Part shown: positions 1-42,905 of the stretch, one piece after another
Position numbering within the stretch: the stretch's first letter is position 1
How the letters are laid out: each line of letters starts with the position of its first letter
Origin: Candidatus Heteroscillospira lomanii
Lineage (GTDB): Bacteria; Bacillota; Clostridia; Oscillospirales; Oscillospiraceae
DNA: 42,905 nucleotides
Reading direction: 5' to 3'
NCBI GenBank assembly: GCA_904419385.1
Contig: CAJFRI010000003.1
Span: forward strand, 1 to 42,905
Notes under the pieces: generated by a model
Told to the model about the DNA's origin: nothing
Seen by the model: only the letters and a program-made list of their open reading frames with translations
Databases searched by the model: none
Program-made: the position numbers and the translations under genes

Positions 1-684
1 GGGCGTTATGCCGTTTTTCTCAAGAACGACTTCGCCGACTCGCCGGATATGCGTCACCGTCAGTTTTTCCGCTAATTCGGGGTCGCGGGACTTTGCCGCG
101 TTATATATATCGGTGTGGTCTGTGAGCGACTGCTCGTAGTCGGTGGAGAAATCCGAGAAATAATATATGTGCCGTATGGTATTGTTTATGGAGCCCATGA
201 TTTGTATGAGCCTGTTCAGATAATCATTGCCGGCCGCGTTGCTCAGGATGAGGTGGAAATGATAGTTGTAGCCCGTCACCTGGTCCAGCACCTCGGGGTC
301 TGTCATATCCGCCGTGTGGAGCAGTCGCTCGAATTTCTGAAGATAGGACTCCATTTGGGAGAGGCCTTCATCCGTTATGTTTATGGTTCCCCAGTATGCG
401 GCGGAGCCCTCTATGACGCTGCGGGTGTGGATCAGCTGGAAGATGTTTTCGCCGAGCACGTTTGTGACAAATGTGCCGCGCCTGGGGTATGTGCGCAGGA
501 GCCCCTCCATATTAAGCGTCCGAATGGCGTCTTTGATTGGGGCGGTACTGACGTTGAGCGCCGCGCTGAGTTCACGCTCCGATATTTTTTCTCCCGGGCG
601 CAGTTCGCCGGAGATTATGCGGCGGCGGAGAATATCCGCGACCTGGTCGCGGATAGGCAATGAGATCTCTATCCCGTCTTTCAT
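1..684 (-). CDS. GntR-family transcriptional regulator, FCD subfamily (3' end cut by window edge)
   Basis: DNA-binding repressor or activator that senses a small carboxylate through an FCD domain. 228 codons are visible; the frame is still open at base 1, so only a few residues should be missing (family length about 220-240). Residues 1-75 form the GntR winged helix, with the typical G-E-L-R-P-G-E-K start and a recognition helix ending in R-R-G-T-F-V. Residues 80-228 are the all-helical FCD domain, with a Y-x-F-H segment near 141-144 and later His residues near 190 and 212 that suit its metal site. It is divergent from the RidA/amidohydrolase/TTT genes and is their likely local regulator; the effector is probably the transported substrate or a product of it (inference). 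ATG at 684 is chosen because the winged helix begins directly after it. Confidence 0.9.
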   Translation of the reverse strand, partial: MKDGIEISLPIRDQVADILRRRIISGELRPGEKISERELSAALNVSTAPIKDAIRTLNMEGLLRTYPRRGTFVTNVLGENIFQLIHTRSVIEGSAAYWGTINITDEGLSQMESYLQKFERLLHTADMTDPEVLDQVTGYNYHFHLILSNAAGNDYLNRLIQIMGSINNTIRHIYYFSDFSTDYEQSLTDHTDIYNAAKSRDPELAEKLTVTHIRRVGEVVLEKNGITP

Positions 685-703
685 TTGCCACCTCTGTTCT
701 AGC

Positions 704-716
704 ATACCGATGGTAT
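704..716. promoter_or_regulatory. Candidate GntR operator
   Basis: Perfect inverted repeat with 5-base arms ATACC and GGTAT separated by GAT. It lies between the predicted gntR promoter and the gntR start codon, about 20 bases inside the transcript. FCD regulators typically bind short palindromes of this kind, so autoregulation is plausible. Assignment is inference. Confidence 0.4.
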
Positions 717-742
717 ACAGAAATCTTATATTAAGTTTATCT

Positions 743-771
743 ATTATATCAACATTTTTGGTGATAAGCAA
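743..771 (-). promoter_or_regulatory. Predicted sigma-A promoter of the GntR gene
   Basis: On the minus strand, TTGCTT (771-766), a 17-base spacer and TATAAT (748-743). Transcription would begin near 736, leaving a leader of about 50 bases that contains the inverted repeat at 704-716. Confidence 0.55.
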
Positions 772-837
772 GTGTTGGTGTATTATGTTTTAGCTGTTTG
801 CACAAGAGGATTGATGGCAATATGTAATAAAAATATA

Positions 838-866
838 TTGAAATAAGACGAAATAAATGGTATTAT
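838..866 (+). promoter_or_regulatory. Predicted sigma-A promoter of the RidA/amidohydrolase/TTT operon
   Basis: TTGAAA (838-843), a 17-base spacer and TATTAT (861-866). Transcription would begin near 873, giving a leader of about 50 bases before the ATG at 926. The intergenic stretch 685-925 is AT-rich and holds only the two divergent promoters and the operator-like repeat. Confidence 0.55.
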
Positions 867-925
867 TGAATACACAATTGATATATCACATTTTAGAATA
901 TCAGATATCAAGGAGTGACCTGCAT

Positions 926-1396
926 ATGGATTGCTACGAAAAAATGAGAGAACTCGGAATAAAACTGCCGCCCCCTCCGGGGAAGGGCGGAATATATTCC
1001 TCCGTCCGCAAGTTCGGCGACAGGTTTTACTACACGTCAGGCGTAGGCTGCAAAAAGGACGGGAAACCGCTGTTTACCGGACAGGCCGGAAAGGATTTCA
1101 CTGTCGAGCAGGGGCAGGAAGCGGCGCGGGTATGCGTGCTCAACCTGCTGAGCAACATCGAGGCGGAGCTGCATGATCTAAACCGCATCAAAAGATTCAT
1201 CAAGATCCTCGGATTCGTCTCATCGGCCGATGACTTCGGACAGCAGCCGAAGGTCATAGACGGCGCGAGCCGGATGCTCATAGACATATTCGGCGAAGAG
1301 GCAGGCTGTGCCGCCCGCTCGGCCATAGGAGTCAATAATCTGCCGGGGAATCAGGCGGTCGAGATAGAGCTGCTGTTTGAGACGGAGGCGGAATGA
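926..1396 (+). CDS. RidA-like (YjgF/YER057c/UK114 family) protein
   Basis: 156 aa. RidA-family proteins hydrolyse reactive enamine/imine intermediates released by PLP enzymes, for example 2-aminoacrylate from serine dehydration; several distant subgroups have other deaminase roles. The C-terminal signature is present: Arg131 in A-A-R-S-A-I-G, then N-L-P-G and V-E-I-E, where the Arg binds the substrate carboxylate. At 156 aa it belongs with the longer RidA-like group rather than the roughly 128-aa archetype. ATG 926 is preferred because AAGGAG (910-915) precedes it; the upstream in-frame codons look non-coding. Its stop overlaps the next gene by ATGA. A PLP enzyme lies two genes downstream, which gives RidA an obvious partner. 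Confidence 0.88.
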   Translation: MDCYEKMRELGIKLPPPPGKGGIYSSVRKFGDRFYYTSGVGCKKDGKPLFTGQAGKDFTVEQGQEAARVCVLNLLSNIEAELHDLNRIKRFIKILGFVSSADDFGQQPKVIDGASRMLIDIFGEEAGCAARSAIGVNNLPGNQAVEIELLFETEAE

Positions 1397-2526
1397 TGGC
1401 GGAGAACGAGCTGAGAGTAAATGCATATGAGGCGGCGAACCGCAGGTTCGTCGGGGGACGGCTGCATACGGGCGGGCAGGCTTATTTTGAAAAGCTGTCT
1501 GACGAACCGTTTGATGACACGGAGCTGTTCCTCTCCCCGGGCTTCATAGACATGCACGTCCATTTATTTGACGGCTACGGTATTTTTGGCATGCATGCAT
1601 CCCTTTTCGGGCATCGCTGGGGAGTGCATGCCATGTCGGACGCGGGCAGCTGCGGATTCGACAACATCGACGGGTTTTATAAGTACATAATGCCCACTTA
1701 CAGAGGCGTGACAAAGCCGAAATTGTGGATACACGTCAACCGGTTCGGACTTCCGAGCAACCACGAGAGCATCGACTTTTCAACGCTCAGGCCGGAGCTG
1801 GCGGCGCGCGCGGCGAGAGAACATGCCGGCGACGTCGTGGGAATAAAGGTCAGGCTCAACTGCGACATCCCGGAGAAAGACTGCCTCGTCCCGCTCGACC
1901 GCGCCCTGGAGGCGGCGGAGCTGGCCGGCCTGCCGCTGATGGTGCACATAAGCCAGGGACCTCCCAACTGCGAGGATATACTGCCGAGGCTCAGGAAGGG
2001 CGATGTGGTGACACATATATTCAACGGCAAGCCGGGAAGCCCGTGGAAGGCCGACGGGGCGCCTTCAGATGAGCTGCTCGACGCACAGCGCCGCGGAGTG
2101 CTCTTCGATGTGGCGCATGGTTTTTCCAGCTTTAATTTCAACACCTGCCGCGGAGCGCTGGAGCACGGCTTCAGGGATGTGAGCGTGAGCACCGACATGC
2201 ACAAGCGCTGCTTTGCCGGAAAGCCGTTCACTTTTACCGATGTCATGAGCAAACTGTATGCATGCGGCATGACGCTCGAGGAGATAGTCTGGGGCGCGAC
2301 CGCAAAGCCGGCCGCCATACTTGGATTCGACGGATGGACGGACATGGACGCGCTGTGCGGGCACGGCACTCTGTTCAGCTTCAGGGAAAACACGGAAAAG
2401 CGCGTGTTTTTCGACGGATTTGGAAACACGGCCATACCGGACAAGGTGTTCCATGCCGAGTCCGTGCTTGTGGACGGCGAGCTGATCGCGTGTGATGACG
2501 TGCCGCCGGCAGTGGATCTTGGATGA
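1393..2526 (+). CDS. Amidohydrolase-superfamily enzyme, cog3964 / dihydroorotase-like deacetylase
   Basis: 377 aa, metal-dependent TIM-barrel hydrolase. Ligands visible in order: H55-x-H57 in G-F-I-D-M-H-V-H, the probable carboxylated Lys152 (G-I-K-V-R), His185, His208 and the catalytic Asp268 (S-T-D-M-H). This is the binuclear set of the dihydroorotase-like branch. Characterised cog3964 members (Atu3266, EF0837) remove acetyl groups from acetylated R-alpha-hydroxy acids, so an acyl ester or acyl amide of a small chiral acid is a reasonable substrate class; the exact one is unknown. The start overlaps ridA (ATGA), which implies translational coupling. An ATG at 1396 is an equally possible start. 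Confidence 0.85.
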   Translation: MMAENELRVNAYEAANRRFVGGRLHTGGQAYFEKLSDEPFDDTELFLSPGFIDMHVHLFDGYGIFGMHASLFGHRWGVHAMSDAGSCGFDNIDGFYKYIMPTYRGVTKPKLWIHVNRFGLPSNHESIDFSTLRPELAARAAREHAGDVVGIKVRLNCDIPEKDCLVPLDRALEAAELAGLPLMVHISQGPPNCEDILPRLRKGDVVTHIFNGKPGSPWKADGAPSDELLDAQRRGVLFDVAHGFSSFNFNTCRGALEHGFRDVSVSTDMHKRCFAGKPFTFTDVMSKLYACGMTLEEIVWGATAKPAAILGFDGWTDMDALCGHGTLFSFRENTEKRVFFDGFGNTAIPDKVFHAESVLVDGELIACDDVPPAVDLG

Positions 2527-2539
2527 AAGGGAGAGAGAT

Positions 2540-3640
2540 ATGCTGAACATCGAGACGCCTGCTGTGATAATCGATATGGAGCAGGTAGAGCGAAACCTCC
2601 GCCGCTATCAGCAGTGCGCGGATCTGCACGGGTGCGCGCTGCGGCCGCACACCAAGACCCATAAGATTGTGCGCCTGGCGAAAATGCAGATGGAATTCGG
2701 CGCAAAAGGCGTGTGCTGTGCAAAGCTGAGCGAGGCGGAAGTCATGGCGGCCGGCGGGATAGACGACATTTTTGTCGCATATCCGGTGATAGGCCGCGAG
2801 AAGATCGAGCGCTTCCTTGCGCTGTCAAGGCAGATACGCATCATATGCGGAGTCGACAGCATCGAGGGGGCGTCGGCCCTGTCGGATGCCGCGGCGGCCC
2901 ACGGCCAGCGCGCAGAGGTGCGCATAGAGCTTGATACCGGATATGCCAGGGCGGGCGTGCAGCGGGACGAGATACTGGAATTTGCGAAACGGGTGTCGGA
3001 AATGCCTGGACTCGACCTGGGCGGGATATTTACGTTTAAGAGCGCCACGCTCGCCGGGAAGCCGACTCTCGACCTGCGCGCCGCGGCCGAGGAAGAAGGA
3101 CGGCTGCTGTCTGAGACGGCCGAGCTGCTGCGGAGCAACGGCATACCGATCCGCGACGTCAGCGGCGGCTCGACGCCCACGGGCGAACTGGTCGCCGCTT
3201 ATCCGGGGATCACCGAAATAAGGCCGGGCACTTATATTTTCCAGGATGTGTCGGAGCTGCGGCAGGGCGTGGCCGAGCCGGAGGAGTGCTGCGCGGTGGT
3301 CAAGGTCACGGTCGTGAGCACCCCGACGCCGTATCGCGCGGTCATAGACGGCGGGTCAAAAGTGTTTGCAGCGGACAAGAAGCCTATGACGCCGCCGGTG
3401 AATCTGCCGGGATTTGGGCGCATAATCGGGCATGATGAACTCATATTCGACCACATGAACGAGGAACACGGAGTTATAGTGCGCAATGACGCGCCGACCG
3501 GCCTGAAAGTCGGAGATGTTCTGTACATAGTTCCGAACCATGTGTGCACGACGATGAATCTGTTTGATTTTGTGTACCTGCGCGAAAAAGACGGCAGCTA
3601 TACGCGTACCCGCGTCGACGGCCGGGGCCGCGTGTGGTGA
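2540..3640 (+). CDS. PLP-dependent D-threonine aldolase / D-serine dehydratase-like enzyme
   Basis: 366 aa, fold-type III (alanine-racemase N-domain) enzyme of the DSD1/D-TA family. These cleave or dehydrate D-beta-hydroxy amino acids using PLP and a divalent metal. The PLP-binding Lys39 sits in the family motif R-P-H-T-K-T-H-K, and the metal site is H334-x-C336 in P-N-H-V-C. Residues 4-240 form the barrel; the rest is the beta domain. ATG 2540 is chosen because GGGAGAGA lies just upstream and the family N-terminus I-E-T-P-A begins there; an earlier in-frame start would overlap the previous gene. It lies 13 bases after the amidohydrolase. If it dehydrates D-serine-like substrates, the enamine product is what RidA removes. 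Confidence 0.88.
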   Translation: MLNIETPAVIIDMEQVERNLRRYQQCADLHGCALRPHTKTHKIVRLAKMQMEFGAKGVCCAKLSEAEVMAAGGIDDIFVAYPVIGREKIERFLALSRQIRIICGVDSIEGASALSDAAAAHGQRAEVRIELDTGYARAGVQRDEILEFAKRVSEMPGLDLGGIFTFKSATLAGKPTLDLRAAAEEEGRLLSETAELLRSNGIPIRDVSGGSTPTGELVAAYPGITEIRPGTYIFQDVSELRQGVAEPEECCAVVKVTVVSTPTPYRAVIDGGSKVFAADKKPMTPPVNLPGFGRIIGHDELIFDHMNEEHGVIVRNDAPTGLKVGDVLYIVPNHVCTTMNLFDFVYLREKDGSYTRTRVDGRGRVW

Positions 3641-3659
3641 ATGTATAGATGGCATACAT
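3641..3659. promoter_or_regulatory. Inverted repeat before tctC, possible second operator
   Basis: Arms ATGTAT (3641-3646) and ATACAT (3654-3659) with a 7-base centre, directly after the PLP-enzyme stop. The half-site resembles part of the repeat at 704-716 (GTAT/ATAC ends). It may be a second regulator site or a weak RNA hairpin; no clear promoter hexamers were found with it. Confidence 0.25.
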
Positions 3660-3697
3660 CAAAAAACTGCAAAATTTATCAAAAGGAGAAATGAAAA

Positions 3698-4711
3698 ATG
3701 AAAAAACTGACAGCATTGTTACTTGCCTTGGTTATGATTTTCTCACTGGCTGCCTGTGATGGAACAGACGGCGGAAACGACAGCGGCGAGAGTGCGGCGT
3801 GGACTGAAAAAAACATTGAGATACAATTGGCGGCGGCAGCTGGCGGTGGCACTGATGTTGTCGGACGCGCACTTACTAATTATATAAACCAGCAGGGTGA
3901 ACACAACCTCACAATTATCAATAACACCGATGGCGGCGGCGTGGTAGCATTTGAAAATGTACGCAACTCAGACCCGGAAAAGGCTGACACACTTCTATTT
4001 TTCCATACGACAATGATAATCAAGACCGCTTCGCATATTTATGACAAATCTGCCACTGAGGACTTCACTGTCATCACTGTTGCCGAGCCGTCGGATCCGG
4101 GCAGTTATATCCTCGTTGTTCCGGCAGATAGTCCCTATCAGACAATGGAAGAATTTGATGCTGCCGTTAAGGAAAATCCAGGCGAGATTCTCTGTGGCGT
4201 TGAGACAGGCGGCAGCTCTCACGTTATGAGCGGACTTCTAGCTCAAGCCATCGGCGGAGAAATGAGTTTCGTGGAAGCTGGCTCTGATACCGAGAAAATG
4301 ACGGCTCTCATGAGCGGCTCTATCGACTGCGCAATAGTCAACGCCAACTCCAGTGCCCAGTATATCGAGGCTGGCAAGGCAATCGGTCTTGGATGCTTCT
4401 CCACCAGTAACGAAGGCGGTCGGAGTTCCATTTTACCGGATGTTCCCTCCTTTATTGAACTCGGATATGAAGATCTCTCATTCGCGCTCAAGTTTTTTGT
4501 CCTCGGTCCCAAGGGTATGGATCCCGCAGTGTGCGAGGAGATAGCTGACGCCTTTATTGCTGCGGCGGAAGACCCCGCCACTCAGGAGATACTGACCAAT
4601 GCCGGACAGGCTTGCACATTCCTGCCTTATGAAGAATCGCTGGCTGTTGTGCAGGCACAGGTAGATCAGCTCACGCCGGTCGTCGAGGCGCTTGGCCTCG
4701 TTCAGGACTGA
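3698..4711 (+). CDS. Tripartite tricarboxylate transporter substrate-binding lipoprotein (TctC/Bug family), system 1
   Basis: 337 aa extracytoplasmic receptor that captures a carboxylate and hands it to the TctAB membrane complex. It starts with a lipoprotein signal (K-K, hydrophobic stretch, L-A-A-C with lipidated Cys20). The Bug fold is recognisable from the A-A-A-G-G-G-T-D-V-V-G-R ligand loop near residues 46-57 and a second P-G-E-I-L-C-G-V loop. AAAAGGAG precedes the ATG. Codon use is clearly more AT-rich than in neighbouring genes, unlike the upstream enzymes, which suggests separate acquisition or replacement. The ligand cannot be read from sequence; Bug proteins bind di- and tricarboxylates, amino acids and aromatic acids. 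Confidence 0.92.
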   Translation: MKKLTALLLALVMIFSLAACDGTDGGNDSGESAAWTEKNIEIQLAAAAGGGTDVVGRALTNYINQQGEHNLTIINNTDGGGVVAFENVRNSDPEKADTLLFFHTTMIIKTASHIYDKSATEDFTVITVAEPSDPGSYILVVPADSPYQTMEEFDAAVKENPGEILCGVETGGSSHVMSGLLAQAIGGEMSFVEAGSDTEKMTALMSGSIDCAIVNANSSAQYIEAGKAIGLGCFSTSNEGGRSSILPDVPSFIELGYEDLSFALKFFVLGPKGMDPAVCEEIADAFIAAAEDPATQEILTNAGQACTFLPYEESLAVVQAQVDQLTPVVEALGLVQD

Positions 4712-4723
4712 CAGTTAAAGCGT

Positions 4724-4749
4724 GCGGCAGCCTGGAAACAGGCTGCCGT
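4724..4749 (+). promoter_or_regulatory. Stable hairpin between tctC and tctB (system 1)
   Basis: Nine-bp perfect stem CGGCAGCCT/AGGCTGCCG with a 6-base loop, 13 bases after the tctC stop and just before the tctB ribosome binding site. No T-run follows, so it is not an ordinary terminator. It may stabilise the upstream mRNA or reduce read-through so that more receptor than membrane subunit is made. An equivalent hairpin is present in the second Tct operon. Confidence 0.6.
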
Positions 4750-4769
4750 ATTGAAGGAGGTATGACGCT

Positions 4770-5243
4770 GTGAAAAAAATCAGACGCGACCATGTCACAG
4801 GCCTAGCGCTTATCATACTGGGAGTTGTTGTAGCGGTACTGGTCATGCAATTCAAAAAGCCGATGACGGCGGCCTATCCCGGCCCGAAACTGTTTCCGCT
4901 CATTGCCGCCTTTGGTTTTGTCGCATGTGGCCTGGGTATTTTCATTGAAGGTTGCCTGAGTAAGAAAGAGGAAAAGCCTTTCCTCAGCGCTGCGGGGTGG
5001 AAAAAAGTTGGAATTATGTTTGCCGTGTTGATCGTCTATGTTTTTCTGATGAAATACCTCGGCTATATGCTTGCAACGCCATTTGCACTGTTCGCCTTTA
5101 CAACCATCATAGAAAAGGGAGAAAAGACAAAGGCCGGTTTAGTTTCAAAAATAATATATTCCGTTGCGGTGACCGTTTTTATATACTTGATGTACGTCAC
5201 GGCGTTTGGTATGACGTTCCCCAGCGGAATGCTGTTTGATTAA
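4770..5243 (+). CDS. Tripartite tricarboxylate transporter small membrane subunit (TctB), system 1
   Basis: 157 aa, four predicted membrane segments (about residues 9-28, 42-62, 78-105 and 124-147), matching the usual TctB size and topology. The family motif Y-P-G-P-K-L-F-P-L lies between the first two helices. TctB is the small partner of TctA in this secondary transporter, with the receptor TctC driving specificity. GTG 4770 is the start, preceded by AAGGAGG (4754-4760); no other start keeps the spacing. The next gene follows 13 bases after its stop, with its ribosome binding site in the gap. Codon use is AT-leaning, like tctC upstream. Confidence 0.88.
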   Translation: MKKIRRDHVTGLALIILGVVVAVLVMQFKKPMTAAYPGPKLFPLIAAFGFVACGLGIFIEGCLSKKEEKPFLSAAGWKKVGIMFAVLIVYVFLMKYLGYMLATPFALFAFTTIIEKGEKTKAGLVSKIIYSVAVTVFIYLMYVTAFGMTFPSGMLFD

Positions 5244-5256
5244 AGGAGGCGGCAAA

Positions 5257-6753
5257 ATGATTGAGAGCTTGCCTTTTATTTTAGAAACACTATCATCGCC
5301 TTATAACATAGTCCTTATGTTGGCAGGCAATGTTGTCGGCATAATTTTCGGTGCTATCCCCGGCCTCTCGGGCACCATGGCCGTCATGCTATTCATGCCG
5401 CTAACTTATACGATGGATGCTGGTACAGCCATTGTTTTCCTGCTCTCCCTGTGGATAGGCGGCTGCTCGGGCGCGTTCATAGGCTCGGTGCTGCTGGGCA
5501 TACCGGGCTCGGCCTCTGCCGTGGCCACCTGCTGGGACGGCTATCCGATGAGCCTGCAGGGCAAGAGCGGAAAAGCTCTGGCCATAGGCATGACCGCTTC
5601 GTTTACCGGAACGTTTTTCAGCGCGATATTCGGTTGCATACTTTGTGTCTATGTAGCAGATATTGCGTTCCTGCTCAGCGCATGGGAATACTTTTCGCTG
5701 TGCTTTGTTGCGATAACGATGGTCATAGCTATTTCAAAAGGCAACATGTTCAAGGGGCTTGCGGCAGCTTCGCTTGGCCTTCTCTTCTCGTCTGTGGGAT
5801 ATTCCCCCATAGACGCCGAGCCGCGCTTTGTGTTTGACAACATGTACCTCATGGGCGGACTTGGGATGACGATAGTACTTATGGGTATTTTTGCCCTGAG
5901 CCGCATACTCGTGGATTTCGGACAGGGATATCCGCCGACACCGGAAGTTGATACTAAAAGCATACATGGTTTTGGTATAACGCCTACAGAGGTAAAGGAG
6001 CAGGGTGGAAATATTGTTCGTTCATTTCTGATAGGATTGGGAATTGGATTTCTGCCTGGTATGGGTCCTGGACTCTCCAATCTTGTGGCCTATTCATCGG
6101 CTAAAAACGCCTCCAAAGACCCCGACAGCTTCGGAAAGGGCAATCCTGCTGGCGTTTGGGCACCTGAAGTTGCCAACAACGCTGCCATCGGCGGCGCGCT
6201 CATACCTATGGCGGCGCTCGGCATCCCGGGCGACTCCACCACCGCGCTGCTCATCGGCGCTCTCACGATACACGGCCTCGAGATGGGCCCCATGGTATTT
6301 CAGAACAGTGGCCATGTAGTGTACCTCATGTTTGTTACTGTGGCAGTTTGTGCTTTGATGGTACTCGCCATGCAGACATTTGGCATGCGCCTGTTTCCAC
6401 ATGTCCTCAAGATCCCGCCGCACTACATGTATCCTGCACTTATAGTCATCTCTCTTATGAGTTCCTATGTGGAGTCCGGCAACCTTTACAAATGCGGCAT
6501 GATGCTGGTATTCTGCGCTATAGGTGTGGCGATGAATTATGGAGGATTGCCGACCAGTTCTCTCATACTCGCCTTTGTTCTCGGGCCCATACTTGAGAAG
6601 AACATGCTCCGCGGATTCCAGTACAGCGGCACCTGGACCACTTTCTTCACGAGGCCCGTGTCCGGCATACTCATGCTGCTGGGTATCTTCTGCATATTCT
6701 CTCCGGCCATCCGCATGCTGCTTGACAAACGAAAGGCAAGTAAACAACAATAA
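5257..6753 (+). CDS. Tripartite tricarboxylate transporter large membrane subunit (TctA), system 1
   Basis: 498 aa, about eleven or twelve hydrophobic segments; the large permease of the TTT system. The family repeats are visible: G-A-I-P-G-L-S-G near residue 32 and G-F-L-P-G-M-G-P-G in the second half, plus G-I-P-G-S-A-S and G-I-P-G-D-S-T loops. ATG 5257 is chosen over an upstream TTG because AAAGGAGG (5242-5248) sits at ideal distance from it. Codon use is patchy: stretches around 5440-5630 and 6160-6300 are as GC-rich as the rest of the window while others are AT-leaning. Co-transcribed with tctC and tctB and followed by the MBL hydrolase. Confidence 0.93.
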   Translation: MIESLPFILETLSSPYNIVLMLAGNVVGIIFGAIPGLSGTMAVMLFMPLTYTMDAGTAIVFLLSLWIGGCSGAFIGSVLLGIPGSASAVATCWDGYPMSLQGKSGKALAIGMTASFTGTFFSAIFGCILCVYVADIAFLLSAWEYFSLCFVAITMVIAISKGNMFKGLAAASLGLLFSSVGYSPIDAEPRFVFDNMYLMGGLGMTIVLMGIFALSRILVDFGQGYPPTPEVDTKSIHGFGITPTEVKEQGGNIVRSFLIGLGIGFLPGMGPGLSNLVAYSSAKNASKDPDSFGKGNPAGVWAPEVANNAAIGGALIPMAALGIPGDSTTALLIGALTIHGLEMGPMVFQNSGHVVYLMFVTVAVCALMVLAMQTFGMRLFPHVLKIPPHYMYPALIVISLMSSYVESGNLYKCGMMLVFCAIGVAMNYGGLPTSSLILAFVLGPILEKNMLRGFQYSGTWTTFFTRPVSGILMLLGIFCIFSPAIRMLLDKRKASKQQ

Positions 6754-6770
6754 GTCACGAGGTGATATAA

Positions 6771-7625
6771 ATGCCACTCAACAGCACATCTAAGATCAGT
6801 CCACCGCCCGGCGATCTCATGGCGCGCGTCTGCCGCCGTCCGTGGGAGGCGTATGTCGAGCCTTTTGCCATGGCGCCGGGCGTGTGGTATATCAGCGGCA
6901 ACGACTGGGTCGCCTGCTATCTCATCGATACCGGCGACGGCCTTATCCTCATCGACACGGCCATGCACGAGAGCGCCTATCTCATGATTGAGAATATCCG
7001 CAAGCTCGGATATGAGCTCACGGACATAAAAAAGATACTCCTTACGCACGCGCACATAGACCACATCGGCGCTGCGCGCACGATGAAGGAGCTCACCGGC
7101 GCGAAGCTCTATCTCGGCGCGCGGGATCTCGAGTTTCTCCACGAGAGGCGCGACCTGATAGCAAACAACGGGGAGTATACCTGCGGCGAGTTTGAGCCTG
7201 ACGAGCTCTACGACGACGCAAAGCCCATCTCGCAGGGACATATCACGGTGCGCACTGTGTCGACTCCGGGACACACCCCCGGCTGCACGTCGATGTTTTT
7301 CGATGTGACCGATAAAAACGGCCGCACACTCAAGTGCGGCATACACGGGGGCGTGGGGCTGAATACGCTCAACCGCGAGTATTTCGAGGAGAAGCGCCAG
7401 CCGGTCAGCCTGCGCGACGAGTTCATCGAGGGGCTGAAAAAGCTCGACAAGATGGATGTCGACATATGCCTGCCTTCTCACACCAATCAGGTTGGCATAC
7501 TTCAGCTCGTACCGCAGATAAGCGGGGATCACAACCCGTTTATCGACCCGAGCATCTGGCATGAGCTGATGAATGAGCGGCTCGAGCGGGTGTACGCGCT
7601 GATAGAAAAGGAAAAAACAATCTGA
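6771..7625 (+). CDS. MBL-fold metallo-hydrolase with a class B3-like metal site
   Basis: 284 aa cytosolic enzyme (no signal peptide) of the metallo-beta-lactamase superfamily. The metal ligands are H93-x-H95-x-D97-H98, His168 in S-T-P-G-H-T-P-G and His237 in L-P-S-H-T. There is no obvious bridging Asp after His168, so the ligand set looks like the subclass B3 pattern; many such proteins are lactonases or other hydrolases. Last gene of the run, 17 bases after tctA and preceded by a GAGGTGAT ribosome binding site, so it probably acts on the imported compound or a product of it. The lack of a signal peptide argues against a secreted beta-lactamase. Substrate unknown. Confidence 0.87.
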   Translation: MPLNSTSKISPPPGDLMARVCRRPWEAYVEPFAMAPGVWYISGNDWVACYLIDTGDGLILIDTAMHESAYLMIENIRKLGYELTDIKKILLTHAHIDHIGAARTMKELTGAKLYLGARDLEFLHERRDLIANNGEYTCGEFEPDELYDDAKPISQGHITVRTVSTPGHTPGCTSMFFDVTDKNGRTLKCGIHGGVGLNTLNREYFEEKRQPVSLRDEFIEGLKKLDKMDVDICLPSHTNQVGILQLVPQISGDHNPFIDPSIWHELMNERLERVYALIEKEKTI

Positions 7626-7657
7626 AAATAAAAGCCCCATCCGGGGCTTTTATTTTT
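7626..7657 (+). terminator. Rho-independent terminator of the first TTT operon
   Basis: Stem AAAAGCCCC (7630-7638) and GGGGCTTTT (7643-7651) with loop ATCC, followed by TATTTTT. It sits immediately after the MBL gene stop. Confidence 0.9.
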
Positions 7658-7666
7658 GCTTTTCGC

Positions 7667-7695
7667 TTGACATATCCGGGCAAAAGCCGTAAATT
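7667..7695 (+). promoter_or_regulatory. Predicted sigma-A promoter of the stalk-domain gene
   Basis: TTGACA (7667-7672), a 17-base spacer and TAAATT (7690-7695), just after the terminator. It leaves a leader of about 50 bases before the ATG at 7750. Confidence 0.55.
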
Positions 7696-7749
7696 TTAGC
7701 TGAACACCAACGCAGGAAATGTCCAAATTTGACAAGAGGAGAGTATATC

Positions 7750-8964
7750 ATGAAAAAACGGCTTCTTTGTATGATTCTTTGCGCAGTGCTCGTCGCCGGT
7801 CTGGCAATGCCCGCCTTCGCCGAGGGAGAGGGCGAGACCCGCAGCGGATTCATCATCGGCGAAAACTTTTACGACTACGCCACGCCCGTCAGCGGCGACG
7901 GCTGGAGCTATGACGGCAACTACAGGATAACCTTCAGCGGCATCAGCCTGGCGACCCCCGACTACCCCTACACCAACTACACCTCTTTCCAGTTCTGCAA
8001 CCCGCCGTGCGACCTCACCGTCGTCCTCGCCGACGGCACCTCAAGCTCCTTCAACAGCTTTGAAACAATGTACAGAATCGGGAAGGCCAGCGTCGATGCC
8101 GCCAAAATCACCTTTGAGGGAGGCGGCACCCTGACCTGCCATCAGTTTGTCATCGGCCCGGTGGAGATAAACGGGTCACAGATTAATTCGACCTACTTTG
8201 CCTGCGGCGACATGATTTTGAACGGCGGCGCTCTCACCACGACCCGACTCACCATCCAGGGCGATTACGACCTGAACTCCGGCAGCATTCTCGCCGAGGG
8301 CGGCGACTACAGCTACGAGAGCTGCCTGAGAATAAACATGGACTACGTAGACGACGGCGACGCCGTTGTCTCCCTGTTCAAAGACAAATACGGTCAGCCG
8401 CACAAGCTTGTCTGCACCACCTACGACTGGGGCGACGCCTACACCGTCGTCGACAGCAAGGGCGAGAACAGCACCTACGCCTCCTGGAGCTCCGGCGACA
8501 CTCCCGAGCCCGCAGCTGACATGACCGCCTACGCCTCCACCCAGTTCGTGAATGTGGACGGCGAGCCGGTCGAGTTCCAGATGTACGCCCTCAAAGACGA
8601 AAGCGGAAACCCGACGAACTACGTCAAGGCCCGCGACGTGGCCTATGTCCTGAGCGGCACCGAGGCGCAGTTCAATGTCGGATGGGACGGCAGCGCAAAC
8701 CTCATTGCCGGTGAGAGCTACGACGCCAACGGCTCAGAGATGAGCACCCCGTTCAGCGGCGACCGCGAATATAAGGCGGCCGCCTCGGCCACCAATGTGA
8801 ACGGCAAGCCCGCCGAGCTAGAGGCCATCATGCTCTTTGACGACAACGGCGGCGGATATACCTACTACAAGCTGCGCGACCTCGGCGCGGCGCTGGGCTT
8901 CAATGTAGGCTGGAACGCCGAGCTCGGCGCTTACATCGAGACCGACAAGCCCTATGAGGGCTGA
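7750..8964 (+). CDS. Secreted protein with two copper-amine-oxidase-like (stalk) domains
   Basis: 404 aa with a clear Sec signal peptide (about residues 1-24, ending A-F-A). The middle, about residues 30-255, is Gly/Ser/Thr/Tyr-rich and beta-strand-like and I do not recognise it. The C-terminal part holds two related modules, about 272-330 and 350-404; each has a V-N-V-D-G or V-N-G-K-P start, Y-V-K-A-R-D-V or Y-Y-K-L-R-D-L, and F-N-V-G-W. These match the stalk (copper amine oxidase N-terminal-like) domain common on Clostridia cell-surface proteins, where it is thought to serve attachment or display. ATG 7750 follows AGAGGAGAG; an upstream in-frame TTG/ACG region lacks a signal peptide. Single-gene unit between terminators; function unknown. 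Confidence 0.8.
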   Translation: MKKRLLCMILCAVLVAGLAMPAFAEGEGETRSGFIIGENFYDYATPVSGDGWSYDGNYRITFSGISLATPDYPYTNYTSFQFCNPPCDLTVVLADGTSSSFNSFETMYRIGKASVDAAKITFEGGGTLTCHQFVIGPVEINGSQINSTYFACGDMILNGGALTTTRLTIQGDYDLNSGSILAEGGDYSYESCLRINMDYVDDGDAVVSLFKDKYGQPHKLVCTTYDWGDAYTVVDSKGENSTYASWSSGDTPEPAADMTAYASTQFVNVDGEPVEFQMYALKDESGNPTNYVKARDVAYVLSGTEAQFNVGWDGSANLIAGESYDANGSEMSTPFSGDREYKAAASATNVNGKPAELEAIMLFDDNGGGYTYYKLRDLGAALGFNVGWNAELGAYIETDKPYEG

Positions 8965-8973
8965 ATGGGCAGC

Positions 8974-9006
8974 AAAAATCCCGCTGATTCAATCAGCGGG
9001 ATTTTT
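8974..9006. terminator. Bidirectional terminator between stalk gene and mgtC
   Basis: Perfect inverted repeat built on ATCCCGCTGAT/ATCAGCGGGAT, flanked by A-run on one side and T-run on the other, so it can end transcripts from both converging genes. Confidence 0.88.
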
Positions 9007-9012
9007 TCGTCT

Positions 9013-9684
9013 CTAAATGCCCTCGGCAAAGACGACGCCGGGCAGGCGGCTGAGCTTTTCTATCACGTCCCGGTGATCCTCGTGCGCCGGCAGGCGCATG
9101 ACCATGGTGGCGGACACGCAGTTCTCGATCGGGCGCTCCATGTCGGCGCTGACGAAGCGGAAACCCATGCCTTTGGCCTCCTCAATGAATGGGAGGACAT
9201 GCTCCTCGCCGTCGAACAGCACGGACAGGCGGATGAGCGGGCTGTGGCGCAGGAAGCGCTCCTCTATGCGCTCGCCTATCGTCGCCGCAAACACGGATAT
9301 GATGACGAGCGCCACGGCGCCGATATAGTATCCGCAGCCGGCGGCGAGCCCGACCGACACGCTCACCCACACGCCCGCCGCCGTCGTGAGGCCGACGACG
9401 CGGTTGGAACGGGAGATGATTATGCTGCCGGCGCCGATGAAGCCTATGCCGCTCACGGCGGCGGCCGCGATGCGCGTCGTGTCGACGGCGGGGTCCGACA
9501 TGTACATGATCTCGCCGACAAGCACCGTCATGGCCGAGCCGACTGCGACGAGCATGTATGTGCGGAACCCGGCCTCGCGGCGCTTGCGCGTGCGCTCGAG
9601 GCCCATTATGCCGCCGAGCACGGCGGCGAGCAGCAGCCGGAACAGGCCCAGATCCCATAAGGCCACATAAAACGGATTTTCCAT
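9013..9684 (-). CDS. MgtC/SapB family membrane protein
   Basis: 223 aa. About residues 1-135 form the hydrophobic MgtC domain with several membrane helices and the family motifs G-L-E-R and G-I-G-F-I-G-A-G-S-I. Residues 140-223 form a soluble ACT-like tail (R-L-S-V-L-F start). In pathogens MgtC modulates F1Fo ATPase and supports growth at low Mg2+; in other bacteria the role is less defined. ATG 9684 follows GGAGGTTGG; an upstream in-frame ATG would run into lepA. It lies 16 bases after the lepA stop and is the last gene of the xre-lepA-mgtC unit. No Mg2+-leader-type structure was seen in that short gap. Confidence 0.9.
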   Translation of the reverse strand: MENPFYVALWDLGLFRLLLAAVLGGIMGLERTRKRREAGFRTYMLVAVGSAMTVLVGEIMYMSDPAVDTTRIAAAAVSGIGFIGAGSIIISRSNRVVGLTTAAGVWVSVSVGLAAGCGYYIGAVALVIISVFAATIGERIEERFLRHSPLIRLSVLFDGEEHVLPFIEEAKGMGFRFVSADMERPIENCVSATMVMRLPAHEDHRDVIEKLSRLPGVVFAEGI

Positions 9685-9700
9685 TTTCCAACCTCCGAGG

Positions 9701-11506
<1,806 letters not shown>

Positions 11507-11509
11507 TTA

Positions 11510-11692
11510 TCAGAAAACCTCCTGAGGGAAACCCACGCGCAGGCGCGCAGCGCCGCCGCAGGCCGGGCTCGGCCCGGCCGAGGAATTTAAAAGGCCGGAG
11601 GAACCGCGGACGGCGGAGCCGGACGCGGGGGATTTCCCATGGTCGATATGCGCGATGATGGAAAAGCTGCGGATTTTGCTTCTGTCAGTCAT
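11510..11692 (-). pseudogene. Truncated duplicate of the lepA 5' end
   Basis: A 60-codon open frame. Residues 1-21 equal the start of LepA (one change, N9S) through the P-loop G-K-S. Residue 22 is Pro instead of Thr and the rest is unrelated low-complexity sequence, so it cannot be a GTPase. Its ATG overlaps the xre stop (ATGA), it has the same GGAGG (11708-11704) as lepA, and its own stop lies three bases before the true lepA ATG. It would therefore be translated between xre and lepA if transcribed. It may be a remnant of recombination with a divergent lepA allele, or a chance leader peptide. No evidence of function. Confidence 0.8.
11561..11579. other. GC-only hairpin inside the inserted spacer
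   Basis: Perfect 8-bp arms GGCCGGGC and GCCCGGCC with loop TCG, in the 107-bp unique spacer (11523-11629) between the two lepA-start repeats. It has no adjacent T-run, so it is not a canonical terminator, but it could slow ribosomes or polymerase ahead of lepA. Confidence 0.6.
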
Positions 11693-11708
11693 TTATCAGA
11701 AAACCTCC
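11630..11708. repeat. 79-bp direct repeat, copy 2 (duplicate lepA start)
   Basis: Second copy of the xre-end/lepA-start junction. On the minus strand it carries the last codons of xre (R-F-S-D-K-stop), GGAGG and 21 lepA-like codons. See 11444-11522 for the comparison. Confidence 0.95.
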
Positions 11709-12153
11709 CGGCGTGGCGTTTGTCGGGGCTGCGCTCCGCGATGGCGCGCTCGGCCTCGGCCATCTCCAGCGACTGCCGCGACATGGAACGCGCGTCGGCC
11801 ACGCCGTAGATCTCGTCGCACAGGCGGCGCACGGCGGCCTGCATATAGCGCTCGGCCGCGGCGGACAGCTCGGGATCGTCCCTCTCGCTGAGGGCGGCGT
11901 GCAGGGCTGAGAGCGCGCCGTCGGACGAGCCTCCGAGCGGCTCGGTGCCGCGCCCGAGCAGATAGTCGGCGCTCACCCCGTAATAGTCACAGGCGCGGCA
12001 CACGAACATGAGCCCCGGCTCCCTCGCGCCGTTTTCATAGTGAGAGAGCAGTGCCTGGCTGATGTGCAGGTCGGCGGCGGCGCGCCGCTGGCTTATGCCC
12101 TTTTCGTGCCTTATGCCGGAGAGGATATCGGTGAAGCTGCGTCCCAAATCCAC
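11689..12153 (-). CDS. XRE-family transcriptional regulator
   Basis: 154 aa. Residues 8-65 form a Cro/C1-type helix-turn-helix (I-S-Q-R-R-A-A-A-D-L-H-I-S-Q-A-L-L-S-H-Y-E-N-G). The remainder is helical, with two segments about 85-110 and 112-145, and may oligomerise. It is the first gene of the xre-lepA-mgtC unit. GTG 12153 is the start, with AAGGAG in front. Its last five codons and stop fall inside the 79-bp repeat; the same bases also lie before lepA, which suggests that the ancestral xre stop overlapped the lepA ATG directly. Target genes are unknown; a small HTH protein coupled to lepA is an uncommon pairing. Confidence 0.85.
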   Translation of the reverse strand: MDLGRSFTDILSGIRHEKGISQRRAAADLHISQALLSHYENGAREPGLMFVCRACDYYGVSADYLLGRGTEPLGGSSDGALSALHAALSERDDPELSAAAERYMQAAVRRLCDEIYGVADARSMSRQSLEMAEAERAIAERSPDKRHAGRFSDK

Positions 12154-12184
12154 CGTCTCCTTTCAACTTTGATTACAGCTAGTT

Positions 12185-12213
12185 ATTATAACAATTCCGG
12201 CCTGCCTTGTAAA
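12185..12213 (-). promoter_or_regulatory. Predicted sigma-A promoter of xre-lepA-mgtC
   Basis: On the minus strand, TTTACA (12213-12208), a 17-base spacer and TATAAT (12190-12185), about 32 bases upstream of the xre GTG. Confidence 0.65.
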
Positions 12214-12236
12214 TAGGCGGGCGGCATATATAAAAG

Positions 12237-12266
12237 AAAATCCCCTCCCGCACGGGAGGGGATTTT
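12237..12266 (-). terminator. Rho-independent terminator of the second TTT operon
   Basis: Stem with 14-base arms built on AATCCCCTCCCG and its complement, with a 2-base centre. On the minus strand a T-rich run (TTTTCTTTTA) follows, 11 bases after the last hydrolase stop. Confidence 0.9.
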
Positions 12267-12277
12267 GACGATGTGTT

Positions 12278-13195
12278 TTACAGTGAGGCGCTGTTTATCG
12301 CGCGGGCAACGAGCTCTGCGCCCTCTCTCCAGTGAGCCATGAAGTGGGGGATGAAGCCGTGCTTTGCTCCGAGCACGCGCCGCATCGTCACTTCTACGCC
12401 GAGGGAGGCGAGCTTTGCGCCGTAGCGCTCATCCTCGTGCCGCAGGTCGCACTCGCCGGCGGTTATGATGAGGGTGCGCGGCGAGGCGGCGACAAGCTCG
12501 TCGGGGGCGAAGCAGGGCGAGAGGAATTTGTCGCATCCCACGTTGGGGTCGCCGTCGGTGAGCAGCTCGGAGAAAGCGTCCATGCGGGCTGCGGGCATCA
12601 TGCGCTTGCCGTAGCCGGGCAGCTTGAACTGCGCGCTCGTGGCCGAGTCGACGACGCCGTATCCCAGCACCTGGAGGCAGAGGCGGAACTCGCCGGTCTC
12701 AGCCGCCTTGAGCGCGGCGGCGCAGGTGAGCGTGGAGCCGGCGCTGTATCCTCCCATGCTGACGCGCTTTGTGTCGCAGTCCCACTCGCCGCATTTGGAG
12801 AAGACCCATTTGGCAGCGTCATAGCACTGGTCCATCGGCACGGGCCAGGCGGCTCCGTCGGCCGTGGTGGAGTAGTCGAGGTCGACGACGACGCCTTTGA
12901 TCTGGTCGGAGAGCCAGGCGGAGAACATGTGGTCGTTTTCCTTATGCCCGTAGAAAAATCCGCCGCCGTGGATGTTTATGTGCACGGGGCAATGCGCCGT
13001 GCGGTTTTTGGCGGTGAAAACATAGCACTTGTAGCCGAAGCCGTCCACAGGGGCGCGCTCGACGGTCTCCATGTCGGCGAGGGCGAGGAAAGAGCGCTCT
13101 TCGTCGCCGTAGGTGAGGTTGGCTGTCATTGTCTCGTTCCTGCTGGCGCTCAGGTAGTTGACCAGCTCGGAGCGGCGTTCTTTTGTCATGGCCAT
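12278..13195 (-). CDS. Alpha/beta hydrolase, HSL-type esterase (paralogue 1)
   Basis: 305 aa esterase/lipase of the alpha/beta-hydrolase fold-3 (hormone-sensitive-lipase) group. The oxyanion motif H-G-G-G is at 76-79, the nucleophile is Ser151 in G-Y-S-A-G, the acid is Asp250 in G-E-C-D-L-R and the base is His279 in K-H-G-F, so the triad is complete. No signal peptide, hence cytosolic. ATG 13195 is used because AAGGAGG (13209-13203) precedes it, inside the end of the upstream paralogue; an upstream in-frame ATG lacks this. It is 2 bases downstream of the other hydrolase and closes the operon. Likely cleaves an ester or amide taken up by the TTT system. Confidence 0.88.
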   Translation of the reverse strand: MAMTKERRSELVNYLSASRNETMTANLTYGDEERSFLALADMETVERAPVDGFGYKCYVFTAKNRTAHCPVHINIHGGGFFYGHKENDHMFSAWLSDQIKGVVVDLDYSTTADGAAWPVPMDQCYDAAKWVFSKCGEWDCDTKRVSMGGYSAGSTLTCAAALKAAETGEFRLCLQVLGYGVVDSATSAQFKLPGYGKRMMPAARMDAFSELLTDGDPNVGCDKFLSPCFAPDELVAASPRTLIITAGECDLRHEDERYGAKLASLGVEVTMRRVLGAKHGFIPHFMAHWREGAELVARAINSASL

Positions 13196-13197
13196 GT

Positions 13198-14142
13198 TCA
13201 CGCCTCCTTTGCCGGCAGTGCCGGCGTCATGTTGATGACGTCGATTATCAGCTGCTGCGCCTCGACCCACTCGTCGACCAGGCGCACGGTGAAACCGTGG
13301 CGGCTGTTGACGAAGCGGCGCATGGTGACCTCTTTGCCGAGCTTTACAAGGCGCATGCCGTAGTCCTCGTTCTCAAAGCGGAAACCGCAGGTCCCGGCGG
13401 AGATGACGAGCGCGGCCGGAGGCGTGAGCGCGAGCATCTCGTCGTCTGCGAAGAGCGGGGAGACAAAAGGAGAGGTGCACAGGGCGTCGTTCCCGTCGGT
13501 GTAGAGCGAGAAGAAAGCGTCGGAGCGTTCGGAGGATATCACGAGCGCATCGGGGTTGGCGTTTTCACCTTTGGGAGACTGCTGGCTTTTCTGCATGTTG
13601 AGCGCGGCGAAATCTACCACCTGGAGGCAGAAACGGTAGTCCCCGGTCTGGCCGGCGCGGATGGTTATCGCGGCAGTGAGGTTGCCGCCGGCGCTGTGTC
13701 CGCCTATGCTCACGCGGTTGGCGTCGCATCCCCAGGCGGCGGCGTGTTCAAACGCCCAGCCGCACACGGCGTAACACTGCTCAAACGCGGCGGGGAAGGG
13801 CTGATCCTGCGACAGGGCGTAGTCGATGTCGACCACGACGCCGTGGATTTCCGCGGCGAGATGGGCGCAGTACATGTCGTCGTCGCGGTTCTGCGGGAAG
13901 TAGAACCCGCCGCCGTGCATGTTGATGTGCATGGGGCAGTTGGCGGCTTTTTCCTTGGCGGTGGTGACGATGACGCGCACGTCGCCGTAGTCCGTCGGGA
14001 CGCGGACCTCCTCCTGAGTGACCTTGTCGAGATAAGCGGTGTACCACTCGGGGATCACGCGGCTCTGAAACGAGTTGCGCAGAGCGCCGGTGCGCGCGAT
14101 GACGTCATAATAGTATTGTTTTTGTTCTGCTGTGAGAGGCAT
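13198..14142 (-). CDS. Alpha/beta hydrolase, HSL-type esterase-like (paralogue 2, acid residue changed)
   Basis: 314 aa, clearly homologous to the adjacent hydrolase (shared C-P-x-H-I-N-x-H-G-G-G-F, G-V-V-V-D-x-D-Y, E-V-T-M-R-R). It has H-G-G-G at 76-79, Ser150 in G-H-S-A-G and His282 in R-H-G-F. The usual catalytic Asp position reads Gly253 (T-C-G-F-R-F), whereas the neighbour has Asp there. It may use another acid (for example Glu256 or Glu259), be weakly active or have a binding or regulatory role. ATG 14142 follows AAGGAG; codons upstream overlap tctA. Located 16 bases after tctA of the second TTT system. Confidence 0.87.
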   Translation of the reverse strand: MPLTAEQKQYYYDVIARTGALRNSFQSRVIPEWYTAYLDKVTQEEVRVPTDYGDVRVIVTTAKEKAANCPMHINMHGGGFYFPQNRDDDMYCAHLAAEIHGVVVDIDYALSQDQPFPAAFEQCYAVCGWAFEHAAAWGCDANRVSIGGHSAGGNLTAAITIRAGQTGDYRFCLQVVDFAALNMQKSQQSPKGENANPDALVISSERSDAFFSLYTDGNDALCTSPFVSPLFADDEMLALTPPAALVISAGTCGFRFENEDYGMRLVKLGKEVTMRRFVNSRHGFTVRLVDEWVEAQQLIIDVINMTPALPAKEA

Positions 14143-14158
14143 GGTTTGAAACTCCTTT

Positions 14159-15655
14159 TCAAGAATGCATCTTGGCCTTTTTGGCTTTCCTCTTCTCACT
14201 GATCATCGGCCAGAACACGCTGAACGCGGCGAGCAGCAGGAAGGCAAGGGACACAGGGCGGGTGAAGAAGGGCAGGACGCCCTGATCGGTGTAGCTGAAG
14301 CCCTTGCGGAAGTAGGACTCGAGGTTCTCCGCGAGGATGAACGCAAGGATCATCGGGCTCGACGGGATGTCGGCCATCTGGAACAGCACGCCGATGAAGA
14401 GGAACACGACCATCATGAACACGTTGAACATCGACGAGGTGGAGGTGTAGGCGCCGACGTAGCACATGACGAGTATCGCGCTGTACAGATAGTGATAGGG
14501 CACCTTGAGCAGGAAGGGGAACCAGCGCTTGGTGAGCAGCTCGCCGACGCACACGAAGATGGCGGCAAGGAGGACCATTATAAAGACGAAATAGACGAAA
14601 TCGGGGTGAGTGGAGATGAGCAGGGGGCCGGGCTGGAGTCCGTGGACTATCAGGCCGGAGAGCAGCAGGGCGGTCGGGGCATCGCCGGGGATGCCGAGGC
14701 TCATCATCGGGATGAGCGCGCCGCCTATGGCGGCGTTGTTCGACACCTCGGAGGCCATGACGCCCTCGGGGATGCCGGTGCCCCATTCATCGGGGTTCTT
14801 GCTCGCAGATTTGCATTGTGCGTAGGCCACCATGTTTGCAAGGCTGGAGCCCATGCCGGGCAGGAAGCCTATCCACACGCCGAGTACGAACGAGAGCAGG
14901 ATGGTCTTTATGTTGCTGGTGAAGTCGCGCAGGGTGACGCCGAGGCCCTTGAGGTCCTTGGCCTTGACCTCGGGCAGCTTCTGGTTGCCTTTGGCGAAGT
15001 CGGCAGATACCTGGAGCAGGGCGAAGATGCCGAGCATGGCGGCGACCATGTCGATGCCGCCCTGGAAATAGACGGAGTTAAAGGTGAAGCGCAGGCTGGC
15101 GGTGATAGGATCCATACCTATGCATGCGGCCAGCAGGCCTATGCCTGCGGCTATCATTCCCTTGACGGCGTTGCCGCGCGAGAGCGAGGCGACGAGGACG
15201 ACGGCGCAGAAGCAGAGGCTGAACAGCTCCCAGGGGCCGAGCTTGAGCGCGAGGTCGGCTATCGGGCCGGAGAGCAGCATGGCGATGATAACGGAGAAGA
15301 AGGTGCCCATGAAGGAGCAGATGATGCCGAGCGCCAGGGCCTTGGAGGTCTGGCCTTTCTGGCTCATGGGATAGCCGTCGTAGCAGGTGGCTATCGAGGA
15401 GGCCGAACCGGGGATGCCGACCAGGACGGCGGCGATGAACGAGCCGGAGATGCCGCCGACATACATGCCGAGCAGCATGCTGAAGCCGTTGTACATCGCC
15501 ATACCGAAGGTGAGCGGGAGTATGAGCGTCATGCCCATGCCGCCGGAGAGGCCGGGGATGGCGCCGAAGATAACGCCGACGACCGCGCAGAGCGCCATGA
15601 GCAGCAGGTTCAGCGGGTCGAGGCAGGTCATGAACGAACTGAAGAACACATCCAT
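14159..15655 (-). CDS. Tripartite tricarboxylate transporter large membrane subunit (TctA), system 2
   Basis: 498 aa, same length as the TctA of the first system and with the same landmarks: G-A-I-P-G-L-S-G near residue 31, G-I-P-G-S-A-S near 78 and G-F-L-P-G-M-G-S-S in the second half, among about eleven or twelve membrane spans. It forms the permease with TctB. GGAGG precedes ATG 15655. Unlike system 1 its codon use is uniformly GC-rich, in line with the surrounding genome. It is followed by two esterase-like hydrolases in the same operon, so the substrate may be an esterified or acylated carboxylate (inference). Confidence 0.95.
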   Translation of the reverse strand: MDVFFSSFMTCLDPLNLLLMALCAVVGVIFGAIPGLSGGMGMTLILPLTFGMAMYNGFSMLLGMYVGGISGSFIAAVLVGIPGSASSIATCYDGYPMSQKGQTSKALALGIICSFMGTFFSVIIAMLLSGPIADLALKLGPWELFSLCFCAVVLVASLSRGNAVKGMIAAGIGLLAACIGMDPITASLRFTFNSVYFQGGIDMVAAMLGIFALLQVSADFAKGNQKLPEVKAKDLKGLGVTLRDFTSNIKTILLSFVLGVWIGFLPGMGSSLANMVAYAQCKSASKNPDEWGTGIPEGVMASEVSNNAAIGGALIPMMSLGIPGDAPTALLLSGLIVHGLQPGPLLISTHPDFVYFVFIMVLLAAIFVCVGELLTKRWFPFLLKVPYHYLYSAILVMCYVGAYTSTSSMFNVFMMVVFLFIGVLFQMADIPSSPMILAFILAENLESYFRKGFSYTDQGVLPFFTRPVSLAFLLLAAFSVFWPMISEKRKAKKAKMHS

Positions 15656-15669
15656 TTTTGATTACCTCC

Positions 15670-16146
15670 TCAGAACAGGATTCCGCTGGGCAGCGGGATG
15701 CTGAACAGCTCGGTGAACAGCAGGTAGATGCCGATGGTGAGCACGGCTGTGATGACCACGGCGGCGATCTTGTTGACCTTTTCGCCGCTGCTGAGGACAA
15801 AGATGAATGCGAGCGTGGCGATAGGCGTGGCGATCAGGAAGCCGACGATCCCGAGCAGGACGGCGTAGGCTATCATGAGCACGGACGCGAGGCCGAGGCG
15901 TTTCCAGCCGGCTTTGTCAAGGTAAGGCTTGCTTTCCTTGGCGTTGGGGTCTTTTTCCTTGCCGCGGGCCTGGATTATCATGATGATGGAGCACAGGGCG
16001 ATGATGCCCTCGGCCAGATACGGGAAGATGCGCGGGCCGGGCTCATACAGTCCGTCAATGACTTGGATACTCGGTGTCATTGCAGCAAAGAAAACGGCAA
16101 TCAGCAGGAAAATGACACCGACTATCTGTGTGCGGTTTAATTTCAT
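15670..16146 (-). CDS. Tripartite tricarboxylate transporter small membrane subunit (TctB), system 2
   Basis: 158 aa with four predicted membrane helices (about residues 8-25, 40-60, 84-115 and 124-148). The E-P-G-P-R-I-F-P-Y motif replaces Y-P-G-P-K-L-F-P of system 1. TctB supports the TctA permease. GGAGG precedes ATG 16146; the tctA start is 14 bases downstream. A strong hairpin lies in the 84-base gap between this gene and tctC. The central cytoplasmic loop (about 62-80) is Lys/Glu-rich. Confidence 0.9.
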   Translation of the reverse strand: MKLNRTQIVGVIFLLIAVFFAAMTPSIQVIDGLYEPGPRIFPYLAEGIIALCSIIMIIQARGKEKDPNAKESKPYLDKAGWKRLGLASVLMIAYAVLLGIVGFLIATPIATLAFIFVLSSGEKVNKIAAVVITAVLTIGIYLLFTELFSIPLPSGILF

Positions 16147-16183
16147 TCTCTTACCTCCTCTAGTTTACATTGGCTTCATTTAT

Positions 16184-16213
16184 AATGGAAGCCACCGCAA
16201 GGTGGCTTCCATT
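16184..16213 (-). promoter_or_regulatory. Stable hairpin between tctC and tctB (system 2)
   Basis: Perfect 13-bp arms (AATGGAAGCCACC and its complement) with a 4-base loop, 18 bases after the tctC stop on the minus strand. What follows is AT-rich but not a T-run, so a partial terminator or mRNA-stabilising element is likelier than a full stop. It occupies the same place as the hairpin at 4724-4749 in system 1. Confidence 0.65.
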
Positions 16214-16230
16214 AAATTTGTCGTTTTAAC

Positions 16231-17271
16231 TCAACGGCCTTCGGCGAGGATGCCGAGGCTCTCGGCGACGGAATGCTCGCTGTCGAAGAACGACTGGAGG
16301 GCGGCTCTGGAGTCCTCAAGGTTCATCCAGCCGGGCTGGCAGCCCATGTTGGTCATGCCGTCGATATAGGCCTGATCCTGGGTGACGCCCTCAAGGGAGG
16401 CGTTCATGGCCTGGAGGGTCTCCTCCGGAGTGCCGGCGGGGGCGAAGAGGAATATGTAGCTGTTGGAAGTGTAGTCGACGCCCTGGTCGGTGATGAGCTG
16501 GTACTGCGGGTAAGCAGAGGTGTCGGCGTCGGCGCTGTTGGCCATGAGGCCGAGCACCTTGACCTTGCCGTCGGCCTCGTAGCTCACGCCGTTGGCGGCG
16601 GAGCAGTTGCCCAGGCTGATGAAGCCGCCGGCGACGTTCGTCAGCTTCTCGGTCTCGTTTGCGGCCTCGACCATGCGGAACTCAACGCCGCACTCCTGAG
16701 CGATGGAGCCCCAGAGGAAGTGGGTGGCGTTCTTGGTGGCGATGGCGCAGCTCAGCTCGCCCGGATGCTCCTTGGCGTAGTCGATCATCTCGGCAAAGTT
16801 GTCATACGGTGCGTCGGGGGCGGCGATGATGGCCTGCAGGCCGAAGTCCTGCATGACGGCGACGACCTCGAGATCCTCGAGCGGGTTGACGTCGGTGGCT
16901 CCGGTGAGGTAGGAGTCAATGATGCCGGTGTGCATGCACAGGAGGTTCTGGCCGTCGGGATCCATGGCGGCGACGGAGCTGAAAGCGACGGCGCTGGAGT
17001 CGTAGTTCTGGACGACGACGTTCTCGTCGATCAGCGGGCTCCATGCATTTGCGATGAAGCGGGTGTGCAGGTCGGTGGAACCTCCGGCCTTGCTGGCGGA
17101 GTGGATGGTCACGGTCCCGTCAGGCCACTCACCGGCGGGGGCGTTGGCCTCGGGCGCGCTGCTTTCGGGCGCGGAGCTCTCGGGAGCGGCGCTCTCAGTG
17201 GAGCCGCCGCAGCCGGCCAGCAGGCCGACGACCATGACGAGTGCGAGTGTAAGAGCAAGCAGTTTTTTCAT
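16231..17271 (-). CDS. Tripartite tricarboxylate transporter substrate-binding lipoprotein (TctC/Bug family), system 2
   Basis: 346 aa receptor. A lipoprotein signal ends L-L-A-G-C with Cys21, followed by a short Ser/Ala/Pro/Glu repeat linker (S-S-A-P-E repeats, about residues 28-44) that tethers the domain to the membrane. The Bug fold follows, with S-A-S-K-A-G-G-S-T-D-L-H as the ligand loop. ATG 17271 is chosen: it gives the signal peptide and has a GGGAG site in front; 25 further in-frame codons upstream look like leader. First gene of the operon, divergent from the LysR pair, which is its likely regulator. Ligand unknown. Confidence 0.94.
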   Translation of the reverse strand: MKKLLALTLALVMVVGLLAGCGGSTESAAPESSAPESSAPEANAPAGEWPDGTVTIHSASKAGGSTDLHTRFIANAWSPLIDENVVVQNYDSSAVAFSSVAAMDPDGQNLLCMHTGIIDSYLTGATDVNPLEDLEVVAVMQDFGLQAIIAAPDAPYDNFAEMIDYAKEHPGELSCAIATKNATHFLWGSIAQECGVEFRMVEAANETEKLTNVAGGFISLGNCSAANGVSYEADGKVKVLGLMANSADADTSAYPQYQLITDQGVDYTSNSYIFLFAPAGTPEETLQAMNASLEGVTQDQAYIDGMTNMGCQPGWMNLEDSRAALQSFFDSEHSVAESLGILAEGR

Positions 17272-17340
17272 GTTGTTCTCCCTTTCAATTTGAATTATGT
17301 TTAGCATAAAACTAACATTCTTAAAAATAATATTTGTTAT

Positions 17341-17352
17341 GCGCATATGCGC
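17341..17352. promoter_or_regulatory. Perfect 12-bp palindrome in the tctC leader
   Basis: GCGCATATGCGC, a full palindrome located about 60-70 bases downstream of the predicted tctC transcription start. It is a candidate regulator site in the divergent LysR/tctC region; LysR proteins usually bind imperfect dyads, so the assignment is tentative. Confidence 0.35.
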
Positions 17353-17419
17353 TGCGGCAAACTGTGCAAAACGCTAAAATATGTCGCCTGTGTTTAGTAA
17401 TAGCCTATCGAACGACATA

Positions 17420-17448
17420 ATAATATACGAAAAAATGACAGTTGACAA
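17420..17448 (-). promoter_or_regulatory. Predicted sigma-A promoter of the second TTT operon
   Basis: On the minus strand, TTGTCA (17448-17443), a 17-base spacer and TATTAT (17425-17420). Start near 17413, giving a leader of about 140 bases. The -35 box overlaps that of the opposite-strand lysR promoter. Confidence 0.55.
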
Positions 17449-17470
17449 TCATCATTTTCTCATATATACT
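17442..17470 (+). promoter_or_regulatory. Predicted sigma-A promoter of the tandem LysR genes
   Basis: TTGACA (17442-17447), a 17-base spacer and TATACT (17465-17470), close to consensus. Start near 17477, leader of about 115 bases. The whole divergent gap 17272-17591 holds these two promoters and the palindrome; no gene is seen in it. Confidence 0.65.
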
Positions 17471-17591
17471 ATAGCAAAAAGTTATGGTTTAGACTTACAA
17501 ATATAACTAATCAGCATAATAAAAACAAATAAATGCTATACAATGACTGTATTTTGGCCTAAGAGCACAAAACGCGGGAGTGGATTTATAC

Positions 17592-18608
17592 ATGAACACC
17601 AAACAACTGCCGTATCTCATCGCGATAGCGGAGACGGGCAATTTGTCCGCCGCTGCTCACAAATTGAACGTATCACAGCCGGCGCTGAGCAAATATCTCA
17701 CAGATGCCGAGCGGGAATACGGGATGCCCCTGTTTTACCGGGAGAAGAGGCAGCTCAAACCGACGGAGGCCGGCGATGTGCTCATCGCGGCGGCGCGGCA
17801 GATACTCGACGTGCGCGAGCGCACGCGCAGCTCGATAAGCGGCCTCGGGCGCACCGACAAGCAGACCATCCGGGTCGGCATAACGCCGCACCGCGGGGCA
17901 CAGGTCATGGCCATGATCTATCCTCATCTGCTCAAGCGCTTTCCGAACGTGCAGATAGCCACTGTGGAGGGATATGCGCAGGAACTTCTGAACCTGGCGG
18001 CCGCCGGCGAGGTGGACTTCTCGCTCGTCACCGCCTATGAACAGAAGCTCGGGCTGCATATGCTGCCGTTTTACGATGAGGAGATAGTCCTGAGCGTGCC
18101 TGTTTTCCACAATCTGGCCAGACTGGGGTCGCGCGACGTGAAAAAGGCGCCGAAAATAGATCTGGCCGATTTCAGGGACAGCCCGTTTGTCGTGATGGGG
18201 GAGAACTCCACGCTGGGCGGGCTGACGAAGCGCACGGTGCTCCGCGCGGGCTTTGAGGCCATGGAGGTGTTCAGCTCCGACAACGTCCTGGTCGTCGATC
18301 AGATGATAAAGACGGGAGCGGGCGTCGGCCTCATCCCGTGGCACTACGCGAAGCCCTGCGAGGAGGCCGTGTATTTCCGGCTGAAAGACGCCCCGTTTTT
18401 CACCCTGTGCATGATGATGAGGGAGGAATATGTCCTCTCAAAACCGGAGCGGTATCTGATGTACCTAAAGGTGAAGATGTATGACGAGCGCAACATACCC
18501 GACTGGCACAACATGCGCTGGACGGAGCAGCTGCGCAGCATAATGCTCGAGTTCGAGCCGGAGTATGATTTCGAGGGGGTGCACATCCATGAACACCAGA
18601 GTATATGA
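17592..18608 (+). CDS. LysR-family transcriptional regulator (first of a pair)
   Basis: 338 aa. Residues 1-60 are the LysR winged helix-turn-helix (L-S-A-A-A-H-K-L-N-V-S-Q-P-A-L-S-K-Y-L). Residues about 92-300 form the two-lobed effector domain beginning I-R-V-G-I-T-P. It is longer than the typical 300 aa, with a C-terminal extension of about 35 residues rich in Tyr/Glu/His. ATG 17592 follows GGGAGTGG; the GTG at 17580 lacks a spaced ribosome site. It sits divergent from the TctCBA-hydrolase operon, the usual LysR arrangement, and overlaps the next lysR by 20 bases. Confidence 0.9.
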   Translation: MNTKQLPYLIAIAETGNLSAAAHKLNVSQPALSKYLTDAEREYGMPLFYREKRQLKPTEAGDVLIAAARQILDVRERTRSSISGLGRTDKQTIRVGITPHRGAQVMAMIYPHLLKRFPNVQIATVEGYAQELLNLAAAGEVDFSLVTAYEQKLGLHMLPFYDEEIVLSVPVFHNLARLGSRDVKKAPKIDLADFRDSPFVVMGENSTLGGLTKRTVLRAGFEAMEVFSSDNVLVVDQMIKTGAGVGLIPWHYAKPCEEAVYFRLKDAPFFTLCMMMREEYVLSKPERYLMYLKVKMYDERNIPDWHNMRWTEQLRSIMLEFEPEYDFEGVHIHEHQSI

Positions 18609-19416
18609 GTACCTCATAGCGATAGCCGAGGAAAAGAGCATGACCCGCGCGGCCGAGCGGTCCTATCTTTCACAGCCGTCGCTGTCGCGCCACCTTGCAA
18701 ACGCTGAGGAAGAGGTCGGCGCGAAGCTTTTCTGCCGGCGCGGGGGCGAGTTCACCCTCACCGACGCGGGAAAGATATATATAAACGGCGCCCAGGCCAT
18801 ACTCCGCATAGAGCGCCAGGCCATGGCCCGCCTGGAAGAGCTCCGCCGGGCGGAGAGCCGGGCGGTCACCGTGTCGTGCTCAGGGGATCACGCGGGCTTC
18901 GTGCGCGACTGGCTGCTGCCGGAGTACAACAGGGAAAACCCCGAGCAGCCGGCCGCCGCGGCCGCGCCCGGGGAAGAGGCGGATGTGGAGATTACGGTGC
19001 TGCGCAAGGCGCCGCCGGAGGGCTTTGCCGCTCGTGAGCTCAGGCTGGAGCGCCTGGTGATGGCGGCTCCGAGAGAGGAGCGGAGCCCGGCGGATGGCTG
19101 CTTTTTCCTGCACGAGCGCGGCAGCGGCGAGCGGGAGATCGAGGATGAGGCCCTGCGCCGCTGCGGGATAGATCCCGATATGGTGTGCAGCGTGAGCACG
19201 AGCACGGATGCGCTCGAAATGGCGGCCCGCGGCTGCGGCCGCGCGCTGCTGCCGCTGGAGCTGGCAGAGCGGAGCGCGGGCCGTGTAAATATAATGCCGC
19301 TGGAGCCGGAGTTCACGTTCTCCGTGTGCGCGATGTTCAGAACGGAGAACTCGCAGAGGATAGAAAAGCTCATCGCGGCGGCGAGACGCGGGCTCTCGGC
19401 AAATCTGGACAGATGA
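18589..19416 (+). CDS. LysR-family transcriptional regulator (second, with shortened effector domain)
   Basis: 275 aa. The N-terminal winged helix (S-M-T-R-A-A-E-R-S-Y-L-S-Q-P-S-L-S-R-H-L) is intact. The effector region is shorter and more divergent than in a standard LysR, with an Ala/Pro/Glu-rich stretch near residues 122-133 where part of lobe 1 is expected. ATG 18589 lies inside the end of the previous lysR (20-base overlap) after GGGGGTG, so the two are translationally coupled. It is probably co-expressed with, and possibly a partner or modulator of, the first LysR. Followed by a terminator. Confidence 0.85.
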   Translation: MNTRVYEYLIAIAEEKSMTRAAERSYLSQPSLSRHLANAEEEVGAKLFCRRGGEFTLTDAGKIYINGAQAILRIERQAMARLEELRRAESRAVTVSCSGDHAGFVRDWLLPEYNRENPEQPAAAAAPGEEADVEITVLRKAPPEGFAARELRLERLVMAAPREERSPADGCFFLHERGSGEREIEDEALRRCGIDPDMVCSVSTSTDALEMAARGCGRALLPLELAERSAGRVNIMPLEPEFTFSVCAMFRTENSQRIEKLIAAARRGLSANLDR

Positions 19417-19426
19417 CGAGGCAGAT

Positions 19427-19463
19427 AAAAAATATCCGGCGCTGAACGCGCCGGATATTTTTT
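19427..19463. terminator. Bidirectional terminator between lysR pair and iorB
   Basis: Perfect 16-base arms built on ATATCCGGCGC and its complement, with loop TGAAC, A-run on the left and T-run on the right. It serves the lysR pair on the plus strand and iorAB on the minus strand. Confidence 0.9.
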
Positions 19464-19496
19464 ATATACATATTATAATACAACAGCGAGCGGGGC

Positions 19497-20087
19497 TCAG
19501 CTGCGGCTCTTGCCTTTGGCGTAGCCGAGGGCGAAGGCCTTTTTGTTCATCTCGACGAAACGGGGCTTCACGTTGTCCTCGATCGCCTTCATCCACACAT
19601 CCTCGGGCAGGTCCATTATGGATGCGAGGATGCCGATGAGCACGACGTTGACGGCCTTGCTGCTCCCCGCCTCGAGCGCGAGCGACAGCGCGTCGGCCGA
19701 GACCATGTTGACGCCGAGGGCCTTGATCTTCTCAAGTATGCCGTCGGGATAGGAGGCGGCGCCCGTGATGACGGGCATGGGGTTTATCCTCTGGTCGTTG
19801 ACGATGAGCTCACCGCCTTTTTTGAGCCAGCCGAGCCAGCGGGCGGCCTCGAGCCGCTCGAAGGAGAGGATGTAGTCGGCCTCGCCGCGGTCGACCAGCG
19901 GGGAGTAGACCTTGTCGCCGTACTTCACATATGTAACGACGCTGCCGCCGCGCTGACTCATGCCGTGCACCTCGCTGAGCTTGACGTCGTGCCCGTAGGA
20001 CATGAGGGCGCTGCCGAGGATGCGCGAGGCGAGCAGGGTGCCCTGGCCGCCGACGCCGACTATCATTATGGATTTTGTCTCACTCAT
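19497..20087 (-). CDS. iorB: Indolepyruvate oxidoreductase subunit beta
   Basis: 196 aa gamma-type domain of 2-oxoacid:ferredoxin oxidoreductases. The N-terminus I-M-I-V-G-V-G-G-Q-G-T-L-L-A-S is the hallmark, followed by the H-G-M-S-Q-R-G-G-S-V segment. With IorA it oxidatively decarboxylates aryl pyruvates (from Trp, Phe and Tyr transamination) to aryl-acetyl-CoA and reduces ferredoxin, an energy-yielding step in anaerobic amino-acid fermentation. ATG 20087 lies 3 bases after the iorA stop; its GGAGGTGTG site lies within the iorA end, so the two subunits are coupled. Cytosolic. Confidence 0.94.
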   Translation of the reverse strand: MSETKSIMIVGVGGQGTLLASRILGSALMSYGHDVKLSEVHGMSQRGGSVVTYVKYGDKVYSPLVDRGEADYILSFERLEAARWLGWLKKGGELIVNDQRINPMPVITGAASYPDGILEKIKALGVNMVSADALSLALEAGSSKAVNVVLIGILASIMDLPEDVWMKAIEDNVKPRFVEMNKKAFALGYAKGKSRS

Positions 20088-20090
20088 TGC

Positions 20091-21836
20091 TCACACCTCC
20101 TGGTTCTTTCCGATGGCGCCGGGACGGCACATCTGGATGCACAGGTCGCAGCCGACGCACAGCGTCGGGTCTATGGCGGCCTTGCCGTCGGTGACGCTGA
20201 TGGCGGGGCAGCCTATGCGCATGCACATCTTGCAGCCGACGCACTTGTCGGAGTCGACAACGAGCGGGGGCAGAGGCTTAACTTCCGGCAGCAGGGCGCA
20301 CGGGCGGCGCGCGATGATGACGGAGGGCTCGGGCTTGGCGAGCTCCTCGCGCACGATCTGCTCGAATTCCTTGAGGGCGTAGGGGTCGCACACGCGGATG
20401 TTGTCGTGCTTCACGCCTATGGCCTCGCAGAGCTTTTCGATGTTCACGGCGGGGGCGGGATCGCCCTTGAGCGTCTTGCCGGTGGTCGGGTTCTGCTGAT
20501 GGCCGGTCATGCCGGTGATGGAGTTGTCGAGGATGATGGCGGTGGAGCTGCCGTTGTTGTACACGAGATCGATGAGGCTCGTGATGCCGGAGTGGGCAAA
20601 GGTGCTGTCGCCGATGACGCTCACGGTGTTCTTGGCGCTCTCGGCCCCGCGCGCGGTGTTGAAGCCGTGCATCCCGGAGATGGACGCGCCCATGCACACC
20701 GTGGTGTCGACCGCGCCGAGCGGGGGCAGCGCGCCGAGCGTGTAGCAGCCTATGTCGCCGAAGACGGTGACGCCGAGCTTGTGCAGGGCGTAGAACACGC
20801 CGCGGTGCGGGCAGCCGGGGCAGAGCACGGGCGGACGGGCGGGCACGTTCTCGCCGAATTCGACGGAGGGCTTGGCGCTCAGGCCCATGCGCTCGGCGAT
20901 GCGGCTCTGGCTGAGCTCGCCCTGGAGGCCGAAGATGTCCTTGCCGCCGTCGACCCTGACGCCGATGGCGCGGCAGTGGTTTTCGATGAACGGGTCGAGC
21001 TCCTCGCAGACGATGAGCTTGCCGACCTTGGATGCGAAGTCTTTGATGAGCTGCACGGGCAGGGGGTACACCATGCCGAGCTTGAGGATGCTGGCGTTCG
21101 GGAACACCTCGCGCAGATACTGATAAGAGGTGCCGGAGGTGATGAAGCCGACCGAGGTGTCGCCCATCTCGACGCGGTTGAGCGGGGTGGTCTCGGCGTA
21201 CTCGCGCAGCCTGGCCTGGCGATCCTCGACCACGACGTGGCGGCCGATGGCGTTGCCCGGCATCATGACGTACTTGCGCGGGTTCTTCTCAAAGGGCTTC
21301 AGCTCGTGCTCGACGCGGTCCGAGAGCTCGACAAGGCTCTGGCTGTGGGCCACGCGGGTGCAGCTGCGCAGGATGACCGGCACGTCGAACTGCTCTGAGA
21401 TCTCGTATGCCGTCTTGGTGAACTCGAGGCACTCGGCGGAGTCGGACGGCTCGACCATGGGTAGTTTCGCGGCCTCGGCATAGTGGCGGGAGTCCTGTTC
21501 GTTCTGGGACGAGTGCATGCCGGGGTCGTCGGCCACGCAGATGACCATGCCGGCGTTGACGCCGGTGTAGGACGCGGTGAACAGCGGGTCGGCCGCGACG
21601 TTGAGCCCGACGTGCTTCATCCCGCAGAAGCTGCGCGCGCCGCCGAAAGCGGCGCCGATGGCGGCCTCCATGGCGACTTTCTCGTTGGGGGCCCACTCGG
21701 CGTATATCTCGTCGTAGAGGGCGGCCTGCTCGCTTATCTCGGTCGACGGGGTGCCCGGATATGCGGACACGAAACGGCAGCCGGCCTCATAGAGCCCACG
21801 GGCAACGGCGGCGTTGCCCAAAAGCAGTTGTTTCAT
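20091..21836 (-). CDS. iorA: Indolepyruvate oxidoreductase subunit alpha
   Basis: 581 aa. The N-terminal half is the pyrimidine-binding and transketolase-like region (Y-P-G-T-P-S-T-E-I). The middle carries the TPP pyrophosphate-binding domain (G-D-S-T-F-A-H-S-G, then N-N). The C-terminus has two 4Fe-4S motifs, with Cys 532, 535, 538, 543 and Cys 560, 563, 566, 570. Together with IorB this is a complete arylpyruvate:ferredoxin oxidoreductase. ATG 21836 follows an AAAGGAAG site. A TATAAT-like -10 lies upstream on the minus strand at 21886-21881. No aminotransferase or CoA ligase is adjacent, so it is an isolated two-gene operon. Confidence 0.95.
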   Translation of the reverse strand: MKQLLLGNAAVARGLYEAGCRFVSAYPGTPSTEISEQAALYDEIYAEWAPNEKVAMEAAIGAAFGGARSFCGMKHVGLNVAADPLFTASYTGVNAGMVICVADDPGMHSSQNEQDSRHYAEAAKLPMVEPSDSAECLEFTKTAYEISEQFDVPVILRSCTRVAHSQSLVELSDRVEHELKPFEKNPRKYVMMPGNAIGRHVVVEDRQARLREYAETTPLNRVEMGDTSVGFITSGTSYQYLREVFPNASILKLGMVYPLPVQLIKDFASKVGKLIVCEELDPFIENHCRAIGVRVDGGKDIFGLQGELSQSRIAERMGLSAKPSVEFGENVPARPPVLCPGCPHRGVFYALHKLGVTVFGDIGCYTLGALPPLGAVDTTVCMGASISGMHGFNTARGAESAKNTVSVIGDSTFAHSGITSLIDLVYNNGSSTAIILDNSITGMTGHQQNPTTGKTLKGDPAPAVNIEKLCEAIGVKHDNIRVCDPYALKEFEQIVREELAKPEPSVIIARRPCALLPEVKPLPPLVVDSDKCVGCKMCMRIGCPAISVTDGKAAIDPTLCVGCDLCIQMCRPGAIGKNQEV

Positions 21837-21880
21837 TGGCTTGACTTCCTTTCAGTTGTGTGGTTGTCCGTTAGCTATAC

Positions 21881-21886
21881 ATTATA
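21881..21886 (-). promoter_or_regulatory. Candidate -10 box of iorAB
   Basis: TATAAT on the minus strand about 45 bases before iorA. No convincing -35 box is present at 16-18 bases, so the promoter is weak or activator-dependent. Confidence 0.35.
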
Positions 21887-21973
21887 CAACACATTTGTCT
21901 TTTGCGCCATAGCCTTTTTTATCCACGGGACAATTAGTGGCGGATTTCTCTTTTTTTGTTCACAAATTCATGG

Positions 21974-21979
21974 TATAAT
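21974..21979 (+). promoter_or_regulatory. Candidate -10 box of secA and the downstream genes
   Basis: TATAAT on the plus strand, about 54 bases before the secA ATG. The -35 position falls in a T-run (TTTTTT, 21951-21956) with 17-base spacing, so the match is only partial. Confidence 0.45.
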
Positions 21980-22032
21980 GACACGGTTAAATACTCGGAC
22001 AACTGTATCATGCGCTATGGAGGTATGCTCAC

Positions 22033-24789
22033 ATGGGCCTTTTCGACAAATTTTTCGGCTCCCACTCCGACAGGGAGCTTAAAAAAATATATCCGATAGT
22101 AGACAAAATAGAGGCGCTCGACGGAGAGTATTCCGCGCTCACCGACGAACAGCTGCGCGGCAAGACGGCTGAGTTCCGCGAGCGCCTCGCAAACGGCGAG
22201 ACGCTCGACGACCTGCTCGTCGAGGCCTTTGCCGCCGCACGCGAGGCCGCGTGGCGCGTGCTCGGCATGAAGCCGTTCAGAGTCCAACTCGTCGGCGGCA
22301 TAGTCCTGCACCAGGGCCGCATCGCCGAGATGAAGACCGGCGAGGGCAAGACGCTCGTCGCCGTCCTGCCGGCCTATCTCAACGCGCTCGGCGGCAATGG
22401 CGTGCATATAGTCACCGTGAACGACTACCTCGCCAAGCGCGACAGCGAGTGGATGGGCAAGGTCTACCGGTTCATGGGCATGGACGTCGGCCTCATAGTC
22501 CACGGGCTCACCCCGGCGCAGCGCCGGGCGGCCTATGCGGCCGACGTCACCTACGGCACGAACAACGAGATGGGCTTCGACTACCTGCGCGACAACATGG
22601 CCATCTACAAGGAGAACATGGTCCAGCGCGGACATGCCTTCGCCATCGTCGACGAGGTCGACTCCATACTCATAGACGAGGCCCGCACCCCGCTCATCAT
22701 CTCCGGACAGGGCGAGGAGAGCACCGACCTCTACCGCCAGGTCGACGACTTCGTGTCGCGCCTGAGAGTGCGCGTGTGCGCCTCGCTCGACGAGAAGAGC
22801 GACGAGGACGACAGTTTCGACGCGGATTACGTCGTCGACGAAAAGGCCCGCACCGCGACACTCACCGCCCGCGGCATAGCCAAGGCCGAGCAGGCTTTCG
22901 GCCTCGAGAACCTCGCGGACATCCAGAACGCGACGATATACCACCACATCAACCAGGCGATCAAGGCCCACGGCGTGATGAAGCGCGACATCGACTACGT
23001 CGTGAAAGACGGCGAGGTCATCATAGTCGACGAGTTCACCGGCCGCCTCATGTTCGGCCGCCGCTATTCCGAGGGGCTGCACCAGGCGATAGAGGCCAAG
23101 GAGCACGTCACCGTCGCCCGCGAGAGCAAGACCCTCGCCACCATCACCTTCCAGAACTACTTCAGGCTCTACGGCAAGCTCTCCGGCATGACCGGCACCG
23201 CCGCCACCGAGGCCGAGGAGTTTGCGACCATATACAGGCTCGACATAGTCGAGATACCGACGAACAAGCCCCTCGCGCGCAAGGACTACAACGACTCCGT
23301 CTATAAGAACGAGGCTGGCAAGGACCGGGCGGTGATAGCGCAGATCAAGGAGTGCCACGACAAGGGACAGCCGGTCCTCGTCGGCACCGTGTCGATAGAG
23401 AAGAGCGAATATATCTCCTCCCTGCTCAAGCGCGAGGGCATAAAGCACAATGTGCTCAACGCGAAGAACCACGAGCGCGAGGCCGAGATAGTCGCCCAGG
23501 CGGGCAAGCTCGGCGCCGTGACCATTGCCACCAACATGGCCGGCCGAGGCACCGATATCATGCTCGGCGGCAACGCGGAGTTCCTCGCCATGGCCGACCT
23601 GCGCAAGGCCGGATACAGCGAGGAGGTCATCTCCGAGGCGAACGGATATGCCGACACCGACAACGAGGAGATACTCGCCGCCCGCGCCTACTTTAAAGAG
23701 CGCATGGACGAGCACAAGAAAGTCACCGGCGCCGAGGCCGAGCAGGTGCGCGCGGCCGGCGGCCTGTTCATCATAGGCACGGAGCGCCACGAGTCGAGGC
23801 GCATAGACAACCAGCTGCGCGGCCGCGCCGGCCGCCAGGGCGACCCGGGCGAGAGCCGGTTCTACATCGCGCTCACCGACGACATCATGCGCCTGTTTGG
23901 CTCGGAGCGCGTGCTCAGCATGATGAGCGGCGCCATGGACGAGGATGTGCCGCTCGACAACAAGATGGCCTCGAACGCCATAGAGCAGGCACAGAAGAAC
24001 GTCGAGAGCCGCAACTTCCAGTCGCGCAAGAACGTCCTCGAGTACGACGACGTCATGAATACCCAGCGAAATGTCATCTATGAGCAGCGCCGCCGCGTGC
24101 TCGACGGCGAGAACATCCGCGACAATGTGCGCGCCATGGTGCGCGACTATGTCACGGAGCACATAGGCTCGGCGCTCGGCGCCAGGCCGCACCCCGACTC
24201 CGCCGAGGAGCTCGAGGAGATCCTCTCCCCGTTTTACCGACTGTTCCTCCTGAAAGACGACATCACGCCGGAGAAGTATCCGCTCGACAGCCTCGGCGCG
24301 GAGCATCTGTCCGAGCTCGTGCTCGAGCGGGCCGACACCGTGTACGACCTGCGCGAGAAGGGCTTCGGCCTGCGCGAGGACGGCACGCCGCTCATGCGCG
24401 AGATCGAGCGCGTCATCGTGCTCGGCGTCGTCGACCAGTACTGGATGGAGCACATCGACGCGATGAGCGAGCTGCGCCGCGGCATAGGCCTGAGGGCCTA
24501 CGGCAACACCAAGCCCATAGACGCCTATAAAGAAGAGGGCTATGAGATGTTCGAGGCGATGATAGACGGCATAAAGGCCGAGGTCGCCAGACGCATCTAT
24601 ACGGTCCAGGTGCGTGTGGGCGAGCAGGTGCAGCGCAAGGCCGTGGCCAGGGAGTCCGGCGCGAACGCCGGCGGCCCTCCTCCCAAGCGCCAGCCGGTGC
24701 GCAAGGAGAAAAAGCCCGGCCGCAACGACCCCTGTCCCTGCGGCAGCGGAAAGAAATATAAAAAGTGCTGCGGCCGCAACGAGAACTGA
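22033..24789 (+). CDS. secA: Preprotein translocase ATPase SecA
   Basis: 918 aa. Motor that drives unfolded proteins through SecYEG. Walker A M-K-T-G-E-G-K-T is at 100-107 and the DEAD-like D-E-V-D near 207; the preprotein cross-linking, helicase II and wing/scaffold regions follow. The C-terminal SEC-C zinc motif has Cys901, Cys903, Cys912 and Cys913 ([13 protein letters not shown]), which usually binds SecB or ribosomes. ATG 22033 follows GGAGGT at 22019-22024. It is the first of seven tightly packed genes, and its partner SecY is encoded at 41131. The length suits Clostridia SecA. Confidence 0.98.
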
Positions 24790-24798
24790 GGTGCGGCG

Positions 24799-25608
24799 AT
24801 GGCGTTTTACGAGACCGTGTCAAACGGGGTGACGCTCGTCAAGAGCTCGCTCATCCCGATGAGGCACGCTTTCACCACCAGATACGGAGGCGTGAGCGGG
24901 GGCATATACGCCTCGCTCAATCTCGGCGAGAACCGGGGCGACGACCCCGAGGCCGTCCGCGAGAACTACCGCCGGCTCGCCGGCGCAGTCGGTTTCGAGC
25001 TTGACAAGCTGGTGTTCACAAAGCAGGTGCACGGCAGCTGCGTGCGCACCGTGACCTCGCTCGACAGCCGGGAGCTGTTTGCCGCACCGCGCTTTGAGTG
25101 CGACGGGCTCGCGACGGCGGAAGAGGACCTGCCGCTCATATGCTACACGGCCGACTGCGTGCCCGTGCTGCTGTGCGACCCCGTGAAAAACACCGCAGCC
25201 GCCGTGCACAGCGGCTGGCGCAGCACGGTGGCGGACATATCCGCGCGCGCCGTCGGCGCGCTCGCCGCCATGGGCAGCCGCCCGGAGGATATTCGCGCCG
25301 CCATAGGCCCCGCGATAGGGCGCTGCTGCTTTGAGGTGGGGCGCGACGTGGCCGACGCGATGTTCGCCTGGCTCGGGCGCGAGGCCGAGCCATTCCTGGT
25401 CAGGCGCGAAGGTGCCGGGGACAAGTTCCTCGCCGACCTGCGCGGTGCGACCAGGCACAGGCTCATCTCACTCGGGCTTAGGCCCGAGAATATCGACGTG
25501 TCGGGCGAGTGCACTATGTGCTCGCCCGGGAAATACTGGTCGCACCGTGTGACTCAGGGACACCGCGGGAGCCAGGCGGCCGTCATAATCCCCGACAGGA
25601 GAAGCTGA
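24799..25608 (+). CDS. pgeF: PgeF/YfiH family (laccase-domain) protein, peptidoglycan editing factor
   Basis: 269 aa. The family was once called polyphenol oxidase; members such as E. coli YfiH act as purine nucleoside phosphorylase/deaminase-like enzymes and as peptidoglycan editing factors that hydrolyse mis-incorporated precursors. The metal ligands His78 (K-Q-V-H-G), Cys120 (T-A-D-C-V-P) and His137 (V-H-S-G-W-R) are present, as is the late G-E-C-T segment. Starts 9 bases after secA with GAGGTG in front. No signal peptide. In other Bacillota it usually sits near cell-division genes, so the secA context is unusual. Confidence 0.9.
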   Translation: MAFYETVSNGVTLVKSSLIPMRHAFTTRYGGVSGGIYASLNLGENRGDDPEAVRENYRRLAGAVGFELDKLVFTKQVHGSCVRTVTSLDSRELFAAPRFECDGLATAEEDLPLICYTADCVPVLLCDPVKNTAAAVHSGWRSTVADISARAVGALAAMGSRPEDIRAAIGPAIGRCCFEVGRDVADAMFAWLGREAEPFLVRREGAGDKFLADLRGATRHRLISLGLRPENIDVSGECTMCSPGKYWSHRVTQGHRGSQAAVIIPDRRS

Positions 25609-25612
25609 AAAA

Positions 25613-27214
25613 ATGCTGTTATATATAAAGAAAGCCGTGTCGCTCGCGCTTGCTGCGGCGATGACGCTCTCGCTCGCGGCCTGCTCAGGCGGGAGCGGCG
25701 AGGAGGACGAGGTCGTCCAGGGCGAGACCATAGGCGAGGAGATCGCCGACATCGCCGCGGCGGACGACATATTCTCGCTCAACAGCGACCAGAGCGGCAC
25801 GTTCAACCCATACACCGACACGAGCGTGTATAACCACATGTTCATGACGCTCGTCTACGACAATATCTTCGATCTCGACGCGGAGTTCAACCTCTCCAGC
25901 CGCATAATCCGCGACTACAGCTGCTCCGAGGACGCGACCAGCTGGAGCTTTTACGTCGACAACACCGTGACCTTCCAGGACGGCACGCCCGTCACGGCCT
26001 ACGACGTGGCCTACTCGCTTCTGAGGGCCGCGCGCGGCACGGAATACGGCGCAAGGCTCAAAAACCTCGTCGGCGTCTCGGCGCTGGATGACGAGCTGTT
26101 CATGGTGAGCCTCTATGAGCCGAACCGCATGTTCCCGATGCTGCTCAACGTGCCTGTCATCAAGGACGGGGCTTCCGGAGACACCGCGCCGGCAGGCACG
26201 GGGCCCTACCGTTTCAGCGATGACCACACCAGGCTCGAGCTCTGGGAGGGACATCCGCAGGCCGCGGACATGCCCATAGACGTGATATATTTAAAGGAAT
26301 ACGACAGTCCGGAGGACATCATCTCAGCGTTTGAGGACTCGCTCATAGACCTGGTGCAGAACGACCCGACCGGCATGAGCGACCTCGGCTACGGCAGCGC
26401 CAACGAGAAGCGCTACTGCACGACCACCAACATGCACTACATCGGCTTCAACCAGAACAGCGCGTTTTTCTGCTATCCGCATTTCCGCGCGGCCGTCACA
26501 TATATGATCGACCGCGAGCACATCGTCACGGAGCTGATGGGCGGCGCCGGCGTTGAGGCGACGCTGCCGATAAGCCCGCTGAGCCCGCTTTATAACGAGA
26601 CCTTTGCCTCCTATTTCGGCTACGACATGACGAACGCCGCGCTCGCGCTGCAGAACGCCGGGGCGAGCGACCAGGACGACGACGGACTGCTCGAATTCCT
26701 GATGGGCGCCGTGAAGGTCGACATCGACATAAACTTCATCGTGTGCGGCGACAGCGCTGTGAAGGTGCAGGCGGCGCGCGACATAGCCGACAAGATGCGC
26801 GAGCTCGGGCTAGAGGTGACGCTGCGCGAGCTCAACTGGAACGACTACCAGACCGCGCTGCAGGAGGGCGACTACGACATGTACTACGCCGAGGTGAAGC
26901 TCTCGGCCGACTTCAACATCTCCGAACTCGTCACCGAGGACGGCTCGCTCAACTACGGCGAGATACTCGACCCGGGCTACGACACATATATAGGCGACTA
27001 TCTGGCTGCCACCGACACGGACAGGCAGATGTACTGTGAACTCATGTGCCAGTATTTCACCCAGACCGCGCCCATCGTGCCTATATGCTTTGAGAAGACC
27101 GAGATGCTCACACACCGCGGCGTCGTCTCGGGCGCGAGCCCCACGCAGTACGACCTGTTCCACGACTTTGCCTCGTGGACGATAGAGATCGAGAGAGGGG
27201 ACGCGGCGCAGTGA
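25613..27214 (+). CDS. Extracellular solute-binding lipoprotein, family 5 (peptide/opine type)
   Basis: 533 aa receptor of peptide-type ABC importers. The signal peptide ends L-A-A-C with lipidated Cys24, followed by an acidic Gly/Ser/Glu linker. The family 5 core shows F-Q-D-G-T-P-V-T-A-Y-D-V near residue 124 and typical lobes to the end. It starts 4 bases after pgeF, with its ribosome site inside that gene. No permease or ATPase gene is nearby, so it must either share a transporter encoded elsewhere or have another role. Its stop overlaps the gtrA start (GTGA). Confidence 0.92.
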   Translation: MLLYIKKAVSLALAAAMTLSLAACSGGSGEEDEVVQGETIGEEIADIAAADDIFSLNSDQSGTFNPYTDTSVYNHMFMTLVYDNIFDLDAEFNLSSRIIRDYSCSEDATSWSFYVDNTVTFQDGTPVTAYDVAYSLLRAARGTEYGARLKNLVGVSALDDELFMVSLYEPNRMFPMLLNVPVIKDGASGDTAPAGTGPYRFSDDHTRLELWEGHPQAADMPIDVIYLKEYDSPEDIISAFEDSLIDLVQNDPTGMSDLGYGSANEKRYCTTTNMHYIGFNQNSAFFCYPHFRAAVTYMIDREHIVTELMGGAGVEATLPISPLSPLYNETFASYFGYDMTNAALALQNAGASDQDDDGLLEFLMGAVKVDIDINFIVCGDSAVKVQAARDIADKMRELGLEVTLRELNWNDYQTALQEGDYDMYYAEVKLSADFNISELVTEDGSLNYGEILDPGYDTYIGDYLAATDTDRQMYCELMCQYFTQTAPIVPICFEKTEMLTHRGVVSGASPTQYDLFHDFASWTIEIERGDAAQ

Positions 27215-27621
27215 GAGAGCTGATCGCAAAATATATACGGGTCATCAAATTCGGAGCCGTCGGCTGCGTGAACACGGCGGTCGATTTCCTGGTGTTCACG
27301 CTCGCATCTGAGCTGCTGCTCATGGCGCCGGCGGCCGCACAGGCCGTGGGCTACGGTTCGGGAATAATATGCAGCTTTGTTTTGAACCACTGCTTCACTT
27401 TTTCCGACGCAAAAAAAGAAAATGCCGCCGGACAGGCCCTGCGCTTTTTGCGCTTCGTGGTCGTGAACGGGGTGAGCCTGGCGGTGAGCACCGTGCTCAT
27501 CGATCTGTTCACCGGATGGGGGATATGGAAATACCTTGCCAAGCTCGTCGTTACCGGCATAACGATGGTGCTCAACTATTTTGGATATAAGATATTGGTG
27601 TTCAGGATAAGGGAGGGCTGA
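27211..27621 (+). CDS. GtrA-family membrane protein
   Basis: 136 aa with four predicted membrane helices. GtrA/DPMS3-type proteins help flip or position polyprenyl-linked sugars during cell-surface glycan decoration. The family start F-x-F-G-x-V-G-x-x-N-T is recognisable in I-K-F-G-A-V-G-C-V-N-T-A-V-D-F, and N-Y-x-x-Y-K-x-x-V-F appears at the end. GTG 27211 is the start; it overlaps the upstream stop by four bases, and in-frame codons further upstream would run into the solute-binding gene. No glycosyltransferase partner (GtrB) is adjacent. Confidence 0.88.
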   Translation: MRELIAKYIRVIKFGAVGCVNTAVDFLVFTLASELLLMAPAAAQAVGYGSGIICSFVLNHCFTFSDAKKENAAGQALRFLRFVVVNGVSLAVSTVLIDLFTGWGIWKYLAKLVVTGITMVLNYFGYKILVFRIREG

Positions 27622-27624
27622 CAC

Positions 27625-28005
27625 ATGAAAGACAGGGAGCTGCTCGATATCGCGCGCGAAGCCGCAAAGAACGCCTATGTGCCGTATTCGCACTTCCCGG
27701 TGGGGGCGGCGCTCGAGTGCATGGACGGGACCGTGTTCACCGGGTGCAACGTTGAGAACGCCGCGCTCGGGAGCACGATATGCGCCGAGCGCACGGCGTT
27801 CGTAAAAGCCGTCAGCGAGGGCAAGCGTGAGTTCCGCCGCATCGCCATCAGCGGCGAGGGAGCGAACTACTGCCTGCCGTGCGGCGCGTGCCGTCAGTTC
27901 ATGCACGAGTTTGCTCCCAGCATGGAAGTGCTCTGCACCCGCGGGGACGGCCGCTATGTGAGCTACCGGCTCGACCAGCTCATGCCCTATCCGTTCGAAC
28001 TGTGA
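27625..28005 (+). CDS. cdd: Cytidine deaminase
   Basis: 126 aa, typical for the tetrameric small CDA. Converts cytidine or deoxycytidine to uridine or deoxyuridine in pyrimidine salvage. The zinc ligands are Cys53, Cys86 and Cys89 (P-C-G-A-C-R), and Glu55 (C-A-E-R-T-A) is the proton shuttle. The N-terminus A-Y-V-P-Y-S-H-F-P-V-G-A-A-L is canonical. Starts 3 bases after gtrA with an AGGGAGGG site; the stop overlaps the following lysR by four bases. Confidence 0.96.
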   Translation: MKDRELLDIAREAAKNAYVPYSHFPVGAALECMDGTVFTGCNVENAALGSTICAERTAFVKAVSEGKREFRRIAISGEGANYCLPCGACRQFMHEFAPSMEVLCTRGDGRYVSYRLDQLMPYPFEL

Positions 28006-28901
28006 GGCGCGCGATAGACCTGGAGCGGCTCGAGATATTTCTCGCTGTGGCCGAGCACCGCAGCTTCACCCGGGCGGCCGAGGCCCTTTATATCAGCCAT
28101 TCGACCACGAGCCGCAGCGTCTCCTCACTCGAGGAGTCGCTCGGAGCAAAGCTCTTTCTGCGCGACGGGCGCACAGTGCGCCTCACAAGGGCGGGCGAAG
28201 TGCTCTTCCATGAGGGGCGGCAGCTCATGCGGCGGATAAAAGGCGTCGAGGATATGGTCGCCGCCGCCGGACGGGAGCGCGGCAGCGCCGTGTGCGTGTC
28301 GGTCTCTCACTTCAGCAGCGTGGACCTGCTCAGCTCCATGCGCAGGTTCTGCGCCATGAGGCCGGACGTGTGCCTGAGCATGATAAGCACAAGGCCGCGC
28401 GACGTGTTTGGCATGGTCGACGGCGGCGAGGCCGACATAGGCATAACGGCGGCGGGCCTCGTGCCCGACAGGCGCGAGGATATAGAGAGCCTTCTGCTCC
28501 CGTGCCGGGGGCTGTGCCTGCTCACATCGCACTCCGACGTGCTGGCGGAGAGGGGCGGCGGCGCCGAGCTCTCGGAGATAGAGGGGCGCGAGCTCGTGTG
28601 CGACGAGAGCACCGTGCGGCTCATACCATCCTGGCTCGCCGGGAAGAACACCGTGACCGTCATGCCGTCGCTCGAGTCCGTGTTCATGCGCAGCGGAGTC
28701 GGACGCGCCGCGGCAATAGTCCCGGATTCCATGCCTGTGCCGGAGACAGATGGATTCGTAAAAGTCCAGCTCAGGGCGCCGTGCCCGGAGAGCGTTGCGC
28801 TGCTCTGGCGCGGCTCATGCGGGAACCCCGCGCTCGGCGAGCTGCTGTCATATATCCGTGAAGATCTTGCGCAAGAGATAAAAAAGGAGGCCTTCAGTTG
28901 A
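28002..28901 (+). CDS. LysR-family transcriptional regulator
   Basis: 299 aa, normal length. Residues 5-65 are the winged helix (S-F-T-R-A-A-E-A-L-Y-I-S-H-S-T-T-S-R-S-V), followed by the linker helix and the effector domain from about residue 90. GTG 28002 is chosen: it overlaps the cdd stop (GTGA) and starts at the normal LysR N-terminus L-E-R-L-E-I-F-L-A-V. It lies co-directional inside a run of unrelated genes rather than divergent from a target. The next gene starts at TTG within its last codons. Targets unknown. Confidence 0.9.
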   Translation: MRRAIDLERLEIFLAVAEHRSFTRAAEALYISHSTTSRSVSSLEESLGAKLFLRDGRTVRLTRAGEVLFHEGRQLMRRIKGVEDMVAAAGRERGSAVCVSVSHFSSVDLLSSMRRFCAMRPDVCLSMISTRPRDVFGMVDGGEADIGITAAGLVPDRREDIESLLLPCRGLCLLTSHSDVLAERGGGAELSEIEGRELVCDESTVRLIPSWLAGKNTVTVMPSLESVFMRSGVGRAAAIVPDSMPVPETDGFVKVQLRAPCPESVALLWRGSCGNPALGELLSYIREDLAQEIKKEAFS

Positions 28902-30178
28902 AGAAAAGATCATTGGCGCTGCTGCTGGCGGTTTGCATGGCTTTTGCGGCCGTGATAACACCGGCCACTGCCGCTTTTGAATTCAAGGATTTCCCCGACG
29001 TGAGCTCCGACGCGTGGTACTACGACTGCGTCGGCTGGCTGAGCGCGCTGGAGATCGTGAACGGCGATACAGACGGATATTTCTATCCCGACCGCCCCAT
29101 AAAGCGCTCGGAATTCCTTAAAATGATATCCATCGCGACGGAGCTCGTGGCCTCGCCGACCCCGCTGCGCGGAGTGCACTGGGCGGAGCCGAGCTGGCTG
29201 ATGTGCGTCGAAAACGGTCTGCTCGACTACAACGGCGAGAACATCATCCCGCTGGATTTCGATGCGCTCGAGCAGTATATCACCAGATACGAGATGGCCG
29301 TCATCATCTCCAATGCCATGGAGAGCGTCATGATGGAGAACACCGTCGAGATAAGCTCGCCCGAGGTCGCCATCACGGACTACAGCTCCGTGCCCGAAGG
29401 CTACCGCGGCTATGTCGAGCAGGCCTACGGCAAGGGCGTCATCACCGGCTTCACCGACGGCAGCTTCGGCGGCGATGAGACCCTCACAAGGGCCCAGGCC
29501 TCCATGGCCGTCTACCGCCTGCTCTGGAACAACGAGCGCGTCGAACCTGAGTTCGACTACACCGTAATCGAGAAAGAAGAGCCTGTCGCGCCCGAGATCG
29601 TGCCCGACGGCACACCGTTTGCTGTATATGTGCAGGAGAACGGGCTGCTCAACGCCTACGGACGTCCCAGCTCCGCGCTCTGCGAGATGCTGTTCGGCAG
29701 CGAGTATAAGAATTATTTCACCAGCGCCGCGGATGCCGGCGACTACATAGTCGACGTAGAGGTGCCGGTCTGGCGCATAAACTCCGCCGGACAGAAGTAT
29801 TCGACCACGGCCTGGCTCCAGGTCCACAAGCTCGTCGCCAACGACGTCGTCGGCATATTCACCGCGATATTCAACGACCCGGAGCAGTTCCCGATACAGT
29901 CTGTCGGCGGCGCCCGCTACTCCGACACCCTGCGCCACAGCTGGGGCTGCGCCATCGACATCAACCCGACGCAGAACGCCTACGGCTACTATTCCAACGG
30001 CAGCCTGGTCTGCTCCGTCGGCGAAGGCTGGTGGCCGGGCTCGAACGAGTACTCGATAACGGCCGACGGCAGCGTCGTCCGCGCCTTTGAGGCCTACGGA
30101 TGGGGCTGGGGCGGCCAGGGATACAGCAGCGGCTGGTACGACTACATGCACTTCTCCATAATGCCGTCCGGCGGCTGA
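28898..30178 (+). CDS. Secreted SLH-domain protein with C-terminal M15 (VanY-type) D-Ala-D-Ala carboxypeptidase domain
   Basis: 426 aa. The signal peptide (about residues 1-26, ending A-T-A-A) is followed by three S-layer homology modules (about 32-80, 85-140 and 155-205; the first is F-P-D-V-S-S-D-A-W-Y-Y) that anchor the protein to secondary wall polymers. Residues about 250-425 form an M15 zinc peptidase domain with H-S-W-G-C-A-I-D-I-N and a final Y-M-H-F, giving the H-x6-D and late His ligands. It probably trims peptidoglycan stem peptides. The start is TTG 28898, well supported by AAGGAGG (28884-28890). Overlaps lysR by four bases. Confidence 0.9.
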   Translation: MKKRSLALLLAVCMAFAAVITPATAAFEFKDFPDVSSDAWYYDCVGWLSALEIVNGDTDGYFYPDRPIKRSEFLKMISIATELVASPTPLRGVHWAEPSWLMCVENGLLDYNGENIIPLDFDALEQYITRYEMAVIISNAMESVMMENTVEISSPEVAITDYSSVPEGYRGYVEQAYGKGVITGFTDGSFGGDETLTRAQASMAVYRLLWNNERVEPEFDYTVIEKEEPVAPEIVPDGTPFAVYVQENGLLNAYGRPSSALCEMLFGSEYKNYFTSAADAGDYIVDVEVPVWRINSAGQKYSTTAWLQVHKLVANDVVGIFTAIFNDPEQFPIQSVGGARYSDTLRHSWGCAIDINPTQNAYGYYSNGSLVCSVGEGWWPGSNEYSITADGSVVRAFEAYGWGWGGQGYSSGWYDYMHFSIMPSGG

Positions 30179-30182
30179 TACC

Positions 30183-30233
30183 GCAGTTCAAGCGGCCCGC
30201 GCAAATTGCGGGCCGCTGTTTGTTCTGAACTGC
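30183..30233 (+). terminator. Nested inverted repeat, probable terminator of the secA-SLH gene run
   Basis: Inner stem AGCGGCCCGC/GCGGGCCGCT (30191-30200 and 30208-30217) followed by GTTTGTT. Outer arms GCAGTTCA (30183-30190) and TGAACTGC (30226-30233) enclose the whole element. The outer arms could also form a regulator site for the aldolase gene. Confidence 0.7.
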
Positions 30234-30281
30234 CTCTGCGGAGGACATATAAGCTATATTATTGAAAGGAGCGGAACACAA

Positions 30282-31064
30282 ATGTCAGCCAATCTCAAAA
30301 AGCGCCTGCAAAACGGCGAACGGCTCATAGGCACGATGATAAACCGAATCGACACGCTCGACATCATCCCCATGCTCAAGGCGTGCGGCATGGATTACGT
30401 CATTGTCGACAACGAGCACGGCACATGGAATCCGGAAAAAATCGCCGATATGGCGCTCCTGTGCAATTCCACCGGGCTCGGCGCGCTGATACGCATACCG
30501 GTGCTGCACCGCCCGTATGTCCAGCAGTATCTCGACTGCGGCTTCGACGGCATAATGCTCCCAAACTGCCACAATGCCGAGATCGCGCGCGAGCTCGTCG
30601 GCCTGTGCAAATACGAGCCCGACGGTAACCGCGGCATATCCATAATGCGCGGGCACTGCGGCTACAACGCGGTCGATGACCCGGAGGAGTTCATGCGCCG
30701 GAAGAATGAGGAGACCATCGTCATCGTGCAGATCGAGTCCCGCGACGGGCTCAAAAACGTTGGGGAGATCGCCGCTGTCCCCGGCGTCGATATCGCGCTC
30801 ATCGGCCCGAACGACCTCAGCCACAGCCTCGGCATCATGGGGCAGTATCACAACCCGGAGTTCATCCGCGCGACCGAGGATGTAGCCGCCGCCTGCAAGA
30901 AAGCCGGAAAGTGGGCGGCGATCCAGGCGACGAATCCCGCCGCCATGCGCGAATACATGGAGCGCGGCTTTGATTTCATACTGTATGGAAACGAGGTCTC
31001 GCTGCTCATGTCGGCTGCACGTCAGTGCGTCGGTGAATTCAAGAAAATCTGCTCAGACGGCTGA
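30282..31064 (+). CDS. HpcH/HpaI family aldolase
   Basis: 260 aa metal-dependent class II aldolase/lyase. Members cleave 2-keto-3-deoxy-type acids (for example 2-dehydro-3-deoxyglucarate or 4-hydroxy-2-oxo acids) to pyruvate and an aldehyde. Motifs: V-D-N-E-H-G with the catalytic base His46; Q-I-E-S near residue 150 with the metal Glu; and G-P-N-D-L-S with the metal Asp. The pyruvate-binding Arg is in L-I-R-I-P. ATG 30282 follows AAAGGAG. Stand-alone gene between terminators; the only promoter-like element upstream is a weak TATAAG near 30248. Exact substrate unknown. Confidence 0.9.
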   Translation: MSANLKKRLQNGERLIGTMINRIDTLDIIPMLKACGMDYVIVDNEHGTWNPEKIADMALLCNSTGLGALIRIPVLHRPYVQQYLDCGFDGIMLPNCHNAEIARELVGLCKYEPDGNRGISIMRGHCGYNAVDDPEEFMRRKNEETIVIVQIESRDGLKNVGEIAAVPGVDIALIGPNDLSHSLGIMGQYHNPEFIRATEDVAAACKKAGKWAAIQATNPAAMREYMERGFDFILYGNEVSLLMSAARQCVGEFKKICSDG

Positions 31065-31086
31065 CCGCCGCGGAAAGCCGGGATCA

Positions 31087-31118
31087 AAGCTGCGCCGTTG
31101 CCTCGGCGCAGCTTTTTC
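31087..31118 (+). terminator. Rho-independent terminator of the aldolase gene
   Basis: 11-bp stem AAGCTGCGCCG/CGGCGCAGCTT with loop TTGCCT and a T-run. It starts 22 bases after the aldolase stop. Confidence 0.92.
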
Positions 31119-31243
31119 GTCTTTTCTCCCGCCGCAGGGGCGGTTTTCGCAGGGCTCGCAGCCGGCGGACGCGCCGTTTTTGCGGCTGCCCGGCACGCCG
31201 TGAAAAAAGAGCGAAAAAGCCTGAAGAAATATGAAAAATTATC

Positions 31244-31272
31244 TTGACACGGGGGATAAACTTTGATATTCT
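31244..31272 (+). promoter_or_regulatory. Strong sigma-A promoter of the S10-spc-type ribosomal operon
   Basis: TTGACA (31244-31249), a 17-base spacer and TATTCT (31267-31272). Start near 31279. The only near-consensus promoter seen in the 513-base gap 31065-31577. Confidence 0.75.
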
Positions 31273-31278
31273 AGGTAA

Positions 31279-31577
31279 GCGCCTGCGGGTGGGTTGCGCC
31301 TGCATGCGCAAATGCGATGAAGCGGGAGATTGCGGACCGTGAGTCCGGTAACTTCCGTGGAGTATGTCCGTTTGATCGGGCGGCTGAGATGTTTCTGTGC
31401 AGACCGTATCTCGTATATCGTCTGTACGGGGAACGAGCCGGCGATTTATGCCGGTTTGTTTTTCGGGCGGGGCCTGATACGCACGGCAGAGTGTGCAGAA
31501 AAATCTCATCCGTACGAGAACAGCCTGGCGGAGCCAATGCCGCCGCAATTCGTACGAAACAGGAGGAAATCAACAGC
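31279..31577 (+). promoter_or_regulatory. Structured leader of the ribosomal operon (candidate autoregulatory RNA)
   Basis: About 300 nt of non-coding leader with several hairpins: 31294-31311 (TTGCGC/GCGCAA), 31333-31347 (CGGAC/GTCCG), 31397-31427 (8-bp stem with one G-U pair), a terminator-like hairpin at 31432-31463, and a long stem just before the rpsJ ribosome site, with outer arms CGTACGA (31511-31517) and TCGTACG (31550-31556) and an inner stem GGCGG/CCGCC. S10 operon leaders in other bacteria respond to L4. No leader peptide with a good ribosome site was found. Direct resemblance to a known leader family was not tested. Confidence 0.6.
31432..31463 (+). terminator. Candidate attenuator in the rpsJ leader
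   Basis: Stem of about 11 bp (CGAGCCGGC with GCCGGTTTG as core, two G-U pairs) with a 7-base loop, ending in five T. It lies about 150 bases downstream of the predicted start and 115 upstream of rpsJ, where read-through control could act. Confidence 0.55.
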
Positions 31578-31895
31578 ATGGCAGCTACCAACAAAAAGAT
31601 GATCCGCATCAGACTCAAAGCTTATGACCATCAGCTCATCGACAAGGCCGCCGAGACCATAGTCGAGACCGCCAAGCGTACCGACGCCAAAGTCTCCGGC
31701 CCCATCCCTCTTCCCACCAAGAAGGAAGTCGTCACCATCCTCCGCGCTGTCCACAAGTATAAAGACAGCCGCGAGCAGTTCGAGCGCCGCACTCATAAGC
31801 GTCTCATCGACATCATGAGCCCCACCCAGAAGACCGTCGAGGCCCTTATGTCGCTTGAGCTCCCTGCCGGCGTTGAGATCGAGATAAAGCTCTGA
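31578..31895 (+). CDS. rpsJ: 30S ribosomal protein S10 (NusE)
   Basis: 105 aa. Component of the 30S head, also the transcription antitermination partner NusE. The conserved [10 protein letters not shown] start and the T-H-K-R-L-I-D-I segment are present, ending V-E-I-E-I-K-L. ATG 31578 follows AGGAGGA (31561-31567); the open frame extends upstream into the leader but has no family match there. First gene of the operon, followed by an unusually long 121-base gap before rplC. Confidence 0.97.
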
Positions 31896-32016
31896 TCGCG
31901 CCGCATAAAACAGCTAAACCCATTGCCCGCGACTTGCGTGAGCGGGCGGGTCAAGTCAGCAGCCTCTGGGCAGAGACCTAAGCGAGCTGACCAATAACCT
32001 GACAGGAGGAAATACC
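31896..32016 (+). promoter_or_regulatory. Structured gap between rpsJ and rplC
   Basis: 121 non-coding bases. Hairpin GCCCGC/GCGGGC (31925-31930 and 31942-31947), then a second element with outer arms GTCAGC (31955-31960) and GCTGAC (31986-31991) enclosing CTCT-GGGC-AGAG. The rplC ribosome site follows directly. Candidate site for translational control by a ribosomal protein; no T-run, so not a terminator. Confidence 0.5.
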
Positions 32017-32742
32017 ATGAAAAAAGCAATCATCGGCAAAAAGGTCGGCATGACGCAGATCTTCGATGAGACTGGCAAGGTCGTTCCGGTAACCGTCATC
32101 GAGGCGGGGCCGTGCGTCGTTGTCCAGAAGAAGACCGAGGAGAAAGAGGGCTACAACGCCGTCCAGCTCGGTTTTCAGGACCAGATCGAGCGCAAGCTCA
32201 CCAAGCCTGAGAAGGGCCATTTCGATGCCAACAGCATCAGCTATAAAAAGCATCTGAAAGAGTTCCGCCTTGAGAGCGCCGCCGAGATGAACGTCGGCGA
32301 CGAGGTCCGCGCCGACGTGTTCGCCGAGGGCGACAAGATCGACGTCACCGGCATCAGCAAGGGCCACGGCTATCAGGGCGTCATCAAGCGCCACGGCGCT
32401 CACCGCCTCAAAGAGTCCCACGGCACCGGCCCTGTCGTCCGCCAGGTCGGTTCCCTCGGCGCAGGCAGCCATGTGTCCAAGATCCTCAAGGGCACCATCG
32501 GCGCCGGCCACATGGGCGTCGAGCAGGTCACTGTGCAGAACCTCGACGTCGTCAAGGTCGATCCCGAGCTCAACATGATCGTTGTTCGCGGCGCGATCCC
32601 CGGCCCCAAGGGCGGCATCGTGTACCTCAAGGACACTGTGAAGCACAATGTCGAGAAGAAGGGCGCCGCCGGCATCTCCCTCAACCCGCAGAAGGCTTCC
32701 GCCCGCGTCAACCCGCAGAAGGCCTCCGCGAGGAGCAAGTAA
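32017..32742 (+). CDS. rplC: 50S ribosomal protein L3
   Basis: 241 aa. Early-assembly protein near the peptidyl transferase centre. The K-K-V-G-M-T-Q-I-F start and G-x-K-K-x-x-G-H-M-G-type loop region are recognisable. It is about 30 residues longer than typical L3: the tail holds two copies of the octapeptide N-P-Q-K-A-S-A-R (residues 223-230 and 232-239), encoded by a 27-bp tandem duplication (32683-32709 and 32710-32736). ACAGGAGG precedes the ATG. Confidence 0.96.
32683..32736 (+). repeat. 27-bp tandem repeat at the 3' end of rplC
   Basis: Two units of 27 bases, in frame, each beginning AACCCGCAGAAGGC and encoding N-P-Q-K-A-S-A-R plus one residue. The units differ in the wobble base at unit position 15 and at several bases toward the end of the unit, so the duplication is not brand new. 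Confidence 0.9.
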
Positions 32743-32761
32743 GGAAAGGAGAGAGTGATCG

Positions 32762-33385
32762 ATGCCTAAAGCTGTTATTTACAATATGGCCGGCCAGCAG
32801 GTCGGTGAGATTGAGCTCTCCGATGCCATTTTCGGCGTAGAGCCCAACGAGGCGGCCGTTCATGCCGCCGTCAAGAATCACCTCCTCAACTGCCGTCAGG
32901 GCACCCAGAGCGCTCTGACCAAGGGCGAGGTGAGCTATACCACCAAGAAGCCCTGGCGCCAGAAGGGCACCGGACGCGCCCGCGCCGGTTATGCCGGTTC
33001 TCCCGTGTGGAGACACGGCGGCGTCGCCTTCGCCCCGAAGCCCAGGAGCTACAGATATGCTCTCAACAAGAAGACCAGAAGGCTCGCCCTCAAGAGCGCC
33101 CTCTCCGCCAAAGCCGCCGACGGCGAGATCGTCGTCATCGACGACCTCAAGATGGACGAGATCAAGACCAGCGCTTTCAAGAGCTTCCTGAACTCTGTCG
33201 GCTGCGACGGCAAGGCTCTCGTCATCACCAAGGAGCTCGACGAGAAGGTCGTTAAGAGCGCGCGCAATATCCCCGGTGTCGTCACCACCATGGCCGCCAT
33301 CCTCAGCACCTATGAGGTCCTGAACGCCGGCAAGCTCGTGGTCGACAAGGCGGCGCTGGAGAAAATCGAGGAGGTCTATGCCTGA
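32762..33385 (+). CDS. rplD: 50S ribosomal protein L4
   Basis: 207 aa, normal length. Lines the peptide exit tunnel and, in many bacteria, autoregulates the S10 operon by binding its leader, which makes it the first candidate ligand for the leader at 31279-31577. The conserved [14 protein letters not shown] tunnel loop lies near residues 62-76. AAAGGAGAG precedes the ATG. Its TGA shares one base with the rplW ATG (TGATG). Confidence 0.97.
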
Positions 33386-33681
33386 TGAAAAGCGCTTACG
33401 ATATCATCATCCGCCCCATCATCACCGAGCAGTCCATGGAAGACCTGGACATCAAGAAATATGTGTTTGAGGTGGCGAAAGACGCCAACAAGATCGAGAT
33501 AAAGAAGGCTATCGAGGAGATTTTCGGCGTGACCGTCATCAAGGTCACCACGATAAACGTCCAGGGCAAGGAGAAGCGCACCGGCGCCTATCCCAAGGGA
33601 CGCACCGCCTCCTGGAAAAAGGCTGTTGTCAAACTCAGCCAGGAGTCCAAGAACATCGAGATCTTCGAGGGCATGGCGTAA
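33385..33681 (+). CDS. rplW: 50S ribosomal protein L23
   Basis: 98 aa. Sits at the tunnel exit and docks trigger factor and SRP. The [11 protein letters not shown] start and V-N-T/V-Q-G-K-x-K-R loop are recognisable. ATG 33385 overlaps the rplD stop by one base, with GGAGGT inside rplD, so the two are coupled. Confidence 0.97.
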
Positions 33682-33696
33682 GGGAGGAAATGAGAA

Positions 33697-34533
33697 ATGT
33701 CTATTAAAACTTATAAACCTACCACACCGTCCAGAAGGCACATGACGGTCTCCGGCTTCGACGGCATAGATAAGCACGCCAAGCCCGAGAAGAGCCTCCT
33801 CGAGGTCCTTCACACAAACGCCGGCCGCAACAGCTACGGCCGCATCACCGTCCGCCATCAGGGCGGCGGCAACAAGCGCAAGTACCGCATCATCGACTTC
33901 AAGCGCGACAAGACCGACATGCCGGCCACCGTCCTCCGCCTTGAGTACGATCCGAACCGCAGCGCCAACATCGCCCTCGTCGAGTATGCCGACGGCGAGA
34001 AGCGCTATATCCTCGCCCCTGTCGGCCTGAACGCCGGCGACACCGTGCTGTCGTCCGCCTCCGCCGACATCAAGCCGGGCAACTGCCTGCCCATCGCCAA
34101 CATCCCTGTCGGTACGGTCATCCACAACATCGAGCTCTATCCCGGCAAGGGCGCCCAGCTCGTCCGCTCCGCCGGCGTCGCCGCTCAGCTGATGGCCAAG
34201 GAGAACGGCATGGCTCAGGTCCGCCTCCCCTCCGGCGAGTTCCGCCGCATCCGCCTCGACTGCCTCGCCGTCATCGGCCAGGTCGGCAACGTCGACCACG
34301 CCAATGTCCACATCGGCAAGGCCGGACGCAAACGCCACATGGGCTGGCGTCCCACCGTCCGCGGCTCCGTCATGAACCCGAACGACCACCCCCACGGCGG
34401 CGGCGAGGGCAAGAGCCCGATCGGCCGTCCGGGGCCTGTCACCCCCTGGGGCAAGCCGACTCTCGGATTCAAGACCCGCAAGACTAAGAACCCGACCGAT
34501 AAGTTCATAGTCAAGCGCCGCAACGCGAAGTAA
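33697..34533 (+). CDS. rplB: 50S ribosomal protein L2
   Basis: 278 aa. Central 50S protein needed for subunit joining and peptidyl transferase structure. The start [13 protein letters not shown] and the conserved C-terminal [13 protein letters not shown] block are both present. GGAGG lies 12 bases before the ATG; the gap from rplW is 15 bases. Confidence 0.98.
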
Positions 34534-34548
34534 GGAGGGAATTATTAA

Positions 34549-34821
34549 ATGAGCAGAAGTATCAAGAAAGGCCCTTTCGCCGCTCCCGAGCTGCTTAAGA
34601 GGGTCGATGAGATGAATAAGACCGGCGATAAGAAGGTCGTAAAGACCTGGAGCCGCGCTTCCACCATTTTCCCCTCTTTCGTTGGTCACACCATCGCCGT
34701 CCACGACGGCCGCCGTCATGTCCCCGTCTACATCACCGAGGATATGGTCGGCCACAAGCTGGGCGAGTTTGCGCCCACCCGCACCTATCGCGGACACGCC
34801 GGCGCCAAGACCGGCAAGTAA
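34549..34821 (+). CDS. rpsS: 30S ribosomal protein S19
   Basis: 90 aa. 30S head protein that contacts S13 and the large subunit. The family start S-R-S-I-K-K-G-P-F and the V-G-H[14 protein letters not shown] end are complete. AAGGAGG precedes the ATG; 15 bases after rplB, 12 bases before rplV. Confidence 0.98.
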
Positions 34822-34833
34822 GGAGGAGAGAAA

Positions 34834-35169
34834 ATGGAAGCAAAAGCACATCTTAAATATGCCCGCATATCTCCCCGTAAGGTCAAGATAGTCTGCGACC
34901 TTATCCGCGGCAAGGATGTCGGTACCGCGAGGGCCATCCTCATGAACACCCCGAAAGCCGCCAGCGAGCTCATGCTCAAGCTGCTCAACAGCGCCGCGGC
35001 CAACGCGGAGAACAATTTCCAGATGGACCCCGACAAGCTCTACGTCTCTGAGACCTACGCCAACCCCGGCCCCATCCTCAAGAGGGGCATGCCGAGAGCT
35101 CAGGGCCGCATGTACCGCATCAACAAGAGAACCAGCCACATCACCATCACTGTGGCCGAGAAGGAATAA
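34834..35169 (+). CDS. rplV: 50S ribosomal protein L22
   Basis: 111 aa. Its long beta hairpin (here [16 protein letters not shown]) reaches the constriction of the exit tunnel with L4. The start A-K-A[12 protein letters not shown] is canonical. AAGGAGGAG precedes the ATG. Confidence 0.98.
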
Positions 35170-35181
35170 GGGAGGCAGAAT

Positions 35182-36036
35182 ATGGGACAGAAAGTTAATC
35201 CTCATGGCCTTCGCGTCGGCGTCATCAAGGATTGGGATTCCCGCTGGTACGCCCGCAACGATAAGGTCGGCGACCTCATCGTCGAAGACTACAATATCCG
35301 CAAGTTCCTCAAGGAGACCCTGTATTCCGCAGGCGTCCCCAAGATCGAGATAGAGCGCGACAGCTCCAAGGTCCGCATCTTCATCCACTGCGCCCGTCCG
35401 GGCGTGGTCATCGGCAAGGGCGGCGCCGAGATCGAGCGCCTGCGCCAGACCCTCGAGAAGAAGATCGGCAAGCCCGTTGCCCTCTCCATCGTCGAGGTCC
35501 GCTCCCCCGACATCAACGCCCAGCTGGTCGCTGAGAACATCGCCTCCCAGCTCGAGCGCCGCATCGGCTTCCGCCGCGCCATGAAGAACGCGATGGGCCG
35601 TGCGATGCGCATGGGCGCCCGCGGCATCAAGATCATGTGCTCCGGCCGTATCGGCGGCGCCGAGATCGCCCGCACCGAGCAGTACCACGAGGGCACCATC
35701 CCCCTGCAGACCCTCCGCGCCGACATTGAGTACGGCTTCGCCGAGGCCGCGACCACCTATGGCCGCATCGGCGTCAAGGTCTGGATCTACAAGGGCGAGA
35801 TCCTCTCCCAGACCCTGCGCACCACCCCGCGCACCATGGATATGAGCCGCCGCGACGACCGCCGCCGCGACCGCCGCCGTGATGACCGCCGCGGAGGCCA
35901 GGGCAGGGGCCAGGGCGGATTCAACCGCCAGGGCCAGGGATACAACAGAGGCGGCAGGCCCCAGGGACAGAACGGCGGGTTCAACCGCGGTCCCCGTCCG
36001 GCTGCCGGCGCACCCAAGGAAGGAGGCAACGCATAA
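35182..36036 (+). CDS. rpsC: 30S ribosomal protein S3 with Arg/Gly-rich C-terminal tail
   Basis: 284 aa; typical S3 is about 210-235. mRNA-entry helicase component of the 30S. The core is intact: start [10 protein letters not shown], a KH domain with V-I-G-K-G-G-A-E-I near residues 75-83, and the C-terminal domain to about residue 222. Residues 223-284 form a disordered, strongly basic tail rich in Arg, Gly, Gln and Asn (16 Arg in 62 residues; R-R-D and R-G-G/F-N-R repeats). Such RG tails can bind RNA. The stop TAA shares its last base with the rplP ATG. Confidence 0.96.
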
Positions 36037-36467
36037 TGCTGATGCCCAAAAGAGTTAAATACCGCCGCGTCCACCGCGGCCGCATGAAGGGCAAAGCCAC
36101 CAGAGGCAATTTCGTCTCCTACGGCGAGTGGGGCCTGATGGCCACCGAGCCCAGCTGGATCACCAGCAACCAGATCGAGGCCGCCCGTATCGCCATGACG
36201 CGTTACACCAAGCGCGGCGGTAAGGTCTGGATCAAGATATTCCCCGACAAGCCCGTCACTCAGAAGCCGGCCGAGACCCGAATGGGTTCCGGTAAAGGTT
36301 CTCCCGAGTACTGGGTGGCCGTCGTCAAGCCCGGCCGTGTTATGTTCGAGATAGCCGGCGTGGGCGAGGAAGTCGCCCGTGAGGCGCTGCGTCTTGCCAG
36401 CCACAAGCTCCCCTGCAAGTGCAAGATCGTGAAGCGCGAGGCCGAGTCTGAGATTGGTGGTGAATAA
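36036..36467 (+). CDS. rplP: 50S ribosomal protein L16
   Basis: 143 aa. Organises the A-site finger and tRNA acceptor end. The start M-P-K-R-V-K-Y-R-R and the [13 protein letters not shown] loop are canonical. ATG 36036 overlaps the rpsC stop by one base (TAATG), with AAGGAGG inside rpsC; an ATG two codons later is the other possibility. Confidence 0.97.
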
Positions 36468-36468
36468 G

Positions 36469-36660
36469 ATGAAGGCAAACGAAATCCGCAATATGTCCGC
36501 CACCGAGCTTGAGAACAAGCTCGCGGAGCTGAAAAAGGACCTGTTCACTCTCCGCATGCAGCACGCTACCAATCATCTTGACAACCCCGTTAAGATCAGC
36601 GCTGTGCGCCGCGATATTGCCCGAGTCAAGACCGTGATGCGCGAGAAGCTCGAGCAGTAA
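36469..36660 (+). CDS. rpmC: 50S ribosomal protein L29
   Basis: 63 aa, two-helix protein next to the tunnel exit. The family core L-x-K-D-L-F-T-L-R-M-Q and I-R/V-R-R-D-I-A-R-V-K-T are present. ATG 36469 is preferred over upstream GTG codons because the family begins M-K-x-x-E-I-R; the gap from rplP is one base. Confidence 0.95.
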   Translation: MKANEIRNMSATELENKLAELKKDLFTLRMQHATNHLDNPVKISAVRRDIARVKTVMREKLEQ

Positions 36661-36674
36661 GGAGGTAAAGTGCA

Positions 36675-36938
36675 ATGAACGAGATCAGGACTAGTTCCCG
36701 TAAGACCCGTGTGGGCAAGGTCGTTTCCGACAAAATGGACAAGACCGTGGTCGTCATCGTTGAGGACCGCGTTGCCCATCCGATATATAAGAAGATCATC
36801 AAGAGGACCTACCGCCTGAAGGCGCACGACGAGCAGAACAGCTGCGGTGTCGGCGACAGGGTGAGAGTCATGGAGACCCGTCCGCTCAGCCGCGACAAGC
36901 GCTGGCGCGTGGTCGAGATAATCGAGAAGGCAAAGTAA
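36675..36938 (+). CDS. rpsQ: 30S ribosomal protein S17
   Basis: 87 aa OB-fold protein binding helix 11 of 16S rRNA. It shows [16 protein letters not shown] and the [12 protein letters not shown] end. AAGGAGG precedes the ATG by the usual distance. Confidence 0.97.
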
Positions 36939-36950
36939 GGAGGCGCCTAA

Positions 36951-37319
36951 ATGATACAGCAGGAAACTTATCTTAAGGTCGCCGACAATACCGGCGCCAA
37001 AGAGCTAAAGTGCATCCGCGTTCTGGGCGGAAGCAAGCGTAAATACGGCAACATCGGCGATGTGATCGTCGCCTCCGTGCGCAAGGCCGCTCCCGGCGGC
37101 ACCGTGAAGAAGGGCGATGTCGTCCGCGCGGTCATCGTGCGCAGCGCGAAGGGCGTCCGCCGCAACGACGGCACCTATGTCCGCTTCGACGAGAACGCTG
37201 CGGTCATCATCCGTGAGGACAAAAACCCCCGCGGCACCCGCATCTTTGGACCCGTGGCTCGCGAGCTGCGTGAGAAGGACTTCATGAAGATCCTCTCGCT
37301 GGCTCCCGAGGTCATATGA
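36951..37319 (+). CDS. rplN: 50S ribosomal protein L14
   Basis: 122 aa, universal length. Contacts the 30S at bridge B8 and binds RsfS. The start [17 protein letters not shown] and the end [12 protein letters not shown] are canonical. AAGGAGG precedes it. Confidence 0.98.
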
Positions 37320-37332
37320 GGAGGACTGTGGA

Positions 37333-37638
37333 ATGAACATTAGAAAAGACGATACCGTCATCGTTCTGTCCGGCAAGGACAAGGGCAAGAAGGGCAAGGT
37401 CCTCTCCGTCAACCCCAAGGACGGCAAGCTCGTCGCCGAGGGCATCAATGTCGCATCCCGCCACCGTAAGCCCCGCAAGCAGGGCGAAGAGGGCGGCATC
37501 CTGAAGATAGAGACCCCGATCTATGCGTGCAAGGTCCAGGTCGTCTGCCCCAAGTGCGGCAAGGCCACCCGCGTTGCCCACAAGATCGAGGGCGACAAGA
37601 AAGTCCGCGTCTGCAAGAAGTGCGGCGCGGCGCTGTAA
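37333..37638 (+). CDS. rplX: 50S ribosomal protein L24
   Basis: 101 aa. Assembly initiator of the 50S. A KOW motif is at the start ([13 protein letters not shown]). The C-terminus carries a C-P-K-C-G and a C-K-K-C-G pair, a zinc ribbon kept in many Bacillota L24 proteins. AGGAGG precedes the ATG. Confidence 0.97.
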
Positions 37639-37654
37639 GGGAGGAGAGCAGAAT

Positions 37655-38197
37655 ATGACTACGATGAAGAAAAAATACATTGAGGAAGTCGCTCCCGCCC
37701 TCATGGCCAAGTTCAACTACAAGAGCGTCATGCAGATCCCCAAGCTCGACAAGATCGTCATCAGCGTCGGCTGCGGCGACTGCAAGGACAACGCCAAGGC
37801 TCTCGACGCCGTCATAAAGGACATCAGCGCCATCGCCGGCCAGCACGCCGTTGCGACCAAGGCCCGCAAGTCCGTCGCCAACTTCAAGCTCCGCGAGGGC
37901 ATGAACGTCGGCGTCAAGGTCACCCTCCGTCACGACAGGATGTGGGAGTTCCTCGACAGGCTGTTCAACATCGCTCTGCCGCGTGTCCGCGACTTCCGCG
38001 GCATCAGCGCCGACGCCTTCGACGGGCGCGGCAACTACAGCCTCGGCCTCAAGGAGCAGATCATCTTCCCTGAGATCGATTACGATAAGATCGAGAAGCT
38101 GCGCGGTATGAACATCGCGATCTGCACCACCGCTAACACCGACGAGGAAGCCCGCGAGCTGCTCAAGCTGATGGGCGCTCCCTTCATTCAGGCATAA
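37655..38197 (+). CDS. rplE: 50S ribosomal protein L5
   Basis: 180 aa. Central protuberance protein that binds 5S rRNA with L18. It shows the Y[13 protein letters not shown] start and [20 protein letters not shown] 37655 follows GGGAGGAG; upstream in-frame codons overlap rplX and are not family-like. Confidence 0.97.
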
Positions 38198-38212
38198 GGA
38201 GGCTGCGAACAA

Positions 38213-38398
38213 ATGGCAAAGAAAGCAATGATCCTCAAGCAGCAGCGCGGCTCCAAGTTTTCCACCCGCCGCTACAACCGCTGCAAGATCTGCGGACGTC
38301 CCCACGCCTACCTGCGTGACTACGGCGTCTGCCGTATATGCTTCCGCGAGCTGGCCTACAAGGGCCAGATCCCCGGAGTTAAAAAGGCTTCGTGGTGA
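38213..38398 (+). CDS. rpsN: 30S ribosomal protein S14, type Z (zinc form)
   Basis: 61 aa. The short S14 form with four zinc Cys in C-K-I-C-G and C-R-I-C-F, typical of Gram-positive and anaerobic bacteria. Ends I-P-G-V-K-K-A-S-W as usual. AAGGAGG precedes the ATG. It is followed by an unusual 223-base non-coding stretch before rpsH. Confidence 0.98.
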
Positions 38399-38621
38399 GC
38401 CTATCGCCCCGAAGCCGCCAGAGGGCCTGACGGCCCGGTGCGCTTTCAGGGCGGGCAGATCATGCCCGCCCATAGGAGCGAAATAAAGGTTTTTCCGGCC
38501 GAGCGCCGAAAAACATAGATAATAGGATGGCGAAAGGTCACGGGCAATCACGGATTGGTCATGAAACCTCGCCGCCTGAACAGGCTTGGTGGCCTGTAAC
38601 TCTAACAAGGAGGAAAACACA
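38399..38621 (+). promoter_or_regulatory. Structured gap between rpsN and rpsH (candidate ribosomal leader RNA)
   Basis: 223 non-coding bases inside an otherwise gapless operon. At least four hairpins: GGGCC/GGCCC (38423-38436); a strong 9-bp stem GGGCGGGCA/TGCCCGCCC (38449-38471, loop GATCA); GTTTTTC-GGC with GCC-GAAAAAC (38489-38514, one bulged C); and a small GCCTG/CAGGC element before the rpsH ribosome site. No terminator-type T-run follows a stem. Candidate site for feedback by S8 or another protein of this half of the operon; no known motif was matched. Confidence 0.55.
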
Positions 38622-39020
38622 ATGCAAATCACCGACCCCATTGCGGATATGCTCACCCGCATCCGCAACGCCGGCAGCGCCAGACATGAGACTGTCGACG
38701 TGCCTGCTTCCAAGATGAAGAAGGCTATCGCCGAGATCCTGCTCGAGGAGGGCTATATCAAGGCCTACCAGATCGTGGAGGACGGCACCCAGGGAACCAT
38801 CCGCATCACCCTGAAGTACCTGCCCGGCAAGGAGAAGGCCATCACCGGCCTCCGCCGTGTCAGCAAGCCCGGCCTGCGCGTCTATGCCGGCGCCGACGAG
38901 CTGCCCCGCGTCCTGCGCGGCATGGGCATAGCCATCGTCTCCACCTCCAAGGGCGTCATGACCGACAAGAAGGCCCGCGCCAACCATGTCGGCGGCGAAG
39001 TCCTCGCGTTCGTTTGGTAA
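38622..39020 (+). CDS. rpsH: 30S ribosomal protein S8
   Basis: 132 aa. Binds helix 21 of 16S rRNA; in E. coli it represses the spc operon by binding its mRNA. The start [15 protein letters not shown] and the end [10 protein letters not shown] are canonical. ATG 38622 follows AAGGAGGAAA; the codons upstream belong to the structured gap. Confidence 0.98.
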
Positions 39021-39032
39021 GGAGGTAAGAAG

Positions 39033-39572
39033 ATGAGCAGAATCGGAAGAGCTCCCATAGCTATCCCCGCCGGCGTGACCGTCACCGTCGGCGAGAACAA
39101 CCACGTCACCGTCAAGGGCCCCAAGGGCGAGCTTGAGATGACGGCGGTCCCCCAGATGACCATCAAGGTCGAAGACGGACACCTCACTGTCTCCCGTCCC
39201 GATGACGAGAAAGAGAACCGTGCCCTGCACGGCCTGACCCGCAGCCTGCTGCACAACATGGTCGTCGGCGTGACCGAGGGCTTCAGCAAGACCCTCGAGG
39301 TCAACGGCGTCGGCTACCGTGCCGCAAAAGAGGGGAACAGGCTCGTGCTCAACGTCGGCTTCTCCCACCAGGTCAACGTTGACGAGGTCGACGGCATCAC
39401 CATCGACGTCCCCAACCCCAACGCCATCGTCATCAACGGTATAGACAAGCAGAAGGTCGGCCAGTTCGCGGCAGAAGTTCGCGGCATCAAGCCGCCCGAG
39501 CCGTACAAGGGCAAGGGCATCAAGTATGTCGACGAAGTCATCCGCCGCAAAGAAGGCAAGACCGGTAAATAA
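39033..39572 (+). CDS. rplF: 50S ribosomal protein L6
   Basis: 179 aa, two related domains. Lies near the sarcin-ricin loop. The start M-S-R-I-G-R-A-P-I and the C-terminal K-P-P-E-P-Y-K-G-K-G-I-K-Y are canonical. AAGGAGG precedes the ATG; the gap from rpsH is 12 bases. Confidence 0.98.
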   Translation: MSRIGRAPIAIPAGVTVTVGENNHVTVKGPKGELEMTAVPQMTIKVEDGHLTVSRPDDEKENRALHGLTRSLLHNMVVGVTEGFSKTLEVNGVGYRAAKEGNRLVLNVGFSHQVNVDEVDGITIDVPNPNAIVINGIDKQKVGQFAAEVRGIKPPEPYKGKGIKYVDEVIRRKEGKTGK

Positions 39573-39588
39573 CAGGAGGTGTGCCTAA

Positions 39589-39948
39589 ATGATTAAAAGA
39601 CCCGATACCAAGGGACAGCGCCAGAGGCGCCACGCCAGAGTCCGCGGAAAGATCTCCGGCACCCCCGAGAGACCCAGGCTCAGCGTGTTCAGAAGTGAGA
39701 AAAACATCTACGCCCAGATAATCGACGACGTGGCCGGCAGGACCCTCGTGTCCGCCTCCACCGTTGAGAAGGGCTTCGACGGATACGGCGGAAACAAGAC
39801 CGCCGCCCGCAAGGTCGGCGTCACCATCGCCGAGCGCGCGCTCGCAAAGGGCATCGACACCGTGGTCTTCGACCGCGGCGGCAATATCTATCACGGCCGC
39901 GTCCAGGAGCTGGCCGAGGGCGCCCGTGAGGGCGGCCTGAAGTTCTAA
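39589..39948 (+). CDS. rplR: 50S ribosomal protein L18
   Basis: 119 aa. 5S rRNA-binding partner of L5. It shows [20 protein letters not shown] and the late F-D-R-G-G-x-x-Y-H-G-R-V motif. AGGAGG precedes the ATG. Confidence 0.98.
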
Positions 39949-39967
39949 GGGGAGGAGGAAACGAAAC

Positions 39968-40483
39968 ATGGCTTACAACAACAGAGACAGGCGCGATGAC
40001 GTCCAGTCTGAGTTTACCGAAAAGGTCGTTTCCCTGAACCGCGTCTCCAAGACGGTCAAGGGCGGCCGCGTCATGAAGTTCTCGGCGCTCTGCGTCGTGG
40101 GCGACGGCAAGGGCCGCGTCGGATACGGGCTCGGCAAGGCCAACGAGGTCTCCGAGGCCATCCGCAAGGGCCTTGAGGACGCCAGGAAGCACATCGAAAC
40201 GATCACTCTCGAGGGTACTACCATCCCCCACGAGACCATAGGCATTTTCGGAGCCGGCAAAGTCCTCATGAAGCCTGCTGCTCCCGGTACCGGCGTTATC
40301 GCCGGCGGCGCAGTCCGCGCCGTGCTCGAGGCTGCCGGCATCAGGGACATCAGGACCAAGTGCCTGCGTTCCAACAACCCCCAGAACGTCGTTGCGGCCA
40401 CCATGGCCGGCCTGCGCTCCCTGCGCAACGCCCAGCAGATAGCCGCCGTCAGGGGCAAAACTCCTGAAGAGATTCAGGGCTAA
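39968..40483 (+). CDS. rpsE: 30S ribosomal protein S5
   Basis: 171 aa. Works at the decoding centre and mRNA entry with S4 and S3. The N-terminal double-stranded RNA-binding fold shows [16 protein letters not shown], with G-V-I-A-G-G-A-V-R in the second domain. AGGAGG precedes the ATG. Confidence 0.98.
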
Positions 40484-40495
40484 GGAGGCAGAGGC

Positions 40496-40675
40496 ATGGC
40501 AAATCTTAGAATTAAGCTCGTCAAGAGCCTGAACGGCAGACTGGATAAGCACATCGCAACTGCCAACTCTCTCGGACTGCACAAGATCGGCAATGAGACC
40601 GTCCAGCCCGACAATCCCCAGACCAGGGGCAAGATAGCCAAGATAGGCTACCTCCTCCAGGTCACCGAAGAATAA
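40496..40675 (+). CDS. rpmD: 50S ribosomal protein L30
   Basis: 59 aa, small two-strand/two-helix protein. Translation from ATG 40496 reads [11 protein letters not shown] and continues with the family blocks L-G-L-H-K-I and I-x-K-I-G-Y-L-L-Q-V. AAGGAGG lies 8 bases before the ATG. Position between rpsE and rplO is the conserved one. Confidence 0.95.
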
Positions 40676-40688
40676 GGAGGTGTGGAGT

Positions 40689-41129
40689 ATGAAACTCAAC
40701 GAGCTCTCTCCCGCCGCGGGTTCCACCCATGTCGCTAAGCGCAAGGGCAGAGGCCACGGCACCGGCAACGGCAAGACTGCCGGCCGCGGCCACAAGGGCC
40801 AGAAGGCCAGAAGCGGCGGCGGTGTCCGCGTCGGATTCGAAGGCGGCCAGATGCCCCTGACCAGACGCATCCCGAAGCGCGGCTTCAACAATATTTTTGC
40901 CAAGCCCCTCGAGGCCATCAACGTCTCTGCTCTCGACAGGTTTGAAGACGGCGCTGTCGTCGGAGCGGCCGAGCTGCTCGCAGCCGGCATCCTCTCCAAG
41001 TGCGAGTATGGCGTCAAGATCCTCGGCGGCGGCGAGATAACCAAAAAGCTCACTGTAAAGGCTTCCGCCTTCTCTGAGACGGCCAAGAGCAAGATCGAGG
41101 CGGCAGGCGGAAAGACTGAGGTGGTGTAA
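40689..41129 (+). CDS. rplO: 50S ribosomal protein L15
   Basis: 146 aa. Late-assembly 50S protein. The Gly/Arg-rich N-terminus ([20 protein letters not shown]) is characteristic, followed by the globular C-domain. ATG 40689 is chosen over an earlier GTG because AAGGAGG and the family start M-K-L-N-E-L fit it. Confidence 0.97.
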
Positions 41130-41130
41130 G

Positions 41131-42432
41131 GTGCTTCAGACGATCCGCAATGCATGGAAGATAGATGAGCTGCGCAAGAAGATAATCTTCACCATCATCA
41201 TCATTCTGCTCTACCGTCTTGGCAACTCCATTCCCGTTCCCTATGTCGACATCGACCTGCTCAGCCAGTATATCGACAGCCTGTCGAACACCGTGTTCGG
41301 CCTGTACAATGTCATGTCCGGCGGAGCGTTCTCGCAGGCGACAATTTTTGCGCTGTCCATCCAGCCGTATATCAACGCCTCCATCATCATGCAGCTCCTG
41401 TGCATAGCGATCCCCGCCCTTGAGCGCATGCAGAAGGAGGGCGGCGAGGAGGGCCGCAAGAAGATCGCCTCCATCACCCGTTATGCCACCGTGGGCATCG
41501 GCCTGCTCCAGGGCTTTGCCTACTATATGCTTATCCGCAACAACGGACTCCTCGCCGCTGACGGCGAGAGCGTCTGGGCCGGCATCGTCATCGTCCTCAC
41601 CTTCACCGCGGGCAGCGCCCTGCTGATGTGGATGGGCGAGCAGATCACCGAGTTCGGCATAGGCAACGGCATCTCCATCATCCTCTTCGCGAGCATCATC
41701 TCGCGCTTCCCGGGCGCCATCATCACCACGATATCCAACGTGGCCGGCGGCGTCACCCCGTGGTATGTCGCGCTGCTCATGCTAGTAGGCGCGCTCCTCA
41801 TCATGGTGCTCATCGTCATCGTGACGAACGCCGAGAGGCGCATCCCGGTGCAGTATTCCAAGCGCGTTGTGGGCCGCAAGATGTATGGCGGACAGTCGAC
41901 CCACCTTCCCATGAAGGTGAACATGTCCGGCGTCCTGCCCATCATCTTTGCCCAGTCGATCGCATCCCTGCCCGCCACGATCTGCATGTTCTTCGGCATC
42001 ACCGAGCAGAGCGAGGGCTTCTGGGGCAGCTTCCTGCGCGTGTTCAACACGACCAGCCTGCTGTATGCGTTCATCTACCTGCTTCTGATAATCTTCTTCG
42101 CGTATTTCTACTCCACCATCCAGTTCAACCCAGTGGAGATCGCGAACAACCTCAAGCGCAACGGCGGATTTATCCCCGGCTTCCGTGCCGGACGCCCGAC
42201 GAGCGACTTCATCTCGAAGGTGCTGAATAAGATAACCCTGTTCGGCGCCATCTACCTCGCCATCATCGCCGTCGCGCCCATAGTCATCTCCTGCTTCAGC
42301 GAGTCCGCTGCCAACAGCGGCATCTCGCTCGGCGGCACCTCCATCATCATCGTCATAGGCGTCGCTCTTGAGACCGTCAAGGCTCTTGAGAACCAGATGC
42401 TTATGCGCCACTACAAAGGCTTCCTCGAGTAA
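41131..42432 (+). CDS. secY: Preprotein translocase subunit SecY
   Basis: 433 aa, ten predicted membrane helices, full length. Pore of the SecYEG channel powered by SecA (encoded at 22033). The plug and first helix region shows Y-R-L-G-N-S-I-P-V-P; the cytosolic loops include E-R-R-I-P-V-Q-Y and F-R-x-G-R-P-T contacts. GTG 41131 is the start, one base after the rplO stop, with AGGTGG inside rplO. Confidence 0.98.
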   Translation: MLQTIRNAWKIDELRKKIIFTIIIILLYRLGNSIPVPYVDIDLLSQYIDSLSNTVFGLYNVMSGGAFSQATIFALSIQPYINASIIMQLLCIAIPALERMQKEGGEEGRKKIASITRYATVGIGLLQGFAYYMLIRNNGLLAADGESVWAGIVIVLTFTAGSALLMWMGEQITEFGIGNGISIILFASIISRFPGAIITTISNVAGGVTPWYVALLMLVGALLIMVLIVIVTNAERRIPVQYSKRVVGRKMYGGQSTHLPMKVNMSGVLPIIFAQSIASLPATICMFFGITEQSEGFWGSFLRVFNTTSLLYAFIYLLLIIFFAYFYSTIQFNPVEIANNLKRNGGFIPGFRAGRPTSDFISKVLNKITLFGAIYLAIIAVAPIVISCFSESAANSGISLGGTSIIIVIGVALETVKALENQMLMRHYKGFLE

Positions 42433-42447
42433 TTTGGAGGGATCGAT

Positions 42448-42905
42448 ATGAAACTGATACTTTTAGGGGCTCCCGGAGCCGGAAAAGGTACTCAGGCGGA
42501 GATCCTCAGCCGCAAACTTGCCATTCCAGCCATCTCTACGGGCAATATCCTCCGAGCCGCCATAAAAAACGGCACAGAGATAGGCAAAATGGCGCAAAAA
42601 TTCATTGACGGCGGCAAGCTTGTCCCAGACGATGTCATTATAGGCATCGTCCGGGAGCGGCTCGCCGATCCGGACTGCACAAACGGTTTCATCCTCGACG
42701 GCTTCCCGCGCACCATACCTCAGGCCGAGGCGCTGGAGAACGCGGGCATCGACATCGACGCCGCTGTCTCGATAGAGGTCAGCGACGAGACGATAGTCGA
42801 ACGCATGTCGGGCCGCAGGGTGTGCCGTGAGTGCGGAGCCACATATCATGTGGTCACAAAGCCCCCCAGGAAAGAGGGAGTGTGCGACCTGTGCGGCGGT
42901 GAGCT
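42448..42905 (+). CDS. adk: Adenylate kinase (3' end cut by window edge)
   Basis: 152 complete codons visible. Converts ATP and AMP to two ADP. The P-loop G-A-P-G-A-G-K-G-T lies near residues 7-15 and the D-G-F-P-R-T motif near 85. The LID domain carries zinc-type Cys pairs (C-R-E-C-G and C-D-L-C-G), as in many Gram-positive adenylate kinases. ATG 42448 follows TGGAGGG, 15 bases after secY, the usual position in Bacillota. Confidence 0.97.

Follow-up and report, generated by a model that had tools for sequence, protein, structure and literature searches.

The window, the 42,905-nucleotide stretch of DNA that was analysed, is contig C3 from base 1 (1–42905) of a 1.79 Mb genome that is 92% complete; the GntR gene is cut off, its 3′ end falling outside the contig together with everything beyond. 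Eight open reading frames (ORFs) lie at this end, one divergent regulator followed by seven co-directional genes up to a terminator. The ORFs, with their orientations and families, were all confirmed as given in the preliminary description, as was its account of a compact gene row closed by a terminator: RidA and the hydrolase overlap by 4 nt, TctB and TctA by 8 nt, and the remaining gaps are short (13, 57 and 58 nt). The features, in gene order, are as follows.

1–705, minus strand: divergent GntR/FCD-family regulator; 235 aa seen, cut by the contig end (Pfam GntR 68.9 bits, FCD 69.5 bits)
706–925, no strand: divergent intergenic region with a promoter-like site and a GTATAC palindrome
926–1396, plus strand: RidA, Rid1-like (PF14588/PF01042)
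1393–2526, plus strand: cog3964 amidohydrolase, expected deacylase; metal ligands all conserved
2540–3640, plus strand: PLP enzyme of fold type III, DSD / D-TA family, of the dehydratase type, with the PLP Lys, a His-x-Cys metal site, and Ala_racemase_N and D-ser_dehydrat domains
3698–4711, plus strand: TctC solute receptor; lipoprotein-type signal LAAC, seen by eye
4770–5243, plus strand: TctB small membrane subunit
5236–6753, plus strand: TctA large membrane subunit (412.6 bits)
6819–7625, plus strand: MBL-fold hydrolase, B3-like but short of the curated cut-off; a resident neighbour that probably lies outside the module
7623–7658, plus strand: intrinsic terminator with a strong stem and T-tail, conserved in a congener next to the MBL gene

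The promoter-like site (838–866; 10/12, TG-extended) points to the operon, and the palindrome, beside the GntR start, is a possible operator. The start of RidA is probably ATG 926 rather than 857, to which the ORF itself reaches back, because AAGGAG lies upstream of the former. Likewise, ATG 2540, 13 nt past the hydrolase stop, is probably the start of the PLP enzyme, rather than GTG 2492, and the MBL-fold hydrolase probably starts at 6819, within an ORF that reaches back to 6771.

The MBL-fold hydrolase, which had been counted as a member of the module, is probably an unrelated neighbour. The congener G001 has the MBL gene (87% identical at the protein level), the gene after it and lepA in a row collinear with the window (84% DNA identity, window 6814–11522), and the terminator is retained, whereas TctABC and the enzyme genes are absent upstream of MBL and no RidA match was found in this genome. 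MBL relatives also occur in family members without a cog3964 match, and none of the cog3964 and DSD loci retrieved had a gene labelled as an MBL homologue; the MBL gene was therefore left out of the module and dropped as a pathway part. The protein scored 171.5 of the 240 bits set for subclass B3 metallo-beta-lactamases, and no signal peptide was seen by eye. The junction in the congener falls within a LysR reading frame, so that gain and loss of the module are indistinguishable: a recent gain may account for the lower GC (0.54 vs 0.61) and the absence from the congener, and loss in the congener or misassembly is equally possible.

Predicted activities of the three enzymes

In the RidA protein, the active-site Arg is present (motif ARSAIGV). 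Among the solved Rid proteins, PA0814 (82 bits) is the nearest of known subfamily, followed by ACIAD3089 (55 bits), with the uncharacterised 3d01 scoring higher. The relation to PA0814 and ACIAD3089, together with the active-site Arg, places the protein in Rid1, and it is expected to act as an imine/enamine deaminase. Members of Rid1 have in vitro deaminase activity on 2-aminoacrylate (PMC5619798), which is the product type of the dehydratase-type PLP enzyme in the window.

For the PLP enzyme, the structural relatives are D-threonine aldolase (the best by score), D-threo-3-hydroxyaspartate dehydratase and D-serine dehydratase, and the best curated model is BhcC. Residues were mapped onto AxDTA as the reference. 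The PLP Lys (Lys59, here Lys55) and the metal His (His347, here His350) are kept, whereas Asp349 is replaced by Cys352 and the base His193 by Ala188. Thus, the His/Asp metal site and base His193 that mark a D-threonine aldolase were not found, and Lys55, His350 and Cys352, in the motif PNHVCTT, match the PLP Lys and His-x-Cys site of Zn/PLP D-serine-type dehydratases. Chicken D-serine dehydratase also has His/Cys metal ligands and is without His193 (PMC4401734). The solved D-serine dehydratase 3anu and D-threo-3-hydroxyaspartate dehydratase 3wqc share fold III and His-x-Cys with the window enzyme, although they are far from it in sequence (123 and 157 bits). Since His-x-Cys was also found in the relatives whose motif was read, it characterises the group as a whole rather than just the window.

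With the aldolase Asp ligand and base His193 missing, beta-elimination is expected, and the enzyme would dehydrate a D-beta-hydroxy amino acid; the presence of RidA would be explained by such an elimination. The assignment to a D-TA/DSD enzyme in the preliminary description thus holds for the family and fails for the aldolase type. It is very unlikely that the enzyme cleaves its substrate, as that description also allowed, and acts as an aldolase on D-threonine or 3-hydroxyaspartate. The best-scoring solved relative and the best curated model both point towards an aldolase, but the BhcC score of 194 bits is a long way short of the cut-off of 690, the two aldolase residues are Cys and Ala, and an aldolase releases no enamine, which would leave RidA unexplained.

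The hydrolase matches the solved cog3964 proteins 8wzy, 2ics (E 4e-40) and 2ogj (E 2e-37), and its metal ligands are intact (HxH, Lys152, His185, His208 and Asp268), which makes it a cog3964 member. It is a divergent one: NCBIfam NF006689 gave 251.7 bits where the cut-off is 371, the nearest relatives are ~36% identical, and the branch is long. The structures 2ics (EF0837) and 2ogj (Atu3266) have the same conserved ligands at low identity to the window protein, and the EF0837-like relatives examined have SelA/DgaE-type PLP neighbours, whereas the window has a DSD. In the tree, the window hydrolase and all RidA-linked cog3964 genes fall in one clade of ten (99/96; 100/92 with L124); forcing the window hydrolase with the other clade was not rejected by the AU test (p 0.21), and its position inside the RidA-linked clade is suggestive. 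Hydrolases of cog3964 occur widely, annotated variously as dihydroorotase, adenine deaminase or simply metallohydrolase; no settled role for them was found in the open-access literature.

Gene neighbourhoods in other genomes

The same-phylum search covered 398 genomes. The closest PLP enzyme (52% identity, genome G450) lies ~30 bp from a RidA gene whose product is 51% identical to that of the window, and the closest hydrolase, also in G450, has another RidA gene (52%) at a distance of 2.4 kb. At distances of up to 7 kb, RidA was found near the PLP enzyme in 4 genomes vs 0.26 expected, and near the hydrolase in 3 genomes vs 0.05 expected, where the expectation is a simple Poisson one that takes gene counts from the listings and ignores relatedness.

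In three further loci (L076, L153 and L170, the last on a Subdoligranulum plasmid), a D-aminoacylase joins RidA and DSD. As in the window, the RidA is of the Rid1 type and the DSD is of the same family (43% in L076, 49% in L170), whereas a D-aminoacylase (PF07969) stands where the window has cog3964, and TctABC is missing; L076 and L153 have ABC transporter genes alongside instead, and L170 adjoins a recombinase gene. L063 has DSD and D-aminoacylase, with no RidA seen. Outside the RidA-linked set, most cog3964 genes adjoin SelA/DgaE-like genes, and SelA/DgaE-like or class-V PLP enzymes are commoner neighbours of cog3964 than DSD; therefore, the product cannot be read from the hydrolase by itself.

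Of the 40 Pseudomonadota cog3964 loci read, two have all three enzyme families in one operon. In L214, CN-hydrolase, cog3964, RidA and DSD stand head to tail, the last three as overlapping ORFs (7094–8254, 8206–8712 and 8709–9788), and in L215, DSD-RidA-GNAT-cog3964 is accompanied by GntR/FCD, as in the window, and by TRAP DctM/DctP. Both differ from the window in having TRAP or ABC genes in place of TctABC, a GNAT or CN-hydrolase gene alongside, and low sequence identity. In L218, L219 and L220, cog3964 and DSD lie within ~7 kb of each other. Pairs of cog3964 and RidA are frequent on Rhizobiales plasmids, where the annotated ones examined also have a class-V PLP enzyme and an ABC transporter, and an Escherichia coli plasmid (L152) carries a regulator, DSD, M20 peptidase, RidA and MFS. 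The exact triad was not found on plasmids: out of 72,556 records, no match extended over 80% of a fused query.

The three-enzyme core thus recurs across genomes. The neighbourhood search that had been proposed as a check bears out the linkage, with cog3964-RidA-DSD operons in another phylum and RidA-cog3964 and RidA-DSD pairs above chance, and the suggested order of deacylation, dehydration and RidA action fits the parallel operons, in which a D-aminoacylase or M20 peptidase would serve as the deacylase. These neighbourhoods also bear on the possibility that the hydrolase deacylates a non-amino acid, such as an O-acyl hydroxy acid, while RidA and DSD serve general D-serine detoxification. One characterised cog3964 hydrolase reportedly acts on acetyl-(R)-mandelate; however, cog3964, RidA and DSD share one operon in two phyla, and cog3964 is repeatedly paired with PLP enzymes, which makes this possibility highly improbable.

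Comparison with the ong cluster

The preliminary description knew of no pathway that combines these parts. In contrast, the ong cluster for oxidative chitin (GlcNAc1A) catabolism, genetically tested in Pseudoalteromonas prydzensis ACAM 620, joins a deacetylase (OngB), a fold-III PLP deaminase acting on GlcN1A, D-serine and D-threonine (OngC), and a RidA protein that is essential and whose role is unknown (OngD) (PMC9537276); the structure of OngB is also available (PMC12017989). The window likewise has a fold-III PLP deaminase and RidA in one cluster (926–3640), as well as an uptake system, a regulator and the same proposed chemical order. In contrast, OngB is a mononuclear D-aminoacylase-type enzyme whereas the window deacylase is cog3964 and has no PpOngB match (the L076 D-aminoacylase does), and the importer and regulator are SSS and RpiR in ong but TctABC and GntR/FCD here. 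No kinase, including the KDG kinase KdgK, no aldolase and no GH20 was found in the visible operon, the side beyond GntR being unseen, and the KDPG aldolase PF01081 is absent from the organism's own genome (92% complete).

An ong-like route, in which N-acetyl-glucosaminate would be deacetylated and then dehydrated to KDG, would draw on the correspondence of the three gene products to OngB-OngC-OngD, on D-glucosaminate itself being a D-beta-hydroxy amino acid, and on the SelA/DgaE-type neighbours of other cog3964 genes, which hint at sugar-acid chemistry. The absence of KDPG aldolase weakens this oxidised-chitin reading, and with KdgK and GH20 lacking in the visible operon and a deacetylase from a different family, it is unlikely. 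The window is therefore analogous to ong and not a member of it: the operon represents a new form of a pathway type described only recently, rather than a new kind of system.

Transport and the proposed pathway

The genes for TctA, TctB and TctC stand together, as in a TTT system. The best TctC relatives in the 398 genomes are only ~30–35% identical, with none above ~35%, and TctC was dropped as a guide to the substrate. The GC of TctABC is lower than that of the enzyme genes, as is the GC3 (0.52–0.59 vs 0.69–0.74), which would allow a separate origin. Among the same-phylum, Pseudomonadota and plasmid loci examined, no other locus combines the three-enzyme core with TctABC.

It is conceivable, though rather unlikely, that the enzymes form one unit and that TctABC, a neighbour by position only, brings in an unrelated carboxylate. 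The lower GC3, the lack of a close TctC relative and the 11 TctC genes of this genome would fit such an arrangement. On the other hand, TctABC is on the same strand with gaps of only 57–58 nt, a receptor-based TRAP importer stands beside the core in L215, and cog3964 genes lie beside TctA-TctC in L083 and beside DctPQM in L080. Transport of the pathway's own substrate would accord with the operon order.

Taken with the predicted activities, the locus is best read as an inducible operon for the breakdown of a small D-amino acid that is N-acylated and carries a beta-hydroxyl group, a reading to which we give a probability of roughly 0.6. In this operon, TctABC would take up the anionic substrate, as the gene order suggests, and the cog3964 metallo-hydrolase, judged by its family, would remove the acyl group. 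The PLP/metal enzyme, from its residues, would then dehydrate the free D-amino acid by alpha,beta-elimination to an enamine/imine, which the Rid1-type protein would hydrolyse to ammonia and a 2-oxo acid that feeds fermentation. The divergent GntR/FCD protein, by its position, may regulate the operon by sensing the substrate or a product. We infer N-acyl-D-serine or a close relative as the simplest candidate substrate, because pyruvate, in which its breakdown would end, can be used without additional enzymes of the pathway. No kinase or aldolase is visible in the operon and the genome has no KDPG aldolase, which agrees with a product that does not have to be activated further. The 11 TctC and four cog3964 genes of the genome would suit an organism that lives on small carboxylates and acylated acids.

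That a subset of cog3964 hydrolases is repeatedly paired with RidA and a PLP enzyme points to a role in feeding ammonia-releasing eliminations, and makes the substrate testable by a coupled assay. Deacylase, PLP enzyme and transporter appear as exchangeable parts around a RidA core, a view that helps to annotate many similar operons, including the one on the E. coli plasmid. More tentatively, and at somewhat less than even odds, the pathway for N-acyl-D-beta-hydroxy amino acids may extend across phyla, with the RidA-linked cog3964 subfamily as its deacylase; if so, cog3964 would gain a physiological role, and acylated D-amino acids would be a new class of TTT cargo.

Importers and enzymes accompanying cog3964 genes

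Pairings of an importer with a gene of the cog3964 amidohydrolase family were found at a second locus of this genome and in the congener, and the window itself carries a further importer:

4077-8173 of L080 (G000:C40, own genome): TRAP genes DctP-DctQ-DctM, then a paralogous cog3964 hydrolase gene
6438-10725 of L083 (G001:C123, congener): cog3964 gene, TctA and TctC, divergent LysR gene
14159-17346 of the window, minus strand: second TctABC system

The paralogue in L080 lies immediately after the TRAP system, forming a second importer-hydrolase pairing, and in L083 TctA and TctC adjoin another cog3964 gene. The second TctABC system is adjoined by two plus-strand LysR-type genes, and the own genome contains 11 TctC genes within 1.79 Mb. 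In two genomes (L124 and L125), the cog3964 gene is accompanied by serine beta-lactamase-fold (PF00144) proteins, and likewise by fold-II (PALP/threonine-synthase-like) PLP enzymes.

A probably related operon on a resistance plasmid

6305-11085 of E. coli plasmid pEC6563-NDM5 (L152): regulator, DSD-like "alanine racemase", M20 peptidase, RidA, MFS

This operon directly follows IS26, with blaNDM-5 lying about 3 kb away, and is likely a catabolic unit of the same kind as that of the window, carried by a resistance plasmid.

Flanking sequence and metabolic setting

700-720 of the window, adjoining the GntR start: GTATAC palindrome with an ATACC-N3-GGTAT inverted repeat
980-1646 of G001:C33 (L158, congener), reverse complement: LysR reading frame continuing into the MBL start codon
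19497-21836 of the window, read by eye: two putative indolepyruvate ferredoxin oxidoreductase subunit genes

The repeat beside GntR is possibly an FCD-type operator, and the LysR-MBL junction represents either a deletion junction or an assembly artefact. The putative oxidoreductase pair would fit amino-acid fermentation.
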